Positions 1 through 64,000 of a DNA stretch of 64,000 bases are shown here, one piece after another. Position 1 is the stretch's first letter. Each line of letters begins with the position of its first letter. The stretch covers positions 124,001 to 188,000 of the forward strand of contig NZ_FPKV01000001.1 in NCBI RefSeq assembly GCF_900114265.1, given 5' to 3'. Source of the DNA: Flaviramulus basaltis (GTDB lineage Bacteria > Bacteroidota > Bacteroidia > Flavobacteriales > Flavobacteriaceae). The translations under genes were made by a program, and so were the position numbers. The notes beneath the pieces are model-generated. The model searched no databases and was not told where the DNA came from. It saw only the letters and a list, made by a program, of their open reading frames with translations.

Positions 1-1
1 C

Positions 2-3000
2 GGGCAAGTCGTAAAAGATGAAGTTAAAACAATCCTATTTAGTGATGACGATAAAACTTTAGCCGATAATCAATTATTTTCTATAACAACAAATAAACCA
101 AATTATAAATCAGACGAAACAGCTATTATAACATTTGCTTCAGCAGCAGAAAATTTGAATGTTACTGTAACTATTGAAAAAGATCATAAGGTTATTAAAA
201 CACATATTATTCAACTTAATAACAATAAAAAAACCATTTCAATTCCTATTACAAATAAAGATATTGGTGGCTTTGCAGTACATTATAGTTATGCTGCGTT
301 TAATAGTTTTCAATCTTCTACAGAGATTATATCGGTACCTTATCCTAAAACAGAATTAGATATTGAAACCACAACCTTTAGAGATAAATTACAACCTGGA
401 ACCGATGAAACTTGGAGTTTTAAAATAAAAGGACCACAAGGTGAAAAAATAAGCAGCGAATTACTAGCCAGTATGTACGATGCATCTTTAGACCAATTTA
501 AACCTCACACTTGGAGTTTTAATCCAATACAACAATCCAATTATTATTCTAATAATCAAAGTAGAGGTTATAGTAATTTTGGCACTAAAAACTTTAGAGT
601 TTATAATGAAAGAGCTTATGTCAGCTATCCTCAACAACAATATGATGATTGGAATTGGTTTGGGTTTAGTTTTGGGAATCGAAATATAATGCTTCGAGGA
701 GTATCAAGTGTTTCTAATGCTCTAAGTGGAAGAGTCGCTGGAATTGAAGTTCAAGAAGACTCTTCAAACTTAGATGAAGTTGTAGTTGTTGGTTATGAAA
801 CTCAAAAAGAAAAAGCTTTAATTGTAAGTACTAAAACAGAACAAGGAGAGGGAACTGTTATTGCTCAAATAACTAAAAAAGAAAAACTAGATTTTGACAA
901 CGTTCTAATCCGTAAAAACCTTCAAGAAACCGCCTTTTTCTTTCCGCAATTACGAACAGATGCCGAAGGCAATATAAGTTTCAGTTTTACAACACCCGAA
1001 GCTTTAACACAATGGAAATTGCAATTATTAGCACACAAAAAAAATTTAGAAAGTGCTACTAAAACATTAACTACGGTTACCCAAAAAGAATTGATGGTTA
1101 TCCCAAATGCACCTCGTTTTTTACGTGAAGGTGATAATATAACTATCAGTACAAAAATTTCAAATCTTACAGAAAAGCAACTTTCTGGACAAGCCATATT
1201 AATGTTAACCGATGCTATTTCTGGAAATGATGTTAATGTAAATCTTGGCAATTCAGAAAACAATAAAAACTTTACTGTTGATGCTAAAGGCAATACGCAA
1301 GTTTCTTGGAGTTTATCAATTCCAGATGATGTGCAAGCTGTTCAATATAAAATCATAGCAAAAGCTAGCGATTTTAGTGATGGCGAACAAAATGCTTTAC
1401 CAATTTTAAGTAACCGCATGTTAGTTACTGAAACATTACCAATGTGGATAAGAAGTAACGAAACTAGAACGTTCACGTTAGATAAACTAAAAACAAATAC
1501 CTCAACAACTCTTAAAAATCATAAACTGACTTTGGAAATGACTTCCAATCCGGCGTGGTATGCGGTTCAAGCACTTCCCTATTTAATGGAATATCCTTAT
1601 GAGTGTAACGAACAAACATTTTCACGCTATTATGCCAATGCGTTGGCAAGTCATATTGCGAATTCGAACCCAAGAATTCAAGAGGTTTTTAATCAATGGA
1701 AAAACACGGATGCGATTATTTCAAACTTAGAAAAGAATGAAGAATTAAAATCGATTTTAATTCAAGAAACACCTTGGTTACGTGATGCAGAAAACGAAAC
1801 CGAGCAGAAAAAACGAATTGCTTTATTATTCGATTTAAATAAAATGAATAATGAATTACAGTCAGCTATCAATAAACTAGAAAATAATCAAATGGATTCT
1901 GGAGCTTGGGCTTGGTTTAATGGCGGTCGAGAAAACAGATACATCACACAACACATTATTACTGGTTTTGGACATTTAAAACATCTGAATGTAAATAATG
2001 ACGCGAATTCTAAAATGATTGAGAATGCTATCAAATATTTAGACGATCAGTTTATAAAAGAATACATAGACATTAGAAAATATGATGCAAAAACAGATTT
2101 AAATAAAGACCATTTAAGCTATACGCAACTGCATTATTTATATATGCGTAGCTTCTTTCAAGATGTTAAAAAATCAAAAGAAGTTGAAGACATTATAAAA
2201 TATTACCAAACGCAAATTCAGAAATATTGGTTAAATCGTTCGCTATATTCAAAAGGGTTGATGGCTTTAATTTCTCATAGAAATAGCGATAAGAAAACAT
2301 CGTCTAAAATCTTAAATTCTTTAAAGGAAACAAGTATCACTTCCGATGAATTGGGCATGTATTGGAAAGAAAACACCAACTCTTGGTATTGGTATCAAGC
2401 GCCTATTGAAACACAAGCATTAATTATTGAAGCTTTTTCTGAAATTGAAAACGATACCGAAACTATTGATAATTTAAAAATCTGGTTGCTTAAAAACAAG
2501 CAAACCAACCGTTGGAAAACCACCAAAGCAACTACCGAAGCTGTTTATGCGTTATTACTTCAAGGAAGTGATTGGTTGAGCGTAGCCGATATGGTTGATG
2601 TGGTTTTAGGCGGAAAACGTATTGAGCCTTCAAAACTAGAAGACGTAAAAGTTGAAGCTGGAACTGGCTATTACAAAACTTCATGGAATCCATCAGAAAT
2701 TAAACCAGAAATGGCAGACGTTACAATAACTAAAAAAGGAGATGGTATTGCTTGGGGAAGTTTATATTGGCAATATTTTGAGGATTTAGACAAAATAACT
2801 TCAGCTGAAACACCTTTAAAATTGAAGAAAAAATTATTTCTAAAAAACAATACAGATACTGGTGAAGAAATTACCGAAATCACAGAAAATACCAATTTAA
2901 AAGTAGGCGATTTAGTAAGAGTTCGAATTGAATTACGAAGCGATAGAAACATGGAATTTTTACACATGAAGGATATGCGAGCTTCTGGTTTAGAACCTGT

Positions 3001-3232
3001 AAATGTAATATCACAATACAAATGGCAAGATGGTTTGGGTTATTATGAAAGCACAAAAGATGCCTCAACAAACTTCTTTTTTGATTATTTACCAAAAGGT
3101 ATTTACGTTTTTGAATACGATTTACGCATAAATAATGCTGGAAATATGAGCAATGGCATCACCACTATACAAAGCATGTACGCTCCAGAATTTAGCAGCC
3201 ATAGTGAAGGCAAACGTTTGTTAGTTAAATAA
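2..3232 (+). CDS. Alpha-2-macroglobulin family protein, 5' end outside window (partial)
   Basis: The reading frame is open from base 2, so the gene starts upstream; the first possible in-window start (TTG at 155) is not the true one. The visible part carries macroglobulin-like beta domains, then an A2M-type segment (NLQETAFFFPQLRTD, about 920-960), a thioester-type CNEQ motif (Cys codon at 1604) and an alpha-helical thioester-domain region with bait-and-receptor-like C-terminus. Bacterial A2M proteins are periplasmic or surface protease traps. Oddly, bases 689-800 encode a stretch resembling the plug of SusC/RagA receptors (RGVSSVSNALSGRVAGI, then LDEVVVVGYE). The CxEQ motif suggests a working thioester, but its first residue context (ECNEQ, not GCxEQ) differs from the canonical form. 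Confidence 0.85.
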   Translation, partial: GQVVKDEVKTILFSDDDKTLADNQLFSITTNKPNYKSDETAIITFASAAENLNVTVTIEKDHKVIKTHIIQLNNNKKTISIPITNKDIGGFAVHYSYAAFNSFQSSTEIISVPYPKTELDIETTTFRDKLQPGTDETWSFKIKGPQGEKISSELLASMYDASLDQFKPHTWSFNPIQQSNYYSNNQSRGYSNFGTKNFRVYNERAYVSYPQQQYDDWNWFGFSFGNRNIMLRGVSSVSNALSGRVAGIEVQEDSSNLDEVVVVGYETQKEKALIVSTKTEQGEGTVIAQITKKEKLDFDNVLIRKNLQETAFFFPQLRTDAEGNISFSFTTPEALTQWKLQLLAHKKNLESATKTLTTVTQKELMVIPNAPRFLREGDNITISTKISNLTEKQLSGQAILMLTDAISGNDVNVNLGNSENNKNFTVDAKGNTQVSWSLSIPDDVQAVQYKIIAKASDFSDGEQNALPILSNRMLVTETLPMWIRSNETRTFTLDKLKTNTSTTLKNHKLTLEMTSNPAWYAVQALPYLMEYPYECNEQTFSRYYANALASHIANSNPRIQEVFNQWKNTDAIISNLEKNEELKSILIQETPWLRDAENETEQKKRIALLFDLNKMNNELQSAINKLENNQMDSGAWAWFNGGRENRYITQHIITGFGHLKHLNVNNDANSKMIENAIKYLDDQFIKEYIDIRKYDAKTDLNKDHLSYTQLHYLYMRSFFQDVKKSKEVEDIIKYYQTQIQKYWLNRSLYSKGLMALISHRNSDKKTSSKILNSLKETSITSDELGMYWKENTNSWYWYQAPIETQALIIEAFSEIENDTETIDNLKIWLLKNKQTNRWKTTKATTEAVYALLLQGSDWLSVADMVDVVLGGKRIEPSKLEDVKVEAGTGYYKTSWNPSEIKPEMADVTITKKGDGIAWGSLYWQYFEDLDKITSAETPLKLKKKLFLKNNTDTGEEITEITENTNLKVGDLVRVRIELRSDRNMEFLHMKDMRASGLEPVNVISQYKWQDGLGYYESTKDASTNFFFDYLPKGIYVFEYDLRINNAGNMSNGITTIQSMYAPEFSSHSEGKRLLVK

Positions 3233-3296
3233 AAAGGTGAAAACAGATATAATGAAATATTTATTATCTTTAATTTATTAACTAATACATTTAATT

Positions 3297-3668
3297 ATGA
3301 GTAAAGTTTTAACTATTGTCCGAATTATTTTTGGAATATTACTTGTCATTTTTGGAGCTAATAAATTTTTGAATTTTATGCCTGCTCCAGAAGAAATGCC
3401 TGAAGCTGTTATGAATTACATGACGGCGCTTATGTCCACAAAAACACTACAACTTGTTGGAGTTGTTGAAATTGTTGCTGGCTTATCTTTTATTTTTAAT
3501 AAATATGGTGCTTTAATGGCTATTATTTTAATGAGTGTTTCTATTAACGCCGTTTTATTCCACTTGTTTTTAGGTCCTGCTGACATTGCTGGAGCACTAA
3601 TTTTGTTAATTTTAAATATAGTAATGCTTTATTACTATCGAGATAAATATAAAGATTTACTAGCTTGA
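3297..3668 (+). CDS. DoxX-like integral membrane protein
   Basis: A 123-residue protein with about four hydrophobic helices and the small DoxX-family layout: an N-terminal helix (IVRIIFGILLVIFGANKF), a short acidic loop, then VVEIVAGLSFIFNKYG and two more helices ending in a charged tail (YYRDKYKDLLA). DoxX-like proteins are inner-membrane proteins of poorly defined role, some tied to thiol or oxidative stress. It starts at an ATG 64 bases after the macroglobulin-like gene and ends in a good terminator, so it may be read with the gene upstream or alone. The family assignment is from the general pattern; the function is not known. Confidence 0.7.
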   Translation: MSKVLTIVRIIFGILLVIFGANKFLNFMPAPEEMPEAVMNYMTALMSTKTLQLVGVVEIVAGLSFIFNKYGALMAIILMSVSINAVLFHLFLGPADIAGALILLILNIVMLYYYRDKYKDLLA

Positions 3669-3675
3669 TAAGCTT

Positions 3676-3705
3676 AAAAAAAGAGGCATTAAATGTCTCT
3701 TTTTT
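3676..3705 (+). terminator. Rho-independent terminator of the DoxX-like gene
   Basis: A hairpin with stem GAGGCAT / ATGTCTC, one G-T pair and a three-base loop, flanked by A and T runs that extend the pairing, followed by TTTTTT. It begins 8 bases after the stop codon. The right arm contains the ATG at 3693, the first possible start of the next gene. Confidence 0.8.
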
Positions 3706-4256
3706 ATTTTCTTAACTTTACAAAATATTTCACCCCCATTTTTTCTGTTTTGAAACTTAAAACTGAACATATAAAACCTAAAACCTACCTCCCATTACTT
3801 TGTGTTTTGTGGTTTTTAATGTCATGCGGAAGTCATAAAAACATGGCTACACAAGAATCTTCAATTGAAAGCAGCCCAAAAATTATCTTTTTAAATTATA
3901 ATATTAAGAAAACTGCTGATAATAAAAGAAGTATTAAATTTATTAACAAGATAGTAACTGATGGTAAGTTAAAAAAAACTGATGTTCTTGAAGATGGTAT
4001 TATAGGAGATTTAGTTTGCATGCAATTAGATAAAAATTCAAACACATTACAACGCTTTATTATAAAAAACCCACTGGTTAAAAACATTGAATATATTGAT
4101 GAATCAAATTCATTTCAAAACAAAAAAATTGATTTAGATAGTGCTCAGTTTTCATTAAGACTGCAATTGAGACCAAACACAAAGTATATTGCTATTAGTA
4201 ATTTTAGTACTTCTGAAAACCCAAAAAAACCTTTGATAAAAACAAATATTAATTAA
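3693..4256 (+). CDS. Putative lipoprotein of unknown function, coupled to the M64 peptidase gene
   Basis: I do not recognise the family. The protein has a hydrophobic segment ending in a lipobox (WFLMSC then GS), so it should be lipidated and exported; the rest (about 140 residues) is a polar, beta-rich domain with no motif I can name. Start choice is uncertain: the ATG at 3693 lies inside the terminator hairpin of the upstream gene, whereas a TTG at 3750 would give a typical 26-residue lipoprotein signal (MKLKTEHIKPK then the hydrophobic core). I favour 3750 but keep the longer frame. Its stop overlaps the next start by one base (TAATG), so the two genes are probably co-translated and the protein may assist the secreted peptidase. 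Confidence 0.6.
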   Translation: MSLFYFLNFTKYFTPIFSVLKLKTEHIKPKTYLPLLCVLWFLMSCGSHKNMATQESSIESSPKIIFLNYNIKKTADNKRSIKFINKIVTDGKLKKTDVLEDGIIGDLVCMQLDKNSNTLQRFIIKNPLVKNIEYIDESNSFQNKKIDLDSAQFSLRLQLRPNTKYIAISNFSTSENPKKPLIKTNIN

Positions 4257-5686
4257 TGAAACACGTATTATTCTTAATATTATTTTTGGTTAATGTGATG
4301 CAAGTTTCATCTCAAATTTTTGATGTGGAGACGCTCAAGCTTTCTGGTGATACTAATAAAAGAATAAATCTCGTTATTTTAAGTGATGGCTATCAAGAAA
4401 GTGAACTAAATCAATTCACTATTGATGCAACAGATTTTATGAACGACATGTTTTCACAATCGCCATTCGCTGAATATGTTGATTATTTTAATGTTTACAT
4501 CATAAAAGTACCATCCAATGAAAGTGGTGCAGATCATCCAGGAACAGCTAATGATGTTACTGAACCTGCTTCTCCTGTGCTTAATGTTGATACTTATTTT
4601 AATGCCACTTTTGATGCTTATGGATTTCATCGTCTTTTATTTTATGAAATAGATGGAAGTTATGCGAATAACACTGAAGCTAAAATTTATGATGTTCTAG
4701 CCAATAATTTTCCTAGTTACGATCAAGCTTTAATACTTGTTAATTCTAACGTTTATGGCGGTAGTGGCGGCATATTCCCAATGGCTTCTAAAGGTGTTGT
4801 TAATGGTGTAAAAGCAACAGAAATTGCCATACATGAATTAGGACATTCTTTATTTGATTTGAAAGATGAATATTTCCCTCTAGACGAAATTTATTTTAGT
4901 GAAGCTATTAACATGACACAACAATCAGATCCCAGTTTAATAACATGGAAAAATTGGTTAGGCACTAATGGAATTGGTATTTATCCATATAACAACTCTG
5001 GCTTTGCGGCAAATTGGTATAGACCTCATCAAGGTTGTAAAATGCGTTATTTAAGTTATCCATTTTGTTCCGTTTGTAAAGAAGGTATTATTGAAAAAAT
5101 ACATGATTTAGTTTCTCCTATTGATTCGTATACCCCATCTTCAAATATGGTTAACAGCCCAAGTTTTCCTATTGATTTTCAGTTGAATTTAATAAACCCC
5201 ATACCTAACACCTTACAAAGAGTTTGGACATTAAACGCTTCAAATTTCACTAATAATGTTGATGCTGTTTCACTTATTGAAACCGATTTAGTTGAAGGCA
5301 CAAACACCTTAAAAACTGTAGTTAATGATGCTACCACACTATTAAAAACAGATAATCATGAGACCATACATGTTTATACAGTAACATGGACTATAAATTA
5401 TTCTGCTTTGGGTGTTGAAGATATTAATAGCATCATGAATAATTTAAGCATTACTATTTATCCAAACCCAACAAACAACATCATTAATTTTAAGTTTGAA
5501 AATAGTAATAATTTAAACTTAAAAATTGATGTTGTAGGATTAGATGGTAAAAAACTAAAGTCATTATTGGTCTCAAATTATGAAACTCAACAATTAGATA
5601 TTAGTAATTTAAGTGCTGGAATTTATCTAACAAATTTCTATGCTAACAATACACTTGTAGCTAGTAAAAAAATAGTAAAAAATTAA
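4256..5686 (+). CDS. Secreted M64-family metallopeptidase with T9SS type A sorting domain
   Basis: A 476-residue protein: signal peptide (residues 1-20, ending VSSQ), a catalytic domain with the zinc motif HELGH at 193-197 followed by DEY near 204 (the M64, 'IgA peptidase', pattern HExxH...DE), and a C-terminal domain of about 80 residues (IYPNPTNN ... GIYLTNFYANN ... KKIVKN) that is a typical type A type IX secretion signal. It should be exported through the T9SS, whose PorU and PorV components are encoded later in this window. Substrates are unknown. It follows the lipoprotein gene with a one-base overlap and ends two bases from the convergent SDR gene. Confidence 0.88.
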   Translation: MKHVLFLILFLVNVMQVSSQIFDVETLKLSGDTNKRINLVILSDGYQESELNQFTIDATDFMNDMFSQSPFAEYVDYFNVYIIKVPSNESGADHPGTANDVTEPASPVLNVDTYFNATFDAYGFHRLLFYEIDGSYANNTEAKIYDVLANNFPSYDQALILVNSNVYGGSGGIFPMASKGVVNGVKATEIAIHELGHSLFDLKDEYFPLDEIYFSEAINMTQQSDPSLITWKNWLGTNGIGIYPYNNSGFAANWYRPHQGCKMRYLSYPFCSVCKEGIIEKIHDLVSPIDSYTPSSNMVNSPSFPIDFQLNLINPIPNTLQRVWTLNASNFTNNVDAVSLIETDLVEGTNTLKTVVNDATTLLKTDNHETIHVYTVTWTINYSALGVEDINSIMNNLSITIYPNPTNNIINFKFENSNNLNLKIDVVGLDGKKLKSLLVSNYETQQLDISNLSAGIYLTNFYANNTLVASKKIVKN

Positions 5687-5688
5687 AC

Positions 5689-6414
5689 CTATTTGCTTGG
5701 TGGCATTGTTGGACGTACTTCAATTTTACTTGGTAGTGTTCTTGGATTCATTTTAAGTAAATCAACTACTAATTCCCCTATATCTTCACCTTGAATTTTC
5801 CAAGCATCATTATCGTTAGGTATATGTCCGTTAAAATGAGTTGCAACAGACCCTGGCATGATTGTGCTTACTTTTATATTATGTTTTCTTAAGTCTAACA
5901 TCGCGGCTTGTGTAAATCCTGTAACACCAAATTTACTAGCGTTGTATGCAGATCCATTAGCAAAAAAATTAGTACCTGCTAAACTTGAAATAGTTATAAA
6001 ATAGCCTTCAGATTTTTTTAATGCTTCAACACTAGATTTTATCGAATAAAAAACACCTGTTAAATTAGTATCGATGGTTTCCTGCCATTGCTCTAAAGTT
6101 AAATCTTCAATACTAGCAAAGTGACCGATACCTGCATTTGCTATAACAATATCTAATTGATTAAAATACCCTAAAACTTTTGCTACAGCTTTTTGCTGGC
6201 TATCAAAGTCTTTCACATCCGCTTCTATTCCAATAGCCTTCGCTTCAGTTTTTTTACTTGAATTAACCTGATTTGCAGCTTCAATAGCTGAAGATTCATT
6301 TCTACTTGTTATAACAACATTAATACCTTCATTAAGTAACGAAAGTGCGGTTGCATATCCTATTCCTTTTGTTCCTCCTGTGATAAGAGCTGTTTTATTT
6401 TTTAATGATTTCAT
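5689..6414 (-). CDS. SDR family NAD(P)-dependent oxidoreductase
   Basis: A 241-residue classical short-chain dehydrogenase/reductase. The N-terminus has the Rossmann motif GGTKGIG, then NAG (IANAGIG), the catalytic serine (ISSLAG) and YNASK (the YxxxK pair). It resembles FabG-like 3-ketoacyl reductases and related general reductases; the substrate cannot be told from the sequence. It is convergent with the M64 peptidase gene (two bases apart) and separated from the DUF4136 gene by 86 bases, so it is probably transcribed alone. Confidence 0.88.
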   Translation of the reverse strand: MKSLKNKTALITGGTKGIGYATALSLLNEGINVVITSRNESSAIEAANQVNSSKKTEAKAIGIEADVKDFDSQQKAVAKVLGYFNQLDIVIANAGIGHFASIEDLTLEQWQETIDTNLTGVFYSIKSSVEALKKSEGYFITISSLAGTNFFANGSAYNASKFGVTGFTQAAMLDLRKHNIKVSTIMPGSVATHFNGHIPNDNDAWKIQGEDIGELVVDLLKMNPRTLPSKIEVRPTMPPSK

Positions 6415-6500
6415 AGTTTTAATTTCTTTAAAGTAAAACTACAAAATGAAAAAACAATAGTAGAATATATTATGTTATGAAAATTATAAAATTTGAAGAA

Positions 6501-7022
6501 TTAAGTTTTTGGTGGGTATTGCATCAATACTTTTTCTACAATAGCATTCAAACGCGCCTCACGCTTTTCTGGAGTTCCATTTGGATTAAAATTAGACTCA
6601 CTTACAGCTTGCCAAAACAATTGTTTCTTGTTTTCATCTACAAAATCTATAGTTATTTGTCGGTTTACATTGGCTTGACCTATTGGTAGTCCTATAGAAA
6701 TTCCGCCTCCAACGTTTCCTCCACCACCGCCTAATCCAACACCTACAGACTGTCTTTGAGATTCTTGATATTCTCTACTTTTAATATCAATAAAAAAATC
6801 TGGTGTGTCTGATAAACTAAATCCTTTAACTGTCATTTTTGAATCTAAAGCATCTAATAAGCGTTTGGTATCTAACTCGCTTAAACCTGTTTCCATTTCG
6901 GAGTAATAATTGTAGGTTTTGTATTGTTGAAAGTTTGTTCCTTTATCGTAATCGTAGTTTACCCTAATTGGTGCGCATGAAACTATAATTAATGCTAGTA
7001 GTGTAATTATAAGAAATCTCAT
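6501..7022 (-). CDS. DUF4136 domain lipoprotein
   Basis: A 173-residue protein with a lipoprotein signal (LLALIIVSC, Cys16) and the features of DUF4136: an early 'NYDYDKGTNFQQYKTYNY' segment, a middle FFIDIKSREY strand, a glycine-rich loop (GLGGGGGNVGGG) and a C-terminal stretch ending in a helix that reads ARLNAIVEKVLMQYPP. Members are envelope lipoproteins of unknown function, common in Bacteroidota. It appears to be a single-gene unit. Confidence 0.85.
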   Translation of the reverse strand: MRFLIITLLALIIVSCAPIRVNYDYDKGTNFQQYKTYNYYSEMETGLSELDTKRLLDALDSKMTVKGFSLSDTPDFFIDIKSREYQESQRQSVGVGLGGGGGNVGGGISIGLPIGQANVNRQITIDFVDENKKQLFWQAVSESNFNPNGTPEKREARLNAIVEKVLMQYPPKT

Positions 7023-7208
7023 ATCTCTATTTTTTTAATAAAGTTAATCAAAAATTATTCCAATAACATAATTTTATTCTGAATTGCGTTAGGGATTGAA
7101 GTGAAAATCCTTTTTAATATTATGATTAATAAAGGTTATTAAAGAACTATAAATTAGAAAATAACATCGTCTTCCTTCCTTGAAATGACGTTTAAAAAGA
7201 TTGTAATG

Positions 7209-7235
7209 AAAAGCCCGACCTAAAAGGTAACGCCC
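7209..7235 (-). other. GC-richer motif after obg, possible dispersed flavobacterial element
   Basis: Just after the obg stop codon the minus strand reads GGGCGTTACC, then TTTT, then AGGTCGGGCTTTT. Only ACCT/AGGT pairs well, so it is not a simple terminator, though it ends in a T run. The sequence looks like an intergenic element I recall from other flavobacterial genomes; that recollection is unverified. Confidence 0.35.
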
Positions 7236-7237
7236 AA

Positions 7238-8236
7238 TTAATCATTCAACATTTTCCAAAGAGTATCTTTAAGTTCTGTAATACCTTGTTGAGCTACTGA
7301 TGAAATAAACATGTAAGGAATTGGAAGTTCATTATCAAGTTCTACTTTAAGTTCTCCTCTTAACTCATCGTCTATCATGTCGCATTTTGATATGGCTATG
7401 ATGCGCTCCTTATCAAGCATTTCTGGATTATAACGACGTAACTCGTCAAGTAAAATATCGTACTGTTTTTTAATATCTTTAGCATCAACAGGTATTAAAA
7501 ACAATAAAATAGAATTACGCTCAATATGACGTAAAAAGTAATGTCCTAAACCTTTTCCTTCTGCAGCTCCTTCAATAATTCCAGGAATATCTGCCATAAC
7601 AAAGGTTTGAAAATCACGATATTTTACAATTCCTAAATTAGGTTTAAGCGTTGTAAATTCATAATCTGCAATTTTTGGTTTTGCAGAACTAACAACAGAT
7701 AATAGCGTAGATTTTCCGGCATTAGGGAAGCCTACCAAACCAACATCTGCAAGCACTTTAAGCTCCATGGTAATATACTTTTCTTCCATGGGAATACCTG
7801 GCTGCGCATAACGCGGTGTTTGATTTGTTGATGACTTAAAATGCCAGTTACCTAAACCGCCTTTTCCACCTTCAGCAATTATTCTTTCTTCACCTTCTTC
7901 TGTGATTTCAAAAAGAATATCGTTAGTTTCAGTATCGCGAATTACGGTTCCTAATGGCACATCTACATAAACATCTTCACCATCAGATCCAAAACTCCTA
8001 CCGCTACTACCATGATCACCATGGCCTGCTCTAATATGCTTTTTAAATTTTAAATGAAGAAGTGTCCAAAGGTTTGATTTACCTCTAACAATAACATGAC
8101 CTCCTCGACCACCATCTCCTCCATCCGGTCCACCTTTAGCTACATATTTTTCGCGATGTAAATGTGATGATCCTTTACCTCCATTTCCAGAGCTAACGAA
8201 CATTTTTACATAATCTACAAAATTTCCTTCTGTCAT
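7238..8236 (-). CDS. obg: GTPase Obg/CgtA
   Basis: A 332-residue ribosome-associated GTPase. The N-terminal glycine-rich Obg fold is clear ([25 protein letters not shown]), followed by the G domain with G1 GFPNAGKS, switch region TTLKPNLG, G3 DIPG and G4 SKCD. The protein ends soon after the G domain, so the C-terminal OCT domain found in some Obg proteins is absent. Obg acts in large ribosomal subunit assembly and growth control. It lies downstream of the hpt-adk gene on the same strand, with 145 bases of repeat-rich spacer between them. Confidence 0.95.
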
Positions 8237-8239
8237 TTT

Positions 8240-8262
8240 TTAAGTTAAAAGTTAAAAGTTAA
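8240..8262. repeat. Short tandem repeat upstream of obg
   Basis: Three near-identical copies of AAGTTAAA(A) stand in a row immediately upstream of the obg start. It looks like a simple AT repeat; I see no promoter box in it. Confidence 0.5.
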
Positions 8263-8301
8263 AAAATTAAAAGCTTCTAACTCTTATATTTTCAACTTTT
8301 T

Positions 8302-8324
8302 GTTATTCCTACGCAGAGAGGAAT
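8302..8324 (+). repeat. Dispersed palindromic intergenic repeat, copy 1
   Basis: GTTATTCCT...AGGAAT, an imperfect palindrome (ATTCCT at 8305 and AGGAAT at 8319). The minus strand of 41436-41458 matches it at 17 of 23 positions, so these are two copies of one element in opposite orientation. Confidence 0.55.
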
Positions 8325-8351
8325 TTAATAATGAATTAATTTAAAAAAACC

Positions 8352-8376
8352 TTTCGACTGCGCTCAAGGTGACACT
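8352..8376 (-). repeat. Dispersed intergenic repeat (GTCACCTTGAGC type)
   Basis: On the minus strand it reads GTGTCACCTTGAGCGCAG, then TCGAAAGG. It shares the frame GTCA..TTGA.C and a following TCG with the left arm of the hairpin at 22626, which suggests one repeat family. It lies downstream of hpt-adk. Confidence 0.5.
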
Positions 8377-8381
8377 AATAA

Positions 8382-9491
8382 TTATAAAGAATCTATTACA
8401 CCACTTAAACGTACAGTAATATCTTCTATACTACCAACACCATCAACACCAAAATATTTATCTTGAGCTGAATAGTAATCTTTTAAGATAGCTGTTTTGT
8501 CGTAATATTCTTTAATTCTATTACGTATTATCGACTCGTCTGCATCATCTTTTCTTCCACTAGTTTTCCCTCTTTCAAGTAAACGTTTTACCAGTATTTC
8601 ATCATCAACTTCTAAGGCAATCATCGCATTTATTTGCGAATCTTTACCATCCATTAATTTATCTAAAGCATCAGCTTGTGCATTAGTTCGTGGAAAACCA
8701 TCAAAGATAAAACCTTTAGCATCAGCATTTTTTTCAACTTCAGCATTAAGCATGTCAATAGTTACTTGGTCTGGAACTAATTCGCCTTTATCCATATAAG
8801 ATTTAGCTAACATGCCTAAAGCGGTTTCGTTTTTAATATTAAATCTAAAAACATCGCCTGTAGAGATATGCACTAAATTATATTTCTCTTTTAAAAAATT
8901 TGCTTGTGTTCCTTTTCCAGCTCCTGGAGGGCCAAATAGCACCAAGTTTGTCATGTGTTGTGTTTCTTTTATTTGATATACTTCAGGCAAATTTCTTCCC
9001 AACCCATCATAATCTAAACCGTAGCCTACTATAAATTTGTTTGGAATTTCTATACCTATATAATGTAATTTAAAATCTTTTTTATAAGCTTCTGGCTTGT
9101 AAAATAGCGTTGCTATTTTTAACGCTTTTACATTTTCATTTTTAAAAATTCTATGAACCTCAGCTAGCGTATTTCCAGTATCAATAATATCTTCTAAAAT
9201 AACTACAGTACGACCTGTTAAATCTTGTGTAAGTCCAATTAAACGCTGAATATCTTCAGTAGACTTAACCCCTTCATAAGATGCTAATTTTATAAAAGTC
9301 ACCTCGCATGGTTTTGGGTATTTTTTCGCAAAATCGCTTACAACCATAAACGAGCCATTTAAAATTCCAACAAAAACAGGGATTTCATCGCCAATATCAT
9401 TAGCAACTTCAAGGGCTAACCGCTGCATAGCTTCGTCAATTTGCTTTGCAGAAATAAATGGTTTAAAATATTTGTCGTGTAGCTTTATCAC
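8382..9491 (-). CDS. Fused hypoxanthine phosphoribosyltransferase-adenylate kinase
   Basis: One uninterrupted 369-residue frame joins two purine enzymes. Residues 1-176 are a complete hypoxanthine phosphoribosyltransferase (PRPP-binding motif VVILEDIIDTGNT at 97-108; C-terminal GYGLDYDGLGRNLPEVY). Residues 180-369 are a complete adenylate kinase starting at Met180 (P-loop GPPGAGKGT at 187-195, GFPRT, and a short lid with RGKTSGRKDD). The linker is only about four residues. Hpt salvages hypoxanthine/guanine to IMP/GMP; Adk balances AMP, ADP and ATP. The ATG of Met180 (8952-8954) could also start free Adk. The gene is divergent from purK, with its own -7 box at 9513-9520. Confidence 0.93.
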   Translation of the reverse strand: MIKLHDKYFKPFISAKQIDEAMQRLALEVANDIGDEIPVFVGILNGSFMVVSDFAKKYPKPCEVTFIKLASYEGVKSTEDIQRLIGLTQDLTGRTVVILEDIIDTGNTLAEVHRIFKNENVKALKIATLFYKPEAYKKDFKLHYIGIEIPNKFIVGYGLDYDGLGRNLPEVYQIKETQHMTNLVLFGPPGAGKGTQANFLKEKYNLVHISTGDVFRFNIKNETALGMLAKSYMDKGELVPDQVTIDMLNAEVEKNADAKGFIFDGFPRTNAQADALDKLMDGKDSQINAMIALEVDDEILVKRLLERGKTSGRKDDADESIIRNRIKEYYDKTAILKDYYSAQDKYFGVDGVGSIEDITVRLSGVIDSL

Positions 9492-9512
9492 GGGTCTTAA
9501 TTTTTAAAGTCG

Positions 9513-9520
9513 CAAAGATA
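9513..9520 (-). promoter_or_regulatory. Promoter -7 box of hpt-adk
   Basis: On the minus strand TATCTTTG matches the Bacteroidota -7 consensus TAnnTTTG, about 21 bases upstream of the start codon. I do not see a convincing -33 TTG. Confidence 0.6.
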
Positions 9521-9585
9521 ATCAATAGATTGCCTAATACCAGTTTTTTGATTTATGATTTAGGAACTATTTTAAGATTTAAGTG

Positions 9586-9593
9586 TATTTTTG
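9586..9593 (+). promoter_or_regulatory. Promoter -7 box of purK-purE
   Basis: TATTTTTG matches TAnnTTTG and lies 32 bases before the purK ATG at 9626. It supports that ATG over the longer frame starting at 9530, which would begin upstream of the promoter. Confidence 0.65.
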
Positions 9594-9625
9594 CGTATCT
9601 TAAATGTGTTATCAGCAATAAAAAC

Positions 9626-10783
9626 ATGACAAACTATTTTTCTTCAAATTTTAAACTTGGTATTCTTGGTGGTGGTCAATTAGGTAAAATGCTGCTCTAT
9701 AATACCAGAAAATTCGATATTTATACCTGTGTTTTAGAGTCAAGCAATGAGGCTCCTTGCAAAATTGCTTGTGACGAGTTCCACTTAGGTGATTTAATGA
9801 ATTATGACGACGTTTATAATTTTGGAAAACAAGTTGATGTTTTAACTATTGAAATAGAAAACGTAAATGTTAATGCTTTAGAAACCCTTGAAAAAGAAGG
9901 TGTAAAAGTATATCCATCATCAAAATCTTTAAAAATTATACAAAACAAAGCGAAACAAAAATTGTTTTATGTTGATAACGATTTACCAACAGCACCGTTT
10001 TCTCGCTTTGCATATACTTCTGAAATAGAAGAAGCTATTAATCACGGTGGTTTATCTTTTCCTTTTGTTTGGAAAAGTGCTCAGTTTGGATATGATGGCA
10101 CAGGTGTAAAAATTGTAAAAGCAATTCAAGATTTAGAAGGCTTACCAAATGTAGAATGTATTGCAGAAAAACTAGTGCCTTTTAAAAATGAATTGGCTGT
10201 TATTGTTGCTCGAAATCCATCAGGTGAAACCAAAACATTTCCAGTAGTTGAAATGGAATTTCATCCTGAAGCCAATCAAGTAGAATATGTTATTTGTCCT
10301 GCTAGAATTCCGGATGATGTTGCAAAAAAGGCCGAAGATATTGCATTAAAAACTTCACAAGCTTTCAGCCATGTTGGATTGTTAGCTGTTGAAATGTTTC
10401 AAACTCAAGATGATCAAATTTTAATTAATGAAGTTGCTCCAAGACCACATAATTCTGGACATCAAACCATAGAAGCAAGTTACACATCACAATTTGAACA
10501 ACATATTAGAGCTATACTGAATTTGCCTTTGGGAAAAACTGATAGCAAAGCTGGAGGCGTAATGGTAAATTTAGTTGGAGCAGAAGGGTTTTCTGGCGAT
10601 GTTATTTATGAAAATATAGAAACCATTATGAAAATGGATGGTGTTACTCCTCATATATATGGCAAAAAGCAAACACGTCCATTTAGAAAAATGGGACATG
10701 TAACTATTGTAAATGAAGATTTAGGAGAAGCTAGAAGAATTGCAGAAGAAGTTAAAAAGACAATTAAAGTAATAAGTAAATAG
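9626..10783 (+). CDS. purK: 5-(carboxyamino)imidazole ribonucleotide synthase
   Basis: A 385-residue ATP-grasp enzyme that carboxylates AIR to N5-CAIR in de novo purine synthesis. It opens with the family motif KLGILGGGQLGKML, has the ATP-grasp segments PFVWKSAQFGYDGTGV and VPFKNELAVIVAR, and the C-terminal signature NEVAPRPHNSGHQTIEA. The frame is open back to 9530, but the ATG at 9626 begins just before the conserved N-terminus and lies after the -7 box. purE follows two bases after the stop, so purKE is one operon. Confidence 0.95.
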   Translation: MTNYFSSNFKLGILGGGQLGKMLLYNTRKFDIYTCVLESSNEAPCKIACDEFHLGDLMNYDDVYNFGKQVDVLTIEIENVNVNALETLEKEGVKVYPSSKSLKIIQNKAKQKLFYVDNDLPTAPFSRFAYTSEIEEAINHGGLSFPFVWKSAQFGYDGTGVKIVKAIQDLEGLPNVECIAEKLVPFKNELAVIVARNPSGETKTFPVVEMEFHPEANQVEYVICPARIPDDVAKKAEDIALKTSQAFSHVGLLAVEMFQTQDDQILINEVAPRPHNSGHQTIEASYTSQFEQHIRAILNLPLGKTDSKAGGVMVNLVGAEGFSGDVIYENIETIMKMDGVTPHIYGKKQTRPFRKMGHVTIVNEDLGEARRIAEEVKKTIKVISK

Positions 10784-10785
10784 TT

Positions 10786-11268
10786 ATGAGTAAAGTTGGA
10801 GTTATTATGGGAAGCAAAAGCGACTTGCCAGTTATGCAAGATGCCATAGATATTTTAAATGGGTTTGACATTCAAGTTGAAGTCGATATCGTTTCAGCAC
10901 ACAGAACCCCAGAAAAATTGTTTGATTATGGTAAACATGCACATACTAGAGGTTTTTCGGTAATTATTGCAGGTGCTGGTGGCGCTGCGCATTTACCCGG
11001 AATGATTGCTTCATTATCTCCTCTTCCAATAATTGGTGTTCCTGTAAAAAGCAGTAATTCTATTGATGGCTGGGATTCTGTTTTATCTATTTTACAAATG
11101 CCTGGTGGTGTACCTGTTGCAACTGTAGCTCTAAACGGAGCAAAAAATGCAGGAATTTTAGCAGCTCAAATTATTGGCTCTAGCGATAAATGTGTTCTAG
11201 ATAAAATTATTGCTTACAAAGAAGGCTTAAAAATAAAGGTAAACGAATCTGCTAAAGATTTAAAATGA
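10786..11268 (+). CDS. purE: 5-(carboxyamino)imidazole ribonucleotide mutase
   Basis: A 160-residue class I PurE, which converts N5-CAIR to CAIR, the step after PurK. Motifs: GVIMGSKSDLPVM at the N-terminus, VDIVSAHRTPEKLFDYG, IAGAGGAAHLPGM and GVPVKSSNSIDGWDS. It is co-transcribed with purK and followed at once by a strong terminator. Confidence 0.96.
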   Translation: MSKVGVIMGSKSDLPVMQDAIDILNGFDIQVEVDIVSAHRTPEKLFDYGKHAHTRGFSVIIAGAGGAAHLPGMIASLSPLPIIGVPVKSSNSIDGWDSVLSILQMPGGVPVATVALNGAKNAGILAAQIIGSSDKCVLDKIIAYKEGLKIKVNESAKDLK

Positions 11269-11298
11269 AAAAAGCCCCAAAATAAATCAGGGCTTTTC
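11269..11298 (+). terminator. Terminator of purKE
   Basis: Stem AAAAGCCC (11270-11277) with GGGCTTTT (11290-11297), a 12-base loop, and a T-rich right arm, starting directly after the purE stop codon. Confidence 0.8.
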
Positions 11299-11419
11299 AG
11301 CTATTAACAAATAATTCTCATGAGTTAGTCACTCTGTAAAAAATTGTCGGCTGCAAACTTATAAAAATTCTACTATGCATACATAGTGAAATTTCATTTT
11401 TAACACATTATCATACAAA

Positions 11420-13465
11420 ATGACAAAAAATCCATTAAATAATTCATATAATACTAATTATAGTACCGCTCCATTCTCGAAAATTAAAAATGACGACTTC
11501 TTACCAGCATTTAAACAAGCTATAAAAGAAGCTAAATCGGAAATTGATACTATCGTAAACAATAATGAAGCTCCAACTTTCAAAAACACTATTGAAGCTT
11601 TAGACTTTTCTGGAGAACAATTAGATAGAATTTCAAGTATATTTTTCAATTTAAATTCAGCAGAAACCAACGACACTATTCAAAAAATAGCACAAGAAGT
11701 TTCTCCTTTATTATCAGAATTCAGTAATGATATTTCTTTAAATGAAGATTTATTTAAACGTGTAAAAACAATTTATGATTCTAAAAGTGATCTAGAATTA
11801 AATACTGAACAAGAAACGCTTCTTGATAAAAAATATAAAAGCTTTTCAAGAAACGGTGCTAATTTACCAGAAGACAAAAAACTTCAACTTAGAGAGATTG
11901 ATAAAAAATTAAGCCAATTAAAATTAAAATTTGGTGAAAATGTATTAGCCGAAACCAACAAGTTTGAAATGCTAATTACTGATGAAACAGACTTATCTGG
12001 TTTACCAGAAGGTACAAAAGAAGCCGCTAAACAATTGGCAGAATCTAAAGACAAAGAAGGCTGGTTATTCACATTAGATTATCCAAGCTATATTCCATTT
12101 ATAACTTATGCCGATAATCGTGAATTAAGAAAAAAACTAGCACTTGCAGCAGGCGCAAAAGCCTTTAAAGGTGACAAACTAGACAACCAAAATAATGTTT
12201 TAGACATTGTAAAATTAAGACATCAACGTGCTAATTTATTAGGCTACAAAACTCATGCACATTTTGTCCTAGAAGAACGTATGGCTGAGACTCCAGAAAA
12301 AGTTTCAGCATTTTTAAATGAATTGTTAGAAAAAGCAAAACCAGCTTCCGAACAAGAATTTACAAATCTTGAAAACTTCGCAAAAGATTTAGATGGCATT
12401 GACCATTTAGAAAAATGGGATGGTTCTTATTATTCAGAAAAATTGAAACAAAAACTTTTCAATCTTGATGACGAGCTTTTAAAACCGTATTTCAAGTTAG
12501 AAAATGTAATTGATGGCGCATTTACCGTGGCCAATAAGTTATTCGATTTAAACTTTGAGAAAATTGATACCATTGATAAATACCACGATGATGTTTTAAC
12601 CTATAAAGTTACAGACAATAAAGGTGATTTAGTTTCTATTTTTTATGCCGATTTTTTCCCAAGATCAGGAAAACGTAATGGTGCGTGGATGACATCTTAT
12701 AAACCACAGTACATTAAAAATAATGAGAATAGCAGACCTCATATCTCTATAGTTTGCAATTTTACAAAGCCAACAAAAACAAAACCCTCATTATTAACTT
12801 TTAACGAAGTTACCACTTTGTTTCACGAGTTTGGTCATGCCCTTCACGGTATGTTAGCGAACACTACTTATCCTAGTTTATCTGGAACTAGCGTGTATTG
12901 GGATTTTGTAGAATTACCAAGTCAGGTTTTAGAAAATTGGTGTTACGAAAAAGAAGCTTTAGAACTTTTTGCTAAACATTACGAAACTGGAGATATTATC
13001 CCGATGGATTTAGTAGAGAAGATAAAAGAATCAGCAACCTTTCATGAAGGCATGCAAACGTTGCGTCAAATTAGCTTTGGTTTGTTAGATATGAGTTGGC
13101 ACGCTATTGAGTCGCCAGAAACAATTACATCTGTAAAAGAACATGAAAACAAAGCTTTTGAAGGCACTAAACTCTATCCAGATGTTGTAGAAAATTGTAT
13201 GAGTACCTCATTTTCTCATATTTTTCAAGGTGGTTATTCATCTGGTTACTACAGTTACAAATGGGCTGAAGTTTTAGATGCCGATGCGTTTGAATACTTT
13301 TTAGAAGAAGGTATTTTCAATAAAACTGTTGCTAATAAATTTAAAGACAATGTGCTTTCTAAAGGTGGAACTGAAAACCCAATGACGCTTTACAAACGTT
13401 TTAGAGGACAGGAACCAAAACCTGAAGCGTTGTTGAAGAGAGCTGGGTTGATAGAATCAAATTAG
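11420..13465 (+). CDS. M3 family metallopeptidase (peptidyl-dipeptidase Dcp / oligopeptidase A type)
   Basis: A 681-residue M3 zinc peptidase without a signal peptide, of usual length for Dcp or oligopeptidase A. The zinc motif HEFGH is at 469-473 (TTLFHEFGHALHGML), and the conserved C-terminal regions SFSHIFQGGYSSGYYSYKWAEVLDADAF and YKRFRGQEPKPEALLKRAG are present. It degrades short peptides in the cytoplasm; this lineage is usually annotated as Dcp, but the sequence alone does not separate the two activities. It has its own terminator downstream. Confidence 0.93.
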   Translation: MTKNPLNNSYNTNYSTAPFSKIKNDDFLPAFKQAIKEAKSEIDTIVNNNEAPTFKNTIEALDFSGEQLDRISSIFFNLNSAETNDTIQKIAQEVSPLLSEFSNDISLNEDLFKRVKTIYDSKSDLELNTEQETLLDKKYKSFSRNGANLPEDKKLQLREIDKKLSQLKLKFGENVLAETNKFEMLITDETDLSGLPEGTKEAAKQLAESKDKEGWLFTLDYPSYIPFITYADNRELRKKLALAAGAKAFKGDKLDNQNNVLDIVKLRHQRANLLGYKTHAHFVLEERMAETPEKVSAFLNELLEKAKPASEQEFTNLENFAKDLDGIDHLEKWDGSYYSEKLKQKLFNLDDELLKPYFKLENVIDGAFTVANKLFDLNFEKIDTIDKYHDDVLTYKVTDNKGDLVSIFYADFFPRSGKRNGAWMTSYKPQYIKNNENSRPHISIVCNFTKPTKTKPSLLTFNEVTTLFHEFGHALHGMLANTTYPSLSGTSVYWDFVELPSQVLENWCYEKEALELFAKHYETGDIIPMDLVEKIKESATFHEGMQTLRQISFGLLDMSWHAIESPETITSVKEHENKAFEGTKLYPDVVENCMSTSFSHIFQGGYSSGYYSYKWAEVLDADAFEYFLEEGIFNKTVANKFKDNVLSKGGTENPMTLYKRFRGQEPKPEALLKRAGLIESN

Positions 13466-13472
13466 AATTTTT

Positions 13473-13501
13473 AAAGGTTTAAGATTAAAACTTAAACCTT
13501 T
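13473..13501 (+). terminator. Terminator of the M3 peptidase gene
   Basis: Perfect 11-bp stem AAAGGTTTAAG / CTTAAACCTTT around a 7-base loop, followed by ATTTTTA. Confidence 0.75.
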
Positions 13502-13514
13502 ATTTTTAAAATAA

Positions 13515-13536
13515 ACTTTCAATAATTATTGAAAGT
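13515..13536. promoter_or_regulatory. Operator O1: inverted repeat before the GbsR/MarR gene
   Basis: Perfect palindrome ACTTTCA-N8-TGAAAGT, which extends to 26 bp of symmetry (13513-13538). The TTG at 13529-13531 inside its right half is placed 18 bases before the -7 box, so a protein bound here would cover the -33 region. The same pattern with the same spacing recurs at 14080-14101. Confidence 0.75.
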
Positions 13537-13557
13537 TTAAAAATTATTATATATTTG
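13529..13557 (+). promoter_or_regulatory. Promoter of the GbsR/MarR operon
   Basis: TTG at 13529-13531, 18 bases, then TATATTTG at 13550-13557, matching the Bacteroidota pattern TTG-N17-23-TAnnTTTG. Only four bases separate the box from the ATG at 13562, so the mRNA is probably leaderless or nearly so. Confidence 0.7.
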
Positions 13558-13561
13558 TACT

Positions 13562-14065
13562 ATGAATTACGAAGAAGCTAAAATCAAATTTATTAGTACT
13601 TGGGGAAGTTTAGGTACACTTTGGGGAATAAATAAAGCCATGGCTCAAATTCAGGCACTGCTTTTTTTATCTACTAAACCTCTTTCTATGGAAGAGATTA
13701 TGGAAGAATTAAAAATTTCTCGTGGTAATACCAGCATGAACTTACGCCAATTAATGGATTGGGGAATTGTAACAAAAGAGATTATTCCAGGAGAACGTAA
13801 AGAGTTTTTTACTACCGAAAAAGATGTACAAGAATTAGCAAGAATTGTTGCTAAAGAACGTAGCAGAAGAGAAATAAAACCTGTTATAAAAGTTTTAAGA
13901 GACGTTTCTTCTATTGAAGATGACGGCACAAAAAAAACTAAAGAACTCATAAAACAAACAAAAGCTTTACACGATTTAACTGAAACCGCTGATGCTATGA
14001 TTAATAAATTAGTAAATCAAGAACAAAACTGGGTAACTAAATCTTTACTTAAATTATTCAAATAA
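13562..14065 (+). CDS. GbsR/MarR family transcriptional regulator
   Basis: A 167-residue winged-helix regulator. The N-terminal part (SLGTLWGINKAMAQIQALLF) and the HTH (KPLSMEEIMEELKISRGNTSMNLRQLMDWGIV) are typical of the GbsR branch of the MarR superfamily, and a helical C-terminal dimer region follows. Its gene is preceded by a perfect inverted repeat over the promoter and followed by a second copy before the next gene, so it is likely an autoregulator that also controls the small membrane protein and epimerase genes downstream. The signal it responds to is not visible. Confidence 0.9.
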   Translation: MNYEEAKIKFISTWGSLGTLWGINKAMAQIQALLFLSTKPLSMEEIMEELKISRGNTSMNLRQLMDWGIVTKEIIPGERKEFFTTEKDVQELARIVAKERSRREIKPVIKVLRDVSSIEDDGTKKTKELIKQTKALHDLTETADAMINKLVNQEQNWVTKSLLKLFK

Positions 14066-14079
14066 AAAATTTAAATATT

Positions 14080-14101
14080 ACTTTCAATATTTTCTGAAAG
14101 T
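14080..14101. promoter_or_regulatory. Operator O2: second copy of the ACTTTCA-N8-TGAAAGT inverted repeat
   Basis: Same half-sites and same 8-base spacer length as O1, with a different spacer sequence. It lies between the regulator stop codon and the ATG at 14117. No exact TAnnTTTG box was seen between it and that gene. Confidence 0.7.
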
Positions 14102-14116
14102 TTAAAATATACAAAA

Positions 14117-14494
14117 ATGAAAATCATGCACTACCTAAACTTTACAATATATCTTTTAAGTTTATTATTCTCCTTTTTTGAATACGTTAATAACAAAAAT
14201 TCTATTGGCATAAGTATTATAACACTTTACATCCTCTTAGGCATAACACAGCCTATTTTAGCATTTGTTGTACTCTTTATTATAGATTGGTCAAATAAAA
14301 ATCAAATTAAATTTGTAAAACGCTATTGGACATTTGTCATCCTATTTTTTATTATAGCGTATAGTATTAGCATATTTGAATTTGAATTCCTGATGAATGC
14401 AATATCAATAATCCCTTTTTGTATTTCTATTTATTTTATTTATGTAACTTATAAATATCAAAAAAATGAAAATAATTGTAATTGCGGGAGGTAG
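14117..14494 (+). CDS. Small integral membrane protein, unknown function
   Basis: A 125-residue protein with about four predicted membrane helices (LNFTIYLLSLLFSFF; a helix near 33-56; FVILFFIIAYSISIF; ISIIPFCISIYFIYV) and a short basic, cysteine-containing tail (NCNCGR). I do not recognise the family. It starts 16 bases after operator O2 and overlaps the next gene by 29 bases, so it is probably expressed with it under the GbsR-type regulator. Confidence 0.6.
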   Translation: MKIMHYLNFTIYLLSLLFSFFEYVNNKNSIGISIITLYILLGITQPILAFVVLFIIDWSNKNQIKFVKRYWTFVILFFIIAYSISIFEFEFLMNAISIIPFCISIYFIYVTYKYQKNENNCNCGR

Positions 14495-15368
14495 TGGATT
14501 TCTTGGCCAAGTGCTTAAAGCTTATTTTAGAAAAAAGGGATACATAGTAAAAATACTAACCCGAAATCCTAAGAAAGAAAATGATGTTTATTGGAACGCA
14601 AAAGATTTGGAAAAATGGACCGAAGAATTAGAAAACATAGAGGCCTTAATAAACCTAACAGGTAAATCTGTTGATTGTAGATATACAATAAAAAACAAAA
14701 GATTAATTTATGATTCTCGTATTGATTCTACAAATATTCTAGGCTTAGCAATAAACCTATGCCAAAATCCTCCTAAAGTTTGGATTAATATGTCAACAGC
14801 TACTATTTACAAACATTCTTTGGAAAAAGAAATGACCGAAGAAAACGGAGAAACAGGCAATGATTTTTCAATGAATATTGCAAAATCTTGGGAAAAAGTA
14901 TTTAACTCTATAAACAACATTAAAACAAGAAAAATCATAATTAGAACATCCATTGTTTTAGGTAAACATGGTGGAGCAATTATTCCATTAACGAAATTAA
15001 CAAATCTAGGTTTAGGGGGAAAACAAGGTTTTGGAAATCAAAAACTAAGCTGGATTCATGAAGAAGACTTTTCGAGAGCTATTGAATTTTTAATTACGAA
15101 CAAAAACTTAAACGGTGTATTTAACCTATCTGTCCCAAAACCAACAGACAATTCAACCCTAATGAAATCATTAAGAAACATATTAAAAATTCCTTTTGGA
15201 ATCTCTCATCCAAAACTATTATTAGAATTGGGGGCAAAAATTATTGGAACAGAAACTGAATTAGTATTAAAAAGCAGAAATGTTATACCAAAACGATTAT
15301 TGGATAATGGTTTTTCTTTTAAATTTAAAAATATTAAAGCCGCGTTAGATGATTTATTAATCAAATAA
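14466..15368 (+). CDS. TIGR01777 family NAD-dependent epimerase-like protein
   Basis: A 300-residue extended SDR of the YfcH/TIGR01777 type: N-terminal nucleotide-binding motif IAGGSGFLGQVL, then EALINLTGKSVDCRY, SRIDSTNILG, MSTATIYK, IIRTSIVLGKHGG, and a C-terminal DUF1731-like region (FGISHPKLLLELGAKIIGTETELVLKSRNVIPKRLLDNGF). The substrate is unknown. It overlaps the small membrane protein by 29 bases and is followed after 49 bases by the sigma factor gene, which has its own -7 box. Confidence 0.87.
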   Translation: MKIIVIAGGSGFLGQVLKAYFRKKGYIVKILTRNPKKENDVYWNAKDLEKWTEELENIEALINLTGKSVDCRYTIKNKRLIYDSRIDSTNILGLAINLCQNPPKVWINMSTATIYKHSLEKEMTEENGETGNDFSMNIAKSWEKVFNSINNIKTRKIIIRTSIVLGKHGGAIIPLTKLTNLGLGGKQGFGNQKLSWIHEEDFSRAIEFLITNKNLNGVFNLSVPKPTDNSTLMKSLRNILKIPFGISHPKLLLELGAKIIGTETELVLKSRNVIPKRLLDNGFSFKFKNIKAALDDLLIK

Positions 15369-15387
15369 TAAATCCAATTTTTTACCT

Positions 15388-15395
15388 TATTTTTG
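15388..15395 (+). promoter_or_regulatory. Promoter -7 box of the sigma factor gene
   Basis: TATTTTTG, 22 bases before the ATG at 15418. No clear -33 element. Confidence 0.55.
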
Positions 15396-15417
15396 AGAAA
15401 AGAAAAATTGTTCAACA

Positions 15418-15972
15418 ATGCCCAACCATCAAATTAACCCTAATAAGTGGATCGATTTATATTCCGACTACTTATTTAACTACACTGTTTCTCGCGTTAG
15501 TGATAGAGAAATTGCTCAAGATTTGGTTCAAGATACTTTTTTGGCTGGTTTAAAATCTATGAAAAACTTTAAAGGAGAAGCTAGCGAACGTACTTGGCTT
15601 ATTTCAATTTTAAAGCGAAAAATTATTGACCATTACAGAAGAATAAATTCGAAGAAAGGAAAAGCAGAAGTACGTATTACATATAACGACGATTCTGAAA
15701 GCGAAGGCGACTGGTTAGAAGAGCGCGTTGCAGATCCTTTTGATAAAACAGCGGAAGATAGTATGGAAAACGAAGAACTTGCAGACGCTATACATAATTG
15801 TTTAAGCAAATTACCAGAGAAACAAGCTCAAGTTTTTAAAATGAAAACTATTCAAGGTTTTGAAACCGAAGTAATTTGTAATGAATTAAATATTACAGCG
15901 TCTAACCTTTGGGTTATCATCCATAGAGCACGTACCGCTATGGCTGCTTGCTTAAAAGAAAATTGGTTTTAA
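15418..15972 (+). CDS. ECF-type sigma-70 family RNA polymerase sigma factor
   Basis: A 184-residue sigma factor with region 2 (YLFNYTVSRVSDREIAQDLVQDTFLAGLKSM, then FKGEASERTWLISILKRKIIDHYRR) and region 4 (CLSKLPEKQAQVFKMKTIQGFETEVICNELNITASNLWVIIHRAR). It lacks regions 1 and 3, as expected of group 4 sigma factors. The stop at 15970-15972 is two bases before the ATG of a small zinc-finger protein that is probably its partner. The regulon is unknown. Confidence 0.93.
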   Translation: MPNHQINPNKWIDLYSDYLFNYTVSRVSDREIAQDLVQDTFLAGLKSMKNFKGEASERTWLISILKRKIIDHYRRINSKKGKAEVRITYNDDSESEGDWLEERVADPFDKTAEDSMENEELADAIHNCLSKLPEKQAQVFKMKTIQGFETEVICNELNITASNLWVIIHRARTAMAACLKENWF

Positions 15973-15974
15973 TT

Positions 15975-16238
15975 ATGAGTAAGATTAAGATGTTCATTCC
16001 TTGCAATGAAGCAAATCATGTGTGTGACAAAACACAATATAAAGAATCTACTTTGTGGGAAAAAATTAAGCTCAACTTACATTTAATATATTGTAAAGCT
16101 TGTAGAAAATACACAAAGAGCAACTCAAAACTAACGCACAGTATTAAAGTTTCAAATGTGGAATGCATGGACAAAAAATGTAAAGAAGCTATGAAAAAAA
16201 ACTTTGAAAAAGCTCTAAAAGACCAAATTAATCAATAA
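15975..16238 (+). CDS. Small zinc-finger (anti-sigma ZAS-like) protein
   Basis: An 87-residue protein with CNEANHVCDKTQYKESTLWEKIKLNLHL followed by HLIYCKACRKY, that is H-x3-C-x2-C, the zinc-coordinating pattern of ZAS anti-sigma factors. It has no membrane segment, so it would be a soluble regulator. The frame is open back to 15948, but the ATG at 15975 is the likely start, two bases after the sigma factor stop codon. The location supports a role as the cognate anti-sigma or redox/zinc partner. It ends in a 7-base overlap with the convergent UbiA-like gene. Confidence 0.8.
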   Translation: MSKIKMFIPCNEANHVCDKTQYKESTLWEKIKLNLHLIYCKACRKYTKSNSKLTHSIKVSNVECMDKKCKEAMKKNFEKALKDQINQ

Positions 16239-17065
16239 GCTATTAATAACAATACTAACCAAATTATTGGCAATCCTTCAACCCAAAACGAACTATAATA
16301 TTTCCCTTGATTTATTTTTGAAAAAATCAAAAACACTAATATACTTATAGATATTAAAAATAAAATAGGTGTTTTAATCATATCTATTTCATTTTTAAAA
16401 AATTCTAAAAAGAAAAATACAACCAACAGTAAAACACCCATTATTTTTGTTTGCTTTACTCCTATTTTTTGAGGTACTGTTGAGAGCTTTAAACTATCAT
16501 AACGTAAATCTCTAATTTCAAAAGGTAACATTAAAACAAGTACAAGCACAAAACGCTGTATTGCTGTAATTAAAACATCGTCATTTATTGAATACTCATT
16601 TTCAATTAAAGGAAGAAAAACGGTAACGCCACTCCAAACTAGAGCTATTAAATATATTTTAAGACCGCTTATACTTCTTAAATTATGCTTGCTATCTAAA
16701 AACAAACGCTTTGGCAAAAACGGGATGGCATACAAAAAAGTAACAGCACCAAAAGCGCCAATATATAGAAGTGTTTTAGAACTCAATTGAAATCCAAAAT
16801 AACACATAAAAAGAAAGCAAAAAAATGAAAATATTTGAACAGCTTTTAACCAATTTGTTAAGCTTCTATGATGAAATTTTGCTATTCCAAAATACTTTAC
16901 AAAATTATACCCTGTTATAGATGCAAAAAACACAAAGAAAAGCACATTATTAGTGTAAGAAACATGAAACTCAATTAGAGTTATCCATGTAAGTGAAAAT
17001 ACAGATAAAGCTACATGAATACTACTATCTATATAAAAATTAAAAAGCTTTTTTAATACTTCCAT
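16232..17065 (-). CDS. UbiA-superfamily-like integral membrane protein, degenerate first motif
   Basis: A 277-residue polytopic membrane protein (about eight hydrophobic helices). The second aspartate motif of UbiA prenyltransferases is recognisable (FEIRDLRYDSLKLSTVPQKIG; Asp186 and Asp190 form DxxxD), but the first motif, normally NxxxDxxxD, reads NFVKYFGIA at Asn54 without aspartates. It may have changed or lost prenyltransferase activity. It is transcribed alone, divergent from gcvP, with a -7 box only four bases from the start. Confidence 0.7.
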   Translation of the reverse strand: MEVLKKLFNFYIDSSIHVALSVFSLTWITLIEFHVSYTNNVLFFVFFASITGYNFVKYFGIAKFHHRSLTNWLKAVQIFSFFCFLFMCYFGFQLSSKTLLYIGAFGAVTFLYAIPFLPKRLFLDSKHNLRSISGLKIYLIALVWSGVTVFLPLIENEYSINDDVLITAIQRFVLVLVLMLPFEIRDLRYDSLKLSTVPQKIGVKQTKIMGVLLLVVFFFLEFFKNEIDMIKTPILFLISISILVFLIFSKINQGKYYSSFWVEGLPIIWLVLLLIAY

Positions 17066-17069
17066 CTAG

Positions 17070-17077
17070 CAAAAATA
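17070..17077 (-). promoter_or_regulatory. Promoter -7 box of the UbiA-like gene, near-leaderless
   Basis: Minus strand TATTTTTG ends four bases before the ATG at 17065, which predicts transcription starting at or next to the start codon. Confidence 0.5.
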
Positions 17078-17151
17078 AGCAAACTGTTGATAAGGTTTTT
17101 AAATGGTTAAAAACTTTCCATTTTCGACAATAAAACGCCATTTATATTGTT

Positions 17152-17159
17152 TATTTTTG
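17152..17159 (+). promoter_or_regulatory. Promoter -7 box of gcvP
   Basis: TATTTTTG, 26 bases before the ATG at 17186. It lies inside the longer open frame starting at 17147, which argues for the later start. Confidence 0.6.
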
Positions 17160-17185
17160 CGAATTATATAATCAATTTCACTTTA

Positions 17186-20035
17186 ATGAACACAAACGCT
17201 TTTGCATTGCGTCATATTGGTCCTAGAGAAGATGACCAGAACCTTATGTTAAAAACCATAGGTGTAGACTCATTAGACCAGTTAATTTATGAAACCATCC
17301 CAGATGATATTCGTTTAAAAAACGGATTAAATTTAGATGAACCGATGACAGAACATGAATATCTGCTTCACATTCATGAATTATCTAAAAAAAATAAAGC
17401 TTATAAAACATACATTGGGTTGGGTTATCATCCAACCATATTGCCGGCGGTTATTCAACGAAATATTCTTGAAAATCCAGGCTGGTACACTGCCTATACA
17501 CCCTATCAAGCCGAAATTGCACAAGGACGCTTAGAAGCCCTTTTAAATTTCCAAACCATGGTTATTGATTTAACAGGTATGGAAATCGCAAACGCATCAC
17601 TTCTTGATGAAAGTACAGCTGCTGCAGAAGCTATGAGTTTACTTTTTGCAGTACGTGAACGCGACCAGAAAAAAGCGGGAGTTAATAAATTTTTTATTTC
17701 TGACAATATACTCCCTCAAACCTTATCCCTTCTTCAAACTAGAGCAAACCCAATTGGTATTGAGTTAGTGGTTGGAAAGGAAGATGAATTTAATTTTTCT
17801 ACTGAATTTTTTGGAGCTATTTTACAGTATCCTGGAAAAGACGGTCAAATTACAGACATTAAATCCTTTATAAGTAAAGCGAACGATGCTAGAATAAAAG
17901 TTGCTGTTGCTGCCGATATTTTAAGCTTAGTAAAACTTGAAGCTCCAGGTAAATTTGGAGCTGATGTGGTGATTGGCACAACACAACGTTTTGGAATCCC
18001 GATGGGTTATGGTGGCCCGCATGCAGCGTATTTTGCAACAAAAGAAGCTTATAAACGTGATCTTCCAGGGCGTATTATTGGTGTTACTAAAGATGCTAAT
18101 GGCAACAGAGCGTTACGTATGGCATTACAAACTCGCGAGCAACACATTAAACGTGATAAAGCGACTTCAAATATTTGTACAGCACAAGTGCTTTTAGCAG
18201 TTATGGCTAGTATGTATGCTGTTTATCATGGACCAAAAGGATTAAAATTTATTGCTAATAAAGTTCATAATAAAACAGCTCTTCTTGCAAATGCTTTAGA
18301 AAAACTAGGCTACAAACAGATTAACACTTCTTATTTTGATACGCTTCAAATAAAAACAAAAGCTAAAAAAATTAAAAAATTAGCCACTGAAAAAAAGGTT
18401 AATTTATTTTACCCAGATAGCGAAACGGTTACTATTTCAGTAAACGAAACTACAGCTATTAGAGATATTAATTATTTGATTTCTGTTTTTGCTGAAGCTG
18501 CAAAAAAAGAAACTATTGTTATTTCAACTATACTGCAAGCAAATAATATTGATTCAACTACACAAAGAACATCAGATTTCTTAGTAGAACCTGTTTTTAA
18601 CACCTATCATTCTGAAACCGAATTAATGCGTTATATAAAATCTTTAGAACGTAAAGATTTAGCATTAAATCACTCCATGATTTCTTTAGGATCATGCACA
18701 ATGAAACTAAATGCCGCTTCAGAAATGTTGCCGTTAAGTATTTTTAAATGGGCTAATATTCATCCTTTTGTTCCAGAAAAACAAGCAAAAGGCTATTTAA
18801 CAGTTTTAAAAGAATTAGAAGATCAATTAACCGAAATAACCGGTTTTGCAGCGACATCTCTACAACCAAATTCTGGTGCACAAGGTGAATTTGCAGGCTT
18901 AATGGTTATTAAGGCTTATCACGAATCTCGAGGCGATCATCATAGAAATATTTGTTTAATTCCATCATCTGCACACGGAACAAATCCAGCAAGTGCAGTT
19001 ATGGCAGGAATGAAAGTAGTCGTTACAAAATCTACTGATGAAGGTAATATTGATGTAGATGATTTACGTGAAAAAGCAGAATTACATAAAGATAATTTAT
19101 CATGCTTGATGGTTACTTATCCATCAACTCATGGTGTTTACGAATCTGCTATCAAAGAAATCACAAAAATAATTCATGATAACGGCGGGCAAGTTTATAT
19201 GGATGGTGCCAACATGAATGCTCAAGTAGGCTTAACAAACCCAGGAAATATTGGTGCAGATGTTTGTCATTTAAACTTGCATAAAACATTTGCAATTCCT
19301 CATGGCGGCGGAGGTCCAGGAGTTGGACCAATTTGTGTTGCAAAACAATTAGTTCCTTTTTTACCTGGAAACCCAATTATAAAAACAGGTGGTGACCAAG
19401 CTATTACTGCTATATCCTCAGCACCTTTTGGTTCTGCTTTAGCATGCTTAATATCTTACGGTTATATAAAAATGTTAGGCGCTGAAGGTTTAACAGAATC
19501 TACTAAAATTGCCATTTTAAATGCTAATTATATTAAAAAACGATTAGAAGGTAGTTTTGATACGCTGTACTCTGGAGAACGCGGTCGTGCAGCCCATGAA
19601 ATGATTGTAGATTGTAGACCTTTTAAAGCCAATGGTATTGAAGTAACCGATATTGCAAAACGTTTAATGGACTACGGTTTTCATGCGCCAACAGTTTCGT
19701 TTCCAGTTGCTGGAACGTTGATGATTGAACCTACTGAAAGTGAAAGTAAAGCTGAAATAGATCGTTTCTGTGATGCTATGATTTCAATTAAAAAAGAAAT
19801 TGATAGTGTTTCAAAAGATGATGAAAATAATGTCTTAAAGAATGCGCCTCATACTTTAGAGATGATTACGGCTAATGAATGGTATTTACCTTACTCTCGT
19901 GAAACAGCAGCTTTCCCGTTAGATTATGTAAAAGAAAATAAATTTTGGCCAAGTGTAAGACGTGTTGATGATGCTTATGGAGACAGAAACTTGATATGTT
20001 CATGTATTCCAATTGAAGCATATGTTGAGGCATAA
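17186..20035 (+). CDS. gcvP: Glycine dehydrogenase (aminomethyl-transferring), P protein
   Basis: A 949-residue fused P protein of the glycine cleavage system, which decarboxylates glycine with PLP and passes the aminomethyl group to the H protein. The start at MNTNAFALRHIGPRE matches the family N-terminus. Both halves of the dimer-like protein are present; the PLP lysine is Lys700 in NLHKTFAIPHGGGG. Other conserved parts include YTPYQAEIAQGRLEAL and SAHGTNPASAVMAGM. No gcvT or gcvH gene lies next to it. A terminator-like hairpin follows. Confidence 0.97.
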   Translation: MNTNAFALRHIGPREDDQNLMLKTIGVDSLDQLIYETIPDDIRLKNGLNLDEPMTEHEYLLHIHELSKKNKAYKTYIGLGYHPTILPAVIQRNILENPGWYTAYTPYQAEIAQGRLEALLNFQTMVIDLTGMEIANASLLDESTAAAEAMSLLFAVRERDQKKAGVNKFFISDNILPQTLSLLQTRANPIGIELVVGKEDEFNFSTEFFGAILQYPGKDGQITDIKSFISKANDARIKVAVAADILSLVKLEAPGKFGADVVIGTTQRFGIPMGYGGPHAAYFATKEAYKRDLPGRIIGVTKDANGNRALRMALQTREQHIKRDKATSNICTAQVLLAVMASMYAVYHGPKGLKFIANKVHNKTALLANALEKLGYKQINTSYFDTLQIKTKAKKIKKLATEKKVNLFYPDSETVTISVNETTAIRDINYLISVFAEAAKKETIVISTILQANNIDSTTQRTSDFLVEPVFNTYHSETELMRYIKSLERKDLALNHSMISLGSCTMKLNAASEMLPLSIFKWANIHPFVPEKQAKGYLTVLKELEDQLTEITGFAATSLQPNSGAQGEFAGLMVIKAYHESRGDHHRNICLIPSSAHGTNPASAVMAGMKVVVTKSTDEGNIDVDDLREKAELHKDNLSCLMVTYPSTHGVYESAIKEITKIIHDNGGQVYMDGANMNAQVGLTNPGNIGADVCHLNLHKTFAIPHGGGGPGVGPICVAKQLVPFLPGNPIIKTGGDQAITAISSAPFGSALACLISYGYIKMLGAEGLTESTKIAILNANYIKKRLEGSFDTLYSGERGRAAHEMIVDCRPFKANGIEVTDIAKRLMDYGFHAPTVSFPVAGTLMIEPTESESKAEIDRFCDAMISIKKEIDSVSKDDENNVLKNAPHTLEMITANEWYLPYSRETAAFPLDYVKENKFWPSVRRVDDAYGDRNLICSCIPIEAYVEA

Positions 20036-20070
20036 AAACGGCTTTTGAACATCGTAAATTAAAACTAAAA

Positions 20071-20078
20071 TAAATTTG
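20071..20078 (+). promoter_or_regulatory. Promoter -7 box before the ketosynthase III operon
   Basis: TAAATTTG matches TAnnTTTG; a TTG at 20045-20047 is 23 bases upstream, at the long end of the usual spacing. The box overlaps the left arm of the hairpin at 20077-20126. Confidence 0.5.
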
Positions 20079-20133
20079 CCTTTATTTAAAAGATTTTATC
20101 TTGCTAAGACATTTTAATTAAAGGCACTTTTTT
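20077..20133 (+). terminator. Terminator-like hairpin between gcvP and the ketosynthase III gene
   Basis: TGCCTTTATTTAAAA (20077-20091) pairs with TTTTAATTAAAGGCA (20112-20126) at 14 of 15 positions, followed by CTTTTTT. It can terminate gcvP, but it also ends just 14 bases before the ATG at 20141. Confidence 0.65.
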
Positions 20134-20140
20134 CTATTTT

Positions 20141-21199
20141 ATGAATATTAAAATTACTGGCACAGGAAGTTATATTCCGGCTAATATTGAAACCAATGAA
20201 GACTTTCATAATCATGAATTTTTAAACAGTGATGGCTCAGCTATTAATGCGCCCAATCCTGTTATTGTCAAAAAATTTAAAGCCATAACAGGTATTGATG
20301 AGAGGCGTTATGCAAAAGATCATTTAAACACTTCAGATATTGCATCATTTGCGGCAGAAAAAGCTATTGATGATGCTAAAATTAGTCGTGAAGATTTAGA
20401 TTATATTATTGTAGCTCATAATTATGGAGATGTAAGACATGATAGTATCCAGAGTGATACTGTACCAAGTATTGCATCAAGGGTAAAACACCTTTTAAGA
20501 ATTAAAAACCCAAAATGTGTGGGTTACGATTTACTTTTTGGTTGTCCAGGTTGGATTGAAGGTGTTATTCATGCCAATGCATTTATAAAAGCTGGAATTG
20601 CTAAAAAATGCTTAGTTATTGGTGCCGAAACACTTTCTCGTGTTATTGACCCACACGACAGAGATTCCATGATTTACAGTGATGGTGCTGGTGCAGTAAT
20701 AGTAGAATCCACTAATGAAGAAAGTGGTATTATTGCTCACGAATCTGCAACTTTCGCATTAGACGAAGCACATTTTATCTTTTTTGGAGAAACCAATAAT
20801 CAAGAAGTTAAAGATAACCGTAGATACATAAAAATGTATGGTAGAAAAATTTACGAATTTGCTTTAACCAATGTGCCACTTGCCATGAAATGTTGTCTAG
20901 ACAAAAGTGGAATTAACATTAAACAAGTTAAAAAAATACTTATTCATCAAGCTAATGAAAAAATGGATGAAGCAATTGTAAAGCGTTTTTATGAACTTTA
21001 CAACATGCAAATGCCAAACGGAATTATGCCAATGAGTATAGGGAAATTAGGGAATTCTAGTGTTGCAACTGTACCTACTTTATATAATATGATTTTAAAA
21101 GGCGAATTAGAAAACCAGGAAATAAATAAAGGTGACATTATTATTTTTGCAAGTGTTGGTGCGGGCATGAATATTAATGCTATTGTATACAAACATTAA
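20141..21199 (+). CDS. 3-oxoacyl-ACP synthase III family protein
   Basis: A 352-residue FabH-like ketosynthase with the Cys-His-Asn triad: Cys135 (LLFGCPGW), His269 (IHQANEKMDEAI) and Asn305 (KLGNSSVATVP). It is somewhat longer than housekeeping FabH (about 320) and sits with a methyltransferase and glycosyltransferase rather than with fatty acid genes, so it may be a specialised condensing or acyl-transferring enzyme. The methyltransferase gene follows after three bases. Confidence 0.88.
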   Translation: MNIKITGTGSYIPANIETNEDFHNHEFLNSDGSAINAPNPVIVKKFKAITGIDERRYAKDHLNTSDIASFAAEKAIDDAKISREDLDYIIVAHNYGDVRHDSIQSDTVPSIASRVKHLLRIKNPKCVGYDLLFGCPGWIEGVIHANAFIKAGIAKKCLVIGAETLSRVIDPHDRDSMIYSDGAGAVIVESTNEESGIIAHESATFALDEAHFIFFGETNNQEVKDNRRYIKMYGRKIYEFALTNVPLAMKCCLDKSGINIKQVKKILIHQANEKMDEAIVKRFYELYNMQMPNGIMPMSIGKLGNSSVATVPTLYNMILKGELENQEINKGDIIIFASVGAGMNINAIVYKH

Positions 21200-21202
21200 T
21201 AA

Positions 21203-21724
21203 ATGTACGAGAAAAGCTATCCAAATAAACGCTTTAAGCACACCATACAATTTTTACAAAAACATACTTCCTCCTCTGAAAGCATTTTAGATTTAGGCAT
21301 CGTAAATCCGTTTAGTACAATAATGCAAGAACATGATTATTCTGTTGAAAACACTAAGGGTGAAGATATCGATTTAGACACTACAACTATTGAAAATTCA
21401 GATACTGATATTGTAACAGCCTTTGAGATTTTTGAACATTTATTATCACCTTTTACAGTTTTAAAAGCTATAAAATCTGATAAATTAGTTGCTAGCGTAC
21501 CTCTTAAATTATGGTTTTCTTCTGCTTACCGCAGCAAAACAGATATGCTTGATAGACATTATCATGAATTTGAAGATTGGCAATTTGACTGGTTGTTGGA
21601 AAAAGCTGGATGGAAAATTATAGACCGTGAAAAATGGACTAATCCTACCAAAAAAATTGGTATTCGCCCTATTTTACGTTGGTTTACTCCAAGATATTAC
21701 ATTGTATATGCAGAAAGAGTTTAA
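21203..21724 (+). CDS. Class I SAM-dependent methyltransferase-like protein
   Basis: A 173-residue protein with the methyltransferase core pattern: SILDLGIVNPF as motif I, an acidic strand end (TKGEDIDLD), DIVTAFEIFEHLLSPF like the post-motif 'DlI..fEVlEHl' of type 11 methyltransferases, and LVASVPLKLW. Motif I is weak (DLGIVNP instead of DxGxGxG), so SAM binding should not be assumed. It is three bases after the ketosynthase gene and 24 bases before the glycosyltransferase gene. Confidence 0.72.
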   Translation: MYEKSYPNKRFKHTIQFLQKHTSSSESILDLGIVNPFSTIMQEHDYSVENTKGEDIDLDTTTIENSDTDIVTAFEIFEHLLSPFTVLKAIKSDKLVASVPLKLWFSSAYRSKTDMLDRHYHEFEDWQFDWLLEKAGWKIIDREKWTNPTKKIGIRPILRWFTPRYYIVYAERV

Positions 21725-21748
21725 CTTTGAAAATTAAACTTTAACCTT

Positions 21749-22600
21749 TTGGATTTCTACATCATCATTCCTGCTCATAACGAAGAAAGCTCAATTGGGC
21801 TTACTCTAGATTCAATAGTTAATCAAACACTTTTACCTAAAAAGGTGATTGTAGTTAATGACAATTCAACAGATAAAACAGAAGAAATAGTTGAGATTTA
21901 TACCAAAAAGCATCCTTTTATATCTTTAATAAACTCTAAATCTTCTAACAAACACTTACCAGGCTCTAAAATCATTAATGCGTTTTACAAAGGTTTTGAA
22001 ACCTTAGATGATAACTATGATGTGATTTGTAAGTTTGATGCCGATTTAATTTTTCCTAATAATTATTTAGAGCAACTTTCAATTCATTTTAATAAAAATA
22101 ACAAACTAGGAATGGCAGCTGGGTTTTGTTATATAGAAAAAAATAATGATTGGAAATTAGAAAATTTAACCCGTAAAGATCATATTCGAGGTGCGTTAAA
22201 GGCCTATAGGAAAAATTGCTTTATTGAAATTGGAAAACTAAAACCATCTATGGGTTGGGACACTGTTGATGAGTTATTGGCTAAATTTTATGGATGGGAG
22301 ATTTTAACCGATGAATCTCTTCATGTAAAGCACCTAAAACCAACCGGAATGAGCTATAACAAAGCTTCAAAATATTTACAAGGTGAAGCTATGTATAAAA
22401 TGCGTTATGGCTTTATTATTACTCTAATTTCGGCAACAAAACTCGCTTATAAAAAAGGAAACTTATCTTTGTTTAAAGATTACTTAGCTGGCTACTTTAA
22501 AGCTAAAAAAGAAAAAATTGAGCATTTAGTTACAGAAGAAGAAGGCAAGTTTATAAGGGATTTACGGTGGAAAGGGATGTTAGGCAAGCTAAAAGGTTAA
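21749..22600 (+). CDS. Family 2 glycosyltransferase (TTG start)
   Basis: A 283-residue GT-A fold protein: N-terminal FYIIIPAHNEESSIGLTL, VVNDNSTDKTEEI, the metal motif DAD (CKFDADLIF), and a later WDTVDELLAKFYGW acceptor-side segment. It probably adds a sugar from a nucleotide or lipid-linked donor at the inner membrane. The start must be the TTG at 21749, since an in-frame TGA lies 18 bases upstream and no ATG precedes the conserved IPAHNEE. It ends the three-gene unit that starts with the ketosynthase. Confidence 0.88.
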   Translation: MDFYIIIPAHNEESSIGLTLDSIVNQTLLPKKVIVVNDNSTDKTEEIVEIYTKKHPFISLINSKSSNKHLPGSKIINAFYKGFETLDDNYDVICKFDADLIFPNNYLEQLSIHFNKNNKLGMAAGFCYIEKNNDWKLENLTRKDHIRGALKAYRKNCFIEIGKLKPSMGWDTVDELLAKFYGWEILTDESLHVKHLKPTGMSYNKASKYLQGEAMYKMRYGFIITLISATKLAYKKGNLSLFKDYLAGYFKAKKEKIEHLVTEEEGKFIRDLRWKGMLGKLKG

Positions 22601-22625
22601 AGAAGCTGTCTATGGTTCACGCTAT

Positions 22626-22695
22626 GTCATATTGAACTTGTCGGAATATTTCAATTTATAGGCACTAAAATTTATTTCTACAAGTTCAGAATAAC
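22626..22695. repeat. Hairpin of the GTCA..TTGAAC intergenic repeat type
   Basis: GTCATATTGAACTTGT at 22626-22641 and its inverted counterpart ACAAGTTCAGAATAAC at 22680-22695 match at 13 of 16 positions. It lies between two convergent genes and could serve as a two-way terminator, but it has no T run. Confidence 0.6.
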
Positions 22696-22707
22696 GAAAA
22701 GAACTAA

Positions 22708-23514
22708 TTAAAAACCCCATCCTTTATAGCTACTCGAAGCCTCTAATTTGTTTTCAATGCTGTCTTCTAATTCTGGGAAAAAGTCTATTCCTGTAAGTTT
22801 TTCAATAGAATCTACTGATACTACAAATTCATATAATGGTTTATCAGAATTTTTATGTGGCATCAAAAAGGCTATCATTTTGGTTTTACCTGTGTTATTA
22901 TCAATCAACACTTTATAAAACTGATTAGGAACCGAAACATCCTCATCACCAATAGTTTTCATATTACCTTTTAAAACACCACCAGTAACTACAAAAACGC
23001 CATCATATTTACTCGCCCAATAACGAACTTTTTGTTCTAAAGTATTCCAAATTCCAGAATTGAATTCATGCTCTTGCGGACTAATATTACTGGTTAAAAA
23101 AGTTTCATCGTGTGCAAATTGACTATAACGCCTATCTCCTGCAGGACATAAATGTCCGCGGTCGTAACCAGACTTTTTATAATTCCGCCAATTTGCTGCA
23201 CCAGTTTTTACAGCTTTATCAATTTCAAAATAGGGCCGTTTGTAGTTTGTACTTGAAAGATGCGACTTCTTTAATTCATAAGCCACCCATTCTGCTTGTT
23301 CATCAGGTTCACTATAAGATAATGAATAACCTTCATGATGCACAATCTGACCTGTAGTACTTGACGGTAAAAAATATTTGTTAGTATCATTTTTTGAGGC
23401 TTGCCCTTCTGATACAATTTCTGCTTTTTCTTCTTCACCTAAAAAATTTTCATAAGTGTAAACGCCTAAAACAATTACAATAGCGACGATTGAATAAAAA
23501 GTGCGTTTATTCAT
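22708..23514 (-). CDS. DNA/RNA non-specific endonuclease, membrane-anchored or secreted
   Basis: A 268-residue NUC1-family nuclease. The N-terminus (TFYSIVAIVIVLGVYTY) is a single membrane anchor or uncleaved signal; the catalytic motif DRGH is at 118-121, followed by LCPAGDRRY and NISPQEHEFNSGIWNTLE containing the metal-binding Asn region. These enzymes degrade DNA and RNA outside the cytoplasm, for defence or nutrient use. The frame is open to 23550, but the ATG at 23514 overlaps the phosphatase stop by one base (TAATG pattern), which points to translational coupling and a joint phosphorus-scavenging role. Confidence 0.9.
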   Translation of the reverse strand: MNKRTFYSIVAIVIVLGVYTYENFLGEEEKAEIVSEGQASKNDTNKYFLPSSTTGQIVHHEGYSLSYSEPDEQAEWVAYELKKSHLSSTNYKRPYFEIDKAVKTGAANWRNYKKSGYDRGHLCPAGDRRYSQFAHDETFLTSNISPQEHEFNSGIWNTLEQKVRYWASKYDGVFVVTGGVLKGNMKTIGDEDVSVPNQFYKVLIDNNTGKTKMIAFLMPHKNSDKPLYEFVVSVDSIEKLTGIDFFPELEDSIENKLEASSSYKGWGF

Positions 23515-25199
23515 TAATCTAAAACAAACTCTAAAGGTTGTCCAATACAAGCATTGGGAAAACTAATTCCTAAAAGTGCTGAAATAGTTGGTGCAATATC
23601 GGTAATATGAGTTAGCTTATTAGTTGCTCCATGTTGTATACCTTTACCGAAAAACAATAATGGAACATGTGTATCATAACTAAAACCTGAATGATGATCG
23701 GTTCCAGTTCTATTCCAAAGTGCATCTTTAAAAACTGCTGGATTATATACAAACATTAAATCGCCAGAGCGTTTTTGGTTATGTCCGTTACTCAATAAAT
23801 TTTCCACAACTCCATTAGAACCATCAAACTGATTAATTTCAGAAGTCATATAAACTTTATCAATTAATCTATACTTTAATAATTTAAGTGATAAAACTTC
23901 TTTCACATTTTCTAAATCTATATTATTAGAATTTATTTTATCGTGATTCAAATAAATTTGATTATTAATTCTACTTAAAATTAAATCTGAAACTTTAAAT
24001 TTTTGTTCTAAAAAAGTATTCATTTCATCAAACATTTGGCTTTCATCAAAAAGTCCAGCAGGAATTTTTTTAGATAATAAATAATTAATAACATTTGGCG
24101 CTCCATGATCGGCGGTTAAAAACACAGTGTATTCTCCTTTTCCAACTTTCTCATCTAAGGCATTAAATAATCGTTCTAAATCTAAATCTAACCGTAAATA
24201 GGTGTCTTCAATTTCTTTTGAATTAGGTCCGAAATCGTGACCTACTTTATCTGTACTAGAAAAGCTAACGGTTAAAACATCCGTAATGTCATCTTTCCCT
24301 AAAGCTTCTGCATCTATAGCTTTAATTGTAAAATCTGTTATCAAACTATTTCCAAATGGACTTTCTGCAATAATTTTAAAATTACCATTATCTTTTTTTA
24401 AAGCTTCTAAATTGTATGGAAAGGTTGCTGTTTCTTTACCTTCAAAAATCCTTTCAAAAGTATTTAAATCACTTCCACTTTCAGTATAAGAATTTATATC
24501 ATACAATGTGTTCCACTCTTTAAAATAAGACTCTGTAATGTTTGTTTCATTAAAGTTTTTAACCCATTGAGGCAAATCATTCATATAAAACGAGCTTGTT
24601 ATCCAGTTACCATTTCCGTCATGGTCATAATCTAACCAAAAAGCTGCATTTGCTGTGTGTCCTGCTGGCAAAATAGCGCCTCTATGTTTTATAGAAATCC
24701 CTATTGTTTTACCCTGCATTTGAGTGAATAGTCTATTTTCATCAGCAAACGTTGTGGTTAACATTCTGTTAGGCGACATTTTTCCATCTTTTGCATCACT
24801 ACTATTTGTGCCAATTGCTAAAACAGAATCGTCTTGCACGCAGTTAACATTATGTCCTGATTCTTTATCAAACCAATCGTTACCAATAATACCATGATAT
24901 TTAGGTGTGGTTCCTGTATAAATAGACGCATGCCCAGGTCCCGTTTTAGTAGGAATATAATTAAATTGATTGTTTTTACAGTTAAAACCCTCATTCATCA
25001 TTCGTTTAAAACCACCTTCTCCAAATCTATTGTAAAAACGAGTTAGATAATCATATCGCATTTGGTCTACTACAATACCAACTACCAATTTTGGTCTTTC
25101 TATATTACTTTCATTTTTAATTAATGAAACTTCATTTTGAGCTTTACAAGAAAAGCAAAGCGGTATTAGTATTAAGGAAAGAATTATGTTTTTCATCAT
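23514..25199 (-). CDS. PafA-type alkaline phosphatase family lipoprotein
   Basis: A 561-residue phosphatase/phosphodiesterase superfamily protein close to flavobacterial PafA in layout. A lipoprotein signal ends at LCFSC (Cys18). Metal and active-site residues fit: VVDQMRYD (Asp45) and KTGPGHAS with the probable Thr nucleophile (Thr86), and later TADHGAPN and TGTDHHSGFSYDTHVPL with metal-binding Asp and His residues. It releases phosphate from monoesters in the periplasm or at the surface. It is co-transcribed with the nuclease gene; a -7 box precedes it. Confidence 0.9.
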   Translation of the reverse strand: MMKNIILSLILIPLCFSCKAQNEVSLIKNESNIERPKLVVGIVVDQMRYDYLTRFYNRFGEGGFKRMMNEGFNCKNNQFNYIPTKTGPGHASIYTGTTPKYHGIIGNDWFDKESGHNVNCVQDDSVLAIGTNSSDAKDGKMSPNRMLTTTFADENRLFTQMQGKTIGISIKHRGAILPAGHTANAAFWLDYDHDGNGNWITSSFYMNDLPQWVKNFNETNITESYFKEWNTLYDINSYTESGSDLNTFERIFEGKETATFPYNLEALKKDNGNFKIIAESPFGNSLITDFTIKAIDAEALGKDDITDVLTVSFSSTDKVGHDFGPNSKEIEDTYLRLDLDLERLFNALDEKVGKGEYTVFLTADHGAPNVINYLLSKKIPAGLFDESQMFDEMNTFLEQKFKVSDLILSRINNQIYLNHDKINSNNIDLENVKEVLSLKLLKYRLIDKVYMTSEINQFDGSNGVVENLLSNGHNQKRSGDLMFVYNPAVFKDALWNRTGTDHHSGFSYDTHVPLLFFGKGIQHGATNKLTHITDIAPTISALLGISFPNACIGQPLEFVLD

Positions 25200-25216
25200 G
25201 CTATTAATATATGCCT

Positions 25217-25224
25217 CAAAAATA
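25217..25224 (-). promoter_or_regulatory. Promoter -7 box of the phosphatase-nuclease operon
   Basis: Minus strand TATTTTTG, 17 bases from the ATG at 25199. The opposite strand carries a one-mismatch box (TACTTTAG, 25280-25287) for the divergent ABC permease gene. Confidence 0.5.
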
Positions 25225-25304
25225 CATATTTTAAAACATCATAATTTAAAATTAAGGTTAAATACCTGTATCTTTTTTTTACTTTAGCAATTACAAATTT
25301 TTAT

Positions 25305-26045
25305 ATGACCTACCTTCATAATATAGGAGCTTATTTTTTAATGATTGCTGAAATGTTTCGCAAACCAACAAAGTGGAGCGTGATGAAGCAACTTATTTTA
25401 AAAGATATTGACGATTTAATAATAGGCTCATTAGGTATTGTAGCTTTTATAGCCTTTTTTGTTGGTGGCGTTGTCACCATTCAAACCGCTTTAAATATTA
25501 GCAATCCTTTGATACCTAAGTATTTAGTTGGTTTCGCAACCAGACAATCCATAGTTTTAGAATTTGCTCCAACGTTTATATCCATTATTATGGCAGGAAA
25601 AGTGGGATCTTTTATTACTTCTAGCATAGGAACCATGCGTGTTACAGAACAAATTGACGCCCTAGAAGTTATGGGAATTAACTCTTTAAATTACTTAGTA
25701 TTCCCCAAGTTTATTGCATTAATGCTTTATCCTTTTGTTATTTCTATTGCTATGTTTTTAGGTATACTTGGTGGTATGGCCGCTTGTGTTTATGGTGGTT
25801 TTAGTTCGCTTGAAGATTATATTACTGGTATTCAAACAGATTTTATTCCATTTCATATAACTTATGCTTTTATTAAAACGTTTGTTTTTGCGATTGCTCT
25901 AGCAACCATCCCGTCTTTTCATGGGTATTATATGAAAGGTGGTGCGTTAGAAGTTGGTAAAGCAAGTACAACATCTTTCGTTTGGACTAGTGTTGTTATT
26001 ATTCTTTTAAACTATTTACTAACTCAAATGCTTTTAAGTCAATGA
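25305..26045 (+). CDS. MlaE-like ABC transporter permease
   Basis: A 246-residue membrane protein of the MlaE/TGD1 family: a conserved block of GGVVTIQTALN, EFAPTFISIIMAGKVGSFITSSIGTMRVTEQIDALEVMGIN and FPKFIALMLYPFVI. Members pair with an MlaF ATPase and an MCE protein to move phospholipids between the membranes. The ATPase gene follows with a four-base ATGA overlap. No MCE-domain gene is found in this window. Confidence 0.92.
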   Translation: MTYLHNIGAYFLMIAEMFRKPTKWSVMKQLILKDIDDLIIGSLGIVAFIAFFVGGVVTIQTALNISNPLIPKYLVGFATRQSIVLEFAPTFISIIMAGKVGSFITSSIGTMRVTEQIDALEVMGINSLNYLVFPKFIALMLYPFVISIAMFLGILGGMAACVYGGFSSLEDYITGIQTDFIPFHITYAFIKTFVFAIALATIPSFHGYYMKGGALEVGKASTTSFVWTSVVIILLNYLLTQMLLSQ

Positions 26046-26809
26046 TTGAAGTTAAAGATTTACATAAGTCATTTGGAGAAGCCCATATTTTAAAAGGCAT
26101 TACAACATCTTTTGATAAAGGAAAAACCAATCTTATTATTGGGCAAAGTGGTTCTGGTAAAACCGTTTTTTTGAAATGCTTATTGGGTTTATTTGATTAT
26201 GAAGAAGGTACAATAGCTTATGATGGAAAAGTATTTTCTCAATTATCTGAAGATGAAAAAAGAAATATGCGTGCTAAAATAGGCATGGTATTTCAAGGCA
26301 GTGCCTTGTTTGATTCTATGACGATTGCTGAAAATGTTATGTTTCCGCTAAAAATGTTTACAAAACAAAGTAAAAGTGAAATGCAAGACCGTGTGGATTT
26401 TGTTTTAAAGCGTGTAAACCTTGAAGATGCTCATAAAAAAATGCCAAGTGAAGCTTCTGGTGGTATGCAAAAGCGTGTTGCCATTGCACGTGCTATTGTT
26501 AACAATCCTAAATATTTATTTTGTGATGAACCTAACTCAGGATTAGATCCAAAAACTTCAATAGTTATTGATAATTTAATTCAAGAAATCACAGACGAAT
26601 ACCAAATAACAACCGTTATTAACTCACACGACATGAATTCGGTAATGGAAATTGGCGAAAAAATTGTGTTCCTAAAAAATGGTTTAAAAGAATGGGAAGG
26701 TTCTAAAGACACTATTTTTAAAACCGATAATGAGTCTGTAACAGATTTTGTTTATTCATCAAACTTGTTTAAAAAAGTACGTAAAATGTACTTGGAAGAA
26801 AATGAGTAA
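26042..26809 (+). CDS. MlaF-like ABC transporter ATP-binding protein
   Basis: A 255-residue ABC ATPase with Walker A GQSGSGKT (34-41), signature ASGGMQKR, Walker B YLFCDEP and the H-loop NSHDMNSV. The partner permease gene overlaps by four bases. The pattern fits the ATPase of an Mla-type lipid transporter. An inverted repeat lies downstream. Confidence 0.93.
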   Translation: MIEVKDLHKSFGEAHILKGITTSFDKGKTNLIIGQSGSGKTVFLKCLLGLFDYEEGTIAYDGKVFSQLSEDEKRNMRAKIGMVFQGSALFDSMTIAENVMFPLKMFTKQSKSEMQDRVDFVLKRVNLEDAHKKMPSEASGGMQKRVAIARAIVNNPKYLFCDEPNSGLDPKTSIVIDNLIQEITDEYQITTVINSHDMNSVMEIGEKIVFLKNGLKEWEGSKDTIFKTDNESVTDFVYSSNLFKKVRKMYLEENE

Positions 26810-26843
26810 TTGAACTAATTTTTAAAACCTATATTATATATAT

Positions 26844-26884
26844 ATGGTTTGATATGATTTTTTCAAATGTCCATATCAAACCAT
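26844..26884. terminator. Putative bidirectional terminator between convergent operons
   Basis: Perfect 13-bp inverted repeat ATGGTTTGATATG / CATATCAAACCAT around a 15-base loop. It lacks a strong T run on either side, so its role as a terminator is inferred from its place between convergent genes. Confidence 0.55.
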
Positions 26885-26899
26885 TATACAAATTGAAAT

Positions 26900-28366
26900 T
26901 TAATTGATTCTCTTAACTACTAAAGTATCTAGGTTAAGTTTTAATTTTAACCACTTTTCAAGTTTAGCTTTATCCTTAACTCTAACATTTTCCTTAGCTA
27001 ATGAATCCACCCATTTTACTGAGAAAATCGCTAGTGTATCCATTTTAGTAAAGTTCGTATTAATTACATTAGCATAAGAAAAGTCCTCGATGGTTTCGTA
27101 ATTAATTTTAACCTCCTTACTTAACTCTTCAAAAGGGATATAGTTTTTCTCAAGCTTTGAAAGCTGTCTCACTTTATTTTCTAAAAAGGAAATTTTTTCG
27201 GTTTGTGATAATAAATCTAAAGAGTCTCTAGTTCTTAACTCCTCCATGTAATCTAAATTATTAATAGTTCTATTCTTAACTTGATTAACATATAACTTTG
27301 TTGTTCCTAAAGCATTGTAATTTAAAAAACGTTGTTGCAATAAATCTTTTGTGCTCTGTGGAACCTCATCTGTACCAAACGGAATTAATTCAATTATAGA
27401 TTCGCCTTCAGGATTATAAGAATATGTCGCATATTTTTTAATATAATTAGCATTAGGCAATGTTTCTAATTCTGTATTTATAAATTGTTTTGCATCAATT
27501 TCAAACTTACTTTGTTTTAACACGCTTAAGAACGTCCAAATAGCAGGAATCATAACTATTACGGCTAATAAAGATGCAAATCTTGCTACACGCTTTCTTT
27601 TAGCAGAATTAGCGTATTTAAGCATAGGAAAACGTAATACCTTAAGTACAACAAAAGTTGCTAATGCTATAAAAATAGTATTAATTGTAAATAAATACAT
27701 CGCACCTAAAAAATAATCCCACTTCCCTTTTGCTAAGCCATAACCAGCCGTACATAATGGCGGCATTAAAGCTGTAGCGATAGCTACACCAAAAATTACT
27801 GAGGCAATTGTTCCTCGTTTAGTTCTAGCTATAATAAGTGCTAATCCACCAAAAAAGGCAATTAAAACATCTCGAATATCGGGTTGTACTCTACCTAAAA
27901 GTTCTGAGGTATCTTCACTTAACGGAAATAACCAAAAGAATAAAAAAGCAGTTAATAAACTCAAAACAATCATAATTGCTAAGTTTATTAATGAGCGTTT
28001 TAATGTATCAATATCGTTAATTGCAATAGACAATCCTACACCTAAAATTGGCCCCATTAATGGAGAAATTAACATAGCTCCAATTACTACCGCTGTTGAG
28101 TTTGCATTTAACCCAATAGATGCTACAAAAATAGAACAGACTAAAATCCAAGCTGTGGCTCCTTTAAAAGGAATGTCCCCTTTTATGGCCTGTATTGTAG
28201 CGTCTCTATCTGTATCTTCTCGAAAATCTAATAACTCACTAAAAAAAACTTTTATACTTTTAAACAATCCTTGAGCATCTTTTTTGACAGCTTCCTTAGA
28301 CTGTTCTACAGCTTGCTCACTCTTTATTTCCTCTTCAGAGAAATTGAATTTACTTTCTTCGCTCAT
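26900..28366 (-). CDS. DUF389 family membrane protein
   Basis: A 488-residue protein with a charged N-terminus, a five- or six-helix membrane core containing the DUF389 blocks (SIFVASIGLNANSTAVVIGAMLISPLMGPILGVG and ATALMPPLCTAGYGLAKGKW), and a long soluble C-terminal part. The family (TIGR00341 type) has no firmly known function. It is the last gene of a five-gene minus-strand operon, five bases after the guanylyltransferase gene. Confidence 0.88.
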   Translation of the reverse strand: MSEESKFNFSEEEIKSEQAVEQSKEAVKKDAQGLFKSIKVFFSELLDFREDTDRDATIQAIKGDIPFKGATAWILVCSIFVASIGLNANSTAVVIGAMLISPLMGPILGVGLSIAINDIDTLKRSLINLAIMIVLSLLTAFLFFWLFPLSEDTSELLGRVQPDIRDVLIAFFGGLALIIARTKRGTIASVIFGVAIATALMPPLCTAGYGLAKGKWDYFLGAMYLFTINTIFIALATFVVLKVLRFPMLKYANSAKRKRVARFASLLAVIVMIPAIWTFLSVLKQSKFEIDAKQFINTELETLPNANYIKKYATYSYNPEGESIIELIPFGTDEVPQSTKDLLQQRFLNYNALGTTKLYVNQVKNRTINNLDYMEELRTRDSLDLLSQTEKISFLENKVRQLSKLEKNYIPFEELSKEVKINYETIEDFSYANVINTNFTKMDTLAIFSVKWVDSLAKENVRVKDKAKLEKWLKLKLNLDTLVVKRIN

Positions 28367-28371
28367 ATTAA

Positions 28372-29451
28372 TTAACCGTATTGCTCTCCAAATTTATCTT
28401 TTACTTGTTGAAGTGTTTTCTTTATATCTTGTTCTTTTGTTTTAGGAAAGATAAGCAAAACATCGTCTTTATCAACAATAATATAATCTTGTAAACCATC
28501 AACAACAACTATTTTATTGCCTTTGGTACGTATCATATTACCAGATGCATCTTCGGTTAATGTTCTTGCATTTACAACAGCATTCCCGTTTTTATTCTTA
28601 TCTAACTTGTCATATAAACTTCCCCAAGTTCCTAAATCGTTCCAATCAAATTCAGCAGCAATCACATACACGTTTTTTGATTTTTCCATAATGGCATAAT
28701 CAACCGAAATATTTTCTGCACTAGGATAATTTTCTTTAATAAAATCGTCTTCAAATTCGGTATTATAAACAGAAATCCCAGCTTCAAAATGTTTATATAA
28801 ATCGGGTTGGTTATTTTGAAAAGCTTCTACAACACTTTTTACACTCCACATAAAAATACCTGCATTCCATAAAAAATTACCTTGATCAATAAATTGCTTT
28901 GCAGTTTCGTAATCTGGTTTTTCTCTAAATTGATTTACAGATTTAATATCTTCCGTAGAAGTTTTATCAAACTCAATATAACCAAACCCTGTATTTGGGA
29001 ATGTTGGTTGGATACCTAGCGTCATTAATGCATCATTTTTTGAACAAAAATTAAATGCTTGTTCAACATTTTTTGAAAATGTCTCTTCATCTTCAATCCA
29101 ATGATCACTTGGTGCTACAATCATTAATGCATCAGGATTTTCCTTTTGTATTTTTAATGAAGCATATAAGATACAAGGTGCTGTATTTCGCATTGCAGGC
29201 TCTAAAACCACCTGTCTTTGTTTTACTTCTGGCAATTGTTCTAAAACCAAATCGTTATAACGCTCATTGGTTAAAATAAAAATATTTTCTTTTGGAATTA
29301 ATTTTGCTAGCCGATGAAAGGTTTTTTGAATCAAAGTATCGCCAGTTCCTAACATATCGTGAAATTGTTTTGGAAAATCTTGTGTGCTTACTGGCCAAAA
29401 TCTTGAACCTACTCCTCCTGCCATTAATATGGCATAATAGTTTTTATTCAT
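28372..29451 (-). CDS. Mannose-1-phosphate guanylyltransferase
   Basis: A 359-residue nucleotidyltransferase that makes GDP-mannose for glycans. Motifs: MAGGVGSRFWPVS at the N-terminus, FPKQFHDMLGTGDTLIQ, VAPSDHWI, GFGYIEF, FREKPDYETA and WNAGIFMW. The C-terminal phosphomannose isomerase domain of bifunctional ManC is absent. Gaps to the neighbours are four to five bases, so it shares an operon with a SprT-like gene and the DUF389 gene. Confidence 0.93.
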   Translation of the reverse strand: MNKNYYAILMAGGVGSRFWPVSTQDFPKQFHDMLGTGDTLIQKTFHRLAKLIPKENIFILTNERYNDLVLEQLPEVKQRQVVLEPAMRNTAPCILYASLKIQKENPDALMIVAPSDHWIEDEETFSKNVEQAFNFCSKNDALMTLGIQPTFPNTGFGYIEFDKTSTEDIKSVNQFREKPDYETAKQFIDQGNFLWNAGIFMWSVKSVVEAFQNNQPDLYKHFEAGISVYNTEFEDDFIKENYPSAENISVDYAIMEKSKNVYVIAAEFDWNDLGTWGSLYDKLDKNKNGNAVVNARTLTEDASGNMIRTKGNKIVVVDGLQDYIIVDKDDVLLIFPKTKEQDIKKTLQQVKDKFGEQYG

Positions 29452-29455
29452 AGTT

Positions 29456-30052
29456 TTAATTTAACAATTCTACTTCTGCATTTGGATTGAAAAGATACAA
29501 CTTTCCTGATTTAATCTCAATGCACTCATAACGTTTAACACGTTTTTTACCCATTTGAAAAATTTTTCCATTATACAGTTTAAAATTACTCCCCATAGGT
29601 ACTTCAAAAATATAAGTTTTATCGTTAGGTTCATCAAATTGTTTTAAAGCTAACGCTAACTTAACATCAGTGTCACTAGATGCTTTGGGGTTTTTAAAAT
29701 GTTTTGCTAATAAGGGTAATAAATTATTAGGAAAATTTTCAGGGTTTAAAAACGGTAACATTAAATGCTGAAAAGTACGTTTCCACTCTATTCCATGAGG
29801 TTTTATAAAACGTCCGTAACCTTTATATGCTTCAAAATGGGCAATTTCATGTATTAATGTTATTAAAAACCGATACTTATTTAAATTGGAATTTATGGTT
29901 ATTTGATGTTTACCATTTGGCAAGCGCATATAATCTCCATGTCGAGTTTTTCGCTCATTTTTAACTTTAACTAATAAATTATCATGCTCTAGCAATTTTA
30001 GAACTTGAGGTAAGGCACTGTTTGAAATATAGTTTTGAAGTTTACTTTGCAT
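29456..30052 (-). CDS. SprT-like domain metalloprotein
   Basis: A 198-residue protein with a zinc motif HEIAH at 68-72 (LITLIHEIAHFEAYKGYGR) and HGIEWKRTFQHLM, the third-ligand segment of SprT-like domains. The C-terminal half has a short beta-rich region but no clear zinc ribbon cysteines (only one Cys, in YECIEI). SprT-like proteins are putative metallopeptidases, and the best-studied relatives act in DNA-protein crosslink repair; the bacterial role is unclear. Confidence 0.85.
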   Translation of the reverse strand: MQSKLQNYISNSALPQVLKLLEHDNLLVKVKNERKTRHGDYMRLPNGKHQITINSNLNKYRFLITLIHEIAHFEAYKGYGRFIKPHGIEWKRTFQHLMLPFLNPENFPNNLLPLLAKHFKNPKASSDTDVKLALALKQFDEPNDKTYIFEVPMGSNFKLYNGKIFQMGKKRVKRYECIEIKSGKLYLFNPNAEVELLN

Positions 30053-30061
30053 GAAATAAAA

Positions 30062-30697
30062 TTATATCATATCTAAAAGTTGAGGCATACTTTTAAATGT
30101 TTTTGTGGCTTCACTTTTTAGCTCATTATTATAATCGTGTGCTGTAAAACCAAAAACATCAAAACCGCCATTTTTTGCTGCACTAACTCCAGATAAGCTA
30201 TCTTCTATAACTAAGCATTCATGAGGTTTAAACCCCATAGTTTCTGCTGCCCATAAAAATACTGCTGGATCTGGTTTCCATTTTTTAATTGCATAGCAAC
30301 TAAAAATATTGTTTTCAAAATAGGATATTAAACCACTGAGACCTAAATTAAGTCTTATTTTATCTTCGGGTCCGCTTGAAGCTACACAAAAAGGAATTGA
30401 CAAATTTTTTATCAAGTCTTCTACACCTTCAACTGCTTTCATATTTGCTTTGAAAGCTTCAAAACTTTTTCGGCGATATTCTTCTTCAATAGTATCTGGT
30501 ATTTCAGTTTCTGTTAATTCTGAAATTTTCTTCTTACAAGATTCAAAAAAACTCCCCTTAAAATGTTTCATGCCGTAAGCCAAATCTATATTAGTCCCAT
30601 AGCTATTTGCTATATCTACCAATACTTGAATACTTATGGGTTCACTATCTACCAAAACACCATCACAATCAAAAATAATACATTTGTATTTGCTCAT
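30062..30697 (-). CDS. HAD superfamily hydrolase (beta-phosphoglucomutase-like)
   Basis: A 211-residue HAD phosphatase with motif I FDCDGVLVDSEP at residues 9-20, motif II VASSGP, and motif III/IV KPDPAVFLWAAETMG and LVIEDSLSGVSAAKNGG. It belongs to the subfamily of sugar-phosphate phosphatases and mutases; the presence of a guanylyltransferase in the operon suggests a sugar phosphate substrate, but this is inference. Confidence 0.88.
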   Translation of the reverse strand: MSKYKCIIFDCDGVLVDSEPISIQVLVDIANSYGTNIDLAYGMKHFKGSFFESCKKKISELTETEIPDTIEEEYRRKSFEAFKANMKAVEGVEDLIKNLSIPFCVASSGPEDKIRLNLGLSGLISYFENNIFSCYAIKKWKPDPAVFLWAAETMGFKPHECLVIEDSLSGVSAAKNGGFDVFGFTAHDYNNELKSEATKTFKSMPQLLDMI

Positions 30698-30700
30698 TAA

Positions 30701-33700
30701 CTATAATTTTAGTGAAAAATGACCAGTAAATTCAATGTCAATATCTAATTTCACAGTAAACCAATAATCAGATGATGTCATATTTTCTCCACGAAAAGTT
30801 CCATCCCAGCCATTACTATTTGAGTTAATTTGTTTTAAAAGCTTGCCATATCTATTATAGATAAAAACAACTGCATTAGGATAATTTGCAATACCTTTAA
30901 TCTTCCAAAAATCATTTATTCCATCTCCATTAGGTGTGAAATACTTGGGATAATCTATGATTGCTACATTTCTAGAATCTTCTCCACATCCAAACCTATC
31001 CTTTACAGAAACTGTATAAACGCCTCCTAAAACATCACTAAAAAAATTGCTATTTTGATAATTTATACCATCTATTGAATATTCAAAATCACCATCACCC
31101 GAAGCTATTATTTCAATAAAATTATTATCAGATAACTCATTGTATTCTACATTTGTAATCGAAGGCAATACTGAGCGTATTAGCTCAAAATCAAAATAAT
31201 TTTCACAATAAATTCCATTTTTATTTTCACCAATAGTAAGCGTATAATTCCCCGCGTTAATTAAGTTAGCTTCAAAAGTATTTGAAATATTAGTTCCATC
31301 TTGATACTCCCAATTATAAGTATCTAAATTGTTATCAACACTTATACTTAATGAAGGTTCTAGATTACAAATAAAATAAGTTTCTACTATGTTTACGGTT
31401 GGTAATTCATTCACTATTAAATCAAAACTTGTTTCGGAATAGCACAAACTATTTAGCTCATTCTCCACCCTAACTTTAATATTTTGTAACCAAGGTTCTG
31501 TATTTTGAAAAAAAACTGGCAGAGGACTTGATAATTGGTTTCCGTTAGCATCAAAATAAATTATTCTTAAACCATTTTGATTACCAATAAGGTCTGCTTC
31601 AATATTGGATGTATCAAAATCAGCAAAGCCATTTCCTAAATCACAACCATAAAGTACTTGTGGCTTATTAACTTGTGGTTGTGAATTTGTATTTAATACT
31701 AAAGATGTTTCTTCATAACAACTTGTTTGTGGGTTTATAACTCTTACCGTAATTGTTTCTATGTTTATAATTGAGTTTGTATACGGGTTTGGTAAGGAAC
31801 TTGGTAATTCGTTTCCATTAGCATCAAAATAAGAAACTTCCATACCTGTTTGGTTGCCTAAAACTTCTGTTTCAACATTTGAAGTATCAAAATACTCTGA
31901 AATACCATCATTATTATCATCACAACCTACTAATTCGGTTAAAATATTTGCTGTTGGCAATGGGTTTACCATTAATTTAAACGTAGTTTCGTTATAACAA
32001 TTTGTATCAGTATTAATTGCACGAACAGTAATTTCCTCTTCGTTTATAACCAAATTTTCAACAGCATTTAGTGGCGATTGTATTTGCTGGTTATTTTGGT
32101 GATAAAATTCAATATCTATATTACTACTATTGTCTATTATGTTTGATTTAACTTTTTCTAAATCAAAAACGGAAAAACCATCTGTATCATTATTACAAAC
32201 ATATAAGTCTGAAGCAGATGTTAAATCCGGTATAGGATTTACAATTAAATCGAAGGTTGTTTCTGAAGAACAACAAGGATTATCTTTATGTGCAACCCTT
32301 ACGATTATAGTTTCTATATCTTTAATGGTATTTGCAAATAAATTTGGTAATACATCATAATTATTCCCAGAACCGTCAATATAAGTTACAACCTTATTTA
32401 CCTGACCTCCCAAGACCTGTTGCTCAACTGAGGATAAATTAAATGAGGATGAAAAACCTGTATTAGAATTATCCTCACAAGCATAAACATTATTAATTCC
32501 ATATGCATTTGGAGGCTCTTTAACATCTATTGTTTCTGTTAAAACCTCAACACTACCATCTTTACCAGTAACTGTAGCGTTAATGGTGTATGTTCCATCT
32601 ACAGAAAAGTCGTGAAAAGGTGATAAATCTGTGGAGGTATTATTTAATCCTGAAGTTGGGTCATCAAAATCCCATATTACTGAAGCTATGTTTGCTTTAT
32701 TCTCTACACTAAACTCTTTTAAAAACTCCGAACAAATATTTGAAATATTCATTTCGAAATTGTTTGTAATGTGGTTTACGTTTCCTGTTACGTTTATATA
32801 AAAATTAGCTTCTGGTCTTCCAAAATCAGCAGTTGAAACATACTCATTATAATCAAAATTAGTTCCTCCTGCTACATTAGTACATCCTCTTTGCCATGAA
32901 ACATCATTGTCTTGGGTTGATCCTGCTATAAAAGCTACCCCATCTCCATAAACAATTCCTTTATGCACTTCTACTAAAATTCTTTCAACATTTGCTGGAA
33001 TTACTATTGGTGTATCAAAATCAACTTCAATAATCTGAGAAGTGCGATCTATGTTAGGTGAAAGTTGCTGATATTGACTACTTCCTATTAAATCTGTTTC
33101 AGAAAATGAAGCAGGAAAATTATCGTCTATTTTATAAATATTAAAACTAATTTCTGGCAACCAACCCGTTTTATTAATACCAACTTGTCCAGAATTAATC
33201 ACAAATTCTTCATTTTTTGATATACCAAATTCTTCTAAGCTAAATGATCTCGCCCAATATATATATGATGATGTACATGAGTGTATACCTGTTTCAATTA
33301 TATCATCACACAAATTATGAGACAGCCTTGTTGTTGAACCAAAACTTTGTATATCATATACTTCCCCAGTTACATTAATAAAAAAATTTGCATTTGGAAC
33401 AGGTGTGGTTAAATCAGTAGTTGAAGTTAAACTATAGTTCTCTTGACAACCTTCATACCAAGATACTCCTGGATCATTAGCAGTACCAGCTATAAAAACT
33501 TCTGCTGATTCTGGATTGTAGAAGTCTTCATATTTTTTTACAGTAACTAAAATTCTATCAATACCAGCTGGAACGATTATTGGTTCTTCAAAGTCTACTT
33601 GGATAATTTCTGGATCACCGTTAATAATTGGTGCTTGACCAATTCCTCTTGCTCCTAGTAAAGTCCTTGGGTATAATGAATAAAAAAAATCTGGGAAATT

Positions 33701-33964
33701 TTCATCAATACTGTAAACATAAAATTGCAATGATGCTCCACTACTAGATTTGCTAAGCGCTACTTGTCCTGATTTAATTATAAATTGTTCATTTGCTGAA
33801 ATACCAAATTCCGATAGCTTGAATACCCTAGACCACCCTTCATCTCTTTCGCAAGAAAACATATTTGTCTCAATAGGTACTGCTCCAACATTATGAGTTA
33901 ATGTAATTTGAGCCGACAAGCAAAAGCTTAACAAAACAAATAAAACCGAAAGAATATTCCTCAT
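30701..33964 (-). CDS. Large secreted repeat protein with T9SS type B (gliding-associated) C-terminal domain
   Basis: A 1087-residue extracellular protein: signal peptide ending LSAQ, two related N-terminal modules of about 190 residues (FKLSEFGISANEQFIIKSGQ and FSLEEFGISKNEEFVINSGQ; each ending FFINVTGEV or FYINVTGNV), a PKD-type domain (VIWDFDDPTSG ... GTYTINATVTG), about four tandem repeats of about 85 residues with a conserved Cys pair and a TTFxLxVNPxP end, and the type B domain (PKYFTPNGDGINDFWKIKG ... GWDGTFRGENM). It is exported by the T9SS and likely surface-bound or an adhesin. It heads the five-gene operon. Confidence 0.88.
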   Translation of the reverse strand: MRNILSVLFVLLSFCLSAQITLTHNVGAVPIETNMFSCERDEGWSRVFKLSEFGISANEQFIIKSGQVALSKSSSGASLQFYVYSIDENFPDFFYSLYPRTLLGARGIGQAPIINGDPEIIQVDFEEPIIVPAGIDRILVTVKKYEDFYNPESAEVFIAGTANDPGVSWYEGCQENYSLTSTTDLTTPVPNANFFINVTGEVYDIQSFGSTTRLSHNLCDDIIETGIHSCTSSYIYWARSFSLEEFGISKNEEFVINSGQVGINKTGWLPEISFNIYKIDDNFPASFSETDLIGSSQYQQLSPNIDRTSQIIEVDFDTPIVIPANVERILVEVHKGIVYGDGVAFIAGSTQDNDVSWQRGCTNVAGGTNFDYNEYVSTADFGRPEANFYINVTGNVNHITNNFEMNISNICSEFLKEFSVENKANIASVIWDFDDPTSGLNNTSTDLSPFHDFSVDGTYTINATVTGKDGSVEVLTETIDVKEPPNAYGINNVYACEDNSNTGFSSSFNLSSVEQQVLGGQVNKVVTYIDGSGNNYDVLPNLFANTIKDIETIIVRVAHKDNPCCSSETTFDLIVNPIPDLTSASDLYVCNNDTDGFSVFDLEKVKSNIIDNSSNIDIEFYHQNNQQIQSPLNAVENLVINEEEITVRAINTDTNCYNETTFKLMVNPLPTANILTELVGCDDNNDGISEYFDTSNVETEVLGNQTGMEVSYFDANGNELPSSLPNPYTNSIINIETITVRVINPQTSCYEETSLVLNTNSQPQVNKPQVLYGCDLGNGFADFDTSNIEADLIGNQNGLRIIYFDANGNQLSSPLPVFFQNTEPWLQNIKVRVENELNSLCYSETSFDLIVNELPTVNIVETYFICNLEPSLSISVDNNLDTYNWEYQDGTNISNTFEANLINAGNYTLTIGENKNGIYCENYFDFELIRSVLPSITNVEYNELSDNNFIEIIASGDGDFEYSIDGINYQNSNFFSDVLGGVYTVSVKDRFGCGEDSRNVAIIDYPKYFTPNGDGINDFWKIKGIANYPNAVVFIYNRYGKLLKQINSNSNGWDGTFRGENMTSSDYWFTVKLDIDIEFTGHFSLKL

Positions 33965-34041
33965 ATAAGCTAAAATAGAAAAAGGATTTAAATTATTTAA
34001 TGTTTTCTGTTTTAATGCTTAAAATAACGTTTAATAAATTT

Positions 34042-34725
34042 TCAAGGCGTAGAATTAGAAACCTGCAATAATTTTCCGTTATAATATTTATTTCCGTTAA
34101 GGGAAAAATCAAAAATATATTCTGCCATTTCTAAAGCTGTTGTTGGTGCTTGATAGCCTGGAAAAGCTTCTTCTAACATTTCGGTTTGTACCGCTCCTAA
34201 TGCTAATACATTAAAAGATGTCCCTGATTCCTTATACTCTTCGGCTAGAAGCTCTGTTAATGTTATAACAGCTGCTTTACTAGAGCTGTATGCTGCTAAT
34301 CCTGGAAACTTCATGCTGCCTTGTACACCACCCATAGAACTAATAGTTACTACATGACTATTACTTTTCATAAAAGGTAAAACTACTCGCGTTAATTCTG
34401 CAACTCCAAACACGTTAGTTTTGTAAACAGCTTCAAAATCATTCATAGTAATTTCTGCAAATGGCTTGTTAAGTAAAGCACCTGCATTATTAATTAGAAC
34501 ATCAACTTGTTGCCAATTTGTTTTTATAAAATCTTCAACTTTTTTATAAGCTTTACCATCTCCTAAATCAAACGAAAATGTGGTAACATTATCTAATTTT
34601 AAACTTTGAATTGGATTTTCATTCCGCGAAAGCGCTAAAACGTTATATCCTGCTTTTGCAAATAATTGCACCAACTCAAAACCAATACCTCTACTTGTCC
34701 CTGTTATAATTATGTTTTTACTCAT
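34042..34725 (-). CDS. SDR family oxidoreductase
   Basis: A 227-residue short-chain dehydrogenase with the nucleotide motif GTSRGIGFEL, NNAG (LINNAGALL), the catalytic Ser in ISSMGG and YSSSK (YxxxK). It is of the short 'C-factor-like' size. The substrate is unknown. Its start overlaps the end of the upstream M28 peptidase gene by eight bases, so the two genes form one transcript. Confidence 0.87.
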   Translation of the reverse strand: MSKNIIITGTSRGIGFELVQLFAKAGYNVLALSRNENPIQSLKLDNVTTFSFDLGDGKAYKKVEDFIKTNWQQVDVLINNAGALLNKPFAEITMNDFEAVYKTNVFGVAELTRVVLPFMKSNSHVVTISSMGGVQGSMKFPGLAAYSSSKAAVITLTELLAEEYKESGTSFNVLALGAVQTEMLEEAFPGYQAPTTALEMAEYIFDFSLNGNKYYNGKLLQVSNSTP

Positions 34726-35746
34726 TATTCATTTTTATTTCCTTTGTTGGAGCATTTATCATACCCTCTAAAGCAGGAATCATTTTATTTATAAAATTAG
34801 TCATGTGTTCAAAATCCATTTCATCAGCTTCATCATCAACATGATGGTAATAATCAAAATTTGTAAAATCGAATGTCGAAATAGCTTGAGCAGGCACTTT
34901 AAACGCGTTATAAAATGAATAATTATCTGAGCGCTTAAACAAATTATATGCCTTCGCTTGTGGTAAAAAACCAATAATTTCTTCACCTAAATAAGCATTT
35001 AGTTTTCCAGCCATATTAGATAAATTATAGCCAGTAACGTAAGCCATTGTTTCTCCTTCTGCTCTTGGCACACCAATCATTTCAAAATTAATCATGGTAT
35101 ATAAATCTAAATTGTTTGCTTTTAGTTTTTCTGCTAAATGTTCAGATCCTTTCAATCCCATTTCTTCTGCAGCATATAAAGTGAACAAGATACTCCTATT
35201 ATTATTTTTAGCTTTTGAAAAATATTTCGCCCATTCTAAAACAGCTACTGTGCCTGAAGCATCATCGTTTGCACCATTTGCAATTGTATCACCATTTACT
35301 TCTTTTGCAGTTCCTATATGGTCGTAATGTGCACCTAGAATAACAAATTCTTTTTTTAACTCAGGGTCATTACCCTCAATATAACCGACAACATTATAAC
35401 CAACTATATCTTTTAAATTAAAACTATCTCTATAAGTTTCAAAATAAGGTTTAATATTATTTTCTTTAAAAATATTTTCAATAAATACTGCTGCTTTTTC
35501 AATACCAGCTGTTCCTGTATTTCTACCTTCTAATTCATCTGAAGCTAAATACTCCATGCTTTTTTTAATTGATGTTGAAGAAATTGGAGCTTTAAAATTT
35601 TTAATTTCCTCTATATCAGTATTGTTTTCTACATTATTAGAAATAGAATTAACACCCGCTTTACCAGGTTTACCGTCTGCAGCTTTGCGGCTAATAGAAC
35701 AAGAAACAAATAATAATACTAGAACTATTGAAAGTATTTTTTTCAT
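34718..35746 (-). CDS. M28 family zinc aminopeptidase lipoprotein
   Basis: A 342-residue protein with a lipobox (LLFVSC, Cys16) and an M28 catalytic domain: GAHYDHIG (first zinc His), NGANDDASGT (bridging Asp), YAAEEMGLKGS (catalytic Glu), MINFEMIG and a late YYHHVDDEADEM with the last His ligand. It should act in the periplasm or at the surface as an aminopeptidase. It is divergent from the outer-membrane receptor gene. Confidence 0.9.
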   Translation of the reverse strand: MKKILSIVLVLLFVSCSISRKAADGKPGKAGVNSISNNVENNTDIEEIKNFKAPISSTSIKKSMEYLASDELEGRNTGTAGIEKAAVFIENIFKENNIKPYFETYRDSFNLKDIVGYNVVGYIEGNDPELKKEFVILGAHYDHIGTAKEVNGDTIANGANDDASGTVAVLEWAKYFSKAKNNNRSILFTLYAAEEMGLKGSEHLAEKLKANNLDLYTMINFEMIGVPRAEGETMAYVTGYNLSNMAGKLNAYLGEEIIGFLPQAKAYNLFKRSDNYSFYNAFKVPAQAISTFDFTNFDYYHHVDDEADEMDFEHMTNFINKMIPALEGMINAPTKEIKMNNE

Positions 35747-35834
35747 ACAAATTTTATTTGAGTTTAAAGATAAAAAACTAAAAGACAGCTATAAAATTAA
35801 ATGTTAGTTATTACAATTTATTTAATTAAAACTC

Positions 35835-35842
35835 TATATTTG
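35835..35842 (+). promoter_or_regulatory. Promoter -7 box of the outer-membrane receptor gene
   Basis: TATATTTG matches TAnnTTTG, 67 bases before the ATG at 35910. Confidence 0.55.
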
Positions 35843-35909
35843 AGTAAGTTAAAAAACCAACACCTCCAATCTAACATTGCGTTTAATCCTTTTTTTAAAT
35901 ATTTCCAGA

Positions 35910-38333
35910 ATGAATTTTAAATGCATTATTAAATTATTGTTGTTTTTTATTTCATGTTATATTAATGCACAATCGCAGCATACAATAAGCGGATTAATTT
36001 CTGATAGCAATAATAAAGGGATTCCTTTTGCTAATGTTCTTTTACTAAAATCTAATGACTCTACTTTAACAAAAGGCACCATAACTTCTGATGATGGAAA
36101 CTACAAAATGGAAGGTGTCCCAAATGGAAATTTTTTAATTATGAGTAGTTCGGTTGGTTATCAATCTGCTTATTCTAACCCTTTTTATTTAGATTCCGAT
36201 CATGAAGCTGAAACACTAATTCTTAACGAAGGTGAGCAACTCAATGAAGTTGTTGTAGAAGCTACAAAACCACTATATCAACAAAAAATAGATAGAATGG
36301 TAATAAATGTTGAAAATAGTATTGTTTCCGCAGGTGGTTCTGCATTAGAAATTTTAGAACGCTCGCCTGGGGTTATTGTAAATAGGCAAAGTAATGATAT
36401 ATCTGTTGTTGGAAAAGATGGTGTTGTAGTCATGATAGATGGAAAGACTAGTTATGTCCCAGTTTCTGCGCTTATTCAAATGCTCGATGGCATGAGTGCA
36501 GACAATATTGAATCTATAGAACTTATAACTACACCCCCTTCAAACTTAGATGCTGAAGGCAATGCAGGTTTTATAAATATAGTCATGAAAAAACGTTCTG
36601 ATTTAGGATTGAATGGTTCTTATTCCTTATCTGCTGGCTATAGTAATGATTTTGTTACTTCAAATAATATCAATTTCAATTACAGAAAAAACAAAATAAA
36701 TCTATTTGGTAATTATTCCTTCTCTTGGGATGGAACCAACCAAGTCTTTACATTATACAAACAATTTTTAGACAATAATGACAACCTACTTACAACAGAC
36801 ACCTATGCAGATAGAGATGCTACACAAAGAAATCACAACATAAGATTTGGTTTAGATTATCAAACCTCAGAAAAAGCAATTATGGGTTTTTTAGTTACTG
36901 CTTATTCAAACAAATGGTCAATGGACGCCATAAATAAGACTGCTAATACAGAAAATGGTTTTCCAGATTCTTTTGTTAACGTTTTAAATGACGAAATTAA
37001 TTTATGGGAGCATTTTGGAGCTAACTACAATTTTAAATACAACTTTACTAAAGATAAATTCATCAGTTTTGATCTAGATTATTTATACTATAAAGATGAC
37101 AACCCTAACAACTACTTTAATACATTTTATAATGAAAATAATACTTTCGACAGAGAAGAATTAGCAAGAAGTGGAAAACTAACGCCTATTAAAACATGGG
37201 TAGCTAAATTAGATTACAATGCCAATATTGGAGAAAAAATTAAATTAGAAACAGGAATAAAAGGCACAAAATCAAATTTCAATAATGATGTATCTGTAGA
37301 AAATAATGATGGCTCAGGCTGGGTTATAGATCCAACGCTTACCAATTACAGCGATCTTAAAGAAAGCATATTTGCCACATATGCCTCATTAGATTATACC
37401 ATAAATGATAGTTGGAGTTCCAAATTTGGTTTACGATATGAATATACTAGCACAAAATTAGATATCGATACTGAAGGCGTTGTTGTAGATAGAAAATATG
37501 GCAAGTTATTTCCAAGTATATTTTTCAACAAAAAAATTAACGACAATTTAAACATGAACGTTTCGTATTCAAAACGAATAACAAGACCAACTTTTAACGA
37601 TATGGCCCCTTTTGTGATTTTATTTGATCCTACTACATTCTTTTCAGGTAATGCCTCTTTACAACCAGCTATTTCCAATACATTTAAATATGATATTAAT
37701 TACAAATCTTACATATTCTCAATTCAATATACAGATCAAGATTCTAGCATTGCTAATTTTCAAGAACGTTATGATGAAGATAATGATAGGTTAATTTTTG
37801 AAGCTTCCAATTTAGACTACACTAAAACATTTAGTATCATACTTGGTTTTCCTTTAAAAATTTCAAATTGGTGGCGAACTCAAAACAATATTACATATAT
37901 AAATCAGAAAATAAGAGGATTCTATAAAGATGAAGCATTAGAAGCACAACTTAGTAATTACACTATAAACTTATCAAATTCCTTTAAATTTTCTGATACT
38001 TTTTCTGGCGAATTAACGGCCTTTTATACCAGCGAAAGTTTATTTGGCACAGCAAAATACGATGCCTTTTATAGAGTAAATATTGGTTTACAAAAGAAAT
38101 TTAGCGATAAATGGGGAAGCTTAAGATTTTCAGTAAATGATGCTTTTAATTCGTTTGAATTTAAAGGTGGAACTGATATTCCTGATGAAAATCTTTTAAC
38201 TAGAAACCTTTTCGATTTTAGTGCTCCAACTTTTACGCTAACATATACCAGAAACTTTGGTAATAATAAATTGAAATCTGCTAGAGAAAGAGAAACTGGA
38301 GCAGAGGAAGAACGACAACGTGTTACTAATTAA
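35910..38333 (+). CDS. Outer-membrane beta-barrel receptor with carboxypeptidase-like regulatory domain
   Basis: An 807-residue TonB-dependent-receptor-like protein: signal peptide (residues 1-21), an N-terminal carboxypeptidase-D-like regulatory domain (TISGLISDSNNKGIPFANV), a plug domain (LNEVVVEATKPLYQQKIDRMVINVENS ... LERSPGVIV), and a long beta-barrel of the OMP_b-brl_3 type (FPSIFFNKKINDNLNMNVSYSKRITRPTFNDMAPF). This group differs from the classic SusC type and has no SusD gene here; the substrate is unknown. The frame is open to 35877, but the ATG at 35910 opens a clean signal peptide. The regulator gene follows after 35 bases. Confidence 0.9.
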   Translation: MNFKCIIKLLLFFISCYINAQSQHTISGLISDSNNKGIPFANVLLLKSNDSTLTKGTITSDDGNYKMEGVPNGNFLIMSSSVGYQSAYSNPFYLDSDHEAETLILNEGEQLNEVVVEATKPLYQQKIDRMVINVENSIVSAGGSALEILERSPGVIVNRQSNDISVVGKDGVVVMIDGKTSYVPVSALIQMLDGMSADNIESIELITTPPSNLDAEGNAGFINIVMKKRSDLGLNGSYSLSAGYSNDFVTSNNINFNYRKNKINLFGNYSFSWDGTNQVFTLYKQFLDNNDNLLTTDTYADRDATQRNHNIRFGLDYQTSEKAIMGFLVTAYSNKWSMDAINKTANTENGFPDSFVNVLNDEINLWEHFGANYNFKYNFTKDKFISFDLDYLYYKDDNPNNYFNTFYNENNTFDREELARSGKLTPIKTWVAKLDYNANIGEKIKLETGIKGTKSNFNNDVSVENNDGSGWVIDPTLTNYSDLKESIFATYASLDYTINDSWSSKFGLRYEYTSTKLDIDTEGVVVDRKYGKLFPSIFFNKKINDNLNMNVSYSKRITRPTFNDMAPFVILFDPTTFFSGNASLQPAISNTFKYDINYKSYIFSIQYTDQDSSIANFQERYDEDNDRLIFEASNLDYTKTFSIILGFPLKISNWWRTQNNITYINQKIRGFYKDEALEAQLSNYTINLSNSFKFSDTFSGELTAFYTSESLFGTAKYDAFYRVNIGLQKKFSDKWGSLRFSVNDAFNSFEFKGGTDIPDENLLTRNLFDFSAPTFTLTYTRNFGNNKLKSARERETGAEEERQRVTN

Positions 38334-38368
38334 AAAATGATTAACTTGTTAAGATAAATTATTCAACT

Positions 38369-39475
38369 ATGCCAATTTACATGGATCGTCATGAAATACC
38401 AGAGGAAATTACCGCTGAGCATGTAGCAGAAATGCATCAAGAAGATTTAAAGGTCCAACATTTATTTGGCTGTAAAGGCATGACCTATTGGTGTGATGAA
38501 AATAGAAAAACAGCATTTTGCTTAATTGAAGCGCCAAATAAAAAAGCAATTCAAGAAATGCATAATCATGCACATGGTGAAGTCCCTAATAGAATTATTG
38601 AAGTAAATGAAAACATTGTAGCGTCTTTTTTAGGCCGTATTGAAGACCCAGAAAAATCACAAAACACCAAATTAAACATCATTAACGATCCTGCTTTTAG
38701 AGTAATTATGCTTATTGAAACCAGTGACTATTTACACAGACTTGAAGGCAATCAATTTAGCTTATTCTTACAAAAGTTTCATAATAGTATTACAAAATCT
38801 TTCAAGCAATTTAACGGTAGTATTGCAAAACAAGACAATAATAGTTATTTAGTTTCCTTTGCATCGGTTTCTAATGCTATTTTATGCGCCTTGAAAATTC
38901 AATATAATTTTAAATACATTACTTCAAAATCTGATGCTTCATTACGAACATTAAATATTGGGATTAGCTCTGGTTCTCCTGTTACCAATAAAGATTCCTT
39001 TTTTGAAGAAACTATAACCTTAGCCAAACAATTATGTGAAATTGTAGATCACCAAATTGTTATTACCTCTGAAGTTAAATCACTTTATGAAAGTGAAAAC
39101 AGAAATAAATTTATTAATAAAGAGCATGTTAGAACAATTAACCACGAGGAAGAAAAATTCTTAACAGATTTAATGGATTTTGTAGAAACAATATGGAATA
39201 AGCCCGATTTTAATGTTAATGATTTTAGTACAAAATTAGGCTTTAGTAAATCTCAATTAAACAGAAAACTAAAAAACTTAACAGGAAAATCACCAAATAA
39301 TTTTATTGTAGAATATAAATTACTGCAAGCACTTAAATTATTACACGAACAAAAAGGAAACATCTCTGAAATAGCTTTTGAAACAGGCTTTAACAGTCCT
39401 GCTTACTTCTCAACATGCTTCAAAAATAAATTTGGTATTCTCCCTTCAAAATACATTCAGCAACACCTTATTTAA
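38369..39475 (+). CDS. Three-domain regulator: DUF4242 + degenerate class III cyclase domain + AraC-type HTH
   Basis: A 368-residue protein with an unusual order. Residues 1-88 fit DUF4242, a small ferredoxin-like fold with a nickel-binding member (SCO4226). Residues 110-245 resemble a class III nucleotide cyclase domain: VIMLIETSDY, KQDNNSYLVSFASVSNAI, LNIGISSG and ITLAKQLCEIV, but the first metal Asp is Glu117 and the catalytic N-x3-R pair is missing (TLAKQ, 217-221), so it is probably a non-catalytic sensor. Residues 265-365 are an AraC-type double HTH (VNDFSTKLGFSKSQLNRKLK and ISEIAFETGFNSPAYFSTCFK). It sits between a receptor gene and a hemoglobin-oxidase pair, which it may control. Confidence 0.8.
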   Translation: MPIYMDRHEIPEEITAEHVAEMHQEDLKVQHLFGCKGMTYWCDENRKTAFCLIEAPNKKAIQEMHNHAHGEVPNRIIEVNENIVASFLGRIEDPEKSQNTKLNIINDPAFRVIMLIETSDYLHRLEGNQFSLFLQKFHNSITKSFKQFNGSIAKQDNNSYLVSFASVSNAILCALKIQYNFKYITSKSDASLRTLNIGISSGSPVTNKDSFFEETITLAKQLCEIVDHQIVITSEVKSLYESENRNKFINKEHVRTINHEEEKFLTDLMDFVETIWNKPDFNVNDFSTKLGFSKSQLNRKLKNLTGKSPNNFIVEYKLLQALKLLHEQKGNISEIAFETGFNSPAYFSTCFKNKFGILPSKYIQQHLI

Positions 39476-39562
39476 ATTTCAAAAAATTTTAATATTTTTT
39501 CTAATGGTTCAAAATTATCATTTTTTGAACTAAATCTATAATAGCTAACGTTTTAGTATTCA

Positions 39563-39570
39563 TAATTTTG
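39563..39570 (+). promoter_or_regulatory. Promoter -7 box of the hemoglobin-FAD oxidase unit
   Basis: TAATTTTG matches TAnnTTTG, 23 bases before the ATG at 39594. A weak inverted repeat (GTTCAAAA / TTTTGAAC, 39507-39530) lies upstream and might be a terminator or operator. Confidence 0.5.
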
Positions 39571-39593
39571 GTGCATAACCAATATTAAATATT

Positions 39594-39968
39594 ATGACCA
39601 ATACACTTTTTGAACGATTAGGAGGAACAAATGGGATTTCAAACATTGTAGATGACACTGTTGAAAACCATATGAATAACCCAGAAGTTAATGCTAGGTT
39701 TCTTCCTTTTAAAAACAAACCCGACCATCTTGCTATTATAAAACAACACACCATAGATTTTTTTAGTGCTGGTAGTGGTGGTGATGCAAAATACAAAGGT
39801 AAAGATATGATAACTGCTCATACAGGTATGAATATTAGTTCCACTGAATACATGCATGTTATGGACGATATTTTTACGGCTTTAGACAAAAATAATATTG
39901 ATGAAGTTTCTAAAAAAGATGTACTTGCTATTTTATGGTCTTTAAAAGGAATGATAATTTCTAAATAA
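39594..39968 (+). CDS. Group I truncated hemoglobin
   Basis: A 124-residue protein with the truncated hemoglobin pattern: LFERLGGTNGISNIVDD at the N-terminus, a middle FFSAGSGGDAKYKGKDM segment and AHTGMNISSTEY, in which His76 lies at the family's proximal heme ligand position. Such proteins bind O2 or NO. It starts at an ATG after a -7 box, and the FAD oxidase gene follows after 30 bases, so the two are co-expressed. Confidence 0.88.
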   Translation: MTNTLFERLGGTNGISNIVDDTVENHMNNPEVNARFLPFKNKPDHLAIIKQHTIDFFSAGSGGDAKYKGKDMITAHTGMNISSTEYMHVMDDIFTALDKNNIDEVSKKDVLAILWSLKGMIISK

Positions 39969-39998
39969 ATAAAACAAAAAATTTAAAATCAACAAAAA

Positions 39999-41387
39999 AT
40001 GAAAAACCTAGTCAAAAATTTAGACTCTTCAATAATTGAGGCATTTACTTCACAATTAAGAGGGAAACTTATTAAACCAACAGATTCAGATTATAATGAA
40101 ACACGAAAAGTTTACAATGGCATGATAAATAAACATCCTGGAATGTTTGTTATGTGTGTAGATGTAGCTGATGTTATAGCTGCTGTAAACTTTGGAAGAG
40201 AAAACAATTTATTAATTGCAGTAAGAGGTGGCGGACATAATGGTGGTGGATTAGGATTATGTGATGATGGATTAGTCATCGATTTATCTGGTATTAAATT
40301 TATTCGAGTAGACACGTCAAATAACACTGTTAGAGTTGGTGGCGGAAACCTTTGGGGAGAAGTAGACCATGCAACACATCCTTTTGGATTAGCTGTTCCT
40401 GCGGGAATTATTTCGACAACTGGTGTTGGCGGATTAACATTGGGAGGAGGTGTTGGCCATTTATCAAGAAAATATGGTTTAACAATTGATAATTTATTAG
40501 AAGCAGATATGGTTTTAGCAGACGGAAGCTTCGTTACAGTAAATAAAGATAAAAACACCGATTTATTTTGGGCCATTCGTGGTGGTGGTGGAAATTTTGG
40601 AATTGTAACATCCTTTAAATTCCAAGCACATCCTGTAAAAACAGTCATTGGCGGACCAACTTTATGGCCTATTGAAAGAACTGAAGAAATTATGGCTTGG
40701 TACCATACATTTATTAATAACGCTCCAGACGAATTAAATGGTTTTATAGCGACTATGATTATTCCTGGTCCTCCTTTTCCAGATTTTTTACACGGAAATC
40801 AATATTGTGGTATAGTATGGTGCTACACAGGCAAGCAAGAAGAATTTGATAAATTGATAAAACCTGCTATGGATTTAAATCCTGTGTTTGCACATTGTGG
40901 AGAAATGCCTTATCCCTCTATTCAAACGTTGTTTGATGGCATGATGCCACACGGTTTACAATGGTATTGGAGAGCAGACTTTTTTAATGAATTAGGCCCA
41001 GAAGTTAGTGAGCAACATTTAAAATTTGGTTCTAAAATACCAACACCTCTATCTCAAATGCATTTATACCCAATTAGTGGAGCTGCAAGCAGAGTTGGAG
41101 CAGAAGATACGCCTTGGGCTTATAGAGATGCCAAATATGCAGGTGTTATTGTTGGTGTAGATCCAGAACCTAAAAATGCAGATAAAATAACCAACTGGTG
41201 TAAAGATTATTGGGAAGCATTACACCCTTACTCATCTGGTGGTGCCTATTCAAATTTTATGATGGATGAAGGACAAGAACGTGTAAAAGCTAGCTATAAA
41301 CATAATTATGAGCGATTATCAAAAATAAAAAGTAAATACGACCCAGATAACGTATTTAGAGTAAACCAAAACATCAAACCAAATTGA
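39999..41387 (+). CDS. FAD-binding oxidoreductase of the berberine bridge enzyme type
   Basis: A 462-residue flavoprotein with an FAD_binding_4 domain and a C-terminal BBE domain. The motif AVRGGGHNGGG holds His80, the usual covalent FAD attachment site; TTGVGGLTLGGGVGHLSRKYG is the second FAD region, where the extra cysteine of bicovalent members is absent. The C-terminus ends with YSNFMMDEG and YDPDNVFRVNQNI. These enzymes oxidise sugars, alcohols or amines with O2. There is no signal peptide, so it is probably cytoplasmic. It follows the hemoglobin gene and ends in a terminator. Confidence 0.9.
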   Translation: MKNLVKNLDSSIIEAFTSQLRGKLIKPTDSDYNETRKVYNGMINKHPGMFVMCVDVADVIAAVNFGRENNLLIAVRGGGHNGGGLGLCDDGLVIDLSGIKFIRVDTSNNTVRVGGGNLWGEVDHATHPFGLAVPAGIISTTGVGGLTLGGGVGHLSRKYGLTIDNLLEADMVLADGSFVTVNKDKNTDLFWAIRGGGGNFGIVTSFKFQAHPVKTVIGGPTLWPIERTEEIMAWYHTFINNAPDELNGFIATMIIPGPPFPDFLHGNQYCGIVWCYTGKQEEFDKLIKPAMDLNPVFAHCGEMPYPSIQTLFDGMMPHGLQWYWRADFFNELGPEVSEQHLKFGSKIPTPLSQMHLYPISGAASRVGAEDTPWAYRDAKYAGVIVGVDPEPKNADKITNWCKDYWEALHPYSSGGAYSNFMMDEGQERVKASYKHNYERLSKIKSKYDPDNVFRVNQNIKPN

Positions 41388-41392
41388 TCAAA

Positions 41393-41426
41393 AAAAACCT
41401 GTTTCAAATTAATGAAACAGGTTTTT
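41393..41426 (+). terminator. Terminator of the hemoglobin-FAD oxidase unit
   Basis: Stem AAAAACCTGTTTC / GAAACAGGTTTTT with a short AT loop, starting a few bases after the stop codon; perfect pairing over 13 bp. It may also act for the convergent pdhC gene. Confidence 0.85.
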
Positions 41427-41435
41427 AATATTTTG

Positions 41436-41458
41436 ATTCCTGCATTCGCAGAAATAAC
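41436..41458 (-). repeat. Dispersed palindromic intergenic repeat, copy 2
   Basis: Imperfect palindrome with CCTGC / GCAG arms. On the minus strand it matches 8302-8324 at 17 of 23 positions. It sits between the terminator and the end of pdhC. Confidence 0.55.
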
Positions 41459-41464
41459 ATTTTT

Positions 41465-43087
41465 TTACACTAACATAGTTACAGGATTTTCAATGTACCC
41501 TTTTAATGTTTGAAGGAATTGAGCTCCCGTTGCACCATCAACTGTTCTGTGATCACAAGCTAACGATAGTTTCATAGTATTACCTACTACAATTTGCCCG
41601 TTTTTAACCACTGGTTTTTCAACTATATTTCCTACTGAAAGAATTGCAGAATTTGGCTGATTAATAATAGATGTAAATGTATCTATACCAAACATACCCA
41701 AGTTAGATACTGTAAAAGTACTACCTTCCATTTCTGCAGGTGTTAATTTCTTATTCCTAGCTTTTCCAGCTAAATCTTTAACAGCAGCTCCAATTTGAGG
41801 TAATGTTTGCTCATTTGCAAACTTAACTACAGGAACAACCAAACCATCTGGCACAGCTACAGCAACACCAATATGTACATGATTATTCAAACGCATTTTG
41901 TCTGGAAACCATTGCGAGTTTACTTGCGGATGTTGTTTTAATGCTAAAGCACATGCTTTTACAACGATATCGTTATAAGAAATTTTTGTATCTGGAATAG
42001 AGTTGAATTGTTGGCGGAATGCAATAGCATTCTCCATATCAAACTCTACACTTAAATAATAATGCGGTGCAGAAAATTTAGAATTTGTTAAAGCTTTAGC
42101 AATAGCTTTACGCATTTGCGAATTAGTAATATCTTCAAAATCTTCTTGTCCAGCTGGAACAAATTTACCAACTGATGCTCCTGAAGCAGCAGGTGTGAAA
42201 TTTTCTATATCACGTTTAACAATACGTCCGTGTTCACCAGAACCTTGAACTTGTGTTAAGTTTATACCTTTTTCTTCTGCTAATTTTTTTGCTAAAGGAG
42301 ATACAAATAATCTACCATTTGCAGTAACAGGTGTTGGTTTTGGCGCACTTGGTTTAGACTCTATTTTAGTAGCAACAGAAGCTGTTTTAGGCGCTTCCTT
42401 TTTAGCTTCAACTTTAGGAGTTTCTTCTTTTTTAGGAGTTCCAGATGTTTTAAAATTGGTAGCTACTCCAGAAACATCTGTTCCTGCAGGACCAATAATA
42501 GCTAGTAGAGCATCTACTTTTGCCGATTCTCCTTCTTGTAAACCAATTTCTAATAAAGTACCAGATTGAAATGATTCAAACTCCATAGTCGCTTTATCAG
42601 TTTCTATTTCAGCTAGAATATCTCCTTCTTCTACTTTATCACCAACCTTTTTTAACCATGTTGCCACAGTTCCTTCTTCCATAGTATCACTTAAACGAGG
42701 CATAGTAACAACTATAACGCCTTCTGGCAAATCTACAGATTCGCTTAAAGCATCTTCATTACTAGAAGATTCTTCTTTACTTTCTAAAGCTGTTTCTTCT
42801 TTTACTTCATTAGAAGCTCCTCCATTTAATAATCCAGAAATATCTTCTCCTTCATCTCCAATAATAGCTAAAAGCTCATCTACTTTAGTAGTTTCCCCTT
42901 CTTGAACGCCAATATGAAGCAATGTTCCTTCATTGAAAGACTCAAATTCCATAGTAGCTTTGTCGGTTTCAATTTCAGCTAAAATATCGCCTTCTTCAAC
43001 CTTGTCTCCTACTTTTTTTAACCAAGCCGCAACGGTTCCCTCTTCCATGGTATCGCTTAAACGCGGCATATTTACTACTATTGCCAT
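41465..43087 (-). CDS. pdhC: Pyruvate dehydrogenase complex dihydrolipoamide acetyltransferase (E2)
   Basis: A 540-residue E2 with two N-terminal lipoyl domains (lipoyl lysines Lys43 and Lys165, each in ETDKATMEF), a peripheral subunit-binding domain (257-293, RLFVSPLAKKLAEEKGI) and a C-terminal catalytic domain with the active-site DHRTVDGA. The linkers are rich in Ala, Pro, Lys and Glu. It moves acetyl groups from E1 to CoA. It starts three bases after the end of pdhA, so the two form an operon; the E1 beta and E3 genes are not here. Confidence 0.96.
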   Translation of the reverse strand: MAIVVNMPRLSDTMEEGTVAAWLKKVGDKVEEGDILAEIETDKATMEFESFNEGTLLHIGVQEGETTKVDELLAIIGDEGEDISGLLNGGASNEVKEETALESKEESSSNEDALSESVDLPEGVIVVTMPRLSDTMEEGTVATWLKKVGDKVEEGDILAEIETDKATMEFESFQSGTLLEIGLQEGESAKVDALLAIIGPAGTDVSGVATNFKTSGTPKKEETPKVEAKKEAPKTASVATKIESKPSAPKPTPVTANGRLFVSPLAKKLAEEKGINLTQVQGSGEHGRIVKRDIENFTPAASGASVGKFVPAGQEDFEDITNSQMRKAIAKALTNSKFSAPHYYLSVEFDMENAIAFRQQFNSIPDTKISYNDIVVKACALALKQHPQVNSQWFPDKMRLNNHVHIGVAVAVPDGLVVPVVKFANEQTLPQIGAAVKDLAGKARNKKLTPAEMEGSTFTVSNLGMFGIDTFTSIINQPNSAILSVGNIVEKPVVKNGQIVVGNTMKLSLACDHRTVDGATGAQFLQTLKGYIENPVTMLV

Positions 43088-43090
43088 AGT

Positions 43091-44089
43091 TTATAATTTA
43101 TGTTGAATAAATGGATAGTCTTCTTGCTCGTAAACCATATCGTAAAGTTGTTGTACTTCTGGATATGGAGATTCATCTGCAAATTTCTCACATTCAGCAA
43201 CTAAATCTTTTACACGTTTATCAATTACTTTAATATCAGCTTCTGTAGCGTATTTATTTTCAAGAATAATATCCTTTACTTGAGTAATTGGATCTATTTT
43301 TTGATATTCTTTAACCTCATCTTTAGTTCTATAATGCTGGGCATCACTCATTGAATGCCCTCTATAACGATAAGTTTTCAACTCTAAAAATGTTGGTCCT
43401 TCTCCACGACGTCCTCTTTGAATAGCTTCATCAAAAGCTTCTGCTACTTTAATAGGGTTCATTCCATCAACTGGTCCGCATGGCATTTCATAGCCTAAAC
43501 CTAGTTTCCAAATGTCTGTATGACTTGCTGTTCTTTCTACTGAAGTTCCCATTGCATATCCATTATTTTCACAAACAAAAACAACTGGAAGTTTCCAAAG
43601 CATTGCTAAATTAAAAGCTTCATGCAAAGAACCTTGTCTTGCAGCACCATCACCAAAACAACATAATGTTACTGCATCGCTACCATGGTATTTATCACCA
43701 AATGCAATACCTGCTCCTAAAGGTATTTGACCTCCAACAATACCATGACCTCCATAGAAACGGTGTTCTTTAGAGAAGATATGCATCGAGCCTCCCATAC
43801 CTTGTGAGGTACCTGTTACTTTTCCAAATAACTCTGCCATAACACGTTTAGGATCTACACCCATACCAATTGGCTGAACGTGATTACGATATGCGGTTAT
43901 CATTTTATCTTTTGTCAAATCCATAGCATGTAAAGCTCCTGCTAATACCGCTTCTTGACCATTATACAAGTGAAGAAATCCTCTTACTTTTTGTTGAATG
44001 TATACTGCAGCTAGTTTGTCTTCAAACTTTCTCCAGAATAACATGTCTTCATACCATTTGAGGTAAACCTCTTTTGTGATTTTTTGCAT
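43091..44089 (-). CDS. pdhA: Pyruvate dehydrogenase E1 component subunit alpha
   Basis: A 332-residue thiamine diphosphate-dependent E1 alpha. The TPP/Mg motif is GDGAARQGSLHEAFNLAMLWKLPVVFVCENN, and the loop RYRGHSMSDAQHYRTKDEV matches the family's phosphorylation-loop region. Residues GQEAVLAGALHAM and SKEHRFYGGHGIVGGQ are also typical. It needs an E1 beta partner encoded elsewhere. Upstream a -7 box and a short leader hairpin are seen. Confidence 0.96.
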   Translation of the reverse strand: MQKITKEVYLKWYEDMLFWRKFEDKLAAVYIQQKVRGFLHLYNGQEAVLAGALHAMDLTKDKMITAYRNHVQPIGMGVDPKRVMAELFGKVTGTSQGMGGSMHIFSKEHRFYGGHGIVGGQIPLGAGIAFGDKYHGSDAVTLCCFGDGAARQGSLHEAFNLAMLWKLPVVFVCENNGYAMGTSVERTASHTDIWKLGLGYEMPCGPVDGMNPIKVAEAFDEAIQRGRRGEGPTFLELKTYRYRGHSMSDAQHYRTKDEVKEYQKIDPITQVKDIILENKYATEADIKVIDKRVKDLVAECEKFADESPYPEVQQLYDMVYEQEDYPFIQHKL

Positions 44090-44152
44090 TTAGTTTATTA
44101 TTTACATCAAAAACAATGCTCAAGATTTATATCTCAAGGTTTCATTATGAAA

Positions 44153-44171
44153 TCCCAATCTAAAATTGGGA
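44153..44171 (-). other. Hairpin in the pdhA leader
   Basis: TCCCAAT (44153-44159) and ATTGGGA (44165-44171), a 7-bp perfect stem close to the predicted transcript start of pdhA, with no T run. Its effect, if any, is unknown. Confidence 0.4.
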
Positions 44172-44181
44172 AAGCGAATAA

Positions 44182-44189
44182 CAAAAGTA
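44182..44189 (-). promoter_or_regulatory. Promoter -7 box of pdhA-pdhC
   Basis: Minus strand TACTTTTG matches TAnnTTTG. It lies 92 bases from the pdhA ATG, so the mRNA would have a leader of about 85 bases. Confidence 0.5.
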
Positions 44190-44242
44190 ACACTTTAGTC
44201 ATTAATGAAAAAACTGAAAATAGTAAATTTTACACGAAAACG

Positions 44243-44725
44243 TTATAGCACAGATTTATCAAAAACTAAAGGTAGCAAATTGGCTAATGATTTAGATTTT
44301 GCAACTTTACCTGTTTCACCCATAAAATAAATTTCTATAGGTGTTTCCTGCTTTATTTCATATTCCGCAATAGCCTGTCTACAAGCTCCACAAGGCGGAA
44401 TAGGCTCTTTAGTTTGATTGTTTTTTGAACCTGCAGAAATAGCCATTCTAATCACTTTAGCATTAGGAAATTGTGAACCAGCATAATAAATCGCTGTCCG
44501 TTCGGCACATAAACCTGAGGGATACGAAGCGTTTTCTTGATTATTACCTGTAATTATTTCATTGTTATCTAAAAGTAAAGCGGCTCCAACATGAAATTTT
44601 GAATACGGTGCATATGCTTTTTCTCTAGCCTCTACAGCTTTTTGCATTAATTTAAAAGCTTCTTGTGGTAACTCATGAACATTATCAAAAACATATAATG
44701 TTGATTCTATTTTTATTTCCTTCAT
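44243..44725 (-). CDS. cdd: Cytidine deaminase
   Basis: A 160-residue zinc enzyme of the cytidine deaminase family that converts cytidine and deoxycytidine to uridine forms. Motifs: YSKFHVGAALLLDNNEIITGNN, NASYPSGLCAERTAI (zinc Cys and catalytic Glu), and PPCGACRQAIAE (two zinc Cys). It lies between pdhA and porV on the same strand; a strong terminator separates it from porV. Confidence 0.95.
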   Translation of the reverse strand: MKEIKIESTLYVFDNVHELPQEAFKLMQKAVEAREKAYAPYSKFHVGAALLLDNNEIITGNNQENASYPSGLCAERTAIYYAGSQFPNAKVIRMAISAGSKNNQTKEPIPPCGACRQAIAEYEIKQETPIEIYFMGETGKVAKSKSLANLLPLVFDKSVL

Positions 44726-44766
44726 CGAGAGAATTTATTCAGTAAATTTATAAAACTATTGCAAAC

Positions 44767-44799
44767 AAAAAAACTATTGCTAGTAGCAATAGTTTTTTT
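44767..44799 (-). terminator. Terminator of porU-porV
   Basis: Near-perfect hairpin: AAAAAAACTATTGCTA (44767-44782) with TAGCAATAGTTTTTTT (44784-44799). It is placed right after porV on the minus strand and works as an intrinsic terminator with its T run on that strand. Confidence 0.9.
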
Positions 44800-44821
44800 A
44801 ATATCATTTTATAAATAATTC

Positions 44822-46024
44822 TTAATATTCGTTATATTCTCCTTCACCTAAATTAAACGTTAAAGAAAAGCGTAAAGTGTTTTCTAACGGGCTCTGTACT
44901 TTTGATGCAGAAAACAAATAAGACAAATCTATATTCACCACATTGGCTTTAAAACCTGCGCCTAATGCTAAAAACTTTCTAGCACCTTTGTCTTCACTTT
45001 CATTAAAATAACCTGCTCTAAAAGCAAAAGAATCTTGGTATAAATACTCTGCACCTAATGCCCAAGTAAATTCTTTTAACTCTTCGCTAAAACCGTCTGG
45101 CGCATCACCAAATGACTGAAACATGCCTGATAAAAAACTGACATCTGGGTCTTGACCTTCTACTATAATTGTTGGCTCATCACTATCTTGATTCTCGTCT
45201 CCATCAGTATCTACATAGCCATAAACAGGCGGTGTTGGCACTAATAATTTAGTTACTTCTGCAGTAACAGCAATTTTATTATAATCATCAAAAATAAAAT
45301 CAAATCCTGTTCCTAAACGTAAATTTGTTGGTTGAAAATTCTCTTGACCTGCTTCATCATACTTAAATTTAGGCCCTATATTTTGAATTGCAAATCCTGC
45401 TCTCCAACGTCCATTAAAATCTGAATAGGCTTCTTCTTCACTTTGATAATACCCTGAAATATCTACTCCAAATGTACTAGCTGGTGTAGTATCGCCGCCT
45501 AAACCTGGTAATTTTAAATCTGATGACAAATAACGCATGGCAACAGACATACCAAATTGATCTGACAAACGTAATGCATATGAAACATCTAAAGTAAACT
45601 CATTTGGTCTTTGTATTAAGGCTTCAGAAAATTCATCGGTTACAAATTCTATATCTCCTAAAGAAAAATATTTCAAACTTACAGCGAATGCACTTTTTTC
45701 ATCTAAACGATTAAAATAAGTGACGTTTCCTAAGAAAATATCGTTTACCAACTTGCTTAAATAAGGTGTATAACTAACACCTATTCCTGATTTTGCTTCC
45801 GAAAACACATATTTTGATGAATTCCATTGTTGCGAAAATGCATCAACACCTGTTGCAACTCCCATATCGCCCATTGCTGCGGCTCTTGCATCTGGCGCAA
45901 TTAACAAAAATGGCACGCCTGTAGTAATAACTCTTCTGTCTTGATTTGGAAATATAATTGTTTCTTGAGCATTTATTTTAAAAACAAATGCAAACATAAT
46001 TATTAGCAATATTAGATTCTTCAT
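44822..46024 (-). CDS. porV: Type IX secretion system outer-membrane protein PorV
   Basis: A 400-residue beta-barrel outer-membrane protein (FadL-like, also called LptO) with signal peptide MKNLILLIIMFAFVFKINAQ, then an N-terminal block VPFLLIAPDARAAAMGDMGVATG and strands such as WNSSKYVFSEAKSGIGVSYTPYLSKLV that are typical of PorV. PorV shuttles cargo from the T9SS translocon to the PorU sortase. It lies 34 bases after porU, and a -7 box between them could give it an extra promoter. Confidence 0.94.
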   Translation of the reverse strand: MKNLILLIIMFAFVFKINAQETIIFPNQDRRVITTGVPFLLIAPDARAAAMGDMGVATGVDAFSQQWNSSKYVFSEAKSGIGVSYTPYLSKLVNDIFLGNVTYFNRLDEKSAFAVSLKYFSLGDIEFVTDEFSEALIQRPNEFTLDVSYALRLSDQFGMSVAMRYLSSDLKLPGLGGDTTPASTFGVDISGYYQSEEEAYSDFNGRWRAGFAIQNIGPKFKYDEAGQENFQPTNLRLGTGFDFIFDDYNKIAVTAEVTKLLVPTPPVYGYVDTDGDENQDSDEPTIIVEGQDPDVSFLSGMFQSFGDAPDGFSEELKEFTWALGAEYLYQDSFAFRAGYFNESEDKGARKFLALGAGFKANVVNIDLSYLFSASKVQSPLENTLRFSLTFNLGEGEYNEY

Positions 46025-46042
46025 AAAGTAATTTTAATTTAA

Positions 46043-46050
46043 CAAATATA
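46043..46050 (-). promoter_or_regulatory. Possible internal promoter -7 box of porV
   Basis: Minus strand TATATTTG matches TAnnTTTG and is 18 bases from the porV ATG, inside the 34-base porU-porV gap. Confidence 0.45.
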
Positions 46051-46058
46051 AATTTTTA

Positions 46059-49000
46059 TTAGAGTATAACAAGTTTCTCTATTTTCTCTACTTTTTTATT
46101 TAATAGGTTAGAATGTACTGTGAGCTTATAAATATAAACCCCTTTACCAATTTTATCTCCAAAATCGTCTCTTCCATCCCAAACTATATTTCTAGACAAA
46201 GAGCTTGTTATTTGTGTCCCTCCTATTGTTTGTCCGTTTAATGTTCTGACCAATTTACCTGAAACAGTAAATATTTGTATAGAAACGTCTAAAGGTTCCG
46301 AACTATTGTGATTAAACCAAAATTCTGTATAATTAACAAAGGGGTTTGGGTAATTAAGAACATTATTTATAACCAAATCTTGGTCTTTATCGAATACTAT
46401 AAATTGAATTTCGGCAATTGATGAATTATTATAAACATCCCATGCTTTAATGGTTAGAGTGTGCAATCCAGGTTCTAAATCTCTAAACGGAAAGCTTACT
46501 GTTCCTTTTGTATAATCATCAACTTCAGTTTGATAATAATCGTTTAAAATAAAAGGATTTGTTTCATCACCATCAAGAATAGCTACAATATCATGACCAA
46601 TACCGCTTGCAGTATTTATACCATTTAGGTCTTCTAATTTAACAAGCAATGTAGGCTCTTCATTAGTTATACCACCAGATACAAAGTTCTCATCATTCAT
46701 ATACAAAGTAATGAGCGGCCCAGTATTATCCTCGGCGGCATCTTCGTTTATACCACCAACTCTAACAGCATTCATACTACCTCCTGCTTGATCTTCTGTT
46801 AATGCTTCATTTTTTGAATAAAAACTTACTTTACCAAATCCAACAGGAATACCAATATCTTTTGGTACTACAAAATCAAATTCAAATTGACCGTTTTTTA
46901 CTGATGCCTGTCCTCTGAATATAACTTCACCAAGGGTTGTGAAATCCAATTTTACAAGTTGACCATTTAAGCGAGTACCATCATTTGCAAGGGTTTCCCT
47001 ATCTATTGGTTTATCATAAATAGCTGTTGAAAGAGTACCATTATAATTGGGTAGTAAATTACCCGAAACATCAGTCACTTCTCCTGCTAATTTCACATAA
47101 CTTAAAGCCTTCAATGTATCTGTGGCTTGCGCAATTGGGACATCATTTATTTTAGTTAATCTTATGTTTGGCTTTGAAAACGCTAACTTCATTGCTGGAT
47201 CACCAATAAAAAATATCAATCGCTTTTGACTTGCTCCTGAAATACTAGGGTCACTTTTTGTTAACCTTAAAGCCTCCGCCATTGATGGATATTCATTATC
47301 TCCATAAGTATCATTATCACTGTAAGAGAATAAATATTGCCCTAAAGTATTATTGAAAGAGATTGCAAAACTTACAAAAATTTGTCTTGTTGTTGTTATT
47401 AAACCAATAGATCCTGCTTGTTTATTCCAATAAGTGAATTCGCCTGCTGTTTGCCTAAAAGGATTATCAAACCTTGTAAATTCGCAAGTAACAGTAACAA
47501 AACAATTGAGTTTGTGATAATTACGAAATCCATTAATATCTGGTTTTAATAAAATACGCTCTTGGGCCAAACCATCTTCTCCACCATGACCAAAGTAATT
47601 TACAACCAAAGCTCCATTATCTACTGCATTTACAATTTCTGTTGTTACGGCAGGATATCTGTCACCTCCAGCAGAGGATTCTTGTTGAAAAGCATCCGAA
47701 TGAATTTTAACAACATTCATAAATGGTTTTTCTTCTGTCACTAAATTACCTACATTATCCGTAGTTTCTTGCAAAAGCCCCTCCCAATCTTGATCGACAT
47801 CATCAGAAATAACCACAAAATTATTTCTCCAACTCCCATAAGACTCTTTTGCATAGTAAGATTCTATTTTATCAACCATTTCTTTAGCGCGTTGTGGGGT
47901 ATCGGCTAATATTCTACCAACCGCAATATCTAGTCTATCACTAGTTGCCATATCTCCTTCATTGTCATCCATCATGCCATAAAAATCATCAGACACAAAC
48001 GATGTCGTTAGATTAAAACTACCATATGCGTTCCATGAAGGAACTATATTTGTATTATTAGGAATTCGATCTTTATAATCGAAAGAACCATCACCAAACA
48101 AACATAAATATTTTATTCTCTTTTCTGGTGTACTTGCATTATCATAAACATATTTAACCAAATTCCTAATGGCTCCAACATCCTGATTACCTGTACTAAA
48201 TTCGTTGTAAATTTCATCTAACCCAACTACTTTTACATTTAAATTATACTGCGTTTTATTTATTTGAGCTAAACGTTGAGCATGAGTTATCATATTATTT
48301 GGAGCAATAATAATGTAGTCTATATCCTGAAATTCGCCTTGACTATTTTGAAAGATTGTTCCTTTAAGATTTTGATTATTCACAACAGTTTTAGAATCAA
48401 ATTTTGGTTCAAAATAATCCTGAGCTGTTAATGCTAAATAGGTTTTTAAACTTCCTAAGGTTGATGTAAAACTCAAGTTTGGGTTTTGTTCTTCATTTAT
48501 AAAATTTGAAACATTATAAATATCTGTTATATCCCATATTTCTGAAACTTGAGATGCATTAGTTATATTATACTGCCCAATTCCAGATGTATTTGCAACA
48601 GCACTGTTTTCAAATTGAAATTGTTTGTCATGAAAATTCAAGTTTCTCAAAGCTTTAATTGATATATAATCTAAATATCCAAGGGTACTAGGATTTCCCT
48701 GATTATCAAAATTAAGACCAACTGAAACTTTTGATGTGTTTACATTAATACTATTAGCATAGGTGGCTCCGTTTGCTAAAGTAGGGCTTGATACTCCTGA
48801 AATTGACAACGTAGAAACTGGAGAACCATTAATATTTACAACCATTGAGCTATTACTTGAAGATGCCGTTGCTACGACAACCGTTAAGTTTATAGGTTCT
48901 GTTGTTACTAAATCTGGAAAGTCAAATTCAAAGGTTTTATTACTATCAACATCAAATCTATCACCAAACCAGCGTCTTCCTAGCGACAATAAGTTATACT

Positions 49001-49946
49001 CATCAACTTCGTGAAATTGATAATCCTCAAATGTATTAATAACCATATCTGGAGTTCCATTTGGTTGTACAAATGGTTGAATACGTTTAGCATTACCAGA
49101 ACTTACATTTATATAATAGTATGTTTTATCTGTATAACAGTTAATATGTGTTCTGCTTTCTTCATTATATTCTTTTGGTCCTTGAGCATAAAAAAGTATA
49201 TAATCTTCATTATTAAAAATACCATCTTCCTCTCCTACAAATTTTATAGCATTCTCAGGCACATCAAAAGGATATGCTTCTGCATTAGAATAAGGAATCA
49301 TACGCCCGCCATGACCATACAACTTAATACTTCTAGGATCAACATTATTAACATTAACACCTAAACGCTGTAAAAAGCTTTTAGATAATTTAAAAACACC
49401 TGTGGTATCAACGTAAAACCTGTACCATTCTCCAGAATTTAAAACCGAATTAGAAATAACTTTCGAGCTACCAAAGCTTTTATTTAATAGAGAGGACTTA
49501 TTGGCATTAACACCATTTTTATAATTAATTTGAAACGATATTACCTTCTTATAAGTTCCATTAGCATCTTTTATTATTGGAGAAAGCTGAAAGTAGATAT
49601 ATTTTTTATTTCTTGAAATTGAATTTTTTAAACTAAACTTTAAAGTATTAGATATTATGTTAACATCTAAATCCTTTAATTCTGTTTTAGAAATTGTTTG
49701 ATAAATAACATTAGTAAGAGATGCTGAAGCTTCATTTACCAAAGTACTTGTTTCCCATTGGTCAACAAACAGCAAACCATCATCAAAACTATAAGTAAAA
49801 TGTTCTTTATTAAAGGAAGGTATTTGAATTGAAAAACTCTCACCAGAAAGTGTTTGGGAATCACCCCAAGAAATATTATATTTTTTTTGTTGGCTAAATA
49901 CAACTGTTGAAAAAACCAGCAGTAACCATAAAATTTTCTCTTTCAT
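46059..49946 (-). CDS. porU: Type IX secretion system sortase PorU (C25 family)
   Basis: A 1295-residue C25-family cysteine peptidase that removes the sorting domain and anchors T9SS cargo. Signal peptide MKEKILWLLLVFSTVVFSQ; a central C25 domain with the catalytic His region ALVVNYFGHGGEDGLA and Cys region NCFVTVTCEFTRF; and a C-terminal sorting-like domain (LNYPNPFVNYTEFWF, then KGVYIYKLTV). The frame is open to a TTG at 49949, but the ATG at 49946 is chosen. It is followed by porV, and is divergent from gldJ, the usual flavobacterial order. Confidence 0.95.
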   Translation of the reverse strand: MKEKILWLLLVFSTVVFSQQKKYNISWGDSQTLSGESFSIQIPSFNKEHFTYSFDDGLLFVDQWETSTLVNEASASLTNVIYQTISKTELKDLDVNIISNTLKFSLKNSISRNKKYIYFQLSPIIKDANGTYKKVISFQINYKNGVNANKSSLLNKSFGSSKVISNSVLNSGEWYRFYVDTTGVFKLSKSFLQRLGVNVNNVDPRSIKLYGHGGRMIPYSNAEAYPFDVPENAIKFVGEEDGIFNNEDYILFYAQGPKEYNEESRTHINCYTDKTYYYINVSSGNAKRIQPFVQPNGTPDMVINTFEDYQFHEVDEYNLLSLGRRWFGDRFDVDSNKTFEFDFPDLVTTEPINLTVVVATASSSNSSMVVNINGSPVSTLSISGVSSPTLANGATYANSINVNTSKVSVGLNFDNQGNPSTLGYLDYISIKALRNLNFHDKQFQFENSAVANTSGIGQYNITNASQVSEIWDITDIYNVSNFINEEQNPNLSFTSTLGSLKTYLALTAQDYFEPKFDSKTVVNNQNLKGTIFQNSQGEFQDIDYIIIAPNNMITHAQRLAQINKTQYNLNVKVVGLDEIYNEFSTGNQDVGAIRNLVKYVYDNASTPEKRIKYLCLFGDGSFDYKDRIPNNTNIVPSWNAYGSFNLTTSFVSDDFYGMMDDNEGDMATSDRLDIAVGRILADTPQRAKEMVDKIESYYAKESYGSWRNNFVVISDDVDQDWEGLLQETTDNVGNLVTEEKPFMNVVKIHSDAFQQESSAGGDRYPAVTTEIVNAVDNGALVVNYFGHGGEDGLAQERILLKPDINGFRNYHKLNCFVTVTCEFTRFDNPFRQTAGEFTYWNKQAGSIGLITTTRQIFVSFAISFNNTLGQYLFSYSDNDTYGDNEYPSMAEALRLTKSDPSISGASQKRLIFFIGDPAMKLAFSKPNIRLTKINDVPIAQATDTLKALSYVKLAGEVTDVSGNLLPNYNGTLSTAIYDKPIDRETLANDGTRLNGQLVKLDFTTLGEVIFRGQASVKNGQFEFDFVVPKDIGIPVGFGKVSFYSKNEALTEDQAGGSMNAVRVGGINEDAAEDNTGPLITLYMNDENFVSGGITNEEPTLLVKLEDLNGINTASGIGHDIVAILDGDETNPFILNDYYQTEVDDYTKGTVSFPFRDLEPGLHTLTIKAWDVYNNSSIAEIQFIVFDKDQDLVINNVLNYPNPFVNYTEFWFNHNSSEPLDVSIQIFTVSGKLVRTLNGQTIGGTQITSSLSRNIVWDGRDDFGDKIGKGVYIYKLTVHSNLLNKKVEKIEKLVIL

Positions 49947-50216
49947 CAATAAATTAACGTCATTAACAACTTGTTATTATTAAAAAAACAACAATTTTAA
50001 AAACTAGGGCGAAAATACAATAATAAATTAGTAAAACACACGTTAATACAAGACAAAACAATGGTGTAAAATAGTAAAAACATCGTTGTAATGTTTAAAA
50101 AATAGGACGAAATACACATTTTTTTGGTTAAAATGCAAAAAATAGCTTGCGTTATTCGGTTTAATTCTTATATTGCAGCACCAAAAATATTATTAGCTTA
50201 CTTAAAAAGTATGGAT

Positions 50217-51899
50217 ATGAAAAAAGTAGTAGCATTCAAGATTGTGTTAGTTTTGGCATTAACAGTCGTGTCAACTAGCTGTAAAAAATCTTCGAGTTCA
50301 AAAAATAGCTCCAGAGCTACAGGTTGGCAAATCAACTCTAAAGAAGGTGGTTTCCAGTACAATAATGACTTCACAGAACAAGAAACTTCTCCTGGATTAG
50401 TTTTTGTAGAAGGCGGTACCTTTACTAAAGGTCAGGTTCAAGATGATGTGATGCATGATTGGAATAACAGTCCAAATCAGCAACACGTTCAATCCTTTTA
50501 CATGGATGAAACTGAAGTTACTAATGCCATGTATATGGAGTATTTAGATTGGATAAAACGTGTTTATCCACCATCTGATGAGAACTTTAGAGCCATTTAT
50601 CATGGTGCTTTACCAGATACATTGGTTTGGAGAAACCGTTTAGGCTTTAACGAAGTAATGACAGATAACTATTTACGTCACCCAGGTTATGGCGAATACC
50701 CTGTAGTTGGTGTAAGCTGGATTCAAGCTGTAGAATTTTCTAACTGGCGCTCAGACCGTGTTAATGAATACAACTTAGAAAAAGCAGGTTATTTAAAACG
50801 TGATGCTAAAATTGTTGATGTAAATTCAGAACAAACTTTTAGTACTGATACTTACATTAATGCCCCAACGTTAACTTATGGTGGTAATGAAGAAATTATT
50901 AACGGTGAGAAACGTAACAAAAAATATGTTAGAACAGATGCAGATGGCAATGAAACTAACATTTATGCAACTCGCGAAACGGGTTTAATCACACCTAAAT
51001 ATAGACTCCCAACTGAAACAGAATGGGAATATGCTGCTTTAGGTTTAAGTGAAATTAGAAGTTATAACCTTTACCGTGGACGTAAAAAATATCCTTGGGA
51101 CGGACAATACACACGCTCAGGAAAACGTAAAATACGTGGTGACCAAATGGCTAACTTTAAGCAAGGAAAAGGTGATTATGGTGGGATTGCAGGTTGGTCT
51201 GACGATGGTGCAGATATCACAAATGCAGTAAAATCATACGATCCAAATGATTACGGTTTATATGATATGGCAGGTAATGTTGCTGAATGGGTTGCCGATG
51301 TTTACAGACCTATTATTGATGATGAATTTAACGATTTTAACTACTATCGTGGAAATGTATATACTAAAAATGCATTAAACGAAGATGGTACAGTCAAAGT
51401 TGTTACTTCAGACGATATCGTATATGATACTTTATCAAACGGAAAAGTAATCGCTAGAAATTTACCAGGCGAAATATTACAAGTTCCTGTTGATGAAAAT
51501 GAAACATATTTACGTACTAACTTTGATAAAAGTGATGAAATAAACTTTAGAGATGGTGATAAGCGTTCTTCTCGTAACTTTGAAAGTTTTAACGATGATG
51601 AAGGTGTAGATGAAAGTACTGAAACAAGATTAATGTATAATTCACCTAAACATACAATATCTAGAGATTCTTCTGGCAATATCATCAGAGAATTTGACAA
51701 AAGAAACAACAGAACATCTTTAATTAATGATGAAGTTCGAGTTTACAAAGGTGGTTCTTGGAAAGACAGAGAGTATTGGTTAGATCCAGCTCAAAGACGT
51801 TACTTCCCTCAGGATATGGCAACAGACTATATAGGTTTTAGATGTGCTATGTCTCGTGTAGGATCAAAAAGTAAAACAAAAAATAAAACTAAAAACTAA
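50217..51899 (+). CDS. gldJ: Gliding motility lipoprotein GldJ
   Basis: A 560-residue lipoprotein (signal ending VVSTSC, Cys22 from the ATG at 50217) with a formylglycine-generating-enzyme-like (FGE-sulfatase) fold, as in GldJ and GldK: FVEGGTFTKG, MDETEVTNAMYMEYLDW, YRLPTETEWEYAALG, YDMAGNVAEWVADVY and GGSWKDREYWLDPAQRRY. GldJ supports gliding and T9SS stability in Flavobacteria. Two ATGs six bases apart (50211 and 50217) are possible starts; the second gives a typical MKKV signal. It is followed by a strong terminator and then murF. Confidence 0.95.
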   Translation: MKKVVAFKIVLVLALTVVSTSCKKSSSSKNSSRATGWQINSKEGGFQYNNDFTEQETSPGLVFVEGGTFTKGQVQDDVMHDWNNSPNQQHVQSFYMDETEVTNAMYMEYLDWIKRVYPPSDENFRAIYHGALPDTLVWRNRLGFNEVMTDNYLRHPGYGEYPVVGVSWIQAVEFSNWRSDRVNEYNLEKAGYLKRDAKIVDVNSEQTFSTDTYINAPTLTYGGNEEIINGEKRNKKYVRTDADGNETNIYATRETGLITPKYRLPTETEWEYAALGLSEIRSYNLYRGRKKYPWDGQYTRSGKRKIRGDQMANFKQGKGDYGGIAGWSDDGADITNAVKSYDPNDYGLYDMAGNVAEWVADVYRPIIDDEFNDFNYYRGNVYTKNALNEDGTVKVVTSDDIVYDTLSNGKVIARNLPGEILQVPVDENETYLRTNFDKSDEINFRDGDKRSSRNFESFNDDEGVDESTETRLMYNSPKHTISRDSSGNIIREFDKRNNRTSLINDEVRVYKGGSWKDREYWLDPAQRRYFPQDMATDYIGFRCAMSRVGSKSKTKNKTKN

Positions 51900-51922
51900 A
51901 AATTAGTTTTTAAATAATAATT

Positions 51923-51954
51923 AAAAAAGTCCTAGCATTTGTTAGGACTTTTTT
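51923..51954 (+). terminator. Terminator of gldJ
   Basis: AAAAAAGTCCTA pairs perfectly with TAGGACTTTTTT around an 8-base loop, followed by AATACA. It starts 24 bases after the stop codon. Confidence 0.9.
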
Positions 51955-51988
51955 AATACATTTATTTTCTTAATAAAACATCTAACCT

Positions 51989-53266
51989 TTGAAAATAGAA
52001 GAAATACATCAACTTTTTTTAAAAAGCCATTCGGTTTGTACAGACACTAGAAAAATTCAGAAAAATGACATATTCTTTGCCTTAAAAGGTGATAATTTTA
52101 ATGGAAATAAATATGCTAAAAAAGCTATTGAATTAGGTGCAAAGTATGCTATTATTGATGAAGAAGAGTTTAATACAACTTCTGAAATCATTTTAGTAAA
52201 TGATGTTTTAGAAACACTTCAAAAACTAGCAACATTTCACAGAAACTATTTAAAAACACCAATAATAGCACTAACGGGCAGTAATGGTAAAACAACTACA
52301 AAAGAACTTATTAATGCTGTGCTATCTAAAAAATTCAAAACCACTGCCACAGTTGGCAATTTAAACAATCACATAGGTGTACCCTTAACATTATTGTCTA
52401 TAACCAAAAACACCGAGATAGGTATAGTTGAAATGGGGGCTAATCATCAAAAAGAAATTGAATTTTTATGCTCAATTGCACTACCTGACTTTGGTTACAT
52501 CACAAACTTTGGTAAAGCGCATTTGGAAGGTTTTGGTAGTGTTAAAGGCGTTATTAAAGGCAAAAGCGAAATGTATGATTACTTAATAACCAATAATAAA
52601 ACTGTATTTGTAAATACAAACGATATTATTCAAGTTGAAAAAACGAAAAAAGCTAAGGTTTTCGCTTTTGGAAATAAGGAAAATACTAATGTTAAAATTA
52701 ATTTTACTAAAGCCGACCCTTTTGTTATAAGTGAATACAATAAATTAGAAATTAAAAGCCAACTTATTGGAGATTATAACTACAACAATATTGCTGCTGC
52801 TATAACAATTGGAAACTATTTTAAAGTTGATGATTATGATATTAAGTCTGCTATTGAAGACTATAAACCAAATAATAACAGATCACAAATTATAGAAAAA
52901 GACACTAATAAAATTATTCTAGACGCCTATAATGCTAATCCTTCAAGCATGACAGCCGCTTTATTAAATTTTGAAAAACAAGCAGAAAATAAAGTTGCCA
53001 TTTTAGGAGACATGTTTGAACTTGGTCAAGAAGCAGAAAAAGAACATCAAAGTATTGTAAATCTATCTAGCTCACTTAACATTAATCAAATAATTTTTAT
53101 TGGTGAAAATTTTTACAAATCTAAAACTCAATCAGAAAAAATATTAAAATACAATTCTTTTGAAAGTTTTAAAAATACTTTTGATGTATCTGAAATTAAA
53201 AATTCTATATTTTTAATAAAAGGCTCTCGTGGCATGGCTTTAGAACGGGTTATTGAGCTTATATAA
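51989..53266 (+). CDS. murF: UDP-N-acetylmuramoyl-tripeptide--D-alanyl-D-alanine ligase (TTG start)
   Basis: A 425-residue Mur ligase that adds D-Ala-D-Ala to the muramoyl tripeptide. The ATP motif is ALTGSNGKTTTKEL; other motifs are NHIGVPLTL, GIVEMGANH, TNFGKAHLEGF and LDAYNANPSSM. The start must be the TTG at 51989, because an in-frame TAA lies two codons upstream and the usual N-terminal KIEEIHQLF begins there. It is 34 bases after the gldJ terminator, so it needs read-through or an own promoter, which I do not see clearly. Confidence 0.95.
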   Translation: MKIEEIHQLFLKSHSVCTDTRKIQKNDIFFALKGDNFNGNKYAKKAIELGAKYAIIDEEEFNTTSEIILVNDVLETLQKLATFHRNYLKTPIIALTGSNGKTTTKELINAVLSKKFKTTATVGNLNNHIGVPLTLLSITKNTEIGIVEMGANHQKEIEFLCSIALPDFGYITNFGKAHLEGFGSVKGVIKGKSEMYDYLITNNKTVFVNTNDIIQVEKTKKAKVFAFGNKENTNVKINFTKADPFVISEYNKLEIKSQLIGDYNYNNIAAAITIGNYFKVDDYDIKSAIEDYKPNNNRSQIIEKDTNKIILDAYNANPSSMTAALLNFEKQAENKVAILGDMFELGQEAEKEHQSIVNLSSSLNINQIIFIGENFYKSKTQSEKILKYNSFESFKNTFDVSEIKNSIFLIKGSRGMALERVIELI

Positions 53267-53290
53267 ACTTAAAAAAATACTAAAAATATA

Positions 53291-53330
53291 AAAGTGCCAC
53301 ATTCAATTTATTGAAAAGTGACACTTTTTT
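53291..53330 (+). terminator. Terminator of murF
   Basis: AAAGTG and CACTTT arms with one internal mismatch (C opposite A), then CAC/GTG and an inner TTCAAT/ATTGAA pairing, ending in a T run (CACTTTTTT). Placed 24 bases after the murF stop codon. Confidence 0.8.
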
Positions 53331-53485
53331 TAATTCTCCCTAAGAACTAATTAATAGCAATGTAAAAGTCTTAATGTTAACAATGACTCACAATACTCAA
53401 TTTGAGTAAATACCTTGTTTCTAAGCTTTTTTCGTTAAAACACCATTTAAATCTGTTTATAATTTAAGATGCAATAATTTTAAGA

Positions 53486-54256
53486 CTACAAAATGGTTTT
53501 ACTCATTTTTAACAAAGCAACAAGCTCTCCTGTAGATGATAAATTGAGCTTTTTTAAAATATTACGCCTGTGTGTATCAACAGTATGCGAACTAATATTT
53601 AATTTTTCTCCTATCTTTTTACTTGAATAGTTCAATATTAAAAGTCTAATAACATCGCGTTCTCGATGACTTACTGCATTATCTAAAAGTTTTTTGGAAA
53701 AGCTATTAAAATATTTTGTTTCATATTCATCATTGCTATTTAATAACTTCGCGGTGGCTGTTATATCCAATTTAATTTTGGGATCAAGAACAGTATAGTG
53801 CGCTAAACCTATAATTGGCTTCATACCAGAATCAAACTCTAATGGCGTAGTATTTTGTATAATATTCACATATTCATCTTGAGCATTTTTAAAACGGTAA
53901 TTCCAAGTATAACTCATTCGGCTTCTATCATTTTCGATTATAGCGTCTAATGTAAAAATCATTAATTCATTAAGTGCTTGTAGCCATGGTTCAAGATCAT
54001 CCGGATGAATTCTACTCCAAAAGTAGCGCATACCTTTAAATTGCATGTCAGCTTTATCTAAACCTACGCATGACGTCATGTTTTTACTTATATATTCAAA
54101 AGTGAGTTCCTGAGTATTGGTAATACAAAAAAATGTTGAACTATAAGGCCAATAAGCATCTAACTCAATGATTTTTTCAATGTGATTTTGAAGAGAAGGG
54201 TTGTCGTAAGACTTAAAAATATCTTTATAAAAATGCTTTATATTACTAAAAACCAT
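53486..54256 (-). CDS. PAS-like LuxR-type response regulator-like transcription factor
   Basis: A 256-residue protein with a PAS-like sensory part (FEYISKNMTSCVGLDKADMQFKGMRYFWSRIHPDDLEPW) and a C-terminal LuxR/FixJ HTH (SHRERDVIRLLILNYSSKKIGEKLNISSHTVDTHRRNILKKLNL). No receiver Asp is seen. The frame continues upstream to 54436 but would run through the tRNA-Val gene; the ATG at 54256 is the true start. Its ligand and targets are unknown. Confidence 0.85.
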   Translation of the reverse strand: MVFSNIKHFYKDIFKSYDNPSLQNHIEKIIELDAYWPYSSTFFCITNTQELTFEYISKNMTSCVGLDKADMQFKGMRYFWSRIHPDDLEPWLQALNELMIFTLDAIIENDRSRMSYTWNYRFKNAQDEYVNIIQNTTPLEFDSGMKPIIGLAHYTVLDPKIKLDITATAKLLNSNDEYETKYFNSFSKKLLDNAVSHRERDVIRLLILNYSSKKIGEKLNISSHTVDTHRRNILKKLNLSSTGELVALLKMSKTIL

Positions 54257-54340
54257 AAGAGTATAATTCTTTTGTATAAAGTTACTAAAAGAAATTGATA
54301 CATTAGCATTACTGAGTATTTGCTGGAATAAATGAGAAAT

Positions 54341-54375
54341 AAAAAATCCTAAAGTAAAAACTTTAGGATTTTTTT
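54341..54375 (-). terminator. Terminator of tRNA-Val
   Basis: Perfect 14-bp stem AAAAAATCCTAAAG / CTTTAGGATTTTTT around a 6-base loop, next to the 3' end of the tRNA on the minus strand. Its A and T runs let it work in both directions. Confidence 0.88.
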
Positions 54376-54376
54376 G

Positions 54377-54451
54377 TGGGCGCAGAGGGATTCGAACCCC
54401 CGACCCCTTGGGTGTAAACCAAGTGCTCTGAACCAACTGAGCTATGCGCCC
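54377..54451 (-). tRNA. tRNA-Val (anticodon TAC)
   Basis: Minus strand GGGCGCATAGCTCAG opens a full cloverleaf: 7-bp acceptor stem GGGCGCA/TGCGCCC, D-arm with CTCAGTTGGTT, anticodon stem CTTGG/CCAAG with loop TTTACAC (anticodon TAC), and T-arm GGGGGTTCGAATCCC. The discriminator base is A; the CCA end is not encoded (the next bases are CA). Confidence 0.96.
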
Positions 54452-54466
54452 TTCTAATTAGGTGTG

Positions 54467-54495
54467 CAAATATAACCTAGTTTTTAATATTGCAA
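54467..54495 (-). promoter_or_regulatory. Promoter of tRNA-Val
   Basis: On the minus strand TTG (54495-54493), 18 bases, then TATATTTG (54474-54467), a full match to the Bacteroidota promoter pattern, 15 bases upstream of the tRNA. Confidence 0.75.
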
Positions 54496-54514
54496 AAATT
54501 TTTTTAATAAAAAT

Positions 54515-55732
54515 TTAAATTATTTCTGCTACAACAAAAGTACTCCCCCCAATAAAGAGTAAATCAGTAGATTTTGAGTTTTTTAAAGCCGCTTTATAAG
54601 CCTCATTAACTGAATTATACGCATCTCCTTTTAATCCATAATTATTAAAAGCCTGTTTTAATTCATTAGTATCTAAACCACGTGGAATATCTGGTTTACA
54701 AAAATAATAAGTTGCTTTTTTGGGTAATAAGTCTTTAATAGAGTTTAAATCTTTATCATTTACAACTCCAAAAACAATATGTAGTGTGTCATATACTTCT
54801 TTTGAAAGCTGATCCATTACATAAGTTAACCCATCTTTATTATGACCTGTATCACAAACTACTTTTGGGTTTTCTTGCAAAACCTGCCATCTACCTAATA
54901 ATCCTGTGTTTTTTATAACATTTAGCAACCCTTTTTCAATATGATGTTGCGCGATTTTATATCCTTTTACTTGAAGCACCTTAACTGCTTGAATAACAGT
55001 TTTTATATTTTTAGCTTGATAACTCCCTACTAAATCTGATTTATAAATTTCTGAAATATTTTTATCTGCGTAAACTATTTCAGAATTATTATTTTTTGCT
55101 AAATCGTTAAAAACAGATGTTGTTTCTTTTTGAGTTTCCCCTATAACCACTGGTATATTAGGCTTAATAATGCCGCCTTTTTCAAAAGCGATAGCTTCTA
55201 ATGTATCCCCTAAAAACTGTGTATGATCTAAACCTATATTAGTAATTACTGAAACTTCTGGAGTTATAATATTGGTTGAATCTAATCGCCCGCCTAATCC
55301 AACTTCAATTACAGCAATATCAACTTTATGTTTTGAAAAATAATCGAATGCCATCCCAACAGTCATTTCAAAAAACGATAATTGATTTGAATCAAAAAAA
55401 GATTTATTACGTTGTATAAAGCCAATTACAAATGCTTTACTTACTTCTTTCCCGTTTATTTTAATCCGCTCTCTAAAGTCTTTTAAATGTGGTGATGTAT
55501 ACAATCCAACTTTATAACCTGCTTCTTGAAAAATAGATGCTAACATATGACTTGTTGACCCTTTCCCATTAGTACCAGCTACATGAATAGATTTGAATTT
55601 AAGCTCAGGATTACGCAGCTTATCAACTAATTTTATGGTATTGGATAAATCTTTCTTAAATGCTATTTTACCTTGTTTTTGATACATTGGCAGTTGAGAA
55701 AACATCCAATTAAGAGTATCTTGATACGTCAT
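54515..55732 (-). CDS. folC: Bifunctional folylpolyglutamate synthase/dihydrofolate synthase
   Basis: A 405-residue Mur-ligase-like folate enzyme with GTNGKGSTSHMLASIF (P-loop), LYTSPHLKDFRERI, VEVGLGGRLDSTN and CDTGHNKDGL. It adds glutamate to folates. It follows tonB at four bases, as the last gene of the exbB-exbD-tonB-folC operon. Confidence 0.95.
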   Translation of the reverse strand: MTYQDTLNWMFSQLPMYQKQGKIAFKKDLSNTIKLVDKLRNPELKFKSIHVAGTNGKGSTSHMLASIFQEAGYKVGLYTSPHLKDFRERIKINGKEVSKAFVIGFIQRNKSFFDSNQLSFFEMTVGMAFDYFSKHKVDIAVIEVGLGGRLDSTNIITPEVSVITNIGLDHTQFLGDTLEAIAFEKGGIIKPNIPVVIGETQKETTSVFNDLAKNNNSEIVYADKNISEIYKSDLVGSYQAKNIKTVIQAVKVLQVKGYKIAQHHIEKGLLNVIKNTGLLGRWQVLQENPKVVCDTGHNKDGLTYVMDQLSKEVYDTLHIVFGVVNDKDLNSIKDLLPKKATYYFCKPDIPRGLDTNELKQAFNNYGLKGDAYNSVNEAYKAALKNSKSTDLLFIGGSTFVVAEII

Positions 55733-55736
55733 TTTT

Positions 55737-56585
55737 TTATTGACCCAATTTGAAGTTTACTTTCACAAAACCTATTTGTTTTGCTGGCGCGTTAGAATCT
55801 GCAGGCCATTTATGAGATAATGCAATTTTTTTTGCTGGCTCTAATAAACATTGTGCAGTATTGGTTGTTCCTTTTTGTCCTGGTTCTGCTGAAATAACAT
55901 TTCCGCTTTGGTTAACAACAATTCTAACGATTACCATTCCTGACTCGTTACAATCCTGTTTTAGGGTCTCATAGGTTGCTCTACCTCTACCATTTAAACC
56001 ATAACCAACGCCACCACTTCCTGTACCTTGACCACCAAAATAACTTGGCGCATAAGGATCGCCATCTAATTGCCCCTTATCACCAGCTTTATTATCGTTA
56101 CCCTCACTACCTGTTGTAGTGCCATCAGATTTACTAACACCTCCAATTAACGCATCCAACTTTTTCTTCTTTTCCTCTTGCTCACGTTTTTCTTTAGCAA
56201 CTCTATCTGCTTCTGCCTTTGCTTTTGCATCTGCTATAGCTTTTGCTTTAGTTTCTGCCTCTTTTTGTTTTTTAATGGCAATTTCTTCAGCATTGTCTGC
56301 AGTCAAAACCTCCTCTTTAACCTCAGAAGACGCAGTTGGTTCTGCCTTATTTACCTCTGGTTGTGGTGGCTCGTTTACTTCTTGAGGAATAGATTTTACA
56401 GGCTCTTTTGGCTGAACGTTTCCTTTACCAAAATCGGTATTACCAAAGTTAACCGCTACACCATATTCTTCTGGTGGATCCATATAAGTTGTCCCAACAA
56501 CAAAAAGCAAAAGCAATAGTATAATAGAAATTAAGGCTGTTAATTTCGCTGAATTTTTTTCGTGCTTTGTTTTGAAGTATTTCAT
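55737..56585 (-). CDS. tonB: TonB-family energy transducer
   Basis: A 282-residue protein with a single N-terminal membrane helix (LTALISIILLLLLFVVGTTY), a long periplasmic linker rich in Lys, Glu, Ala and Pro (with a coiled-coil-like stretch at about 100-150), and a C-terminal domain (MVIVRIVVNQSGNVISAEP ... FVKVNFKLG) of the TonB fold. It passes energy from ExbB/ExbD to outer-membrane receptors such as the one at 35910. The operon order fits. Confidence 0.9.
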   Translation of the reverse strand: MKYFKTKHEKNSAKLTALISIILLLLLFVVGTTYMDPPEEYGVAVNFGNTDFGKGNVQPKEPVKSIPQEVNEPPQPEVNKAEPTASSEVKEEVLTADNAEEIAIKKQKEAETKAKAIADAKAKAEADRVAKEKREQEEKKKKLDALIGGVSKSDGTTTGSEGNDNKAGDKGQLDGDPYAPSYFGGQGTGSGGVGYGLNGRGRATYETLKQDCNESGMVIVRIVVNQSGNVISAEPGQKGTTNTAQCLLEPAKKIALSHKWPADSNAPAKQIGFVKVNFKLGQ

Positions 56586-56697
56586 AGTAAACTTACACCC
56601 TTGTATTTATTATAAAGTTAAACTTTAAGCAATATAAATCTTTAGAATCTTTATTTTATATTAGGAAACGATACTTTATCACCGATAACCCTTTAAA

Positions 56698-57087
56698 TTA
56701 AGGCTTTACAGCTAATATAACTTTAAACTTATTTCTGTTAGCAATATCCATAACCTTAACAACATTTTCAACAGGTACAGATTTTTCGGCTCTTAAAACA
56801 ATAGTAGGTTTTTCTTGTGATGAAAGCGCTGCAAGTAATTCATTTTCTAAAACACTTTCACCTACTCGTTTTTGATCTATATAATAAGTTAAATCTTTTT
56901 TTATACTAACCGCTACAGACTTTTTATTTTCTGTTTTACCACTCGCTTTTGGCAATAAAATATCAATAGCATTAGTGCTAACAAGTGTGGAAGCTATCAT
57001 AAAAAATATAAGAAGCAGAAACACAATATCTGTCATAGACGACATATTGAATTCTGGTGTCACCTTATTTCTTCCTCTAAAATTCAT
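56698..57087 (-). CDS. exbD: Biopolymer transporter ExbD
   Basis: A 129-residue single-pass protein with the proton-path Asp20 in FNMSSMTDIVFLLLIFFMI and a periplasmic ExbD domain ending VENVVKVMDIANRNKFKVILAVKP. It follows exbB by one base and precedes tonB after 112 bases. Confidence 0.94.
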   Translation of the reverse strand: MNFRGRNKVTPEFNMSSMTDIVFLLLIFFMIASTLVSTNAIDILLPKASGKTENKKSVAVSIKKDLTYYIDQKRVGESVLENELLAALSSQEKPTIVLRAEKSVPVENVVKVMDIANRNKFKVILAVKP

Positions 57088-57088
57088 A

Positions 57089-57790
57089 TTATGTAGGTTC
57101 GTTTAAGTGATCTAAAAATTCTAACGAATTCGCTTCCATTTGATAAACAACTTTATCGGTTTTAACAACTAAATGGTTATATGCCATATAAGCTACAATA
57201 CCCACTATTAAACCCGCTACAGTTGTTGTCATGGCAGTATATAACCCACTTGCCAAAACATCCATTTGTATAGTACCTCCTGCATTAGCCAATTCAAATA
57301 TGGCTAAAATCATTCCAATTACTGTACCAAGAAACCCAATCATTGGGCCTGCTCCAGATATAGTTGCTAGAATACTCACGTTTTTTTCTAGTCCGTAAAT
57401 TTCTAAACGTCCTGCATTTTCAATAGCTGTGTTAATATCAGCTAGTGGCTTTCCTATTCTTGAAATTCCTTTTCCTATTAATCGAGATACTGGTGAATTT
57501 ACTTGAGCACAAAGCATTTGAGCAGAATCAATTTTACCATTACTAACATGGTCTTTAATTTGATTCATAAAATTAGCATCAACTTTTGAAGCCGCTTTTA
57601 TAGCAAAAATGCGCTCAAAATAAATATAAATAGCCCCTACAAGTAATATAAACAGTACTGCAATTATAACTTGTCCCGCAGCACCACCACTACTAATTAG
57701 TTCAATTATTGAAAGTGTTTTTTCAACTGATTCTCCATCAGCCGGTACTTCTACTACTTCTTGTATGTTTAGTAATAATGTATTTAGCAT
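57089..57790 (-). CDS. exbB: MotA/TolQ/ExbB proton channel family protein
   Basis: A 233-residue protein with three membrane helices, the family block LEKNVSILATISGAGPMIGFLGTVIGMILAF-like (TISGAGPMIGFLGTVIGM) and ALYTAMTTTVAGLIVGIVAYMAYN. It forms the proton-driven motor with ExbD for TonB. It is the first gene of the operon. Confidence 0.94.
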   Translation of the reverse strand: MLNTLLLNIQEVVEVPADGESVEKTLSIIELISSGGAAGQVIIAVLFILLVGAIYIYFERIFAIKAASKVDANFMNQIKDHVSNGKIDSAQMLCAQVNSPVSRLIGKGISRIGKPLADINTAIENAGRLEIYGLEKNVSILATISGAGPMIGFLGTVIGMILAIFELANAGGTIQMDVLASGLYTAMTTTVAGLIVGIVAYMAYNHLVVKTDKVVYQMEANSLEFLDHLNEPT

Positions 57791-57966
57791 ATAATATTAA
57801 ATTTATTGCAACTTAATAACGTTAGTTTTTCTTTTAAAGTATAAAGCTTCACCTTTTGCTTATTTCCGTGAAAGCGATAACTTGTTTATTTGTCTCTGTT
57901 TCCTTTTTGTTGAGAATGGCAATTTTTCGAAGACCTATTCAAAACACTAATATTTTAATTCTTAAT

Positions 57967-59361
57967 TTAAAATAAAGTTCTAGTAAACATAAAAGCTACT
58001 GATCCCACTAGAAAACCTATTAAAGCTAACCATGAAATCTTTTTTAAGTACCAGAAAAAATCTATTTTTTCCATACCCATTGCAACTACTCCAGCTGCAG
58101 AACCTATAATTAACATACTACCTCCTGTACCTGCTGAATAGGCTATAAAGTGCCATAATTCATCATCCATAGGTTCGTGAAACATCCCTAAACTTGCTGC
58201 TACTAATGGTACATTATCAATTACAGCAGAACCAACACCAAGTAAAAGAACCACTAAATCTGAAACTCCTTCCCCTGTATGTATCTCAGTTCCGAGCATT
58301 GGCATAGAATCTTGTAATGAGTTAGCGAAATTAAATAAGATACCCAACGATTCTAAAGCTGCAACTGCCATTAAAATACCTAAAAAGAAAAGTATACTTG
58401 GTAATTCTATTTTTGATAGTGAATGATGCACAGGGCTATGGTGAGCGTGGGCGTCACTTTCCTCTGAATCATACTCAGTCATACTAAATTTAGAACTACT
58501 ATAAATCTCAGCAAATATGGCCACAACTCCTAAAGACAGCATCATACCAACATAAGGTGGTAAATGTGTAATCATTTTAAATATTGGTACAAAAACAATA
58601 GCACCTAAGCCTAAATAAAGCATAGTTCCACTAAACTTAGATTTCTTTTTCTCTTCTACTTCTTCAACATCTAAATCTCCTTTAAATATTGGTAAAAATG
58701 AAGCGATAAAAGAAGGCACTGCCATACATAAGAATGAAGGAATAAATAAATAACCAACTAAATGGTCTGTTGACACCTTTTTACCAATCCATAACATTGT
58801 GGTTGTTACATCTCCAATTGGTGACCATGCTCCACCTGCGTTTGCTGCAATAATAATTAAACCTGCATAATAAAGACGAACGTCTCTATCTTTTACTATT
58901 TTTTGAAGAATAGAAATCAGTACTATAGTTGCTGTAAGATTATCAATAATAGCAGATAAAATAAATGCTAAGATTGAGAAAATCCATAAGATTTTTGTTT
59001 TCTTTTTTGTTTTAACAAAATCTTTTATGGTTGAAAACCCATCAAAATAATCTATAATTTCAACAATAGTCATGGCTCCCAAAAGGAACACTAATATTTC
59101 GGAAGTTTTACCTAAATGATGAAGTAAGGTTTCTTCCATAAGATGCATCTTTTCATCTGATGTGAAATTCCCAAAACCTTCTAATAATGAATGGTTAGCA
59201 GAATCAAACCATTGCGGAAAGCCTTCTAAACCTAGAGCAATTAGCGCCCAACAAATAGCCATCATGACCAATGCTGGAATTAATTTATCTATTTTTATAC
59301 TATGCTCTAAAGTAATGGCTAAATATCCCATTACAAATACCAAAATAATTGCTGCTTCCAT
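57967..59361 (-). CDS. nhaD: NhaD family sodium:proton antiporter
   Basis: A 464-residue polytopic membrane protein of the IT superfamily: MTIVEIIDYFDGF, LSAIIDNLTATIVLISIL, IAANAGGAWSPIGDVTTTMLW and SAVIDNVPLVAASLGMF are NhaD-type conserved sites with the membrane Asp-Asn pairs. A histidine-rich loop lies between helices (HAHHSPVHHS). NhaD expels sodium and is frequent in marine bacteria. It is ten bases after the dehydrogenase gene on the same transcript. Confidence 0.93.
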   Translation of the reverse strand: MEAAIILVFVMGYLAITLEHSIKIDKLIPALVMMAICWALIALGLEGFPQWFDSANHSLLEGFGNFTSDEKMHLMEETLLHHLGKTSEILVFLLGAMTIVEIIDYFDGFSTIKDFVKTKKKTKILWIFSILAFILSAIIDNLTATIVLISILQKIVKDRDVRLYYAGLIIIAANAGGAWSPIGDVTTTMLWIGKKVSTDHLVGYLFIPSFLCMAVPSFIASFLPIFKGDLDVEEVEEKKKSKFSGTMLYLGLGAIVFVPIFKMITHLPPYVGMMLSLGVVAIFAEIYSSSKFSMTEYDSEESDAHAHHSPVHHSLSKIELPSILFFLGILMAVAALESLGILFNFANSLQDSMPMLGTEIHTGEGVSDLVVLLLGVGSAVIDNVPLVAASLGMFHEPMDDELWHFIAYSAGTGGSMLIIGSAAGVVAMGMEKIDFFWYLKKISWLALIGFLVGSVAFMFTRTLF

Positions 59362-59371
59362 AAATTTATTT

Positions 59372-60598
59372 TTAGATAAGTTGGCTTAGTGCTATTTCAA
59401 ATGCTGTTGCACTAATTTCTGTTTTTGATTTATTTTTATTGTAAATTTTTTCTATTGCTTCTCTAATTATATTTGATGTGTCATTAAATATGGCTTCATC
59501 AGTCATTTGTACACGTCTCTCCATAAAATATGCAAAAACACGAGCCATTCCACAGTTTGAAATAAAATCTGGAATTAAACTCACACGATAATCGGTATGC
59601 TCCATAATTGGTCCGAAGAAAATTTCTTTGTCTGCAAAAGGCACATTTGCTCCACAGGAAATAACTTCTAAACCGCTATCAATCATTTCATCAATCTGAT
59701 TAATTGTAATTAATCTTGATGCGGCACAAGGTGCGAAAATTTCTGTTTTTATTGACCAAATTTTCTCGTTAATTTCATTAAATGGAATTAAATTTTCTGC
59801 TTCTAGAGTATTTCCTTTTTTAGCTAAGAAAAGATTCGTTATTTCTTCAAAAGTAAAACCTTCTTCTTTAATTAACCCGCCTGCTATATCAATAATTCCA
59901 ACAACTTTAGCTCCCATTTGCGATAAATAAAAAGCTGCTGCGGCACCTACATTACCAAAACCTTGTATTACGGCGCGTTTACCTTCAACTGTACCACCAT
60001 AAACATTATAATATTGTTTCACCGCTTCTGCAACGCCAAAACCGGTAATCATATCTGCAACTGTATATTTTCTTGAAACATTAGGAGAATACTCTGGGTT
60101 CTCAATAACCTTTATAACCCCTTGACGTAACTGACCTATTCTATTAATTTTATCAGCTTCAGTAGGTTTGAAATGACCATTAAAAACACCCTCTTGAGGA
60201 TGCCAAACACCACTTTCTTCTGTTATTGGAATAACTTCATGAATTTCATCTACATTTAAATCACCACCCGTTCCATAATAACTTTTAAGTAGTGGCGAAA
60301 CCGCTTTATACCAACGTTCTAAAACACCTTTTTTTCTTGGGTCTTGAGGGTCGAAATTGATACCTGATTTTGCACCACCAATAGCCGGACCAGAGACTGT
60401 AAATTTAATCTCCATAGTTTTTGCTAAAGACAACACCTCGTTCATATCAAGTCCTTTTCGCATTCGTGTTCCTCCACCAGCAGCTCCACCGCGTAATGAG
60501 TTTATAACAACCCAACCTTCTGCTTCTGTTTCAGAGTCTTTCCAATTAAAAACAATTTCAGGTTCTTTATTTTCGTACTTTTTTAATAATTCTTTCAT
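59372..60598 (-). CDS. Glu/Leu/Phe/Val family dehydrogenase
   Basis: A 408-residue amino acid dehydrogenase. The dimerisation/substrate part has GGAAGGGTRMRKGL and the catalytic lysine region VSGPAIGGAKSGINFDP; the NAD-binding part has VIQGFGNVGAAAAFYLSQMG. It interconverts an amino acid and 2-oxo acid; the substrate (glutamate, leucine or other) is not decided by these motifs. It leads the operon with nhaD; a -7 box lies about 108 bases upstream. Confidence 0.92.
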   Translation of the reverse strand: MKELLKKYENKEPEIVFNWKDSETEAEGWVVINSLRGGAAGGGTRMRKGLDMNEVLSLAKTMEIKFTVSGPAIGGAKSGINFDPQDPRKKGVLERWYKAVSPLLKSYYGTGGDLNVDEIHEVIPITEESGVWHPQEGVFNGHFKPTEADKINRIGQLRQGVIKVIENPEYSPNVSRKYTVADMITGFGVAEAVKQYYNVYGGTVEGKRAVIQGFGNVGAAAAFYLSQMGAKVVGIIDIAGGLIKEEGFTFEEITNLFLAKKGNTLEAENLIPFNEINEKIWSIKTEIFAPCAASRLITINQIDEMIDSGLEVISCGANVPFADKEIFFGPIMEHTDYRVSLIPDFISNCGMARVFAYFMERRVQMTDEAIFNDTSNIIREAIEKIYNKNKSKTEISATAFEIALSQLI

Positions 60599-60705
60599 TT
60601 ATGTATTTATATGATTCGTTTTTAGCTTGTAATTAAATTTTTTGAAATTTTATTTAAGTGTAGCTAAAGCTGATTCATAAGGAAAGTATTAAATTATTAA
60701 TGTAA

Positions 60706-60713
60706 CAAATATA
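60706..60713 (-). promoter_or_regulatory. Promoter -7 box of the dehydrogenase-nhaD operon
   Basis: Minus strand TATATTTG matches TAnnTTTG; the leader would be about 100 bases. Confidence 0.5.
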
Positions 60714-60751
60714 AAAAACTAAAATCCTTTAAGATTAATTTTTTGTTATTT

Positions 60752-61816
60752 TTAAGGTATATATATTTTGCCAGAACTGTGATCTTTTATTGCCCCCGTA
60801 ACACTTTTTAAGCAATTAACTTGTTCTCTGAGTTTTAGCACACCTAGCAACCCAAAAATTAAGGCTTCCTTGTACTCAATTACCTCATTTTTAGGAATTA
60901 TAATAGTATGTTTAGAATGTGCTTTTATTCTATTTATTAGATAACTATTATACACACCACCACCAGTAACTAAAACGGTTGCATTATTCTTTTTATTTAT
61001 TTCTGAAGATATTTGAATTGAAATATGCTCAACAACTGTTTTTAAAACATCTTTAACTTCCAAATTAAAGCTATTTATTAATGGAAAAATATATTTATTC
61101 ACCCACTCTAATCCTAAGGATTTAGGATAGTTTTCTTTATAAAACGCTATTGAATTTAATTGGCTTAGTAATTCTTGATTAATAATTCCTGTTGAAGCTA
61201 TTTTACCGCCATCATCATAATTAAAACCAAGTTTGTTTACATAATGATTTAACACAATGTTTACCGGACAAACATCATAAGCAATTCGGTTTTCTTCTAT
61301 TTCAGTTGAGATATTTGCAAATCCGCCCAAATTTAAACAGTAATCATAATTAGCAAACAATAATTTATCACCAATTGGTACTAATGGCGCACCTTGCCCA
61401 CCAAGCTCAACATCTCCAACTCTAAAATTGCAAACAACCTTTTGCTTTAATAATCTTGCTAAAACTGGCTTATTCCCTATTTGGTAGGTTAATTTTTTTT
61501 CTGGCTGATGTAATGCAGTATGCCCATGAGAACAGACGGCATCAATATTATTTATATCATATTTTTTGATAAAATTTTCAATAATACCTGCTAAATAAAT
61601 AGTGTAATCTTCATCTATTTGCTGTAATTCTTCAAGCGAAAAAGACACCAATTTTTTCAATACATTATACCAATCGTTGGTGTAGCTTACGGTTTCACAA
61701 TGAATGATTTCAAAACGCCAAAAATCATTAAACTGGAATTTCACTAAAACCAGATCGATTCCGTCTAAAGATGTTCCAGACATCACCCCAATAATATTGT
61801 ATTCATTTTTTTCCAT
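60752..61816 (-). CDS. anmK: Anhydro-N-acetylmuramic acid kinase
   Basis: A 354-residue ASKHA-fold kinase that phosphorylates anhydroMurNAc in peptidoglycan recycling. Motifs: IIGVMSGTSLDGIDLV at the N-terminus, CSHGHTALHQPEK, GDVELGGQGAPLVPIGD, NLGGFANIS and LVTGGGVYNSYL. The frame continues to 61888 and would add a hydrophobic N-terminus, but the ATG at 61816 just before the conserved motif is the usual start. Confidence 0.93.
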   Translation of the reverse strand: MEKNEYNIIGVMSGTSLDGIDLVLVKFQFNDFWRFEIIHCETVSYTNDWYNVLKKLVSFSLEELQQIDEDYTIYLAGIIENFIKKYDINNIDAVCSHGHTALHQPEKKLTYQIGNKPVLARLLKQKVVCNFRVGDVELGGQGAPLVPIGDKLLFANYDYCLNLGGFANISTEIEENRIAYDVCPVNIVLNHYVNKLGFNYDDGGKIASTGIINQELLSQLNSIAFYKENYPKSLGLEWVNKYIFPLINSFNLEVKDVLKTVVEHISIQISSEINKKNNATVLVTGGGVYNSYLINRIKAHSKHTIIIPKNEVIEYKEALIFGLLGVLKLREQVNCLKSVTGAIKDHSSGKIYIP

Positions 61817-61863
61817 GAGAGGTAAAAATAATAATCCCAACTGAAAAATTAACACTAATAAGC

Positions 61864-61871
61864 TATATTTG
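61864..61871 (+). promoter_or_regulatory. Promoter -7 box of the acyl-CoA dehydrogenase gene
   Basis: TATATTTG matches TAnnTTTG, 39 bases before the ATG at 61911. It also lies in the upstream extension of the anmK frame, which supports the shorter anmK. Confidence 0.6.
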
Positions 61872-61910
61872 TAAATATTTTTTACCAAAACATCATTTTA
61901 ATTACGAATT

Positions 61911-63053
61911 ATGAATTTTAGTCTTTCCGAAGAACATATTATGATACGCGAAGCTGCTCGCGATTTTGCACAAACAGAATTACTACCAGGTGTTATTGAA
62001 CGAGACAACAAACAAGTGTTTCCTAATGAGCTAGTTAAGAAAATGGGCGAACTTGGATTTATGGGTATTATGGTAGACCCAAAATATGGCGGAAGCGGTA
62101 TGGATGCTATTTCTTATGTTCTTATTATGGAAGAATTATCAAAAATTGATGCTTCGGCTTCAGTAATTGTTTCTGTAAATAATTCGTTGGTTTGTTATGG
62201 TCTTGAAGCTTATGGATCTGAAGAACAAAAACAAAAATATTTAACCAAATTAGCAACTGGAGAATTTGTAGGTGCTTTTTGTTTAAGTGAACCTGAAGCT
62301 GGTAGTGATGCTACATCACAAAGAACTACAGCTATAGATCATGGTGATCATTACGTTATAAATGGCACAAAAAACTGGATTACAAATGGTGGTCGTGCCG
62401 ATGTTTATTTAGTAATTGCTCAAACTGACAGAGATAAAGGTTCTCATGGTATTAATGCTTTTATTGTTGAAAAAGGTATGGAAGGTTTTCATGTGGGACC
62501 TAAAGAAGACAAGTTAGGAATCCGCGGAAGCGACACTCACACCTTACAATTTAATGATGTTAAAGTCCCTAAAGAAAACAGAATTGGCACAAATGGTTCT
62601 GGTTTTAGATTTGCAATGAAAACACTATCTGGTGGTCGTATTGGTATTGCTTCTCAAGCTTTAGGAATAGCGTCTGGTGCTTACGAGTTAGCTCTTAAAT
62701 ACTCAAAAGAAAGAAAAGCTTTTGGTACCGAGATTTGCAACCATCAAGCTATTGCTTTTAAATTAGCCGATATGTATACGGAAATTGAAGCAGCAAGGTA
62801 TTTAGTAATGAAAGCTGCTTGGGATAAAGACCAAGGTAACAACTACGATAAGTCTAGTGCTATGGCAAAACTTTACGCCTCTAAAGTAGCTATGGAACAT
62901 ACCGTTGAAGCTGTACAAATTCATGGTGGTAATGGTTTTGTAAAAGACTATCACGTAGAACGTTTAATGCGTGACGCCAAAATCACACAGATTTACGAAG
63001 GCACTTCAGAAATTCAAAAAATAGTTATTTCTAGAAGTTTAATAAAGGAATAA
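61911..63053 (+). CDS. Acyl-CoA dehydrogenase
   Basis: A 380-residue flavoprotein of the short/medium-chain acyl-CoA dehydrogenase family: N-terminal LSEEHIMIREAARDFAQTELLPG, FCLSEPEAGSDA (FAD contact), NGTKNWITNGG, and the C-terminal catalytic Glu in ITQIYEGTSEIQKIVISR. It makes enoyl-CoA in beta-oxidation or related amino-acid breakdown. It is followed by its own spacer, with no electron-transfer flavoprotein gene adjacent. Confidence 0.95.
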   Translation: MNFSLSEEHIMIREAARDFAQTELLPGVIERDNKQVFPNELVKKMGELGFMGIMVDPKYGGSGMDAISYVLIMEELSKIDASASVIVSVNNSLVCYGLEAYGSEEQKQKYLTKLATGEFVGAFCLSEPEAGSDATSQRTTAIDHGDHYVINGTKNWITNGGRADVYLVIAQTDRDKGSHGINAFIVEKGMEGFHVGPKEDKLGIRGSDTHTLQFNDVKVPKENRIGTNGSGFRFAMKTLSGGRIGIASQALGIASGAYELALKYSKERKAFGTEICNHQAIAFKLADMYTEIEAARYLVMKAAWDKDQGNNYDKSSAMAKLYASKVAMEHTVEAVQIHGGNGFVKDYHVERLMRDAKITQIYEGTSEIQKIVISRSLIKE

Positions 63054-63116
63054 TTTCCTTTTCTTTATTAATAAGCTTAAATACTTTAATTCAAAACTAA
63101 AATAATAGGTCTAGTA

Positions 63117-63184
63117 CCTAACTAACAAATAGGCAATTCTGTTTTTAAAATTGTATATTTGTTAGTTAGGCTTATCGCCTATTT
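63117..63184. promoter_or_regulatory. Nested inverted repeats over the guanine deaminase promoter (putative operator)
   Basis: CCTAACTAACAAATA (63117-63131) and TATTTGTTAGTTAGG (63156-63170) form a perfect 15-bp inverted repeat with a 24-base spacer; the right arm overlaps the -7 box TATATTTG (63154-63161). A second pairing links AAATAGGC (63127-63134) with GCCTATTT (63177-63184). Since the left arm lies upstream of the predicted transcript start, a DNA operator is more likely than an RNA switch. Confidence 0.6.
63154..63161 (+). promoter_or_regulatory. Promoter -7 box of the guanine deaminase operon
   Basis: TATATTTG matches TAnnTTTG, 44 bases before the ATG at 63206. No clear -33 TTG was found. 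Confidence 0.6.
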
Positions 63185-63205
63185 CAAAATAATCAATTTA
63201 AAAAA

Positions 63206-63685
63206 ATGAATATATTAGAAAGAGAAAAATTCATGCTAGAAGCCGTAAATGCTGCTTTAAAAGGCATGAATAATAATGAAGGCGGACCGTTTGGTTGCGT
63301 AGTTGTTAAAAACGGAGAAATTATTGGGCGTGGAAACAATAAAGTAACCTCAACTAATGATCCAACTGCACATGCCGAAGTTACCGCAATAAGAGATGCT
63401 TGTAAAAATTTGAATTCTTTTCAATTAGATGGCTGCGAAATTTACACCTCTTGCGAGCCATGTCCAATGTGTTTGGGGGCTATTTATTGGGCACGTCCAG
63501 ACAAAGTTTTCTACGGAAGCAATCAAGCAGATGCCGCAAATATTGGATTTGATGACGAGTTTATTTATAAAGAAATCCCATTACCTTATGCAGAACGCAG
63601 CATTCCTTTTGAACAATTAGCAAGAGAAATTGCCTTAGAACCATTTCAAAAATGGCAAAAAAAAGAAGATAAAACAGAATACTAA
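63206..63685 (+). CDS. guaD: Guanine deaminase-like nucleoside/nucleobase deaminase
   Basis: A 159-residue zinc deaminase of the CDA superfamily with the zinc motifs HAE (56-58) and CEPCPMC (83-89, PCPMC), and GGPFGCVVVKNGEIIGRG. The motif RPDKVFYGSNQADAANIGFDDEFIY with its C-terminal part resembles bacterial guanine deaminase (GuaD), which turns guanine to xanthine. This fits the next gene, whose product looks like a xanthine dehydrogenase subunit, starting directly after the stop codon. Other deaminases (tRNA adenosine type) are less likely given this context. Confidence 0.88.
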   Translation: MNILEREKFMLEAVNAALKGMNNNEGGPFGCVVVKNGEIIGRGNNKVTSTNDPTAHAEVTAIRDACKNLNSFQLDGCEIYTSCEPCPMCLGAIYWARPDKVFYGSNQADAANIGFDDEFIYKEIPLPYAERSIPFEQLAREIALEPFQKWQKKEDKTEY

Positions 63686-64000
63686 ATGCCAATGATTCAA
63701 TTCATTCTGAACAATAAAACAATTAAGACGTCTCAAAATTCTGGAATGACTTTATTAGATTTTGTGAGATACGAACAAAGTCTAACAGGTACTAAAATTG
63801 GTTGTCGTGAAGGAGATTGTGGAGCTTGCACGGTTTTGGTTGGCACTTTAAAAAACAATGAGCACATTGAATACCAAAGCATCACCTCTTGCATTTCCCC
63901 TTTAGGAAACGCACATGGCAAGCATATAGTTACAGTTGAAGGCACAAACCTTCAAGATAAATTAACAACAGCTCAAGAAGCCATGAAAGCTAATTATGCA
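63686..64000 (+). CDS. Xanthine dehydrogenase small subunit, N-terminal [2Fe-2S] part, 3' end outside window (partial)
   Basis: The frame from the ATG at 63686 is open to the window end (105 codons). It begins with a plant-type ferredoxin domain: MIQFILNNKTIKT, TLLDFVRYEQSLTGTKIGCREGDCGACTVLV, which holds the first four-Cys [2Fe-2S] site, and a later Cys in ITSCISP. This matches the small (FeS-FAD) subunit of xanthine dehydrogenase (XdhA) or a related molybdenum hydroxylase. It starts at once after the guanine deaminase stop, which suggests guanine to xanthine to urate breakdown in one operon. A second ATG at 63692 is also possible. Confidence 0.85.
   Translation, partial: MPMIQFILNNKTIKTSQNSGMTLLDFVRYEQSLTGTKIGCREGDCGACTVLVGTLKNNEHIEYQSITSCISPLGNAHGKHIVTVEGTNLQDKLTTAQEAMKANYA

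Follow-up and report, generated by a model that had tools for sequence, protein, structure and literature searches.

A DUF4242, degenerate cyclase and AraC fusion protein of Flaviramulus basaltis as a probable DNA-binding switch with a predicted operator at an adjacent truncated globin operon

We asked what a protein might do that carries, in a single chain, a small sensor-like domain, a class III nucleotide cyclase domain that has lost its catalytic residues and an AraC-type DNA-binding domain. The gene lies in a 64,000-nucleotide stretch of the Flaviramulus basaltis genome (contig NZ_FPKV01000001.1, positions 124,001 to 188,000; hereafter the window, from whose first letter all positions are counted). 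An earlier note had proposed that the protein is a one-component switch whose cyclase fold may bind, rather than make, a nucleotide. The layout of the gene is as follows:

38369..39475, + strand: DUF4242, dead class III cyclase and AraC HTH regulator, 368 amino acids (open reading frame, Pfam, fold matches of the model)
38369..38605, + strand: SCO4226-like (DUF4242) domain, residues 1-79 (Pfam, fold, invariant H8, H23, D26, C51 and H65)
38606..38680, + strand: linker, residues 80-104 (FLGRIEDP segment, found slightly altered in HTH-less cyclases as well)
38681..39145, + strand: cyclase homology domain, residues 105-259 (phmmer, fold; catalytic residues lost, K154 kept)
39146..39472, + strand: AraC-type DNA-binding domain, residues 260-368 (Pfam, fold)

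The proposed domain order was borne out by Pfam for the outer domains and by phmmer and model folds for the middle one. The SCO4226-like family PF14026 matched residues 4-79 (E 3.4e-21; 75.6 bits against a gathering score of 28.5) and HTH_18 (PF12833) matched residues 287-364 (E 1.6e-19). In the AlphaFold model of the 368-residue protein, which was built with 11 sequences (pLDDT 79.7, with stretches of only 52-63 in parts of the linker and cyclase), the AraC part is a two-HTH domain that matches 3lsg (Z 16.5 over 103 residues, rmsd 1.6). The fold list for the whole model did not cover DUF4242; therefore this domain was modelled alone (pLDDT 87.7), and it matched SCO4226 (4oi6) with Z 12.8 over 81 residues (rmsd 1.7), the next match reaching 9.4. 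Guanylate_cyc (PF00211) gave no Pfam match in the window protein up to E 1 and was matched in all four of the HTH-less relatives scanned (E 1.3e-17 to 1.5e-10). Residues 105-253 matched the cyclase Ma1120 (E 4e-5, phmmer), and residues ∼106-270 of the model matched class III cyclases, with Z 15.5 for Cya2 (152 residues, rmsd 3.7) and 15.4 for both Rv1900c and Ma1120 (cyclase matches spanned 144-152 residues). Structure prediction, which had been named as a possible refutation, thus placed this segment among the cyclases, and the middle domain, as modelled, is a genuine cyclase fold. Between the window gene and its relative L009, dN was 0.082-0.098 per domain at a dS of 1.1-1.8, and this low dN relative to dS indicates that every domain, the dead cyclase included, is under purifying selection. 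The genome holds three copies of the regulator (100, 51 and 43% identical to the window protein) and no other DUF4242. The gene product is probably a switch that binds DNA, with a dead enzyme domain standing between its sensor and its gene-control part, and the idea of a one-component switch is supported to this extent.

In an alignment to intact relatives, the window protein has E117 in place of the first metal Asp, N158 in place of the second, S210 for the base-selecting Asp, T217 for the Asn and Q221 for the Arg, and keeps only the base-contacting Lys, K154. The loss of the first metal Asp and of the Asn/Arg pair had been pointed out before; N158 and S210 add to it. (Residue 115, which the phmmer alignment to Ma1120 would put at the first metal position, was rejected since the alignment to the intact L028 gives E117.) Five of the six catalytic residues are therefore absent and, to judge from the sequence, cyclic nucleotide synthesis by this protein is not expected. 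The alignment comprised 144 non-redundant proteins: 132 with DUF4242, cyclase and AraC domains (hereafter fused), 7 with DUF4242 and cyclase and no HTH, and 5 with cyclase and AraC. They were drawn from 204 by removing near-duplicates (containment or identical first 200 residues); L153, cut at a contig end, and L181, a broken copy, were excluded. All seven HTH-less cyclases have both metal Asp residues and the Arg, six (all but L182) also have the Lys and Asp that contact the base, and the Asn position holds N in two and Q in five. Among the 132 fused proteins, Asp occupies the first metal position in 19, the second in 45 and both in 14, and both metal Asp residues occur together with the Arg in 6; the full six-residue set was found in none, even with Gln allowed for Asn. 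The fused protein nearest to an intact one, L026, is missing only the Asn, and the Pfam scan gives no cyclase match for it either. Close homologues were likewise checked for intact catalysis: in the 50 relatives that share at least 50% identity with the window protein, Asp is never found at the first metal position and occurs at the second in nine. Variability is highest in the cyclase, with a mean entropy of 2.58 versus 1.51 for DUF4242 and 1.92 for AraC, and at similar DUF4242 identity the identity of the cyclase is lower in fused than in HTH-less proteins (0.27 versus 0.42, 0.35 versus 0.45 and 0.48 versus 0.75, with 8, 2 and 3 pairs on the HTH-less side).

The DUF4242 domain behaves differently: H8, H23, D26, C51 and H65 are invariant in all 132 fused proteins and are kept in six or seven of the seven HTH-less cyclases. 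In 40 stand-alone DUF4242 proteins, W41, C51 and H65 are present throughout and E78 in 30, and H8, H23 and D26 are not kept; 33 of these proteins are longer than 110 residues and carry an N-terminal extension, which may be an export signal.

A conserved site was found in the intergenic region 3' of the regulator gene:

39506..39538, + strand: predicted operator, a direct repeat of 12-bp half-sites (39506-39517 and 39527-39538) with a period of 21 bp (conserved site 3' of the regulator)
39563..39570, + strand: predicted -7 box TAATTTTG, 24 bp after the operator (TAnnTTTG consensus)

Statistics were computed on the 99 of 115 downstream regions that have at least 33 bases, and the matrix used in the shuffle test left out sites at least 80% alike. 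The operator score beat all 100 shuffles in 77 of the 99 regions (75 of 93 once six DUF4242-less or broken genes were set aside). In these 77 sites position 1 is always G and position 11 always T, and position 22 is G in 76. Where the sequence reaches far enough (65 cases), TAnnTTTR starts exactly 24 bp past the operator in 54. Self-similarity of the operator is highest at a spacing of 21 (0.576 versus 0.22-0.34 at 11 other spacings); 2000 re-pairings of half-sites between sites gave a mean of 0.540 and a maximum of 0.593, so that covariation within sites is not above the best re-pairing. TAnnTTTG, at -12 to -5, is the -7 box of flavobacterial sigma-A promoters (PMC9723704); on this count the half-sites would span about -69 to -58 and -48 to -37. 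A sigma-70 scan of the region gave no more matches than chance. An inverted repeat, GTTCAAAA-N8-TTTTGAAC, is also present in the window and was rejected as the operator: nine of the 115 downstream regions contain such a pattern (0.14 by shuffling), whereas the direct repeat passes in 77 of 99.

The site was then sought in the whole genome (4.19 Mb) and across loci. Four genomic places fit the whole operator pattern with at most two mismatches; three of them directly follow the genome's three paralogous regulator genes, the window's without a mismatch and the other two with one and two, and the fourth is probably a chance match. With up to three mismatches allowed, a reversed control gave 23 places against 21 for the pattern, so weak matches alone mean nothing. 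Operator and box together occur in 79 of 99 loci of fused regulators (88 sites in 0.94 Mb, with a matrix built from sites in these same loci), or in 77 of 95 once four contigs that, by their length, are represented twice (L010/L104, L011/L105, L012/L106 and L014/L109) are counted singly; the 99 include the window and two loci of the same genome, L121 and L155. Twenty column-permuted matrices gave no site nineteen times and one site once. The combination was found in none of the 21 loci of relatives that lack DUF4242 and in none of the 7 loci of HTH-less cyclases, of which four are alphaproteobacterial plasmids and hence a weak control. The DUF4242-less L188 passed the shuffle criterion, but its site scores only 3.8 bits. 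At the threshold used, 20 of the 99 fused loci have no operator with box. In L130, L131, L133, L134, L136, L139 and L140 the operator is found in front of a stand-alone DUF4242 gene located ahead of the regulator, in L143 and L145 it stands before a BBE gene, and none of these nine has the 3' site. In some loci a site lies ∼80-130 bp upstream of the regulator gene, in part of them without the box, an arrangement that would suit autoregulation.

Downstream of the predicted promoter in the window lie:

39594..39968, + strand: truncated globin (Bac_globin, PF01152), first gene of the predicted target operon (Pfam)
39999..41387, + strand: BBE-type FAD-linked oxidoreductase, the sole PF08031 match in the genome (Pfam)
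41393..41426, + strand: terminator-like hairpin at the operon end, a weak feature (one found in the region versus 1.7 expected by chance)

Genes of the same kinds recur behind the regulator elsewhere. Behind 109 fused regulators, which lie in 95 loci, the run of genes on the same strand includes a BBE FAD oxidoreductase (39 loci), a stand-alone DUF4242 protein (25), a truncated globin (22), a cupin (9) and a SnoaL-like protein (9). The operator is present in 59 of 62 regions that precede one of these five gene types and in 18 of 37 others. Computation thus shows the domains, the loss of the catalytic residues, a conserved predicted operator, its fixed distance to the -7 box and its linkage to the putative target genes; the globin and BBE genes are probably turned on by the regulator.

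We favour, with reasonable though far from complete confidence, a dedicated local activator of the AraC type in which DUF4242 senses, the dead cyclase dimerises or transmits, and the AraC domain binds the predicted direct repeat. A DUF4242 dimer would sense a ligand, either a metal or a small molecule, through H8, H23, D26, C51 and H65; the dimer is suggested by analogy with the families to which the domains belong. The signal would run through the conserved linker and a dimer of the dead cyclase, serving as a dimerisation and transmission module, to the C-terminal HTH part. The two HTH domains would then occupy the repeat with its 21-bp period at about -69 to -37, in place of the missing -33 element, and RNA polymerase would be recruited to the TAnnTTTG promoter, so that the adjacent operon of truncated globin and BBE oxidoreductase would be switched on. 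In this scheme we infer that the protein binds this site, that it activates rather than represses, that the dimer transmits and that DUF4242 is the sensor.

The relatives that lack DUF4242 bear on where the signal enters. A search of 397 genomes from the window's family gave matches at E 1e-22 or better in 101: in 84 the match includes DUF4242 (G551 being broken, and the G640 and G732 proteins HTH-less), and in 17 it covers the cyclase-AraC part only. The domain order, put forward in the earlier note as the most unusual in the window, is therefore common within the family. A scan of 395 Bacteroidota genomes gave 24 proteins, spread over 18 genomes, whose match spans both DUF4242 and the cyclase; the AraC part is present in 23 (L022 is cut at a contig end), and L028 has no HTH. 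Twenty-one DUF4242-less relatives were collected (L186-L188, L190, L195 and L223-L238); 20 are cyclase-AraC proteins, L238 has no AraC hit, and 13 have as neighbour the E2 gene (for a 2-oxoacid dehydrogenase acyltransferase) that also adjoins the window gene. Five pairs of them have dN of 0.12-0.25 versus dS of 1.0-3.0, which indicates that this core is kept for some other use and that a dead cyclase-AraC core can act without the sensor. That the operator is absent where DUF4242 has been lost is consistent with DUF4242 providing the local operon's input and falls short of proof. In L230, a cyclase-AraC gene without DUF4242 (4116-4898, - strand) is followed on the same strand by a gene for a 90-residue DUF4242-like protein, possibly an intermediate of sensor loss.

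The conservation of the DUF4242-less proteins could also be taken to mean that the dead cyclase is itself the sensor, which binds ATP, GTP or a cyclic nucleotide and so sets the HTH. In line with this, K154 is kept and Lys is found there in 36 of the 50 close relatives; of the same 50, 23 have the Arg and nine the second Asp. However, the window protein has lost both metal Asp residues, the base Asp, the Asn and the Arg, the domain is the most variable of the three, and both operator and operon are missing where DUF4242 is gone. We regard this reading as unlikely. Nucleotide binding by the dead cyclase is possible and not favoured; the earlier suggestion of it is not supported, since the pocket residues vary among fused proteins and the five DUF4242 residues do not.

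The same mechanism might work with the opposite sign, the protein being a repressor that is relieved by its ligand, since the site alone does not give the sign. The promoters speak against it: the operator keeps a fixed distance upstream of the -7 box, and TTG occurs at -36 to -31 in only 6 of 54 (the commonest single place for it, -28, likewise has 6 of 54). An upstream operator at a fixed distance without a -33 element is the layout of activator-dependent promoters, as with AraC-type activators. Repression therefore seems to us a rather poor candidate beside the activator described above.

The fold match to SCO4226 (Z 12.8) raises the question of whether the regulator serves nickel homeostasis, as DUF4242 is the family of that nickel-binding protein. 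SCO4226 of Streptomyces is a stand-alone protein of 82 residues that binds four Ni per dimer, with D43, S46 and H76 as the Ni-1 ligands (PMC4186839). The window domain has D6, H8, H23, D26, W41, D43, C51 and H65 in common with it, but of the Ni-1 ligands it keeps D43 only: S46 is replaced by R46 and H76 by I76 or I77, beyond the aligned stretch. Even D43 is not fixed in the fused proteins (D in 95 and N in 35 of 132). Of the five invariant residues, all of which SCO4226 shares, H23 alone is a nickel ligand in its crystal structure, and of the other positions D43 (PMC4186839), so that a nickel role does not follow. Furthermore, the window protein scores 43.4 bits with NF033706, the equivalog model of SCO4226 nickel-binding proteins, below the cut-off of 125, and the neighbours scanned (globin, FAD oxidoreductase, cupin, SnoaL, sulfur-related and others) include no known nickel gene. 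There is thus little to recommend a nickel regulator. Finally, a still-active cyclase with an added HTH is extremely improbable, as five of the six residues are gone in the window and the full set is found in 0 of 132 fused proteins, even though 6 of these have both metal Asp residues and the Arg and L026 wants only the Asn.

How did such a protein arise? With no fused protein holding the full catalytic set and all seven HTH-less cyclases holding the metal Asp residues and the Arg, a transcription factor seems to have been made out of an active DUF4242-cyclase. The direction from intact to dead is inferred from the intact set in Alphaproteobacteria and from catalysis being ancestral in class III cyclases. 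In a quick tree of 82 rows, two fused clades each adjoin an intact HTH-less cyclase: L196 stands next to a 22-member clade (support 100) and L182 next to a 53-member one (support 92). This tree needs two changes; a single fused clade was not rejected by the AU test (p 0.078). All 40 AraC domains score the other clade above 16 chance-picked AraC domains, with the proviso that A_L169, a clade B row mislabelled as A, inflates the 'A' scores of clade B rows; these sequence scores would fit one donor. We put forward, with belief and doubt evenly weighed, that a sensory cyclase turned transcription factor, so that the DUF4242 input found elsewhere on an intact class III cyclase controls DNA binding in Bacteroidota and the cyclase is reduced to a non-catalytic transmitter, that apparent intermediates survive in L026 and L033, and that the fusion took place perhaps twice.

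The nearest systems differ in informative ways. Of 72,556 plasmid records, 127 match the L028 query, 15 of them over at least 80% of it; the four proteins retrieved, which come from Rhizobium, Agrobacterium, Ensifer and Azospirillum, lack an HTH; three are named 'nickel-binding protein' and one is unnamed. These DUF4242-cyclases of Rhizobiales and Azospirillum plasmids (e.g. WP_080830418.1) have the same DUF4242, cyclase fold and order and a similar linker, whereas their metal Asp residues and Arg are intact, they lack the HTH and no operator was found near the gene. With the AraC/XylS regulators AraC, ToxT and Rns the window protein has the two-HTH domain in common, and a direct-repeat site next to the promoter is predicted for it; its N-terminal part is DUF4242 and a dead cyclase, in contrast to the cupin-like barrel of AraC and ToxT. 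Mycobacterial cyclase-AAA-LuxR-type proteins such as Rv0386 also join a cyclase, degenerate in some of them, to a DNA-binding domain, but with another HTH family, another domain order and no DUF4242. The component families are known; among the open-licence papers searched, three mention DUF4242, none names it together with AraC, and we found no description of the fusion or its operator. The predicted target site is the new point. It ties the little-studied, sensor-like DUF4242 to a concrete predicted DNA site and target genes, so that a reporter of the 39563 promoter could help to find the ligand. The graded natural series from intact to dead cyclase could in turn reveal how a transmitter is made from an enzyme dimer.

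Several further arrangements were observed. Regulators stand in arrays of two to four in a row in L165, L168, L169, L171, L172, L174, L175 and L123; gene clusters with SoxA/TsdA-cytochrome, DsrE and TauE follow the arrays in L168, L171, L172 and L174, and in L168 and L174 operator and box also precede the cytochrome gene, which makes a sulfur link of the arrays possible. In L136, L197, L198 and L199 a gene of a nitrilase cluster (CN_hydrolase, scanned in L136) follows the regulator instead of BBE, and in L197-L199 a DinB-like cluster is also found behind it. The broken copy in L181 (5217-6334) has DUF4242 and cyclase-AraC in separate frames, with BBE still behind. Elsewhere in the window, 30701-33964 encodes a repeat-rich protein of 1087 residues, the C-terminal segment of which may be akin to a secretion/gliding C-terminal domain of Bacteroidota.
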